This document shows, piece after piece, positions 1 to 35,497 of a stretch of DNA of 35,497 nucleotides. Below the pieces are notes generated by a model. The model did not search any database and was not told the DNA's origin. It saw nothing but the letters and a program-made list of their open reading frames with translations. The stretch covers positions 1-35,497 of the forward strand of contig CAMOGP010000002.1 in assembly GCA_946614175.1 (NCBI GenBank), read 5' to 3'. Every line of letters begins with the position of its first letter. Positions within the stretch are counted from its first letter, which is position 1. The stretch is from an uncultured Prevotella sp. Its GTDB lineage: Bacteria; Bacteroidota; Bacteroidia; Bacteroidales; Bacteroidaceae. Made by a program: the position numbers and the translations under genes.

Positions 1-1004
1 ACGAACTGCCTGAGGGTGAGCTGCAGGGCGACATCCTGATGAATCTCGACTCAGAGCACTGGGGTAAGTTCGTCATTGGAAGCGCTGGTGGTATCGATGT
101 TACCGCCACTCTGGATTATAAAGAGGCAGAGACGGATGCTGAAGATGCAGCAGTACGTCTGACTGTGAAGAACCTGCGCGGAGGACACTCTGGACTGGAG
201 ATTCACGAGGGTCGCGGCAATGCCAACAAACTGATGGCACAGATGGTACGCGAAGCCATCGAGGAGCTGGATGCCCGTCTGGCTGTATGGCACGGTGGCA
301 ACATGCGTAACGCTATCCCTTTCAAGGCTGAGACAATTCTCACCCTGCCCAAGGAAAACATCGCTGCAATCAAGGAACTGGCCAAGGACTGGAAAGAAAC
401 GTTCAATGATGAGTTCAAGCTCATCGAACCTCAGGGTATTGAAGTTATCGTAGAGGAGGTGGAGACACCTAAGATGGAGATTCCTGTAGAGATTCAGGAT
501 AATCTGGTTGACGCTATCTATGCTTGCCACGACGGCGTGATTCGCTATATCCCTGCCTACCCCAACGTGGTGGAGACTTCTTCAAACCTGGCCATCATTG
601 ACATTGAAAGTGGCAAGGCCAGCATCAAGATTCTGGCACGCTCAAGTCGCGAGGATATGAAAGACTATATCGTGAAGACCCTGGAGAGTTGTTTCTCAAT
701 GGCTGGCATGAAAGTGGAGACATCAGGAAGCTATGGCGGTTGGGATCCCAATCCCGACTCCGAGATTTTGCACCTGCTGCTGAAGGAATACAAAGAACTG
801 TTTGGCGAAGATGGTATCATTCAGGTAGATCATGCCGGACTGGAGTGCTCTGTCATTCTGGGTAAGTACCCCTGGCTCGATGTTGTCAGCCTCGGTCCTA
901 CAATGAAATCACCTCACACCACCACAGAGCGTGCACTCATCAAGACTGTGGAGCCTTTCTGGACTCTGCTGAAGAAAACACTCGAGGACATTCCCTCTAA
1001 ATGA
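1..1004 (+). CDS. pepD: M20-family dipeptidase, PepD (Xaa-His / cytosolic non-specific dipeptidase), 3' part
   Basis: The frame is open from the first bases of the window, so this is the C-terminal part of a longer gene; the track's Met at 39 is internal. The visible part reads ELPEGELQGDILMNLDSE and then about 310 residues. Seen: the GGHSG motif of the dimerisation (lid) domain near the left end, the HAGLECSVI segment, and SPHTTTER close to the C-terminus, which supplies the late conserved His. These are typical of the PepD branch of M20 di-zinc peptidases, which split dipeptides in the cytoplasm. The N-terminal metal-binding motifs lie outside the window. The stop codon (1002-1004) falls inside the first unit of a 7-bp repeat array, so the exact C-terminus may have been set by that repeat. 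The family call is firm; the exact substrate is not. Confidence 0.9.
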   Translation, partial: ELPEGELQGDILMNLDSEHWGKFVIGSAGGIDVTATLDYKEAETDAEDAAVRLTVKNLRGGHSGLEIHEGRGNANKLMAQMVREAIEELDARLAVWHGGNMRNAIPFKAETILTLPKENIAAIKELAKDWKETFNDEFKLIEPQGIEVIVEEVETPKMEIPVEIQDNLVDAIYACHDGVIRYIPAYPNVVETSSNLAIIDIESGKASIKILARSSREDMKDYIVKTLESCFSMAGMKVETSGSYGGWDPNPDSEILHLLLKEYKELFGEDGIIQVDHAGLECSVILGKYPWLDVVSLGPTMKSPHTTTERALIKTVEPFWTLLKKTLEDIPSK

Positions 1005-1139
1005 GGAATGAGAAATGAGAAAAAAATGAGGAATGGAAATGAGAAATGAAGAAATGAGATGATAAGGTGTCTTTATTAAAAATAAAAAAATAATTGCACA
1101 GAAAGAAAATTTCTCATTTCTCATTTCTCATTTCTCATT
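1000..1139. repeat. Inverted arrays of a 7-bp repeat (AATGAGA / TCTCATT)
   Basis: Three heptads (AATGAGG, AATGAGA, AATGAGA) run from 1000 to 1020, with degenerate further copies to about 1055. Four exact copies of the reverse complement TCTCATT run from 1112 to 1139. The two arms could pair over at least 21 bases, giving a long hairpin between pepD and corA. It may act as a transcription end for pepD, but there is no strong T-run after it. This and the following leader account for the 309-base gap between pepD and corA. Confidence 0.85.
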
Positions 1140-1147
1140 TTTATTTG

Positions 1148-1155
1148 TACCTTTG
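1148..1155 (+). promoter_or_regulatory. Bacteroidota -7 element of corA
   Basis: TACCTTTG followed by CACCC matches the TAnnTTTG -7 consensus of the Bacteroidota primary sigma factor. A start near 1162 would give a leader of about 150 bases before corA. The -33 region falls in the T-rich end of the heptamer array; no clear TTTG is placed there. Confidence 0.6.
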
Positions 1156-1185
1156 CACCCGTTAAACAAAAATACAAACAAAATT

Positions 1186-1221
1186 ATGGACGATTACCCG
1201 GCGGATAGTAACAAACGTTAG
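1186..1221 (+). CDS. Possible 11-codon upstream ORF in the corA leader
   Basis: An ATG-initiated frame MDDYPADSNKR ends with TAG just before the leader hairpin. It is too short for the ORF track and has no strong ribosome-binding site, so it may be chance. It is listed because it lies in the leader of a CorA-type gene and ends just upstream of two competing pairings. The Salmonella corA leader is known to carry a short regulatory ORF (corL). No sequence similarity to corL is claimed. Confidence 0.2.
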   Translation: MDDYPADSNKR

Positions 1222-1270
1222 GCCAGGGGATAGCGAGCAAGGCAGCTAATCCCTTTGCCGCTAAAATTGT

Positions 1271-1298
1271 GAATTGTCAATTATCAATTGTCAATTAA
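1271..1298 (+). repeat. Four 7-bp repeats before corA (CAATTGT type)
   Basis: GAATTGT CAATTAT CAATTGT CAATTAA are four contiguous heptads. They sit between the leader hairpin and the corA ribosome-binding site. The unit resembles the repeats at 17842-17869 (CAATTCT phase) and more loosely those at 1112-1139. CAATT-ATC-AATTG inside it can form a small hairpin. Confidence 0.8.
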
Positions 1299-1313
1299 AA
1301 AAGGATTAGCACT

Positions 1314-2240
1314 ATGAAGACTTACTGGAACACCCAAGGTGGGCTGAGCCAACTCCAAGAGTGGCAGCCTAATTGTTGGATACAAGTGACGTGTCCCACC
1401 GAAGAAGATCAGCGCGAGCTGGAAGAGAAATTCGGCATACCCGACTATTTTATCAGTGACATCAGCGATACCGATGAGCGAGCCCGTTATGAATATGATG
1501 ACGGATGGATGCTTATCATTCTGCGTATCCCGTATGTAAAAGAGGTGCGTTCAAGGACACCCTACACCACCGTGCCTCTTGGTATCATTCATAAGCGCGA
1601 CGTGACCATCACGGTGTGCTACTATGAGACAAACATGATGATTGACTTTGTGAGCTATCAGCAGAAACGCGGTGTTGGCTTTACAGACTATGTGGATATG
1701 ATTTTCCGTCTGTTCTACAGTAGTGCCGTGTGGTATCTGAAACGACTGAAACAGATTAACTCACTGATAGATAAGGCTAAGCGCAACCTGGATCAGAACG
1801 TGAACAACGAAAGCCTGATTGGCTTGAGCCGTCTGCAGGACTCGCTTACGTATTTCCAGACCTCCATCCGCGGTAACGAGACACTGCTGTCGAAACTGAA
1901 GTTTAAACTGCAGATTGACGAAATCGATGCCGACCTGATTGAGGACGTGAACATTGAGATGACACAGGCCCGAGAAACAACGAATATCTATGCAGACATC
2001 CTGGAGTCAACGATGGACACCTATTCAAGCATCATCAACAATAACATGAACACGGTGATGCGTACGCTGACCAGTGTGACCATCATCATGATGTTCCCCA
2101 CGCTGATAGCCTCGCTCTTTGGCATGAATCTGGTTAATGGCATGGAGAACAGCCCAATAGGATTCATCATCGCCCTCTTCATCTCTATTGGTGTATCTGG
2201 GGCTGCCTGGTGGTTCTTCCGCCACAAACGACTAATATAA
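1314..2240 (+). CDS. corA: CorA-family Mg2+/divalent cation transporter
   Basis: A 308-residue inner-membrane protein with the CorA plan: a long acidic N-terminal cytoplasmic domain, a long helix (about 190-260) and two C-terminal membrane segments. The signature GMN sits at residues 270-272, directly after the first membrane segment (MMFPTLIASLF), as in the pentameric CorA pore. The second segment is IGFIIALFISIGVSGAAWW, and the protein ends in a basic tail (RHKRLI). Length is normal for the compact CorA/YfjQ-like branch. The family moves Mg2+ and sometimes Co2+ or Ni2+. The start at 1314 is supported by an AAGGA-like site 7 bases upstream. The gene stands alone between a promoter and a strong terminator. 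Its leader may control translation. The metal transported cannot be told from sequence. Confidence 0.93.
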   Translation: MKTYWNTQGGLSQLQEWQPNCWIQVTCPTEEDQRELEEKFGIPDYFISDISDTDERARYEYDDGWMLIILRIPYVKEVRSRTPYTTVPLGIIHKRDVTITVCYYETNMMIDFVSYQQKRGVGFTDYVDMIFRLFYSSAVWYLKRLKQINSLIDKAKRNLDQNVNNESLIGLSRLQDSLTYFQTSIRGNETLLSKLKFKLQIDEIDADLIEDVNIEMTQARETTNIYADILESTMDTYSSIINNNMNTVMRTLTSVTIIMMFPTLIASLFGMNLVNGMENSPIGFIIALFISIGVSGAAWWFFRHKRLI

Positions 2241-2261
2241 TCAGCAAAAAGATAAAGTCAG

Positions 2262-2327
2262 AAAAAGGTAAAACACCACTATAGCGTTAAAAAATGCAAA
2301 CATAGTGTGTTTTACCTTTTTACTTTT
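2262..2327 (+). terminator. Terminator after corA
   Basis: The arms AAAAAGGTAAAACACCACTAT (2262-2282) and ATAGTGTGTTTTACCTTTTT (2302-2321) pair over about 20 bases with a single bulge, and TACTTTTTT follows. It lies 22 bases after the corA stop. Confidence 0.85.
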
Positions 2328-2349
2328 TTACATATTAACCTTTTTTTAG

Positions 2350-2357
2350 TACCTTTG
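2350..2357 (+). promoter_or_regulatory. Bacteroidota -7 element of the DUF349 gene
   Basis: TACCTTTG lies 49 bases before the ATG, directly downstream of the corA terminator, in an AT-rich stretch. It fits TAnnTTTG. Confidence 0.6.
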
Positions 2358-2405
2358 AAGCCTAAATTTGTGTGAACCAACCGAATCAGTAACTAAAAAA
2401 GTTAA

Positions 2406-4220
2406 ATGATGGACTCTCAAGAAAAAATCCTCGAACAGGGGAATCAAGAAGTTAAGGTCGAAGAGACCGCAGTAGAAACAACCGAAAACATTGCTTCACC
2501 TGCTGAAGAACGAAAGATTTACACCACCAAGAAAGAAGTTCTTGATCGTGTAAAGGAGATTGCTCACGGCGAGGAAGCTCCGCAGAAAGAAGAGGTGGAA
2601 TACCTGAAAACGGCATTCTACAAATTGCATATTGCTGAGCGCGAAGCACAGTTGAAGGAGTATATTGACGGTGGAGGCGACCCTGAAGCCTACCAAATCA
2701 CTCCCGATGAGGACGAGGAAGTATTCAAGGCTGAGATGGGCGTTATCAAAGAGCGCCGTCAGCAAATCTTCCGTGAGCAGGAGGCTGAGAAGGAGGAAAA
2801 CCTGAAGAAGAAGCAGGCCATCATTGAGAAGATAAAGGCTATGGTCACTTCACCTGAAGAGGCCAGCAAGACATACCAGGAGTTTAAGGCTCTGCAGCAG
2901 GAGTGGCGCGAGATTAAGGCTGTGCCAGCCGAGAGTGCCAACGAACTGTGGCGTAACTATCAACTCTATGTGGAGCAGTTCTACGACTTACTGAAACTGA
3001 ACAGCGAGGCTCGTGAACTGGATTTCAAGAAGAATCTGGAAGCTAAGACACGTCTGTGCGAGGCTGCAGAGAAACTGGCTGATGAAGCCGACGTAATCAG
3101 CGCTTTCCACCAGTTGCAGCAGCTCCATCAGGAGTATCGCGAAATTGGTCCTGTCAGCAAGGAACTGCGAGAAGAGATTTGGCAGCGTTTCAAAGCAGCC
3201 AGCACCGTTATCAACAAGCGCCACCAGCAGCACTTCGAAGATCTGCGTGCTCGCGAAGAGGATAATCTGACCAAGAAGACTGCCCTCTGTGAGAAAGTGG
3301 AAGCCATCAATGGAGAAGAGAACAAGGGTAGCGGCGACTGGGAGCGCCATACACAGGAGATTATCGCCATTCAGGCAGAATGGAAGACCATTGGTTTCGC
3401 TCCCCAGAAGATGAACGTAAAAATCTTTGAGCGTTTCCGCGCTGCGTGTGACAACTTCTTTGCCCGCAAGGCTGAATATTTCAAGACACTGAAAGACAGT
3501 TTCAAGGAGAATGCTGACAAGAAACGTGCACTGATTGAAAAAGCAAAGGCCTTGCAGGATAGCACAGAGTGGCGTTCTACGAGTGATAAGCTCATTGCTT
3601 TGCAGAAGGAATGGAAGACCATCGGTGTGGTGCCCAAGAAACTGGGTGACCAGCTGTGGGAAGAATTCCTTGGCGCATGTAACAAATTCTTTGAGGCTCG
3701 AAATGCTGCTGGTGCAGGGCAGCGTAATGAGGAGCACGAGAATCTGGAAAAGAAGCGCGACGTCATTGAGCGTCTGAAGGCTGCTGCCGAGGAGGCTGGC
3801 GATGGACTGCAGGAGAAGGTACAGAAACTGGTAGAGGAATACAACGCTATCGGTCATGTGCCCTTCAAGGAGAAAGACAAGATTTACGAGGAATATCATG
3901 CTGTGCTCGACAAACTATACAAGGAACTGAACGTGAGTGTGGCCAAGAAGCGTCTCAACAAGTTCAAGGACAACCTGAAGCAGGTAGCTGAACGTGGTGA
4001 GGGCGCACTGGACAATGAACGTCAGCGCCTGATGCGTCAATATGACAACCTGAAGCAGGAGATTCATACTTACGAGAACAACCTGGGCTTCCTGACTGCC
4101 AGCAGCAAGAAGGGTAACAGCCTCATTGAAGAGATGAACCGCAAGATTCAGAAGCTGAAAGACGATATGCAGCTGGTCAAGGAAAAGATTAAGGCTATTG
4201 ACGCAGAGAACAACGCATAA
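2406..4220 (+). CDS. DUF349-repeat coiled-coil protein
   Basis: A 604-residue, highly charged, helical protein with no signal peptide or membrane segment, so probably cytoplasmic. The first ~130 residues are acidic. After them at least five DUF349 repeats of about 70-75 residues run from about 140 to 540. They are recognisable by the pattern LQ.EW+.IG.VP....D.LW..F+.A...FF, e.g. LQQEWREIKAVP, LHQEYREIGPVS, IQAEWKTIGFAP, LQKEWKTIGVVP and LVEEYNAIGHVP. The C-terminal ~60 residues are a plain coiled coil. DUF349 proteins are widespread in Bacteroidota and have no agreed function, so none is assigned. The start is ATGATG; either Met could be used (2406 or 2409). The gene is monocistronic between its own promoter and a terminator. 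Long antisense ORFs across it are codon-bias shadows. Confidence 0.9.
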   Translation: MMDSQEKILEQGNQEVKVEETAVETTENIASPAEERKIYTTKKEVLDRVKEIAHGEEAPQKEEVEYLKTAFYKLHIAEREAQLKEYIDGGGDPEAYQITPDEDEEVFKAEMGVIKERRQQIFREQEAEKEENLKKKQAIIEKIKAMVTSPEEASKTYQEFKALQQEWREIKAVPAESANELWRNYQLYVEQFYDLLKLNSEARELDFKKNLEAKTRLCEAAEKLADEADVISAFHQLQQLHQEYREIGPVSKELREEIWQRFKAASTVINKRHQQHFEDLRAREEDNLTKKTALCEKVEAINGEENKGSGDWERHTQEIIAIQAEWKTIGFAPQKMNVKIFERFRAACDNFFARKAEYFKTLKDSFKENADKKRALIEKAKALQDSTEWRSTSDKLIALQKEWKTIGVVPKKLGDQLWEEFLGACNKFFEARNAAGAGQRNEEHENLEKKRDVIERLKAAAEEAGDGLQEKVQKLVEEYNAIGHVPFKEKDKIYEEYHAVLDKLYKELNVSVAKKRLNKFKDNLKQVAERGEGALDNERQRLMRQYDNLKQEIHTYENNLGFLTASSKKGNSLIEEMNRKIQKLKDDMQLVKEKIKAIDAENNA

Positions 4221-4250
4221 CCAGACTTCCAACATATCAGAAACAAGAAT

Positions 4251-4282
4251 CCCAGTCATTTCACAATGACTGGGTTCTTTCT
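4251..4282. terminator. Probable bidirectional terminator
   Basis: CCCAGTCATT-TCAC-AATGACTGGG is a perfect 10-base stem with a 4-base loop, followed on the plus strand by TTCTTTCT. It lies between the convergent DUF349 and sensor-kinase genes. The minus-strand side is also moderately T-rich, so it may serve both. Confidence 0.88.
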
Positions 4283-4310
4283 ATATAAATTAGTATAGTC
4301 AGTAGTTTAG

Positions 4311-6236
4311 CTACACAGGAATTGCTATGACGAAACGAGCACCGGAAGTGTAGTTCTCGTCAAGCATCAAATCACCACCCATCATCTTAGAAAATTGCTT
4401 GGAGACAAACAGACCAAGTCCAAGACCTTCTGAGAAGCTATTGGCCTTGATAAACTGATTGAATATCTGACTGCGATGGGCGGCAGGAACACCAGGTCCA
4501 TTATCTTCTACAACGAAATGAACAAATCCGTTCACCTTCTGTACACGCACAATTATCAATGCCTCGGCCTCATGACCAGGAATGACACCATATTTCTTGG
4601 CGTTATAAAGTAACTCAGTGAGGGCTTTCAGAAAATAATCCTTATGAACATTGACAAACAAATCGTCAGCCACCTCTGTCCTTACCTGCAAAGCGACTTC
4701 AGGTTTTGACGCATGCTGATTGAATATGTTCACACTCTCATAGACAATACCATTACAAGACACACGATCTTCACAATCCACGACCTTACCAACATCCAAC
4801 GAGGATGCTGCTGTGAGCATATGCACCATACGCGAAATGGATGTTGCATTATGTTTCATCGTATCTGTGATTGTCACCATCTCCTCGTGAGGTATCACTG
4901 TATAGTCATCACGCAACACCTGTACGAACCCCATGATGATGTTCAGCGGTGTACGTATCTGATGAAGCACATTTTGCAAGAAGACAACCTGACGCTGGGC
5001 GGCCTCCCCTGCCTGCTGATTGGCATTGGCCAATTCCGTATTTCTGCGCTCTGTCTCTGCATTCACACGCTCCAAATGACTGATATGCTTTGCCAAGGAC
5101 TTCTGCATGGCAGAGAAGCTATTTTGCAAACGTCCAATAACATCCACGCGTCTGCTGTTTGGCAAGGGTACATCAAAATGGCCATCTGCAATATGATGTG
5201 TCTGAGAAGCCAGGCGATTCAAAGGATTGATAAACGAGTTCACGATGGCACGCAGGAAATACATCAGGAGAAACAATCCGATGACGAGCAATGGCACAAG
5301 GACATACAACAGTTTATCGTATCGGGAGAACATGTCGCTCTCAGAACAGATCAGGGCGATACTCCAAGGCGTATGTTCTAAAGGCTTATAGAATACCAGA
5401 CAATCATCGCCATCGACATTCACCTCCATGTAGCCCGTGTTTCTTGCCACCATCTCATGGCCTAAAGCTATCACGTCTGAGTGTTCTCGTGGATCTAAGT
5501 CATCGAAAATGGTTTTCCTAACCAGTTTCGTAGTGTCCGTATGAACAAAATAATGACCATCCTGCCCCAACATCATACAATAAGAATGCTCATAGGGCAC
5601 CTCTTCTGAAATAGCCGCCGTCAGACGCTTCAACGAAAGGTCGGTAGACATAATACCGATGGTATTACCTTCAAAATCCTTAATGGGCACACTATACGAG
5701 GAGATCCATTCTGACGTAGAGGAAGAACCGCCATCATTATCATCATAAGGATCAGTCCATACCGGTTCGTCAGCCTCATAAGCTTTCTTATACCACACCT
5801 TATTATAATAGTCATAAGGTTTCTCGCGTACAGTAATCACGCTGTCACCCTTGCGATAGGAGAATGCAGAGAAATAGTGACCATCCTGAGAGAAGAAGTC
5901 GGGCTCCATCGTAATAGAGCAACTACTGACACCAGGATTCAGCTGCACAACACGTTGCGTATAGGATAACAGGGAGTCTGGTGTCAGATTCTCGTCAATT
6001 TGCCACGTCATATTGCTGGTCACCGTCTGAATCTCATTCAGGAAACCGCCCACACGCAAAGAAGTATTTGCCAGCATGCGATCTGCCCGCTCAACGGCTT
6101 CCTGACGGAGCATTTCCCTAGACCACTTAAACAGAAGCCCCAGGGACACGACAAAGACCACCACGACAAAGGGGATAATGCCGATACCTAATCTCGCAGC
6201 CAGGGAATTATGTACTTTACGTATTGGTATTGTCAT
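4311..6236 (-). CDS. Cache-HAMP sensor histidine kinase
   Basis: A 641-residue membrane kinase. Order: membrane segment at ~18-37; extracytoplasmic double-Cache (PDC) region at ~40-305 (WTDPYDDN, SYSVPIKDFEGNTIGIMSTDLSL); second membrane segment at ~309-330; HAMP at ~331-385; coiled coil; dimerisation domain with the H-box FLQNVLHQIRTPLN (phospho-acceptor H425); then an ATPase domain. N545 lies in the N-box (LLYNAKKYG), followed by the G1 motif VEDNGPGVP and G2 motif GLGLGL. All key residues are present, so it should autophosphorylate. Its ATG overlaps the end of the upstream paralogue by 20 bp, which implies co-translation from one mRNA. No response regulator gene is adjacent. Cache domains bind small ligands such as organic acids or amino acids. 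The ligand here is unknown, and a link to the xylan genes is not shown. Confidence 0.92.
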   Translation of the reverse strand: MTIPIRKVHNSLAARLGIGIIPFVVVVFVVSLGLLFKWSREMLRQEAVERADRMLANTSLRVGGFLNEIQTVTSNMTWQIDENLTPDSLLSYTQRVVQLNPGVSSCSITMEPDFFSQDGHYFSAFSYRKGDSVITVREKPYDYYNKVWYKKAYEADEPVWTDPYDDNDGGSSSTSEWISSYSVPIKDFEGNTIGIMSTDLSLKRLTAAISEEVPYEHSYCMMLGQDGHYFVHTDTTKLVRKTIFDDLDPREHSDVIALGHEMVARNTGYMEVNVDGDDCLVFYKPLEHTPWSIALICSESDMFSRYDKLLYVLVPLLVIGLFLLMYFLRAIVNSFINPLNRLASQTHHIADGHFDVPLPNSRRVDVIGRLQNSFSAMQKSLAKHISHLERVNAETERRNTELANANQQAGEAAQRQVVFLQNVLHQIRTPLNIIMGFVQVLRDDYTVIPHEEMVTITDTMKHNATSISRMVHMLTAASSLDVGKVVDCEDRVSCNGIVYESVNIFNQHASKPEVALQVRTEVADDLFVNVHKDYFLKALTELLYNAKKYGVIPGHEAEALIIVRVQKVNGFVHFVVEDNGPGVPAAHRSQIFNQFIKANSFSEGLGLGLFVSKQFSKMMGGDLMLDENYTSGARFVIAIPV

Positions 6237-7686
6237 CAGGATTCACAGTTTGATTATTCAAGGAAACTTCAATGGTCTTGTCAAGCAACCGAGTGACAGA
6301 ATGTGTGTGTTCAGCCATTTCGTTGACCATCTCGACCACTTCATCGTGACTCAAGTGGCTATGCTCCTTTGAGATTGTATCTACCAAAGTATTGATTCTG
6401 ATCACAGGTTGCACCATTTGACCAGTCATATTATGTACAAAAACAGATTTCAACCTATCGGCTTCACGTACCTTCTCACGTGCAACACGCAGCGCATCAT
6501 TCTGATGGTCAAGAACAGTTTTCCGCTGTTCGATGGTAGCCAGATAGCGACCTAACGAACGCTGCATAGCACGAAAACTCTTCTGCAGAGCTCCCACCTC
6601 ATCCTTACGGTAACTATCAGCAATGGGCTTATCAAAAAAACCTGCAGACAAACGCTGAGCAGAGAGGTCGAGCATTCGTAGCGGGCGCAACTGGAAATGG
6701 ATGTAATGCGAACAGTACAACAGCAAGACCAGCATGCCGCCAGCCATAATAAGAATCATTCGTTTCAGCAGGCGGTCGTATGTATCAAAGACATCCGACT
6801 TCAAACTGACGATGTTGGCTGTCCACCCCGTGTTTCTATAGGGCTTATAGAATACATAGCAGGGAGCGCCATATAAGGTCAGGGACATATGGCCAGTATT
6901 ACCCTTCAACATCACATCAGTCAACTGCTGCAGATTTTGATCAGGGTATTCCTCCAACTGTTCATAGATGGTACGCGCCTGCAAATAGGACGAATCGGGA
7001 TGGATGATAAACGTACCACTCTGATTCATCAAAGAACAAAATGTACGCGGGAAGGGGCGCGCAGCTTCAATCGTATGCGACAGCCACTCCAAGGAAATGG
7101 CCGACACAAAGACACCGATAACACGCTCATGTTGCCTGATGGGGATGCTATAACCCATAATCGGATATCCACCACGCAGGTTTTCTATCGTAGGGTCGCT
7201 CCACTGGGCCTCACCGGTAGAATATGGCAAGGAATACCATTCCTGTTCTGTATAAGGACGGTTTCCAAAATGATCAGACATAGAGATAGAGTCGGTGCCA
7301 CGATAAGAACAGAATAAAGTCTGGCAATCTTTATCCTCACAGAAAGAAGGGTCTAACGCAATAGCACATCCTACAATACTGGGATTGCTATCCAACATCT
7401 TACGGGTGAGGTATTGCAGGGTTGCAGGCTCATTAACATGATGCTCTACATTCCAGTGTATGTTTATGGAAGCCTTTTCTACAGCACGCAAACGATTATC
7501 AATTTGCTGTATCATACCGTCCAAGGCTACCTCAGACTTTGCCAAAGCCTCTTTCTTCACAGCTGTACGGGCATAATAGAACATAACCAAAAGAGCCGCC
7601 ATAAAGAATATGGCCACGAATCCCACAACACAAAGACTTAATCTTGCTGACAGGGATTTGCGTATAGCTAAGAGCAGGTCTTTCAT
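6217..7686 (-). CDS. Cache-HAMP receptor with degenerate, His-less dimerisation domain
   Basis: A 489-residue paralogue of the next gene, with the same plan: membrane segment (~16-38), double-Cache region (~40-305; WSDPTIENLRGG, GYSIPIRQHERVIGVFVSAISLE), second membrane segment (~309-327), HAMP (~330-385) and coiled coil. The helical hairpin that follows aligns column by column with the partner's H-box: FVHNMTGQMVQP against FLQNVLHQIRTP. The phospho-acceptor His is Gly422 here, and the RTP that follows His is lost. The protein ends after this hairpin with no ATPase domain. The stop overlaps the partner's start by 20 bp and no disrupted kinase remnant follows, so this looks like a designed receptor-only protein rather than a recent frameshift. 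It may modulate the partner kinase, for example as a heterodimer; that is inference. Confidence 0.88.
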   Translation of the reverse strand: MKDLLLAIRKSLSARLSLCVVGFVAIFFMAALLVMFYYARTAVKKEALAKSEVALDGMIQQIDNRLRAVEKASINIHWNVEHHVNEPATLQYLTRKMLDSNPSIVGCAIALDPSFCEDKDCQTLFCSYRGTDSISMSDHFGNRPYTEQEWYSLPYSTGEAQWSDPTIENLRGGYPIMGYSIPIRQHERVIGVFVSAISLEWLSHTIEAARPFPRTFCSLMNQSGTFIIHPDSSYLQARTIYEQLEEYPDQNLQQLTDVMLKGNTGHMSLTLYGAPCYVFYKPYRNTGWTANIVSLKSDVFDTYDRLLKRMILIMAGGMLVLLLYCSHYIHFQLRPLRMLDLSAQRLSAGFFDKPIADSYRKDEVGALQKSFRAMQRSLGRYLATIEQRKTVLDHQNDALRVAREKVREADRLKSVFVHNMTGQMVQPVIRINTLVDTISKEHSHLSHDEVVEMVNEMAEHTHSVTRLLDKTIEVSLNNQTVNPDDNTNT

Positions 7687-7694
7687 AAACTGAG

Positions 7695-7769
7695 TGCAAA
7701 GATAACCATTTTTTCAAAAAGAGCGTTGTTTCTACACACAATCTTTTATAAAAAAAAGTTATCCTTGCA
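7695..7769. repeat. Near-perfect 12-base inverted repeat around the sensor promoter
   Basis: TGCAAAGATAAC (7695-7706) and GTTATCCTTGCA (7758-7769) are reverse complements except at one position, which would be a G-U pair in the minus-strand transcript. A/T runs extend the arms inward. It could end CotH-gene transcripts from the minus strand or bind a regulator. The outer copy resembles a plus-strand -7 element (TATCCTTG then CACCCC). Confidence 0.5.
7697..7704 (-). promoter_or_regulatory. -7 element of the sensor pair operon
   Basis: TATCTTTG on the minus strand lies just upstream of the ATG at 7686. Only about 10 bases separate it from the start codon, so the leader would be very short. It sits inside the 7695-7769 inverted repeat. 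Confidence 0.5.
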
Positions 7770-7794
7770 CCCCTCGTCGATTATTCTACGCGTT

Positions 7795-10128
7795 TTATCG
7801 AATAACCACCTTCCGGCCGTTTCTGATATACATTCCTTTCACAGGATGTTCCACTACCTGTCCATTCAAGTTGTAATACTTATTATCATTGATATGGTCA
7901 TATTTAGCCATATTAACAGCCGTGACTTCAGACTTCGGAACCAGATACATGCCTTTCACCGTGAGCTGGCCACCACTATTAACCTTGATGGTATTCAGAT
8001 GTACAAAACCATCAACGCGTTTATTACCGTTGGAATCGTCCATAGCAGCAATCTGCTCCAATGGAATAGAAATCACACCATATTCTGAATCCCAGTAGGT
8101 GCTCCGTTCATTCACATCGGTAATGAACTGCTTATAGGGACCATGATCCACAAGGCGGTTGGCAATGATACGCAGTCCACTACCCGATCCCCGAACGATC
8201 AGACGGTCGTACTGACTGAGGTCGGCAAACTGATTGTAAGTCACAGAATTGGAACCTACAACGACGTTACCGCCACTCAACGACTTATTCAGGTTCCAGT
8301 CTGCATTCCAGGCCTTTGTCTGGCTTGCATCAGCACCTGTGCCATTCCACTCGCAGAACATGTCCTTCGTCAGAGGTATCCACTCCTCAGGAGCCTCAAA
8401 GTCGTCGATGTTCACATAGCTCAGGATATCATTCAGGACCCTGGCGCTACGATTAGGAAAATACTCCGTCAACAGTCGGTTGCGTTCAGGGATATAGAAC
8501 TCGTCAACAGTATACAGTTTGCCTGCAGAACTATAGCGATGGACATCCCGGCGGTAGTCGCCCCAACGGGCTGCCTCATCATAAAGAGCCTTGTCAATCG
8601 TGTAATAGAGACTGTCCCATACATCAACGACAGACTTCTCACCCAGCAATCCATCATTAGCCAGTACCTCTTTAGCACGACGTACATAGCGCTTTGCGAA
8701 CTGAGGATTCTGCAACAGATTGCGGTAAATGGCCGTGACAGCACCTTCCTTGTCCCTGCTGACAGCACCAGAAGCCACGTTCTCATTGACATTCATCAGA
8801 ATCAGTTCACTATCCCAGCAAAGGAACTTGAATCCCTCGCTTGCCGTAGAGTCATTGTTATGGCGACGGATAGCATACCAGTTATGATGATTCCAGTCTG
8901 TATTTCCTGCATACTGATTGATGAGCACATAATCGATAAAGTTATCGATATCAAGTAGGGAGTCAAGTTGTTGGTAATAGGTATCATCAGCAGCACGGGC
9001 CACGACATCATTCATTTTCTCCCACGCATCAAGTGTGCCTTCGCTGGCCTCAATATGATTTCCGCCATCCTCCTCAATCTTGACGACATCTATATCCTCC
9101 TTCTTGCCACCAAGATGGTCCTTGCCGAACTGGTTGTCCACACGTTCGGCAATATTGTAGAGTCCCCAATACATGCCATTGATAAACAAATGGACATAAA
9201 GGGCATTCACACTGGTGTGTCCCATTTTCCTCTGGATGCGACGTGCCCATACATCTCGTGTATACTGCGCACGCTGACGGTTATCCTCGCCCCAGTGTTG
9301 CCAGGCATTACCGAAATGGCAACGCAGCACAAGCTGGTCGAACTTCGCAGGTTCGTCCTCACCAAAGAGCGGGTACTTCAGCGTCTTAGGACCATATTTC
9401 TCCTTGAATACCAGGCGGAAAGAGTGCTTGGGGTTTTTCTCTGCCAAGCGGCCATGTCCGCCATGCAGACGGATGCCACAACTCGTACTCAGGTCGTGAT
9501 GCTGAGGACCGCCAAAGAGTTCCACGCTGGCAGGGCGCGTCCAGCCATGACCTGTAGCATCACCTACCGGAGGACCTGTGAAGATATAGATACCACCTCG
9601 TTCCTCATCATTCTCATGACTGAAGAAATTGTCCTTGTCAGAGACAATGCTCAGAACGGGCAGTTGCTTCAGGCCCTCAATAATCTTAGGGCGCAAGGTG
9701 CTATTACCCGTCATCTCAGGATCCATCTCATAATCGGCTTTCGCCGTGCCGCTGATCTGCGTATAGCTTCCCCACTCAGAAGGATAACCCGCAGGATTAT
9801 TCGGTTGACTGAGTACAGACTTAATAAAGATATAACTGTTCGTGGCAACAGGCGAGAGCGAGTCACCAATCACTTCTATTGCACGTAGTATCGTTGTTTT
9901 ATTTAATTGCAGCGGAGCCGTGTACTTAGGACTGTTCTTCGTTGGCGTGCTGCCATCTGTGGTATAGTGAATGATAGCAGATGCATCGCCACTCATCGTG
10001 ACACTGATACTCTTTGCACCATCAATCAACTGATGTGGGTGGTTGAATTTGGGCTGGGCCAAGGCTGTCGTAACAGCAGTCATAAATGTAAGAAATGTCA
10101 ATTCTGCAAGTAGTAGATATTTTTTCAT
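7795..10128 (-). CDS. Exported modular CotH-kinase-like protein
   Basis: A 777-residue protein. Residues 1-24 are a signal peptide ending TALAQ. Residues ~28-105 resemble the chitobiase/hexosaminidase C-terminal fold (IHYTTDGSTPT, then YTAPLQLNKTTILRAIEV). The central ~155-480 region is CotH-like: CGIRLHGGHGR, KHSFRLVFKEKYG, LYNIAERVDNQFG, NTDWNHHNWYAIRR and FKFLCWDSELIL, which hold the Asp/Asn residues expected of this atypical kinase fold. Residues ~590-745 look like a beta-sandwich, possibly carbohydrate-binding. The tail YYNLNGQ...GMYIRNGRKVVIR is the Prevotella-type C-terminal sorting-like motif. CotH kinases phosphorylate spore-coat proteins in Bacillus; the role of exported Bacteroidota members is not settled. 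The gene has its own promoter, just downstream of the xylanase gene. CotH family is fairly secure; substrate unknown. Confidence 0.82.
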   Translation of the reverse strand: MKKYLLLAELTFLTFMTAVTTALAQPKFNHPHQLIDGAKSISVTMSGDASAIIHYTTDGSTPTKNSPKYTAPLQLNKTTILRAIEVIGDSLSPVATNSYIFIKSVLSQPNNPAGYPSEWGSYTQISGTAKADYEMDPEMTGNSTLRPKIIEGLKQLPVLSIVSDKDNFFSHENDEERGGIYIFTGPPVGDATGHGWTRPASVELFGGPQHHDLSTSCGIRLHGGHGRLAEKNPKHSFRLVFKEKYGPKTLKYPLFGEDEPAKFDQLVLRCHFGNAWQHWGEDNRQRAQYTRDVWARRIQRKMGHTSVNALYVHLFINGMYWGLYNIAERVDNQFGKDHLGGKKEDIDVVKIEEDGGNHIEASEGTLDAWEKMNDVVARAADDTYYQQLDSLLDIDNFIDYVLINQYAGNTDWNHHNWYAIRRHNNDSTASEGFKFLCWDSELILMNVNENVASGAVSRDKEGAVTAIYRNLLQNPQFAKRYVRRAKEVLANDGLLGEKSVVDVWDSLYYTIDKALYDEAARWGDYRRDVHRYSSAGKLYTVDEFYIPERNRLLTEYFPNRSARVLNDILSYVNIDDFEAPEEWIPLTKDMFCEWNGTGADASQTKAWNADWNLNKSLSGGNVVVGSNSVTYNQFADLSQYDRLIVRGSGSGLRIIANRLVDHGPYKQFITDVNERSTYWDSEYGVISIPLEQIAAMDDSNGNKRVDGFVHLNTIKVNSGGQLTVKGMYLVPKSEVTAVNMAKYDHINDNKYYNLNGQVVEHPVKGMYIRNGRKVVIR

Positions 10129-10147
10129 CGTTATTGGTTTTTGGGTG

Positions 10148-10155
10148 CAAAGATA
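10148..10155 (-). promoter_or_regulatory. -7 element of the CotH gene
   Basis: TATCTTTG then CACCC on the minus strand, 20 bases before the ATG at 10128. It abuts the T-run of the terminator that ends the upstream xylanase gene. Confidence 0.65.
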
Positions 10156-10187
10156 ATAAAAAAATGCGGCAATAAATGCCGCATTTT
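10154..10187 (-). terminator. Terminator of the GH10-CE1 gene
   Basis: On the minus strand AAAATGCGGCA and TGCCGCATTTT form a perfect 11-base stem with a 5-base loop, followed by TTTTTTTATTA. It begins 36 bases after the xylanase stop. Its T-run merges with the -7 element of the next gene, so termination and initiation signals are packed back to back. Confidence 0.88.
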
Positions 10188-10222
10188 GTTTCGTTATGTT
10201 TGTAAAATGTTACAATCACGGT

Positions 10223-12400
<2,178 letters not shown>

Positions 12401-12441
12401 TTAGAAATGGTTTAAAGTTATCACTAACGATATTTGCGATG

Positions 12442-12449
12442 CAAAAGTA
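12442..12449 (-). promoter_or_regulatory. -7 element of the GH10-CE1 gene
   Basis: TACTTTTG on the minus strand fits TAnnTTTG and lies 50 bases before the ATG at 12391, just after the GH95 terminator. Confidence 0.6.
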
Positions 12450-12452
12450 CAC

Positions 12453-12491
12453 AAAAAAAGCGACACAACCTTAAGTCGGATGTGTCGCTTT
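12453..12491 (-). terminator. Terminator of the GH95 gene
   Basis: On the minus strand AAAGCGACACA and TGTGTCGCTTT form an 11-base perfect stem with a 13-base loop, then a run of T. It starts 20 bases after the GH95 stop and ends just before the next gene's promoter. Confidence 0.85.
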
Positions 12492-12510
12492 CTTTTCTAT
12501 TCGTCTCATT

Positions 12511-15036
12511 TTATTGTTTTCCGAAGCGATATGTCTCACCAGCAACCGTTTCTACATCATATTCATACACATGCTGCAAAGGTAGGAGAGAAAAGTCCTT
12601 CAGCTCTGTTGACTTCAATGGCGTACGGATTTCCGCAGGTGCTAACAGATTATTGGGGCATTCACCATGAGCCTCTTTCAGTCCTTTACCTTTCAATGGC
12701 ACGTACGAGCGCAAGCGCAATGTGCCACCAATAGTTGAGAGAACCGTCACATTCTTCAAGCCACCCTCATTCCAAGTCTCATCAACGATGAATCCGCCAC
12801 GAGCACGCAGTCCCTTCACCTCACCGTTTTTCCAGTCCTTTGGCAAAGCAGGCAATAGCTGAACAGCACCATCATGACTCTGCAGCAACATCTCGCAGAT
12901 ACCTGCCGACACGCCGAAGTTTCCATCTATCTGGAAAGGAGGATGAGCATCAAAGAGATTGGGATAAGTACGTCCGTTAGGATGCTGACGCGCAGAACGA
13001 TCATCAGGCAACAGATGCAACATATTCTTAATGATACGGAAAGCATGGTCACCATCCAGCATACGAGCCCAGAAATTGGTCTTCCAACCCAAGCTCCAAC
13101 CTGTAGCCATATCACCACGCTGATTCAGGGTATTAGCTGCAGCCGTAAAGAGATCGGGATGAGAATAGGGAGATATTTGATTAGAAGGATACAGGCCATA
13201 GAGATGTGAGATATGGCGATGTTCATCCTTAGGATCATCAGCATCGATAAGCCACTCCTGCAACTGTCCGTAACGACCTATCTGCATAGGAGGTAGATTT
13301 GAGATTTGGAATTTAAGAGCAGAAATATAGTTTTCGTCTTCACCCAGCACCTTTGCAGCCTGGAGCGTCTGTGAGAGCACATCAAAGGCAATCTGGTTAT
13401 CCATCGTAGAACCTGCAGTCACATTGGTATTCTTGCCACGCGGTCCATGTTCAGGCGATACCGTAGGAACAGTCATCAGCCATCCTGCAGCCTGTTTCAC
13501 CTCACCTCCCGCAGGATATACCTGCATATAGTCGAGCAGGAAGTCAGCTGCACCCTTCAGCACAGGATACCATTGTTTCAGGAAATCCTTATCGCCCGTA
13601 TAAAGATAATGCTGCCAGATGTGTGTTGTCATCCAGGCACCACCCGTTGGGAACATACCCCAAGGTGTTCCATCCACAGGACCGGCGATACGCCATATGT
13701 CTGTGTTGTGATGTGCCACCCAGCCCTTACAACCATACATATCCTTAGCCGTCTTTGCACCAGTCTCGCTCAAGTCCTTAATCATCGAGAAGAAAGGCTC
13801 CTGCGTCTCAGCGAGGTTGCCCACCAAAGCAGGCCAATAATTCATTTCAGCATTGATATTGATGGTGTATTTCGAGTCCCAGGGAGCATTAACATTATTG
13901 TTCCACACCCCCTGCAGGTTAGCAGCCTGTCCGCCTGGCTGACTTGAGGAAATCAGCAGATAACGTCCATACTGCATCATCAGGGCAACCATATCGAGAT
14001 CGCTAGCATCCTTTTCGAAGGCAGCCACACGCTTATCAGTCTCCAAACTTGAGTTCTCCGATTTCGGCAGTGACAACGACACACGATCATACTGCTCACG
14101 ATATTTGGCCACATGACGCTTCAGCAACTCTGGGAATCGCATGGTCTCTGCTTGGTCAAGACGCAGTTTATTTTTCTTTTCGGCATTACCGCTCACATCA
14201 TGATAATTCACAAAATTAGTGGCTGCAGACACTATGATTGTAGCCTCTGTCGCATTCTTCACATGGACCACCTGACCATCGGCGCCATCAAATGTGACGT
14301 CACCATCTGCCCATACATTGGCTACACACTCAGCAGTCAGGCCCGCTTTGATACCTTCCTGCTCCACGCCCTGCACAGTAGCGACAATTATACCACCACT
14401 CTTACCAATGCTCATGGTTTTCGCTTTGGGCGTCTGACAACAATGCTCAGTCTTCACTGCCGCTTTCAACTGACTCAGAAAAGACATGTCGAAACTTAAC
14501 TGCTTTTTCTTATCAGCTTTCAGTTGGATGACAATCACGCTATCGGCTTGCGATGCGAACACCGTACGCTCATATCTCACACCTTTATATTTATAAGAGG
14601 TGGTAGCCGTAGCATCACCCAGATTCAGTTCACGGCGATAGTCCGTCACTTCTTTATGACCAAGCTGCAACTTCAGACTACCCATCGGCAGGAAACGCAT
14701 ACCATGAGGACCTTTGACAAAATACTTATCTATCTGTTTTTCTGCCTGAGCTTCCTTACCTTGGAAAATCAAACGACGAACCTCAGCCAGAGCCTCCAAC
14801 GACTCCGAACTGTTATTATTGTGAGGCTGACCACTCCAAAAGGTTTCTTCATTGAGTTGTATTTCCTCGGTATCAGTACCACCATAGACCATAGCCCCCA
14901 TGTGACTATTACCTACAGGAAGTGCTTCCAACCAATGACTGGCTGGTCTTGAATACCATAAACGATGGTTCTGAGCAATAGTCGCTGCAGAACTGACAAT
15001 CATCAAAAAGAGTAATGCAATTCGATTTCGTAACAT
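12511..15036 (-). CDS. GH95 alpha-L-fucosidase / alpha-L-galactosidase
   Basis: The track starts at 15078, but that ATG lies upstream of the -7 element at 15068-15075. The Met at 15036 begins a clear signal peptide ([22 protein letters not shown]), giving 841 residues, normal for GH95. Family marks: [27 protein letters not shown] at the start of the beta-sandwich (shown in the track), [12 protein letters not shown] with the catalytic-site Asn, [18 protein letters not shown] and FQIDGNFG with the conserved Asp. GH95 includes 1,2-alpha-L-fucosidases and alpha-L-galactosidases; a GH95 of the latter type acts on decorated xylan in Bacteroides ovatus. In this locus L-galactose capping of xylan side chains is a plausible target, but sequence alone does not decide. 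Three heptamer repeats lie inside the gene (13294-13314). Confidence 0.93.
13294..13314 (-). repeat. Three 7-bp repeats inside the GH95 coding sequence
   Basis: On the plus strand TAGATTT GAGATTT GGAATTT are three contiguous heptads; read in the coding direction they are AAATTCC AAATCTC AAATCTA. They encode about KFQISNL before the conserved PPMQIG...GQLQEW segment. The unit (CAAATCT in phase) is of the same general kind as the arrays near corA and in the first GH115 gene. Confidence 0.55.
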
Positions 15037-15067
15037 ATTGTTATTGATTAAAATAGTTTTAGCTGTG

Positions 15068-15075
15068 CAAAGGTA
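15068..15075 (-). promoter_or_regulatory. -7 element of the GH95 gene
   Basis: TACCTTTG on the minus strand lies 31 bases before the ATG chosen at 15036. It excludes the track's upstream ATG at 15078 as the normal start. Confidence 0.65.
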
Positions 15076-15145
15076 CAAAATAAACCGAAAAACACGAAAG
15101 ACTTACGTCTTATTTTATATAGTTATTGTTTCATATTCTTTAGAA

Positions 15146-15182
15146 CAGAAGAAAGGACTCCTGTATCAACGCAGAAGTCCTT
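15146..15182 (-). terminator. Probable terminator of the BD-FAE-like esterase gene
   Basis: On the minus strand AAGGACT and AGTCCTT form a 7-base stem with a 16-base loop, followed by TCTTCTGTTC. It starts 22 bases after the esterase stop. It is weaker than the other terminators here. Confidence 0.6.
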
Positions 15183-15204
15183 GCTCTTTTATAAATGGAC
15201 GGAG

Positions 15205-16161
15205 TTATTTTTTTGTACGAACAGCATCAAGAAAATCGGTCATCTTCTTCAGATTCTCAGCAGAATACATACCCATGCCGTGACCACCTTCTGGCTCAAG
15301 GGTAATCTCAGTCTTCACACCCAAAGCCTTCAAAGAGTCATAAAGTTTCTTACCCTGACAGCAGGGCACAACATTATCCTTTACGCCGTGGAACACGATG
15401 AGGGGTACATCGTCCTTATCTATATAAGGCAGGAAACTGACAGAGAGATACTTATCAGGATCTACGTTCTTCTTACTATTCACAAGAGCATCCTCAGGAC
15501 TTGAGGGACCAAACGACATATGCTCGCCACACTCCATATCTGTAACATCTACAGGACCACTCCAGTCGCAAGCAGCATTCACAAAACTGCTCTCTTTAGT
15601 AAAGTTACCTACAGTACCTTCGATATTCAGCTCTTCCTTGCCCACCTTAGTCTGACCTACGCCATTGGTCACTGCACAAAGGGTTGACAGGTGACCACCT
15701 GAAGAGAAGCCTGAGGTCGCAATAAACGAGGTATCGAACTTATAGGTCTTAGCCTCGCCACGAATAAAGCGGACCACAGCCTTGATATCATTGATCTGTG
15801 CAGGCCACTTGGCATCAGCACTTGAACGATGGTTTGGACAAACAACGGCATATCCAGCCTCGAGAAGCGACTTGACGATTGTACCGATGTCGGCAGCCCC
15901 CTTGCTATTGTTCGAGAACCACGCACTGCCATAAATATGCACAACAACAGGATAGGCCTTTTTCTCCTGCTTAGGCAGGTAGATATCGCAAGTATGATAA
16001 GCCTTGTCATCGCCAGCGTAGTTCACATCCTTCCATTGCTGTGAAGTTTCAATATTGGCTTGCTGTTGGAAACCGCCAAAGCCTCCTGCAGGCTGTGCCA
16101 TCAAGGAAGTAGTGCTAAGCATTGCAGCACCGCATACAATCGTTTTCAGAATTTTTTTCAT
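15205..16161 (-). CDS. Exported alpha/beta-hydrolase esterase (BD-FAE / acetyl-xylan esterase-like)
   Basis: A 318-residue protein with a signal peptide ending SLMAQ (~23), then a Gly/Gln-rich linker and an alpha/beta-hydrolase domain. Catalytic triad by motif: nucleophile Ser in GFSSGGHL (about 152), Asp in FHGVKDNVVP and His in GGHGM. The oxyanion region reads HIYGSAWF in place of the usual HGGGW. The fold and order match the BD-FAE-type esterases (bifunctional acetyl-xylan/feruloyl esterases) and other Aes-like carbohydrate esterases. A pair of Cys (VPCCQG) sits beside the catalytic Asp. Its place between GH95 and GH115 supports removal of acetyl or feruloyl esters from xylan fragments. 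It has its own promoter and a probable terminator. Hydrolase: high confidence; substrate: moderate. Confidence 0.87.
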   Translation of the reverse strand: MKKILKTIVCGAAMLSTTSLMAQPAGGFGGFQQQANIETSQQWKDVNYAGDDKAYHTCDIYLPKQEKKAYPVVVHIYGSAWFSNNSKGAADIGTIVKSLLEAGYAVVCPNHRSSADAKWPAQINDIKAVVRFIRGEAKTYKFDTSFIATSGFSSGGHLSTLCAVTNGVGQTKVGKEELNIEGTVGNFTKESSFVNAACDWSGPVDVTDMECGEHMSFGPSSPEDALVNSKKNVDPDKYLSVSFLPYIDKDDVPLIVFHGVKDNVVPCCQGKKLYDSLKALGVKTEITLEPEGGHGMGMYSAENLKKMTDFLDAVRTKK

Positions 16162-16255
16162 AGAATTTGTTTTTGATTCTTAATTTATTGGTTTTAATTA
16201 TTAAACTCCTTTATTACTGATGCAAAGAGTGAAAAATGGTTTAATCTTTACGCTG

Positions 16256-16263
16256 CAAAAATA
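16256..16263 (-). promoter_or_regulatory. -7 element of the esterase gene
   Basis: TATTTTTG on the minus strand lies 94 bases upstream of the esterase ATG, in the 227-base divergent region shared with the GH115 gene. A second CAAA-containing stretch at about 16222 is nearer but lacks the TA pair. Confidence 0.45.
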
Positions 16264-16360
16264 CATATTATATTCCAAACGGCACTAGCAATTTACAAGA
16301 AAAGATACATTTTGACACATATTTGAAACATTTTCTTACATAGATAAAATAAAAAAAACG

Positions 16361-16368
16361 TAATTTTG
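16361..16368 (+). promoter_or_regulatory. -7 element of the first GH115-HTCS operon
   Basis: TAATTTTG fits TAnnTTTG and lies 20 bases before the GH115 ATG. The AT-rich divergent space upstream is the natural place for HTCS binding, but I see no clear repeat to name as an operator. Confidence 0.55.
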
Positions 16369-16388
16369 CAAGCAAATAGCAGAAGACG

Positions 16389-18899
16389 ATGAAAAAACTC
16401 TTTATTATCATGTTAACACTCCTGCCAATCTGTATGATGGGCAGTAATACGTTTCGACTCAAAAACAAAGCTATCTGCTATGAGAAATCTGAATCAAAAC
16501 AGGTAAAGAGAGCCATCTCAGATCTTCAAACCGATATCAAAACGGTCATAGGTACTACCCCCATTATCTCTGGGAAGGGGCGCATCATCGTGGGCACTTA
16601 CGGCAAAAGCAAGACGATACAAAAGCTCATCAAACAGGGATATATCAAGGAGGCTGACCTCAAAGGCAAATGGGAGAGCTATGTATTAACCGTGACCAAT
16701 GAGAAAGAGCCACGCCTTGTCATTGCCGGCAGCGACACACGCGGCACCATATACGGCATATACGACATCTCTGAGCGCATGGGCGTTTCCCCCTGGTATT
16801 GGTGGGCCGACGTGCCCGTCAACAAGAATCCAGATGTGACCATCAAGATTTCCAACAGTTACTTTGCCTCTGGCGAACCAGCAGTCAGATATCGCGGCAT
16901 CTTCATCAATGATGAGGACTGGGGACTGAAGCCGTGGGCATCAGATAATTACGAGAAAGAGCTAGGCGATATTGGGCCCAGAACATATGCCAGAGTTTGC
17001 GAACTGCTCCTTCGTCTCAAGGCCAACATGCTGGCACCTGCCATGCATTCCTGCACTGGAGCTTTTTATTCGCATCCAGAAAGCAAGGTGGTATGCGACT
17101 CCTTCGGCATCATTATCACTACCTCGCATTGTGAGCCCCTGCTAGTGAATAATGCTGCTGAGAGTGAATGGGATTCAAAGAAAGACGGCGAATGGAACTA
17201 CAAAACCAATCGTGAGACCATTTACAAGAAATGGGATGCCCGGCTCGGCGAGGCCGCAAAATACGAAAACATCTACACGGTTGCCATGCGTGGTGTTCAC
17301 GATGAGGGCATCCGTGGCAATCTACCCATGAGCGAGCGTGTGCCCCTGATTGAGAAAGTCATCAAAGAACAACGTTATCTGCTGGAAAAACATATCAGCA
17401 AGAAAGCATCAGAGATTCCCCAAATATTCGTACCATACAAAGAGACGATGGATATCTACGAGAACGGGCTGAAAGTGCCTGATGACATCACACTGGTATG
17501 GGTGGATGACAACTACGGATATATGAAGCGTGTAGCAAATCCTGAGGAGCAAAAACGTTCAGGTCGCTCAGGCATCTACTACCATCTGTCTTATTTAGGA
17601 GCACCTCACGACTACCTGTGGCTCAATACTACCCCACCCGTTCTGATGTACGAAGAACTGCGTAAAGCCTATGAAAACGGAGCTGATCGCTACTGGTTGC
17701 TCAACGTGGGTGATATCAAGCCGATGGAACTGGGCATGCAGACTTTCTTTGACATGGCTTGGGATATCAACGCCTTTGACTTTGCAAAGGTCTATCAGCA
17801 TCAGGCAGAATTCCTGGCTCGCACCTTTGGTCATCACACCTCTCAACTCTCAATTCTCAGTTCTCAATTACAAATCATCCTTGATGATTATTACCGTTTA
17901 GCCTGGAGTCGCAAACCAGAATTCATGGGTTGGGATTATCAATGGGACGATAAAGCGCATACAGGTTTAAAATCTACGGAGTTCTCATTCCAGTACTACG
18001 ATGAAGCACAGCGTCGGCTGGGAGACTATCAGCGTATCAGCGATGAAGCAGAACGATTGTCCAGCATGATAGACAGCAAGGCAGTCCCTGCTTTCTTCGA
18101 ACTGTTACAGTTCTCTGTACAGGGTGCTTATCAAATGAATCGTAAGTTCCTCATGGCACAACTCAATCAGGAACTGGCAGCAGTAGGAAAACAGGCCGAG
18201 GCCAATTGGGCTGCTCGTCAGATGGAGGAGGCCTACGACAGTATCAATGCTCTGAACCAACGTTATAACAAACAACTGAACGGCAAATGGGATGGTATGA
18301 TGGACCTCGCAACGAGTTTTACGCCTACTTGTCAGTACTATCAGAAACCCAAGGTGACGTATTTCGAAGGTGCTGGTGAGAAAGTCCTATCATTGGTTCC
18401 TCTCAGGAATAGCAAGCAAGTCCCAGGTTGCCACGTCATTGATCTCACCAGACCAACTAGTGCCTCCTCCGAGATTCAGGTTGTGCGAGGTATTGGTTAT
18501 GATGGTGTTGTGGTGCATTTTGGTTCCCCCACCAAGGAGCCGTCGGACAGATATGCAGAGAGCGTAGCTTATGATTTTGCTGTTTCTCAGCACGACAGCA
18601 TTGACGTGGTGCTCTACACCGTGCCTGTGTGGCCACTCTACAAAGGTAAGCCAAACCGCATTGGTGTTAGCATCGATGAAAGTCCCAAACAGATTTTTGA
18701 AAACAAATTCAAGGAATACGACCGAACATGGAAAGATCAAGTGATGCGTAATGGTGTCGTATGCCGCATGCGCTTCGCCCTTGACAAAAGCATCCTTCGC
18801 CACACCCTACATTTGAGTGCCGACCCAGGACAAATGGTACAACGTGTCATTATTGACTGGGGCGGATTAAAACCATCATACATCGGACCATCTATATAA
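16389..18899 (+). CDS. GH115 alpha-(4-O-methyl)glucuronidase, divergent copy
   Basis: An 836-residue exported protein; the signal peptide is MKKLFIIMLTLLPICMMGS. GH115 marks: GRIIVGTYGKSKTIQKLIKQG, DTRGTIYGIYDISERMGVSPWYWWAD, VRYRGIFINDEDWGLKPW, ELLLRLKANMLAPAMH, VWVDDNYGYMKR and YWLLNVGDIKPMELGMQTFFDMAWD. A beta-rich C-terminal domain (~680-836) is typical of the family. GH115 removes (4-O-methyl)glucuronic acid from xylan, including internal residues. It differs from the second copy at conserved places: S246-H247-C248-EPL in place of SHHEPM, and AMRGVHDEGIRG in place of GMRGDGDVAMGKG. It may therefore differ in substrate or activity. A four-unit heptamer array lies inside the gene. The HTCS gene follows after 10 bp. 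Confidence 0.92.
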   Translation: MKKLFIIMLTLLPICMMGSNTFRLKNKAICYEKSESKQVKRAISDLQTDIKTVIGTTPIISGKGRIIVGTYGKSKTIQKLIKQGYIKEADLKGKWESYVLTVTNEKEPRLVIAGSDTRGTIYGIYDISERMGVSPWYWWADVPVNKNPDVTIKISNSYFASGEPAVRYRGIFINDEDWGLKPWASDNYEKELGDIGPRTYARVCELLLRLKANMLAPAMHSCTGAFYSHPESKVVCDSFGIIITTSHCEPLLVNNAAESEWDSKKDGEWNYKTNRETIYKKWDARLGEAAKYENIYTVAMRGVHDEGIRGNLPMSERVPLIEKVIKEQRYLLEKHISKKASEIPQIFVPYKETMDIYENGLKVPDDITLVWVDDNYGYMKRVANPEEQKRSGRSGIYYHLSYLGAPHDYLWLNTTPPVLMYEELRKAYENGADRYWLLNVGDIKPMELGMQTFFDMAWDINAFDFAKVYQHQAEFLARTFGHHTSQLSILSSQLQIILDDYYRLAWSRKPEFMGWDYQWDDKAHTGLKSTEFSFQYYDEAQRRLGDYQRISDEAERLSSMIDSKAVPAFFELLQFSVQGAYQMNRKFLMAQLNQELAAVGKQAEANWAARQMEEAYDSINALNQRYNKQLNGKWDGMMDLATSFTPTCQYYQKPKVTYFEGAGEKVLSLVPLRNSKQVPGCHVIDLTRPTSASSEIQVVRGIGYDGVVVHFGSPTKEPSDRYAESVAYDFAVSQHDSIDVVLYTVPVWPLYKGKPNRIGVSIDESPKQIFENKFKEYDRTWKDQVMRNGVVCRMRFALDKSILRHTLHLSADPGQMVQRVIIDWGGLKPSYIGPSI
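17842..17869 (+). repeat. Four 7-bp repeats inside the first GH115 gene
   Basis: CTCAACT CTCAATT CTCAGTT CTCAATT are four contiguous heptads within the open frame. They encode about SQLSILSSQL, in a helix before YYRLAWSRKPE. Against the second GH115 (...GNLPSTDINDCAQIIKEYSRL) this stretch is about two residues longer and unlike in sequence, consistent with repeat insertion or expansion inside the gene. Confidence 0.8.
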
Positions 18900-18909
18900 C
18901 AGAATAGCT

Positions 18910-21900
18910 ATGCGTCGACTATTATCAATTGTTATCTTACTTCATACAGCCCTTATTCTGGCTTTTGGTCAGACCGGGGTTTTCTTTTCCTCAGAGCGAT
19001 TCTCCAGTGCGCTCATCAACGATTTGTGCCAGGATAAATACGGCTATATGTGGATAGCCACCGACTATGGACTAAACCGTTTCGACGGCTATCATTTTAC
19101 AGAGTATCTACACCAACATAACGACTCTACAACGATCAGTAGCAGCACGGTATGCACCCTGTTCTGTGACAAGGATGGCGAACTATGGGTAGGCACCAAT
19201 AAGGGACTTGACCGCTTCGACTATGCCACGGGAACATTTATCCACTATCCTTTCGCCAGAGGTCGCAAGCCACGTGTCACTAAGATGACACATCTGAGCG
19301 ATGGGAGAATGATTATAGCTACCAGTGGCTACCACGGTCTTTATTGCATGACCAACGAGATGGCAGATGACTATACAGAAGGCGACCTCGACATGCTGTT
19401 TGTGAACAGCATCACAGAAGATGATTCTGGACGTATCTGGCAATGCAGTTTCAGTGACCAGATATCCATGAAAGATGCCTATGGTATTCACAAGATGCAT
19501 ACTACAAAAGGATTTGTTGTTGACTTTGTCTATCACGACGGAGACTTTCTGATTGTCTGTATGCATGGTCTACATGGTTTTAGCAATGGACAGCTCACCA
19601 ATCCGAACTACGATATGAGTGCGATGGAGCCTAGTGCCATCATTCGCTGCGTGTATACCGACAGCAAGGGCAACACCTATATTGGCACCCGTGGCGATGG
19701 ACTCTATTGCATCCCTGCCAACAGTCGAAAATTGGAACGTGTACCCGCCATAGCCTCAGGTCTGAATTTGCGTACTACGAAAATATGGGCTATAACAGAA
19801 GACCGTCAGCATAATATCTGGCTAGGCTGTCAGTCAAAGGGACTTGTGATGCTACCAGCCAAAAGTCCGCAATTCTCATCTTGGAGTTTCGCCACCCAAG
19901 GCATAGACCTTGCCTCTACCATTACGGCTGTTTGTGAAGGTGACAATGGATATATTTGGTGTTCTGTTCAGGGTAACGGCATCTATGGTTTTGATGCAGA
20001 TGGACATTTGAAAGCCCATCCAACAGCTCCCGACAAGGCTGAGTGTATTTTCCGTGACCGCAGAGGCAACTACTGGGTGGGTACCGATGATGCCCTCTAT
20101 GCCTACGACCCACTGACTGGCGTATCCACCAGAAAAGCAACCATCGACTGCGACAAATTTAATTCCATCACCGACGACGCACATGGGCGACTGTATATCT
20201 CCACGTTCTCTCGTGGACTATGTGTTTACGATACAAATACCGGTGACCTACGTCAGTATAGTCACAAGAGTAGTGGTCTGTGCAACGACTGGATCATGGG
20301 AGTAACCTCTGACAAGTCGGGAAATATCTGGTTGGCCACAGCATCAGGTGTGTCTTGTTATAATCCTAAGACAGAAAACTTTGATCGTCCTCATCTCTTT
20401 GATGTCATGTGTTTCAATGTGCTACAAACACGTAGCGGTGCTACTTATGTAGGAACAGAGCAAGGCATCTATCGACTGGAAGGCGAGAAACGGCCAGAGT
20501 TGGTAGCTTTGGGACAACTCTCTGTAGGCTATATGATTGAGGATGAACAAGGCTTCATATGGTGCTCCACCTCAAAGGGTATCTGGCAATATGACCCCGC
20601 CACAGGCAAAACCATCGGACATGTCTATGGCAATGGTCTTTCTGCTAAGGAATATATCACAAGCGTAGGACTACTTACCAGCGACAATAAGATTTGTTAT
20701 GCCAACTATAATGGTCTAACCGTTTTTCGCTCTAAAGACGTCATTGGGTGTCACACAACGCTCAACGAACTCTATCTGACAGCCTTCCGTCTGCCAGACA
20801 GAATGATTTACACGCAGGATGATGATCATTACGAAGTGTCTTACCTCGACAATGCCATCACGCTGGAATTCTCACTACTCGACTATAACGCGCCAGAGAA
20901 CATCATCTTTGAGTACCGTATCAACCAGTCGGCATGGCTGCAGAATCCTGAAGGCGAGAACACCATTCTGTTAAACCATCTCCAGCCAGGAACCTACAAC
21001 ATAGAAGTCAGGGCCATGTCTGGGACCACCTACTCACAGACCAAGACCATCACACTCACGGTGACCCCCCCATGGTATCGCTCCAAATGGGCCTACGCTA
21101 TCTACCTCTTTGCATTCATCGGCATCATTACCGGCATAGGTTTCAGCTATCGCCGACGCGCCCATCGTATGTTGGCAGAAGAGAAGATGCGTTTTCTCAT
21201 CAATGCCACCCATGATATTCGTTCACCACTTACAATTATCATGGGAGCCATCGGAAAACTGAAAGGCTCAAAGATGGCAGAACTGAAGTCTGAGAAAGAT
21301 TTTCAGTCCTTTAATTCCTCGATTCTTCAACCATCCATTGAAACGATCGATCGCAATGCCCAACGTCTACTACAGTTAGTCAATCAGATTCTTGACCAGC
21401 GACGTCTGGATAAAAAACAGATGCAGTTACATTGTCAGGAGACCAACATGGTTGAATTTATCAGCGGCGTATGCAAACTATATCAGTTCAGTGCAGACCA
21501 GCGCAATATTTCATTCACCTTCGAGCACGAGCGAGACCATGTCTTAGCATGGATTGACCGTATCAATTTTGACAAGGTCATCTCCAATCTACTCTCAAAT
21601 GCATTCAAATACACCTATGATAATGGTGAGGTAAAAGTGGTGCTTCATGAGACAGAGAAGGACATTGAACTGTCTGTCATCGACAATGGCATGGGCTTTA
21701 AGAATGAAGATCCCAGTCGTTTTTTTGACCGTTTCTATCAAGGAAAGAACTCTGCTAACCTGGGCATACAAGGCACGGGCATCGGTCTAAATCTCTGCCG
21801 CGCCATCACCGAGATGCATGGCGGCGAGATTAAGGCTCTACGCCGTGAAGACAAACAAGGTGCCTGTTTCGTGATAACTATTCCCAAAGGCAACAAGCAC

Positions 21901-22746
21901 CTGCGCCCTGAACAGATTGTGACAGATAATCCTGTGCGTGAGGTTCTCTCATCAGGAACCAAAGGAAAGAAATCTTTCCGTCAATTCCGCATTCTTATTG
22001 TTGATGATGAACCTGAAATAGCCCGTTACATCATCTCAGAATTAGGCGACCGCTATAAGTTCGACCATGCCATCAACGGCAAGGAAGCCCTGAAGATGCT
22101 GCTTACCGATGAATACGACCTGGTTATCAGCGACATGATGATGCCTGAGATGGATGGTCTCACCCTACTTAAGCATATCAAGGATAATACGAATATCTCG
22201 CAGATACCCGTCATTATGCTGACATCAAAAGCAGAGGTGGAGTATAAGTTGGAAGGACTCAGAGGAGGTGCCGATGCCTATATTGCCAAACCATTCGACA
22301 TGGAGGAGCTACACATACAGATAGACAACCTCATTGACAACGTACGTCGTCTGAAGGGTAAGTTCAGTGGAGCTCTGAAACAGGAAGACCGCGTTGAACA
22401 GGTAGAAGTAAAAGGCAACGACGATGCCCTCATGGAACGTATCATGCGCTCCGTCAATGCCAATTTCTCTGATCCAGACTATAACGTAGACACCATGGCC
22501 AACGACGTAGGTATCAGTCGTGCGCAACTGCATCGTAAGATGAAAGAAATCACAGGTGTATCTACAGGTAAGTTCTTGCGCAATCTACGCATGGAACAAG
22601 CTGCCCGCCTGCTTCGTGAAGGTAAGATTAACGTATCCCAGATTGCCGATCACGTAGGTTATGCCGATCAGGCCCATTTCTCTACCGCCTTCAAGACCCA
22701 TTTCGGACAGTCTCCCTCGGAATACGCAGAAACACACAAGGAGTGA
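18910..22746 (+). CDS. Hybrid two-component system regulator (HTCS)
   Basis: A 1278-residue single-chain sensor and regulator. Order: signal peptide (~1-20); periplasmic beta-propeller repeats (~25-635) with many GxxWxGT/GLxxYD-type blades (GYMWIATDYGLNRFD, ELWVGTNKGLDRFD, NIWLGCQSKGL, NYWVGTDDALYAYD); Y_Y_Y domain (~640-720); one membrane segment (~730-747); HisKA with H768 in NATHDIRSPL; ATPase domain (NAFKYT, DNGMGF, GTGIGLNL); receiver with the DDE motif and phospho-acceptor D1075 in VISDMMMPEMDG; and an AraC-type HTH (~1175-1278). HTCS proteins bind oligosaccharides in the periplasm and activate polysaccharide utilisation genes. Context points to a xylan-derived oligosaccharide; that is inference. 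The gene starts 10 bp after GH115, so it is probably co-transcribed with it, giving positive feedback. The stop abuts the convergent gene's stop. Confidence 0.96.
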   Translation: MRRLLSIVILLHTALILAFGQTGVFFSSERFSSALINDLCQDKYGYMWIATDYGLNRFDGYHFTEYLHQHNDSTTISSSTVCTLFCDKDGELWVGTNKGLDRFDYATGTFIHYPFARGRKPRVTKMTHLSDGRMIIATSGYHGLYCMTNEMADDYTEGDLDMLFVNSITEDDSGRIWQCSFSDQISMKDAYGIHKMHTTKGFVVDFVYHDGDFLIVCMHGLHGFSNGQLTNPNYDMSAMEPSAIIRCVYTDSKGNTYIGTRGDGLYCIPANSRKLERVPAIASGLNLRTTKIWAITEDRQHNIWLGCQSKGLVMLPAKSPQFSSWSFATQGIDLASTITAVCEGDNGYIWCSVQGNGIYGFDADGHLKAHPTAPDKAECIFRDRRGNYWVGTDDALYAYDPLTGVSTRKATIDCDKFNSITDDAHGRLYISTFSRGLCVYDTNTGDLRQYSHKSSGLCNDWIMGVTSDKSGNIWLATASGVSCYNPKTENFDRPHLFDVMCFNVLQTRSGATYVGTEQGIYRLEGEKRPELVALGQLSVGYMIEDEQGFIWCSTSKGIWQYDPATGKTIGHVYGNGLSAKEYITSVGLLTSDNKICYANYNGLTVFRSKDVIGCHTTLNELYLTAFRLPDRMIYTQDDDHYEVSYLDNAITLEFSLLDYNAPENIIFEYRINQSAWLQNPEGENTILLNHLQPGTYNIEVRAMSGTTYSQTKTITLTVTPPWYRSKWAYAIYLFAFIGIITGIGFSYRRRAHRMLAEEKMRFLINATHDIRSPLTIIMGAIGKLKGSKMAELKSEKDFQSFNSSILQPSIETIDRNAQRLLQLVNQILDQRRLDKKQMQLHCQETNMVEFISGVCKLYQFSADQRNISFTFEHERDHVLAWIDRINFDKVISNLLSNAFKYTYDNGEVKVVLHETEKDIELSVIDNGMGFKNEDPSRFFDRFYQGKNSANLGIQGTGIGLNLCRAITEMHGGEIKALRREDKQGACFVITIPKGNKHLRPEQIVTDNPVREVLSSGTKGKKSFRQFRILIVDDEPEIARYIISELGDRYKFDHAINGKEALKMLLTDEYDLVISDMMMPEMDGLTLLKHIKDNTNISQIPVIMLTSKAEVEYKLEGLRGGADAYIAKPFDMEELHIQIDNLIDNVRRLKGKFSGALKQEDRVEQVEVKGNDDALMERIMRSVNANFSDPDYNVDTMANDVGISRAQLHRKMKEITGVSTGKFLRNLRMEQAARLLREGKINVSQIADHVGYADQAHFSTAFKTHFGQSPSEYAETHKE

Positions 22747-23709
22747 TCAGAGTTTCACGCTGGAAATATCAATCAGATTATTCACAATAGCATAGATCGT
22801 AAGTCCTGCAGCGCTATGAATCTGCAGCTTACGGGCTATGTTGCGACGATGTGTAATCACGGTATTCACCGATATGCATAGATGGTCAGCAATTTCCTTA
22901 TTCTGCATACCCTGCACCAATGCGACGATGACATCCTTCTCACGGTCTGACAACAGTTCCTGACTCTCGCCAACGCCAGCCTTCGTCACCATATCCGAGA
23001 TATTGCGCGTCACGTCGTTCTGCTTCACGATTTTCTCCAGACGACGAATGGCAGGCACGAAGATACTGTCTTCCACCATGGCGTGCTGACGAAGCCATAC
23101 CTCGTTCTCGTAGATATCATGGAGAGTGGCAGTCAGCTGGTTGTTATGCAGTCCATCCTGTGGCAGATACTTAATAATGAGGAGCTTCAACTCGCGCAAC
23201 TTCTTATCCGTTGCCCCGTGATGCTTGGAAAAAGTATCCACATTATAGTCATTGATGGGTTGTTTGTCTATCAGCGACTGCACATAGGGGAAGAGCGTCT
23301 TCTGCTCATACTTCATGTGACGGCGTATCTCCTGTGCATATTCGTCATAGAAACGCAGGATCAGCATACCCAGCGAGTCTTTCTCATCGAGCGACTCCTG
23401 CAGTTCCCTGCGGATGTAGGGCAACTGGAAATCAAGGAAATAGGCATGAGAAGCTTCCAGATAATGCAACAGCGTAGGGACTGACAACTGCTCATCGTTC
23501 TCGAAGCTTTCATACCCATTGGCCGTAAAGTTCACTACAGCCAGGAACGTATAGGTATCCACTCCGTTGTCCTCGCATGTCTCCCTGACGGTCTTATCAC
23601 CGAATCCAAGATTGATTCCAAAACTACCGAGCGACTGCAGCAAATCATAGTTATCGCGAATCAGCGATATCATCTTGTCGTCAGCCTCATACATTTTCAG
23701 ATTTCTCAT
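22747..23709 (-). CDS. Hemerythrin-like / LuxR-type HTH transcriptional regulator
   Basis: A 320-residue cytoplasmic protein. Residues ~10-60 resemble the short N-terminal domain of RIC/ScdA iron-cluster repair proteins (DNYDLLQSLGSFGINLGFGDKTVRETC in the track), but the usual Cys pair (FCCGG) is LGFGD here. Residues ~80-220 are a hemerythrin-like four-helix bundle with the ligand pattern H88, H131-MKY-E135, H163/H164, H197 and H209-AMV-E213, fit to hold a di-iron centre. Residues ~252-312 are a LuxR/GerE HTH (LSDREKDVIVALVQGMQNKEIADHLCISVNTV). This suggests a regulator responding to oxygen, NO or iron redox state. Target genes are unknown. It is divergent from the second GH115 gene, and its stop touches the HTCS stop. 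The domain calls are good; the signal is inference. Confidence 0.87.
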   Translation of the reverse strand: MRNLKMYEADDKMISLIRDNYDLLQSLGSFGINLGFGDKTVRETCEDNGVDTYTFLAVVNFTANGYESFENDEQLSVPTLLHYLEASHAYFLDFQLPYIRRELQESLDEKDSLGMLILRFYDEYAQEIRRHMKYEQKTLFPYVQSLIDKQPINDYNVDTFSKHHGATDKKLRELKLLIIKYLPQDGLHNNQLTATLHDIYENEVWLRQHAMVEDSIFVPAIRRLEKIVKQNDVTRNISDMVTKAGVGESQELLSDREKDVIVALVQGMQNKEIADHLCISVNTVITHRRNIARKLQIHSAAGLTIYAIVNNLIDISSVKL

Positions 23710-23740
23710 CGTCCTTTTACCTATTTATGATTAATCGGTG

Positions 23741-23748
23741 CAAAGGTA
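23741..23748 (-). promoter_or_regulatory. -7 element of the hemerythrin-LuxR gene
   Basis: TACCTTTG on the minus strand lies 31 bases before the ATG at 23709, within the 219-base divergent region shared with the second GH115 operon. Confidence 0.6.
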
Positions 23749-23893
23749 AGCATAATTTTCGACTTACGCAATCATCAAAAATAGGTATTTTGCATAATTA
23801 TAACAAATAAGTAAAGTGATTGAAATACAAGGATGAAACATATTCATGAAGTCTATGCAACAAAAATCGGGACTGTATATGCAACATTTTTCT

Positions 23894-23901
23894 TACCTTT
23901 G
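23894..23901 (+). promoter_or_regulatory. -7 element of the second GH115 operon
   Basis: TACCTTTG then CACCC on the plus strand lies 27 bases before the ATG chosen at 23929. It falls inside the track's extended ORF (from 23833), which shows that upstream start is wrong. Confidence 0.65.
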
Positions 23902-23928
23902 CACCCAGAAACCATTAAAACTATAAGA

Positions 23929-26421
23929 ATGAGAAGTTGTCTCTGTGGTATTTTTTTGTTGCTGGCTGTGCTTTCAGTATCAGCTAATGATAAGTTTTGT
24001 ATTGCCAAAGACGGCAAGACTGCCACCATCATCGTTGACAAGAACGATTGGAAAGGCGTCATCCGTGCCGCCAACGACCTGGGCGACGACGTGCGCAAGG
24101 TGACGGGTGTTGCCGCCACCGTCGAGTATGTCGATGTACCACAGCAACACGCCATCTTCGCCGGCACCATCGGCAAAAGCCGCCTCATCGACCAGTTCAT
24201 CAAGCAAAAGAAAATTGATATCAAGAGGATCAAGGGCCATTGGGAGGGCTACTATATCGATGTAGTAGATGACAATCTCGTCATTGCAGGCAACGACAAG
24301 CGTGGTACCATCTACGGTATTTATGAGATATCCAAGCGTATTGGCGTCTCACCCTGGTATTGGATGGCAGATGCTCCCGTAGTACATCAGGACGAACTGT
24401 ACTACGACGAGGGACTTATCTACGAATGGCCTGCCGTAAAGTATCGCGGCATCTTCATCAACGACGAATGGCCTAGCTTTGGCACATGGTGTACCAAGCA
24501 TTTCGGTGGCATCAACTCCAAGGCCTATGAGAAAGTATTTGAACTGTTGCTTCGCCTGAAAGCCAACTATTTCTGGCCGGCCATGTGGGGCACCAACTTC
24601 AACGAGGACGACCCGGAATCTCCCCGTCTGGCTGATGAGATGGGCATTGTGATGGGCACCAGTCACCACGAGCCCATGATGCGCTCACATCGTGAGTACC
24701 TGCAGCGCAAGGAACAGGTAGGTCCTTGGGACTACGCCACCAATAAGAAACGCGTGGATCAGTTCTTCCGCGAGGGTATGGAGCGCAATAAGAACTACGA
24801 CAACCTCGTGACTATCGGTATGCGTGGCGACGGCGACGTAGCCATGGGTAAAGGTGATGATGCGGAAAACATGAAGACGCTCCACAAGGTCATCGACGGC
24901 CAGCGTAAGATTATCAAGGACATCTACGGACGTGCCGATGCCGTGCCCCAGCTCTGGGCTATCTTCACCGAGGTACAGCGCTATTATGATGCCGGCTTTA
25001 CCGTACCCGATGACGTGACACTCCTTTTCTGCGACAATAACTGGGGCTACATCCGCCGTAAGGGTACAGAGAAGGAGCGCAAGCGCAAGGGCGGTCTGGG
25101 TCTCTATTATCATATCGACATGAACGGTGGCCCTTGGAACGACCGTTGGGTGAACACCACCACCGTGCCTAAGCTCCGCGAACAGCTCAACCTTGCCTAC
25201 CAGAGCGGCATCGACCGCATCTGGATTATCAACGTGGGCGACCTGAAGCCGAAAGAGATGCCTATCTCGTTTATCATGGACTATGCGTGGGATCCTGAGA
25301 TGATTGAACCTGGCGATGAGGGGGAATGGCTAAAGGAATGGACACAAAGCGTACTCGGCAATCTGCCTTCTACAGACATTAACGACTGCGCACAAATCAT
25401 TAAAGAATACTCGCGTCTGAACCTCATGCGTAAGCCTGAAGTACAAGTACCAGGTCTCTTCAATTATCAGGAAATGCTACACCTTAATAATATATGGCAG
25501 TCCCTCGTACTTCGTTGCGAATCGCTAAAGGAACGCATTCCCGCTACAGCCCAGGATGCCTTTTATCAGTTGGTTTACTATCCTACGGTGGCCTCTGCCG
25601 GTGTGGCAATGATGTATAACGCAGCAACTGCTGGCGACAGTCTGACCGTCTGTGAACTGATGAAGAAAGACGAACGGCTTACCAATTATTATAATAAGGA
25701 GATGGCAGGCGGCAAATGGGACGGTATGATGCTCGACAACCATATCGGCTACACGCAGTGGTCTATTCCAGAGAGAAATCGTCATCCTATGTCACTGGGT
25801 TATAAGGTATCTCATGACCTGAGTGCCACAAAAGACACCAAGGAATACTCTTTCCATGCCTACCGTTATCTTAATGCCGACGATGGCTGGATGGAATATC
25901 CGTTGCTGAATTGGAGTTTAGCCTGCATGGGGGCACGTGACGTGATGAAGGAATGGCCTGCCGACGGCAGCGGCCCAAAACTGGAGTACGACATAGATTT
26001 AGCCGAAGATGGAAAGATTGCTATAGGAATTTTGCCGACGCAAGATATTGTTCCTGCTCGCGGGTTGCGTCTTGGTGTGCAGATTGACGAGGAACCTATG
26101 CAGGTCATCGATGCCCGTCAAGGACTGCACGACGAATTTGGCGAATACACACCCAAGAACCTTGCACAGTCGAAAAAGCTGAAGCCCCTGCCGCCACACA
26201 ACAACCTGTTGCTTAGTGGTTGGAAGAATGGACGCAAGATGCTGCGCCGCGACGAGGTGTTTGACAATATCCGCTGGTTGGAGGTAAATTTCGCCAACAC
26301 CACTCCAGGCAAGCATCAGCTGAGGCTCATCATGATAGACCCCGAAATTGTGATTGAGACCATCGTGGTAAACCCCGACAACAATCGCTACAGCTACTTC
26401 GGAGCACCAGAAAGACAATAA
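23929..26421 (+). CDS. GH115 alpha-(4-O-methyl)glucuronidase, canonical copy
   Basis: The track starts at 23833, upstream of the promoter. The Met at 23929 opens a signal peptide (MRSCLCGIFLLLAVLSVSA), giving 830 residues. GH115 marks: KRGTIYGIYEISKRIGVSPWYWMAD, KYRGIFINDEWPSFGTW, ELLLRLKANYFWPAMW, MGTSHHEPM (S245-H246-H247-E248), TIGMRGDGDVAMGKG, AIFTEVQRYYDAG, LLFCDNNWGYIRR and WIINVGDLKPKEMPISFIMDYAWDP. The C-terminal beta-rich domain is ~675-830. It should release glucuronic or 4-O-methylglucuronic acid from xylan. The sequence is closer to the family pattern than the first copy. A CE1-like esterase gene follows after 29 bp on the same strand, so the two probably form an operon. Confidence in the family is high; preference for internal or terminal residues is not readable here. 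Confidence 0.95.
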   Translation: MRSCLCGIFLLLAVLSVSANDKFCIAKDGKTATIIVDKNDWKGVIRAANDLGDDVRKVTGVAATVEYVDVPQQHAIFAGTIGKSRLIDQFIKQKKIDIKRIKGHWEGYYIDVVDDNLVIAGNDKRGTIYGIYEISKRIGVSPWYWMADAPVVHQDELYYDEGLIYEWPAVKYRGIFINDEWPSFGTWCTKHFGGINSKAYEKVFELLLRLKANYFWPAMWGTNFNEDDPESPRLADEMGIVMGTSHHEPMMRSHREYLQRKEQVGPWDYATNKKRVDQFFREGMERNKNYDNLVTIGMRGDGDVAMGKGDDAENMKTLHKVIDGQRKIIKDIYGRADAVPQLWAIFTEVQRYYDAGFTVPDDVTLLFCDNNWGYIRRKGTEKERKRKGGLGLYYHIDMNGGPWNDRWVNTTTVPKLREQLNLAYQSGIDRIWIINVGDLKPKEMPISFIMDYAWDPEMIEPGDEGEWLKEWTQSVLGNLPSTDINDCAQIIKEYSRLNLMRKPEVQVPGLFNYQEMLHLNNIWQSLVLRCESLKERIPATAQDAFYQLVYYPTVASAGVAMMYNAATAGDSLTVCELMKKDERLTNYYNKEMAGGKWDGMMLDNHIGYTQWSIPERNRHPMSLGYKVSHDLSATKDTKEYSFHAYRYLNADDGWMEYPLLNWSLACMGARDVMKEWPADGSGPKLEYDIDLAEDGKIAIGILPTQDIVPARGLRLGVQIDEEPMQVIDARQGLHDEFGEYTPKNLAQSKKLKPLPPHNNLLLSGWKNGRKMLRRDEVFDNIRWLEVNFANTTPGKHQLRLIMIDPEIVIETIVVNPDNNRYSYFGAPERQ

Positions 26422-26450
26422 TACCTAATATAAAAGACTAAATAACCATT

Positions 26451-28226
26451 ATGAAACAAACCATCTTATTGCTACTCCTGTTCATCGCAGGAATGACATC
26501 TGTAAAAGCCGACAACATCACAGTTAACGGTACCAGTCGTTCGTACAATGTCATAGTACCTAAGAACTTAGGTGAAGGTCGTCCGCTTCTTATCTTCTGT
26601 CATGGCTACAATCAGGATGCCGGTTGGATGCAGAACAGCGAGTTCAAAAATGACCAGGTGAGTATGGAGGCCGTATGCGACACAGCCAAGTTTGTCTGTG
26701 TATTCCCCAATGGCATCAATAAGTCATGGGACACCAGCGGCAACCGTGACATCAATTTTATCAAAGCCATCATCGACAAGATGGTGACACAGCATAAGAT
26801 TGACCGCAACCGCGTCTATCTGGGCGGATTCTCCATGGGCGGCATGCTGACCTATCACGCCATGAACAAGATTCCCGACCTCATCGCAGCCTTTGCCCCC
26901 TGTAGTGGCTATCCTATGGGTGGTGCTACCGCCAATGCTAACGTACGAGCCATTCCCATCCTGCATATCCACGGCACCAGTGATGAGACCTGCGCCTTTA
27001 GTGGTGCGCAACCGGCCCTCAACGTATGGATCAGACATAACGGTTGTCCCACTACGGCAAAGGTCACCAACAATTATAATGGCTTCGGCGGCTGCAAGAT
27101 GCACGTCTGGGGACCAGGTAATGACGGTTCCGAGGTGCGTCTGCTGGAATTACCCAACAAAGGACACTGGATTTGCAAAGAGAAGCAGGTATATACTGGT
27201 AAGGAGATATGGAACTTCTGCAAGCGTTTCTCACTGAACAAGACCACGCCCAACGTCAAGATCACCTCACCTGCCACAGGTGGGAAATACGTCAGTTTTG
27301 GTCCGAAGAACGAAGTAACGTTTCCCGATATCACCATCACAGCCACCGCAGACGATCCCAACGGTACGGTAGAGAAAGTGGAGTTCTATGATGGAAACAC
27401 ACTATTGGCCACCTGCACGGAAAAGCCCTATAGTGCCACGTTGACAGGAGCAACTGCCGCCAAGCACACGCTGAAAGCCGTTGCCACAGACAACGACGGA
27501 GAGACGAGTACAGCAACCGTTGAGGTTACATTCCAGGCTCCCACCTCATTGAGCCTCGCCACAGGCTTCACAGAAGGAGGTGCTGTTCCCGCGGGATGGA
27601 CCACCTACGACAGTAGCGAGAAACGTACGGGCTACAGCAGCGGATTCTCTTCCGGATGCCGCGTGTTGCAGTTCACCGGCACCACGAAAGGCTTCAGCTA
27701 CGGTCTTTACTTCCGCAACATCAATGGCAATAAACATCAGGGCTACGCTAAGTACGGCCTAAAAGATGCCGGTACAACAGTCAGCATGGCCCCTGGCCAC
27801 TACACCCTGAAATATAAGATGTGCAACTGGAACATGGCCGACTTTGGTCCTATAGAAATCCATATTGAGAAGCGCACGGGCAATGTCAGCATAGCCAGTC
27901 AGACCTATACGCCCAATATCAACATCGGCAATAAGACAGACAATAACTTCAGCAGTCCTGCCCAACAGACTTTTGAGTTTGACATCACAGAACAAGGAGA
28001 CTATGTCATCGCCATCTATAGTGCTGCATCAGAATGGAGCGACGCCATCATCGGACAGATGTATATTACAAACAACAGTTATGTAGCAACGGGAATTCAT
28101 ACGACACCAATTCTCACAGATAATAATGAGAGAATCTACAATTTGCAGGGACAGACCATCAGTAACCTATCCCAGCAAAAAACAGGCATATATATTAGTA
28201 ACGGTAAAAAGATTATAAAAAGGTAA
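26451..28226 (+). CDS. Exported CE1/LpqC-like esterase with Ig-like and beta-sandwich modules
   Basis: A 591-residue protein with a signal peptide ending VKA (~20). Residues ~22-265 are an esterase of the CE1/polyhydroxybutyrate-depolymerase-like type: LLIFCHGYNQDAGWM, nucleophile S128 in GGFSMGGM, HIHGTSDETC with the acid residue, and H239 in NKGHWIC. Residues ~267-365 are a bacterial Ig-like domain (VKITSPATGGKY, VEKVEFYDGNTLLATCTEKPY). Residues ~366-548 are a beta-sandwich, possibly carbohydrate-binding. The tail IYNLQGQ...GIYISNGKKIIKR matches the CotH protein's tail and looks like a Prevotella C-terminal sorting signal. Most likely it removes feruloyl or acetyl groups from xylan, perhaps at the cell surface. 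It follows GH115 by 29 bp and ends at a strong terminator. Confidence 0.85.
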   Translation: MKQTILLLLLFIAGMTSVKADNITVNGTSRSYNVIVPKNLGEGRPLLIFCHGYNQDAGWMQNSEFKNDQVSMEAVCDTAKFVCVFPNGINKSWDTSGNRDINFIKAIIDKMVTQHKIDRNRVYLGGFSMGGMLTYHAMNKIPDLIAAFAPCSGYPMGGATANANVRAIPILHIHGTSDETCAFSGAQPALNVWIRHNGCPTTAKVTNNYNGFGGCKMHVWGPGNDGSEVRLLELPNKGHWICKEKQVYTGKEIWNFCKRFSLNKTTPNVKITSPATGGKYVSFGPKNEVTFPDITITATADDPNGTVEKVEFYDGNTLLATCTEKPYSATLTGATAAKHTLKAVATDNDGETSTATVEVTFQAPTSLSLATGFTEGGAVPAGWTTYDSSEKRTGYSSGFSSGCRVLQFTGTTKGFSYGLYFRNINGNKHQGYAKYGLKDAGTTVSMAPGHYTLKYKMCNWNMADFGPIEIHIEKRTGNVSIASQTYTPNINIGNKTDNNFSSPAQQTFEFDITEQGDYVIAIYSAASEWSDAIIGQMYITNNSYVATGIHTTPILTDNNERIYNLQGQTISNLSQQKTGIYISNGKKIIKR

Positions 28227-28234
28227 CACGAGAG

Positions 28235-28270
28235 TCCAGGTCTGCAATCGCAAGACCTGGATTTATATTT
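28235..28270 (+). terminator. Terminator after the GH115-CE1 operon
   Basis: TCCAGGTCT and AGACCTGGA form a perfect 9-base stem with a 9-base loop, followed by TTTATATTT, 8 bases after the stop. Confidence 0.88.
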
Positions 28271-28331
28271 CATCCTATTATTTAATTATTAAATCCTACA
28301 TAAATTCTTTTTTTATATCATATATTCTTTG

Positions 28332-28339
28332 TAATTTTG
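28332..28339 (+). promoter_or_regulatory. -7 element of the GH29 operon
   Basis: TAATTTTG then CACC lies 27 bases before the ATG at 28367 in an AT-rich stretch. It overlaps the track's upstream ATG at 28337, so translation should begin at 28367. Confidence 0.62.
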
Positions 28340-28366
28340 CACCTATTATTACAACCAATAAGCAAT

Positions 28367-30103
28367 ATGCGTAAAACGCTATTATTTCTCGTTTTATACC
28401 TCATGGGACTATCGTGTTGGTCACAATCAAAACCATATGGTCCTATACCCAGTGAAAAACAATTGCACTGGCAGGAGATGGAAATGTATGCTTTTATCCA
28501 TTACTCCATGAACACCTATACCGATCAGGAGTGGGGATTTGGCAACGAAGACTTGAAGTTGTTTAATCCCTCTGACCTTGACTGTCGCCAGTGGGCACGC
28601 GTCTGCAAACAAGCAGGCATGAAGGGTATCATTTTCACGGCTAAGCATCATTGTGGTTTCTGCATGTGGCCTTCGAAATATACAGAGTATAGCGTTAAGA
28701 ACACACCATGGAAAGATGGCAAAGGTGATGTTGTGAAAGAGTTGGCCGATGCTTGTCGCGAGGAAGGACTGAAGTTCGCCGTCTATCTCTCACCGTGGGA
28801 CAGAAATCATCCTGACTACGGTAAACCAGAATACATTACCTATTTTCGCAATCAGTTGCGCGAATTGCTCACCCAATATGGCGACATCTTTGAGGTGTGG
28901 TTCGATGGTGCCAATGGTGGTGACGGATGGTATGGCGGTGCCAACGAGGTACGTCGTATTGATGGACGCACCTACTACGAATGGGCCGAAACATTCAAGA
29001 TGATTCGCGAGTTGCAGCCCAATGCTGTCATCTGGAACGATGGTGGCGACCGTGGTGACCTGCGCTGGGTGGGTACTGAGGCTGGCAATGTGGGCGAGAC
29101 AAACTGGAGTCTGATGCCTTCGAAGGGCGACACCCCCTATCATATGCTGCATTTCGGAGTAGAAAACGGCGACGTATGGTGCCCTGGCGAAACGAATACC
29201 AGTATCCGTCCAGGCTGGTTCTACCACGAGACAGAAAACGAACACGTGAAGAGTCTGTCGAAACTCATGGACACGTATTATAAATCAGTAGGCCGCAACT
29301 CCACCCTACTACTTAATTTCCCCATCGCCCCCAACGGACGCATTCATTCCAACGACAGTCTGCGTGGTATTGCCTTCAAAAAGATGATAGACCATATATT
29401 CAAGAAGAATATCGTCAAGGAAGTGAAGGCACCCAAGCTTACAAGCGGGTCTTACATCATCAACTTCAATAAGCCCACATCATTTAACCGTATCCTAGCA
29501 GAGGAGAATATCGCTTTAGGACAACGTGTCAAGAAGTTCACTTTAGAAGCTCTCGTCGATGGACAATGGCAGTCATTAAAGGACGCATTGGTAGATAATG
29601 GTGATGGTCTCACCACAGTAGGCCACCGCCGCATTATCTGCTTCCCAACAGTCAAAGCCACAAAGCTCCGTTTCTCAATTACTGATACGAAAGCTGAACC
29701 AATCATTAAGAAACTGGGCGTTTACCTCGCTCCTGAACTCACAGCCGACATTCAGGATTCTGGTGAGAAGAAGTCATCAGACCTGCATATATTCTTCAGC
29801 AGTCCCACACAGATGATGATTGACTGGGACCAAGAACAGACATTTACGACCTTCCGCTACTTGCCACCACAAGGAACAAAGGATGGCCTTATCACTCACT
29901 ACACCCTTTGGGCCTCTACAGACTGGTCACATTGGACCAAGCTTGCATCGGGAGAATTCTCCAACATTGTTAATAATCCCATATGGCAGACCATTAAGTT
30001 CCCTGCCACCAAAGCCCGCATCATCAAATTCGATGCCGACCGACTGGCCGAGGGTAGCCGCATGGGCTATGGAGATATTGATATACCCCAAAAACACAAA
30101 TAG
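28367..30103 (+). CDS. GH29 alpha-L-fucosidase
   Basis: The track's Met at 28337 overlaps the promoter. The Met at 28367 opens a signal peptide (MRKTLLFLVLYLMGLSCWSQ), giving 578 residues. GH29 marks: MYAFIHYSMNTYTDQEWG, AKHHCGFCMWPSKYTEYS, YLSPWDRNHPDYG, the nucleophile region EVWFDGANGG (D180), IWNDGGDRGDLRWVGTE and LLLNFPIAPNGRI. A C-terminal beta-sandwich (~350-578, F5/8-like) follows the barrel. GH29 releases alpha-L-fucose and sometimes L-galactose-type sugars; the WFDGAN(G) form and long C-terminus suggest the 1,3/1,4-specific branch. It is exported, probably periplasmic. The GH43-GH127 gene starts 4 bp after the stop, so the pair is one operon. Family assignment is strong; its substrate in a xylan locus is inferred. 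Confidence 0.93.
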   Translation: MRKTLLFLVLYLMGLSCWSQSKPYGPIPSEKQLHWQEMEMYAFIHYSMNTYTDQEWGFGNEDLKLFNPSDLDCRQWARVCKQAGMKGIIFTAKHHCGFCMWPSKYTEYSVKNTPWKDGKGDVVKELADACREEGLKFAVYLSPWDRNHPDYGKPEYITYFRNQLRELLTQYGDIFEVWFDGANGGDGWYGGANEVRRIDGRTYYEWAETFKMIRELQPNAVIWNDGGDRGDLRWVGTEAGNVGETNWSLMPSKGDTPYHMLHFGVENGDVWCPGETNTSIRPGWFYHETENEHVKSLSKLMDTYYKSVGRNSTLLLNFPIAPNGRIHSNDSLRGIAFKKMIDHIFKKNIVKEVKAPKLTSGSYIINFNKPTSFNRILAEENIALGQRVKKFTLEALVDGQWQSLKDALVDNGDGLTTVGHRRIICFPTVKATKLRFSITDTKAEPIIKKLGVYLAPELTADIQDSGEKKSSDLHIFFSSPTQMMIDWDQEQTFTTFRYLPPQGTKDGLITHYTLWASTDWSHWTKLASGEFSNIVNNPIWQTIKFPATKARIIKFDADRLAEGSRMGYGDIDIPQKHK

Positions 30104-30107
30104 CCTA

Positions 30108-33100
30108 ATGAAACGAATCCTATTACTCATCATGCCACTGTGGGTTGGCATCATCCCCCTGCATATTGTGGCACAAGAGAGAGTTTATACCTTGCTTGAT
30201 TGGAAATTCAAAGATGCTTCTCAAGAATTAAAGCTCAATATGAGTGAATACAAACTAGACTTCAACCATCCTCTGCCTTATACTGATATGCAGAAAGAAT
30301 GGAAGGTGGCAGCAGAACTGAAGTGTGGAACACTCGGAACGGAACAGGTGTTTGTTTGTAAGGAGGGAAAAGCGACTCATCTTCTGGGCAAAAACTCGCT
30401 GTTTGGTGACATTTCTCTAGGTTATGACAACATGCACAGGCAGTTCTTTGTAGAAGTGATTGACAAAAACGAACAGCCGCATCGTCTGTGTGCCGGTCCT
30501 ACTGTCACAACTGGACAATGGTATCGGGTGAGTGCCACAGCACATTATGACGCCAAAAAAGACGAGTCTGTGCTTGAACTGAACGTTGACGGTACAAGTG
30601 ACATGTTGCGCTATCCAGGCAAAGCATTGCGCCATAATGCCTCTCTATGGGTGTTGGGACACGGATTCCCCAGTGGTTTTCCCAACTCTTTGCAAGTGCG
30701 TGAAGGAGCAATCCGCAACCTTGAAATCAGCGGTGCACCTCTGCCTCGTGTGGCAGGTCAGAACCCCCTCTTCACAGACCGATTCACAGCCGATCCCGCG
30801 TTCACTGTGATAGGAAACACCGTCTATGCTTATGTAGGAGAAGACTGTGCTGGACCTGGCGGATGGTTCAATATGCCTCGCTGGCTGTGTTATTCATCCA
30901 CAGACATGAAACATTGGACCGCACATGGCCCTGTACTCAAGGCTGCCGATTTTCCCTATGCGTCTCCTGGTGGTTCATGGGCTGGTCAGGTAGTGGAGCG
31001 AGACGGCAAATTCTATTACTATGTCACCTTGGATTATAAAAACAAGCCTGAACATGCCATTGATGTGGCTGTGAGCGATTCACCTACGGGTCCCTTTACA
31101 CCAGCAAGAATAGATGGCACACCGTTAATTACGGATGACATGACTCCCGATTCCCATCGTGGCAATGCCGACATCGACCCGACGGTGCTGATTGACGATG
31201 ATGGAACTCCTTGGATGGCATGGGGCAATGGCGACTGCTATATGGTACGACTGAAGAAAAACATGATAGAGCTGGATGGAGAAGTCAAGAAAGTACCGAT
31301 GCGCAATTATAGCGAGGGACCTTGGCTCTTTAAACGTGGCAACCTGTATTACAACGTATATGCTTCTGATGCTCCAGGCGTACAGTCAGAACAAATGGCC
31401 TATTCCACAGCGGAACAAATGGAGGGTCCTTGGACCTATCGGGGATTTGTCAGCACCTCGGCCAATCATGGCTTCACCATCCATCCTTCGGTCATTCAGT
31501 TCAAGGGCAAATGGTATTACATCTATCACGATGGTTCCTATCAACTTGAAGGAGCTCCTGGAGGCGATTGTCGCCGCAGTGTGTGCGCCGAGAATCTGTA
31601 TTTCAATACTGATGGCACCATGCAGTTTGTTCCTCTGACACAAGAGGGACTGAGCGAAAAGAATGATTTACTATCGACACTCCGCTCGGTCGAAGGACGC
31701 TTGCAAGACAAAAAATCTCGACAGCCAACACCGTTGAAGCAGTGGTGCACAACTCAAATCACGGGTGGCGACTGGCTATTGTTGGAACAGAAGGATATGG
31801 AGTTCGTGAGTTCCCTCAGTGCTGACCGTTTGCTCTATTTCTTTCGTCAACGTGTGGGACTTCCACAGCCCGAAGGGTGTTTTCCTTATGGAGGATGGGA
31901 ATCGACAGATTTGAGGGGGCACACCTTAGGACACTATCTCACAACGCTGAGCCTTTTTTACTTTCAGAGTGGTGACACAGAGGCAAAGAAAACGGTGGAT
32001 TACATAGTCGGTGTATTGAGGGAGGTACAGATGAAAGGTGGCAGTGGATATGTCAGTGCCTTTGGCGAAGAAATGCTCAACCGTGTGGAAACAGACGGCA
32101 GCGGATGGGCACCATACTACACACTTCACAAAATCTTGCAAGGTCTCCTTGATGCTCATCGATATACTGGCAATGAGATGGCTCTGACCATTGCCAGCGA
32201 GATGGGCGACTACATTTATCTGCGTACAACACGACTGCAGGACAAGGAACTTTGGCGTCACAATATGGACGTGCAGGAAGTGGGAGGCTTTGCAGAGGCA
32301 TTGCTCAACCTCTATCAGGAGACGAAACACGAGCAGCATCTGAAAGCTGGACAGTTCTTCCAACAGACAGACAAGCTCCTGCCATCGGCAGGTGGTCACG
32401 ATATACTGGATGACAAGCGGACACCAAACTTCCATCACGCAAACAGCACAATACCACAGTTCATCGCAGCTGAACGTGAGTATGAGATCTCAGGCGACAA
32501 GACCTTGCTTTTAGCTGCTGTGAATTTTTGGAAACACGTCACGTTGCATCGCACCTACTGCAATGGTTCCACAGGCTATCATGAGCACTGGAACCTACCT
32601 CCTGACCATATCGGAGAGGAACTCGATGGACAGGCTGGCGAGACTTGCTGCACCAATAACCTTATCAAGCTCTCGAACGACCTTTTCCGCATCACCCGGC
32701 AGCCCCAATATGCCGAGTATGTGGAACGAGCCACCCTCAATCACATCATGGGCAGCATAAATCCTGAAAACGCTAACTTCATGTACTTCCATACACAATT
32801 ACCTGGCTCCTTCAAAACCTACGGAAAGAATACTGACGTATTTTGGTGCTGTACGGGTACTGGAATGGAGAACCACGTGCGTTACGGACAATCGGTCTTT
32901 TTCTCCGATGCCGACACCCTCTACGTCAGTCAGTTTTTTCCTGCGCAACTCAACTGGACAGACAAGAAGATGATTGTAGAACAGACAGGCGACCTCACGC
33001 ACGATACATTTATAAGAATCCGCATCACTAAAGGAAGCGGACGTGCAGTGCTGAAAATCCGCATTCCCTCATGGTGCAAGGGTTTCAAAGCAACATGCGC

Positions 33101-33530
33101 GAAACAGGACCTACACTATGAAACAAGAGACAGCTACTGCATAATCAGCGGAAGTTGGAAACAAGGCGATGTCATCAGTGTACATCTTCCAATGCATCTG
33201 CGCTTGGAGCATCTACCCAGCCAGCCTCATATCGTCGCTCTTTATTACGGTCCTTTCGCACTTGCTGCCGATATGGGAACAGAGGGCATAACAGAAGACC
33301 GTGTGAATGTGACTGACAATTATTTTGGCGGCTATCCCTCCTACATGCAACCTGCCGATCCCATACCCGCATTGACGGGCTCAAGGACCAATCTTGATTG
33401 GATTCGCAAAACAGAAGGGAAATTAGAATTCTCTACCACAGCCACAAGCGATGGCAATCCTGTTCGGTTTGTTCCTCTCTACAAAACTTTTGGTATCCGC
33501 TTTACCGACTACATGAAATTGAATGATTAA
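30108..33530 (+). CDS. Two-enzyme chain: GH43 fused to GH127/GH146-type (DUF1680) beta-L-arabinofuranosidase
   Basis: The track begins at 29820 inside GH29. The true start is 30108, opening a signal peptide (MKRILLLIMPLWVGIIPLHIVAQ), and the protein has 1140 residues. Residues ~25-215 are a LamG/concanavalin-like sandwich. Residues ~217-520 are a GH43 five-bladed propeller with the acid triad D229 (TADPAF), D357 (DIDPTV) and E403 (SEGPW). Residues ~550-1140 are a DUF1680-type glycosidase: WESTDLRGHTLGHYL, GWAPYYTLHKILQGLLDAH, E845-T-C847-C848 (GETCCTNN) and C914-C915 (FWCCTGTGMENH). In this family these Glu and Cys residues hold zinc and a Cys acts as nucleophile. GH43 likely removes alpha-L-arabinose or xylose and the second enzyme beta-L-arabinofuranose. 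All catalytic residues are present, so both halves look active. Confidence 0.93.
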   Translation: MKRILLLIMPLWVGIIPLHIVAQERVYTLLDWKFKDASQELKLNMSEYKLDFNHPLPYTDMQKEWKVAAELKCGTLGTEQVFVCKEGKATHLLGKNSLFGDISLGYDNMHRQFFVEVIDKNEQPHRLCAGPTVTTGQWYRVSATAHYDAKKDESVLELNVDGTSDMLRYPGKALRHNASLWVLGHGFPSGFPNSLQVREGAIRNLEISGAPLPRVAGQNPLFTDRFTADPAFTVIGNTVYAYVGEDCAGPGGWFNMPRWLCYSSTDMKHWTAHGPVLKAADFPYASPGGSWAGQVVERDGKFYYYVTLDYKNKPEHAIDVAVSDSPTGPFTPARIDGTPLITDDMTPDSHRGNADIDPTVLIDDDGTPWMAWGNGDCYMVRLKKNMIELDGEVKKVPMRNYSEGPWLFKRGNLYYNVYASDAPGVQSEQMAYSTAEQMEGPWTYRGFVSTSANHGFTIHPSVIQFKGKWYYIYHDGSYQLEGAPGGDCRRSVCAENLYFNTDGTMQFVPLTQEGLSEKNDLLSTLRSVEGRLQDKKSRQPTPLKQWCTTQITGGDWLLLEQKDMEFVSSLSADRLLYFFRQRVGLPQPEGCFPYGGWESTDLRGHTLGHYLTTLSLFYFQSGDTEAKKTVDYIVGVLREVQMKGGSGYVSAFGEEMLNRVETDGSGWAPYYTLHKILQGLLDAHRYTGNEMALTIASEMGDYIYLRTTRLQDKELWRHNMDVQEVGGFAEALLNLYQETKHEQHLKAGQFFQQTDKLLPSAGGHDILDDKRTPNFHHANSTIPQFIAAEREYEISGDKTLLLAAVNFWKHVTLHRTYCNGSTGYHEHWNLPPDHIGEELDGQAGETCCTNNLIKLSNDLFRITRQPQYAEYVERATLNHIMGSINPENANFMYFHTQLPGSFKTYGKNTDVFWCCTGTGMENHVRYGQSVFFSDADTLYVSQFFPAQLNWTDKKMIVEQTGDLTHDTFIRIRITKGSGRAVLKIRIPSWCKGFKATCAKQDLHYETRDSYCIISGSWKQGDVISVHLPMHLRLEHLPSQPHIVALYYGPFALAADMGTEGITEDRVNVTDNYFGGYPSYMQPADPIPALTGSRTNLDWIRKTEGKLEFSTTATSDGNPVRFVPLYKTFGIRFTDYMKLND

Positions 33531-33577
33531 ACATCCAGAATGAACCTATGAATGATTTAGAAGCATTAGATACTGCG

Positions 33578-33617
33578 AAATCAATCGATTTTAGCCTTAC
33601 TTATACGATTGTTTTTT
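33578..33617 (+). terminator. Weak possible terminator after the GH43-GH127 gene
   Basis: CAATCG (33582-33587) and CGATTG (33606-33611) pair, with flanking AAA/TTT and a TTTTTT run after. The stem is short and the loop is 18 bases, so support is limited. The rest of the 161-base gap shows only the GH2 promoter. Confidence 0.35.
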
Positions 33618-33649
33618 ACGCTTCCCTTGGCTTTCTCAGGATTATTACA

Positions 33650-33657
33650 TAACTTTG
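33650..33657 (+). promoter_or_regulatory. -7 element of the GH2 gene
   Basis: TAACTTTG then TACCCCC lies 34 bases before the GH2 ATG at 33692. Confidence 0.58.
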
Positions 33658-33691
33658 TACCCCCAATATAACCCAAACCTAAAAAGAGAAA

Positions 33692-35497
33692 ATGAAACGA
33701 CTTTTTTTATTTGCAATGGTGCTGTGTGGTACCATGACAACAACAGCACAAGACAAGCAGTTGTTTGACGATAACTGGCAGTTCACTCGTAACGGCAAGA
33801 CCACCAATGTAAACCTGCCTCACGACTGGGACATCTACGAAGGTCCAAACTCCGGCAAGGGAGCCACAGGCACTGGCGGTGGTTGGTTTGAAGGCGGTAA
33901 GGGCGAGTACCGCAAGACATTCAAGACACCTAATGCCGATATTACCAAGCTCCATTTCGAAGGTGTCTATCAGAAAGCCGAAGTCTTCGTTAACGGCCAG
34001 AAGGCCGGACAGCATGGCTATGGCTACACGCCGTTCACTATTGATGTAACAAGATATCTCAATAAGGACAAGAAACAACCAAACGAAGTCATCGTCAAGG
34101 TCAACAACAGCGAGCAGCCCAACTGTCGCTGGTACTCAGGCTCTGGCATCTACCGCCACGTGTGGTTGGAGACGATGCCAGCATTGCATATTGCTGAGAA
34201 TGGCATCCGCATCTGGACACCAGAGGTCAGCGACAAACAAGCCCGCGTTGACATGAACATTTGGATTGAAAACGAAGGTCAACAGACACGCCAGATTGAC
34301 GACGTAGAGGTAACTTTCAAAGGCGGCACTTTCACCTTTCATAATGACGGTCCCAATCGGTCATACTCACCATCGGTGCTTATCTCTAATCATGCCGTAA
34401 GACAGCCTAAGGCACTCAAATTGGTGCAGGTGGACACAGATAAGAAACCAGAACAGAAAGAAATAGAGAACATCCCGTTGAAGTCAGGACAAGTAGCTAC
34501 CTACGTACTCAGCTACGACATCGCGCAGCCTCATCTCTGGTCACCCGAAGACCCTTACCTCTATGAGGCAACCATCCGTATGAAGTCTGAGGGACGTATC
34601 ATTGGCGAGCAGCGTGTGAAGTTCGGCATCCGCTCCTTCTCCTTCGATGCAGAGAAAGGTTTCGTGCTCAACGGCAAGAAGGTGCTTATCAACGGTGCCT
34701 GCGTACACCATGACGACGGCGTGCTGGGTGCTATGGCATTCGATGCAGCAGAAGCCCGTAAGGTGAAGCAGATGAAAGAGGCTGGTTTCAACCTCATCCG
34801 CACCTCACATAATCCCACCACCCGTGCTTTCCTTGATGCCTGCGACTCCATCGGTATGCTGGTTATCGACGAGGCTTTTGATGGCTGGCGCACGCAAAAG
34901 AATCCCTACGACTACTCTACACTTATCGACTCCTGCTATCAGGAGGATATCCATGCCATGGTGAAGCGTGACCTGAATCACCCCAGCGTTATCTCATGGA
35001 GTATTGGCAACGAGGTTATTGAGCGCAAGGACATCCGCGTGGTCTATACCGCCCGACAGATGAAGAAAGCTATACTGGAAATAGACAACACGCGTCCTGT
35101 TACTGAGGCGCTCTGTGCCTGGGATCGCGATTGGGAAATCTACGACCCACATGCCGAGGTGCTCGATGTGGTAGGCTATAACTACATGATTTTCAAACAC
35201 GCCAGCGACCATAAGCGCGACCCCAAACGCGTTATCTGGCAGACGGAGAGCTACCCACGCGATGCCTTCAGAAACTGGGAGATTGCGAATGACTACCCCT
35301 ACGTCGTGGGCGATATCGTATGGACAGGCCTCGACTATCTGGGCGAAAGCGGCATCGGTCGCAACTATTATAAAGGCGAGCGCGAGGGCGAGTCGTGGAT
35401 AGAAGGTGGACAGCCCGAATGGCACGGTGCCCCCTGTGGCGATGTCGACATCACCGGTTGGCGCAAGCCCATCAGCCATTACCGCGAGATGCTGTGG
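33692..35497 (+). CDS. GH2 glycoside hydrolase (beta-galactosidase-like), 5' part
   Basis: Not in the ORF track because it runs off the right edge; I translated it directly and found 602 open codons. The signal peptide is MKRLFLFAMVLCGTMTTTAQ. Residues ~22-165 are the GH2 sugar-binding jelly roll (LFDDNWQFTRNG, NLPHDWDI, FEGVYQKAEVFVNGQ, NCRWYSGSGIYRHVWLE). An Ig-like domain follows (~170-310). From ~312 comes the TIM barrel: FGIRSFSFDAEKGFVLNGKKV, GACVHHDDG, NLIRTSHNPTT, acid/base E441 in WSIGNEV and nucleophile E519 in WQTESYP. Members of this branch in Bacteroidota are mostly beta-galactosidases, though GH2 also includes beta-glucuronidases and mannosidases. The remaining barrel and C-terminal domains lie outside the window. 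It has its own promoter. Family assignment is firm; substrate is inferred. Confidence 0.92.
   Translation, partial: MKRLFLFAMVLCGTMTTTAQDKQLFDDNWQFTRNGKTTNVNLPHDWDIYEGPNSGKGATGTGGGWFEGGKGEYRKTFKTPNADITKLHFEGVYQKAEVFVNGQKAGQHGYGYTPFTIDVTRYLNKDKKQPNEVIVKVNNSEQPNCRWYSGSGIYRHVWLETMPALHIAENGIRIWTPEVSDKQARVDMNIWIENEGQQTRQIDDVEVTFKGGTFTFHNDGPNRSYSPSVLISNHAVRQPKALKLVQVDTDKKPEQKEIENIPLKSGQVATYVLSYDIAQPHLWSPEDPYLYEATIRMKSEGRIIGEQRVKFGIRSFSFDAEKGFVLNGKKVLINGACVHHDDGVLGAMAFDAAEARKVKQMKEAGFNLIRTSHNPTTRAFLDACDSIGMLVIDEAFDGWRTQKNPYDYSTLIDSCYQEDIHAMVKRDLNHPSVISWSIGNEVIERKDIRVVYTARQMKKAILEIDNTRPVTEALCAWDRDWEIYDPHAEVLDVVGYNYMIFKHASDHKRDPKRVIWQTESYPRDAFRNWEIANDYPYVVGDIVWTGLDYLGESGIGRNYYKGEREGESWIEGGQPEWHGAPCGDVDITGWRKPISHYREMLW

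Follow-up and report, generated by a model that had tools for sequence, protein, structure and literature searches.

Organization of the A-B Locus

The window, i.e., the whole stretch of 35,497 nucleotides analyzed here, comes from an uncultured Prevotella sp. and carries on its reverse strand two overlapping genes for paralogous membrane sensors, hereafter A and B. The features of the two genes, with the evidence on which each is based, are the following.

6217..7686, reverse strand: gene A, kinase-less receptor of 489 residues with two transmembrane segments, dCache, HAMP and a DHp-like hairpin, then stop (open reading frame; Pfam; AlphaFold2 model; PDB fold matches)
6820..7530, reverse strand: periplasmic dCache sensor of A (Pfam; AlphaFold2 model; PDB fold matches)
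6553..6699, reverse strand: HAMP of A, residues 330-378 (Pfam)
6247..6489, reverse strand: hairpin of A, residues about 400-480 (homology to the B hairpin; AlphaFold2 model)
6421..6423, reverse strand, read 6423-6421: codon of Gly422 of A, at the phospho-acceptor position (alignment of A with B)
6217..6236, reverse strand: 20-bp overlap between the stop region of A and the start of B (open reading frames)
4311..6236, reverse strand: gene B, intact dCache-HAMP-HisKA-HATPase sensor histidine kinase of 641 residues (open reading frame; Pfam; boxes conserved in the family)
5355..6080, reverse strand: periplasmic dCache sensor of B (Pfam)
5094..5246, reverse strand: HAMP of B, residues 331-381 (Pfam)
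4791..5024, reverse strand: DHp hairpin of B, residues about 405-482 (Pfam HisKA 419-481)
4962..4964, reverse strand, read 4964-4962: codon of His425 of B, the phospho-acceptor (alignment of A with B)
4317..4628, reverse strand: HATPase_c of B, residues 537-640 (Pfam)

A and B align with 27% identity (E=5e-67) over residues 4-468 of A, that is through the sensor, the HAMP domain and the hairpin. Pfam finds MCP-like_PDC_1, dCache_1 and HAMP in both proteins, and HisKA and HATPase_c in B only; the dCache_1 matches score 54.8 bits in A and 61.8 bits in B, above the Pfam gathering score of 45, and both lie between two transmembrane helices. In the alignment, G422 of A stands opposite H425 of B, and A reads QMVQP at the site where B reads HQIRTP. 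No Pfam match to HisKA was obtained in A at E<=1, nor was an HATPase_c domain with its N, G1 and G2 boxes found by Pfam in A, which ends 67 residues past the acceptor site. With no HisKA match, Gly422 at the site and no HATPase_c, A is not a class I (HisKA) histidine kinase, and from these missing residues and the missing domain we infer that it is inactive as a kinase. B, instead, has the His-x-x-R-T-P motif of this class and intact HATPase_c boxes (N box ELLYNAKKYG, G1 DNGPG, G2 GLGLG).

The AlphaFold2 model of A, built with 51 sequences (mean pLDDT 83), shows a transmembrane helix, the dCache domain, a second transmembrane helix, HAMP and a hairpin whose helices span residues 363-440 and 447-480, followed by a short tail of low confidence; the sensor part of the model matches dCache structures in the PDB. 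Downstream of A there is no kinase remnant, the other reading frames being full of stops, and there is no room for one, since the stop of A sits inside the start of B. Immediately beside the pair lie a DUF349 gene and a CotH gene. Each element of the sequence-only reading of this locus was thus confirmed: the common Cache-HAMP-hairpin plan, Gly422 against H425, the lack of RTP and of an ATPase domain in A, the overlap of exactly 20 bp (A 7686-6217, B 6236-4311), the clean end of A and the absence of an adjacent response regulator.

Distribution and Pairing of A and B

That reading had proposed a search for the same pair in other genomes. We searched 150 genomes of the same genus, to which wide regions, 80 named loci and further genomes were then added, and collected 206 distinct (non-identical) A-B pairs, the carriers being rumen Prevotella/Xylanibacter and members of three sister genera. 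The presence of the pair in the window is more than chance, given its 206 occurrences in related genomes. In the 150 genomes, dozens of loci show a frame of about 500 residues directly followed by one of about 640 residues. The two genes overlap or lie within 30 bp of each other in 153 of the 158 pairs whose spacing was measured, the commonest overlaps being 4 bp (62/158) and 8 bp (46/158).

In the wide loci, a recognized A lies directly upstream of 144 of 146 B-like kinases, and at the remaining two an A frame is present that shares several hundred bases with B. Complete genomes contain two or three pairs each, with every A directly followed by a B, and some draft genomes contain at least four. 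Outside the family, no convincing A-like protein was found in 295 genomes of the order. A-B pairing is obligate, and the two proteins are co-inherited paralogous sensors, one of which is catalytically inactive by sequence. The carriers with names, which were found with a closer subset of the A alignment and therefore represent mainly Asn-type A proteins, are mostly rumen Prevotella assemblies, together with cultured strains of Xylanibacter ruminicola, among them Ga6B6 and D31d, of X. brevis, such as ATCC 19188, and of Prevotella.

Age and Constraint of A

In a tree restricted to the dCache-HAMP part, calculated from 62 diverse pairs and outgroups, all A proteins form one clade (SH-aLRT 95); B requires two label changes, and the B' proteins of the kinase-less pairs described below form a separate clade. 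Orthologues of the window pair, with 97, 91, 73 and 68% identity, lie between the same DUF349 and CotH genes, and all of them end at the same place: the full-length kinase at the first gene of close relatives, which the sequence-only reading had named as the observation that would count against it, was not found. The dN/dS of the A hairpin is 0.025-0.109, and that of B 0.024-0.035; the A hairpin is therefore under strong purifying selection, similar to B. That A is a kinase gene from a tandem duplication that was truncated recently or is in decay could be suspected from the paralogy of the two genes and from the missing catalytic end of A, yet the single origin of all A proteins, the strong purifying selection and the same end point in 206 pairs rule this explanation out for practical purposes, and we find it hardly credible.

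In the set of 206 pairs, no A protein was assigned an ATPase domain. At the acceptor site A has Asn in 107 cases, Asp in 76 (together 183/206) and other residues in 23, whereas B has His in 191/206. The Arg at +3 and the phosphatase Thr at +4 are lost in A, and both positions are highly variable; Met at +2, Pro at +5 and the hydrophobic Ile434 are retained. This pattern indicates that the A hairpin is maintained as a structural, not as a catalytic, element.

A might still take part in phosphotransfer as a phosphorelay or alternative acceptor, either through its Asp/Asn site or through a conserved His (H418) one turn earlier. In fact, His occupies position -4 in 156/206 A proteins, as compared to Gln in 182/206 B proteins, and the pair at locus L099, with His in A and Gln in a B whose ATPase boxes are intact, would need phosphorylation in trans. 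However, Asn, which is commoner than Asp in A, cannot take a phosphate as His does, the His at -4 is absent from 50/206 A proteins, and A has neither RTP nor the Thr at +4. We consider a role of A as acceptor quite improbable.

Variant Pairs

Several loci depart from the common arrangement. At L094:5967-8455, and also at L097, L100-L106 and L112 of the same genus, there is a second type of pair, which includes no kinase: A' is a protein of about 220-340 residues with a short sensor, HAMP and a hairpin lacking the His, and B' (about 480-550 residues) is a dCache-HAMP-HisKA protein that has kept His and RTP intact and stops directly past the hairpin, with no ATPase domain. The A' and B' genes often overlap by 4 bp, and no conserved ATPase gene was found near these pairs.

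In eight pairs of genus g14 (L282, L283, L287-L291, L293), the His of B is replaced by Leu or Ile, while RTPLN and all ATPase boxes are intact; the partner A reads IADKM or similar, and most of these loci are syntenic, beside a DUF4435 gene. In these g14 pairs the output must be something other than phosphorylation at that His. B has Arg in place of His at L088, L091, L092 and L245, and at L088, L091 and L092 the clusters encode, in addition, a kinase of about 560 residues (TPR-HATPase where scanned) and proteins made of dCache alone or of dCache and HAMP alone. The pair at L099:5088-8323 appears to be a swap of the acceptor between A and B, and is a single example.

Genomic Context, Ligand and Output Regulator

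Among the frequent neighbor gene families scanned with Pfam, no response regulator was found beside A-B pairs, and in the window the nearest receiver that was found belongs to a hybrid sensor at 18910-22746. A single-domain receiver (G000:C90:3683-4006, locus L394) and a soluble kinase-receiver hybrid of about 430 residues (G000:C14, L392) are rarely seen outside that clade of the genus which carries the pair. Orthologues of the L394 receiver, which is encoded in the genome of the window itself, occur (at >=58% identity) in 28/30 pair carriers of the genus as compared to 1/22 non-carriers, a profile that looks like a clade effect. As a general partner this receiver was rejected, being absent from the pair-carrying genomes of g14, g19 and g21.

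At 16 loci one gene family lies directly upstream of A, and the member that was scanned is an NMT1/THI5-like periplasmic binding protein. A gene of this kind also precedes a related SpoIIE sensor, at L113:5954-10793, where genes for an NMT1/THI5-like protein, a dCache-HAMP-SpoIIE-HATPase_c_2 protein, a STAS protein and a RelA/SpoT-domain protein stand in a row, a possible partner-switching module with the same sensor family. These positions suggest a binding protein as ligand carrier in some members of the A-B family; the window pair has no such gene. It adjoins a xylan-type cluster (GH10, GH95, GH115, feruloyl esterase, hybrid sensor), a position that is suggestive only. Between the hybrid two-component sensor and GH115 genes, at 22747-23709 on the reverse strand, a protein with a hemerythrin HHE domain and a LuxR-type HTH is encoded.

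Sensing of AI-2 was also considered. CahR-type AI-2 receptors follow a five-residue rule that includes R126 of PctA, in an R-x-W-Y motif (PMC9540692). This candidate was rejected, in that the R126 position, placed by the WY motif and the one of the five residues that was scored, is Gln in A and Lys in B, in the window and in most relatives.

Covariation between the Hairpins of A and B

The hairpins of the 206 pairs (effective number about 152) were analyzed by DCA with both mean-field and pseudolikelihood (plm) methods. The top inter-protein couplings were A425-B475, A421-B469, A419-B473, A420-B420 and A462-B462 (B numbering). Many of the top A-B couplings fall at i+j of about 890-904, which sets a1 against a2' in the register of the within-hairpin contacts, and others at i close to j, i.e., a1-a1' and a2-a2'. 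When columns were permuted within helices, the excess in the antiparallel band had p=5e-5 with both methods, the position of this band having been chosen after the first coupling lists were viewed and being in agreement with the within-protein couplings; the parallel band was weaker (p=4e-4 with mean field, 9e-3 with plm). The antiparallel excess was 0.230 with the true pairing, as compared to 0.043 ± 0.042 with random re-pairing, and about half of the signal (0.124 ± 0.047) was retained when partners were swapped between near relatives. A pilot analysis of 158 pairs gave the same direction. The signal is modest and, as the pairs are inherited together, part of it may be phylogenetic. The couplings nevertheless provide modest but geometry-specific evidence that suggests a mixed four-helix bundle.

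This geometry bears on the explanation that A and B each homodimerize and that A affects B indirectly, by higher-order packing or as a scaffold that binds a ligand or sequesters a regulator. Chemoreceptors and kinases can assemble into higher-order arrays, so that such packing is possible in general, and A might mainly dock the NMT1/THI5-like binding protein encoded upstream of it at 16 loci. The top couplings, however, are on core positions of the hairpin, in the a1-a2' and a1-a1'/a2-a2' register, and not on a separate surface; indirect action of this type is in our opinion unlikely, although less so than a role of A as acceptor.

Proposed Mechanism

The heterodimer idea of the sequence-only reading gains support from the obligate pairing, from the single clade of A and from the covariation of the hairpins in a mixed-bundle geometry. 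In our reading of the sequences, A and B are probably subunits of one sensor, a heterodimer in which the kinase-less co-receptor A sets the kinase/phosphatase state of B. The contact between the two proteins would run through HAMP and a DHp four-helix bundle of mixed composition. A, which has no phospho-acceptor, ATPase domain or phosphatase Thr, would read a periplasmic ligand with its dCache domain and would retain its hairpin only as a half-bundle for dimerization and signal transmission, while B would supply the sole His and the sole ATPase of the unit. Because A has neither of these, B would have to autophosphorylate in cis when paired with A. The ligand state of A, whatever the sign of its effect, together with B's own sensor would set the balance between kinase and phosphatase in B, and the output of B would pass to a response regulator encoded elsewhere. 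A and B might form homodimers too.

The split of sensing and catalysis that had been proposed for this locus holds for A, which is sensor-only and adjoins a complete sensor kinase, but not for B, which retains its own complete dCache sensor. Since B does so, the A-B unit may integrate two ligands. A broader proposal, to which we give even weight for and against, is that the pairs make up a whole family of histidine kinases that are obligately asymmetric, each unit an A-B heterodimer with two sensors, one His and one ATPase, acting in cis. In rumen Prevotella the scheme would have multiplied and been taken apart further, by way of kinase-less A'-B' pairs and His-less B, into a modular network of split sensors.

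Comparison with Known Systems

The usual picture of a histidine kinase is a symmetric homodimer, and the heterodimers known are few and isolated. A receptor/kinase pair that is spread through a whole clade in several copies, and in which one half alone is active, would offer hundreds of natural sequences in which the control by ligand from one protomer to the other can be studied, and in which it can be asked whether autophosphorylation in cis is enough. The pair suggests, too, that output-less dCache proteins, a class of some size in rumen bacteria, may be kinase subunits and not decayed genes.

The closest sensor relatives outside the A-B family are the dCache-HAMP-SpoIIE phosphatases of Bacteroidales: in 295 genomes of the order, homologous sensors outside the family end mostly in SpoIIE phosphatases. 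These have the same dCache-HAMP part, followed by a PP2C end, often with HATPase_c_2, whereas in A and B a DHp hairpin follows. Among the known sensor partnerships, RetS of Pseudomonas aeruginosa is a complete hybrid kinase and its gene lies apart from gacS, whereas A ends after the hairpin and is always co-encoded with B. DivL of Caulobacter, a single-copy cell-cycle protein, has kept an ATPase-like domain, whereas A has no ATPase domain and is present in 2-4 copies per genome.

The likeness to RetS-GacS lies in the control of one sensor kinase by another through hetero-oligomerization, as described in PMC4866733 and PMC5992135 and as proposed here for A and B. DivL, according to a review (PMC9491836), stimulates the real kinase CckA, its own acceptor site and ATPase being dispensable. 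FasB and FasC of group A Streptococcus are, like A and B, co-encoded paralogous sensors; they form heterodimers and not homodimers, and in one subunit the ATPase domain can be dispensed with (PMC12675982). The essential His, however, is in FasC, the ATPase-dispensable subunit, whereas A has lost the His too, and the Fas sensors have six transmembrane segments in place of dCache. In Corynebacterium glutamicum, ChrS truncated within its CA domain promotes signalling of its paralogue HrrS, and native ChrS and HrrS heterodimerize, although interaction of the truncated form was not seen in two-hybrid assays (PMC9491836). The ChrS truncation is a laboratory-evolved frameshift, whereas A is an ancient family.

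No description of the A-B pair in Bacteroidota was found in the open-licence literature searched. From RetS-GacS, DivL-CckA, FasB-FasC and ChrS-HrrS it is clear that heterodimers of sensor kinases can form and that an active kinase can be under the control of an inactive partner, but none of the four is a clade-wide family of co-encoded partners without CA domain and without His. Kinase heterodimers with an inactive partner being already known, what distinguishes the A-B pair is that it is obligate, operon-encoded and amplified.
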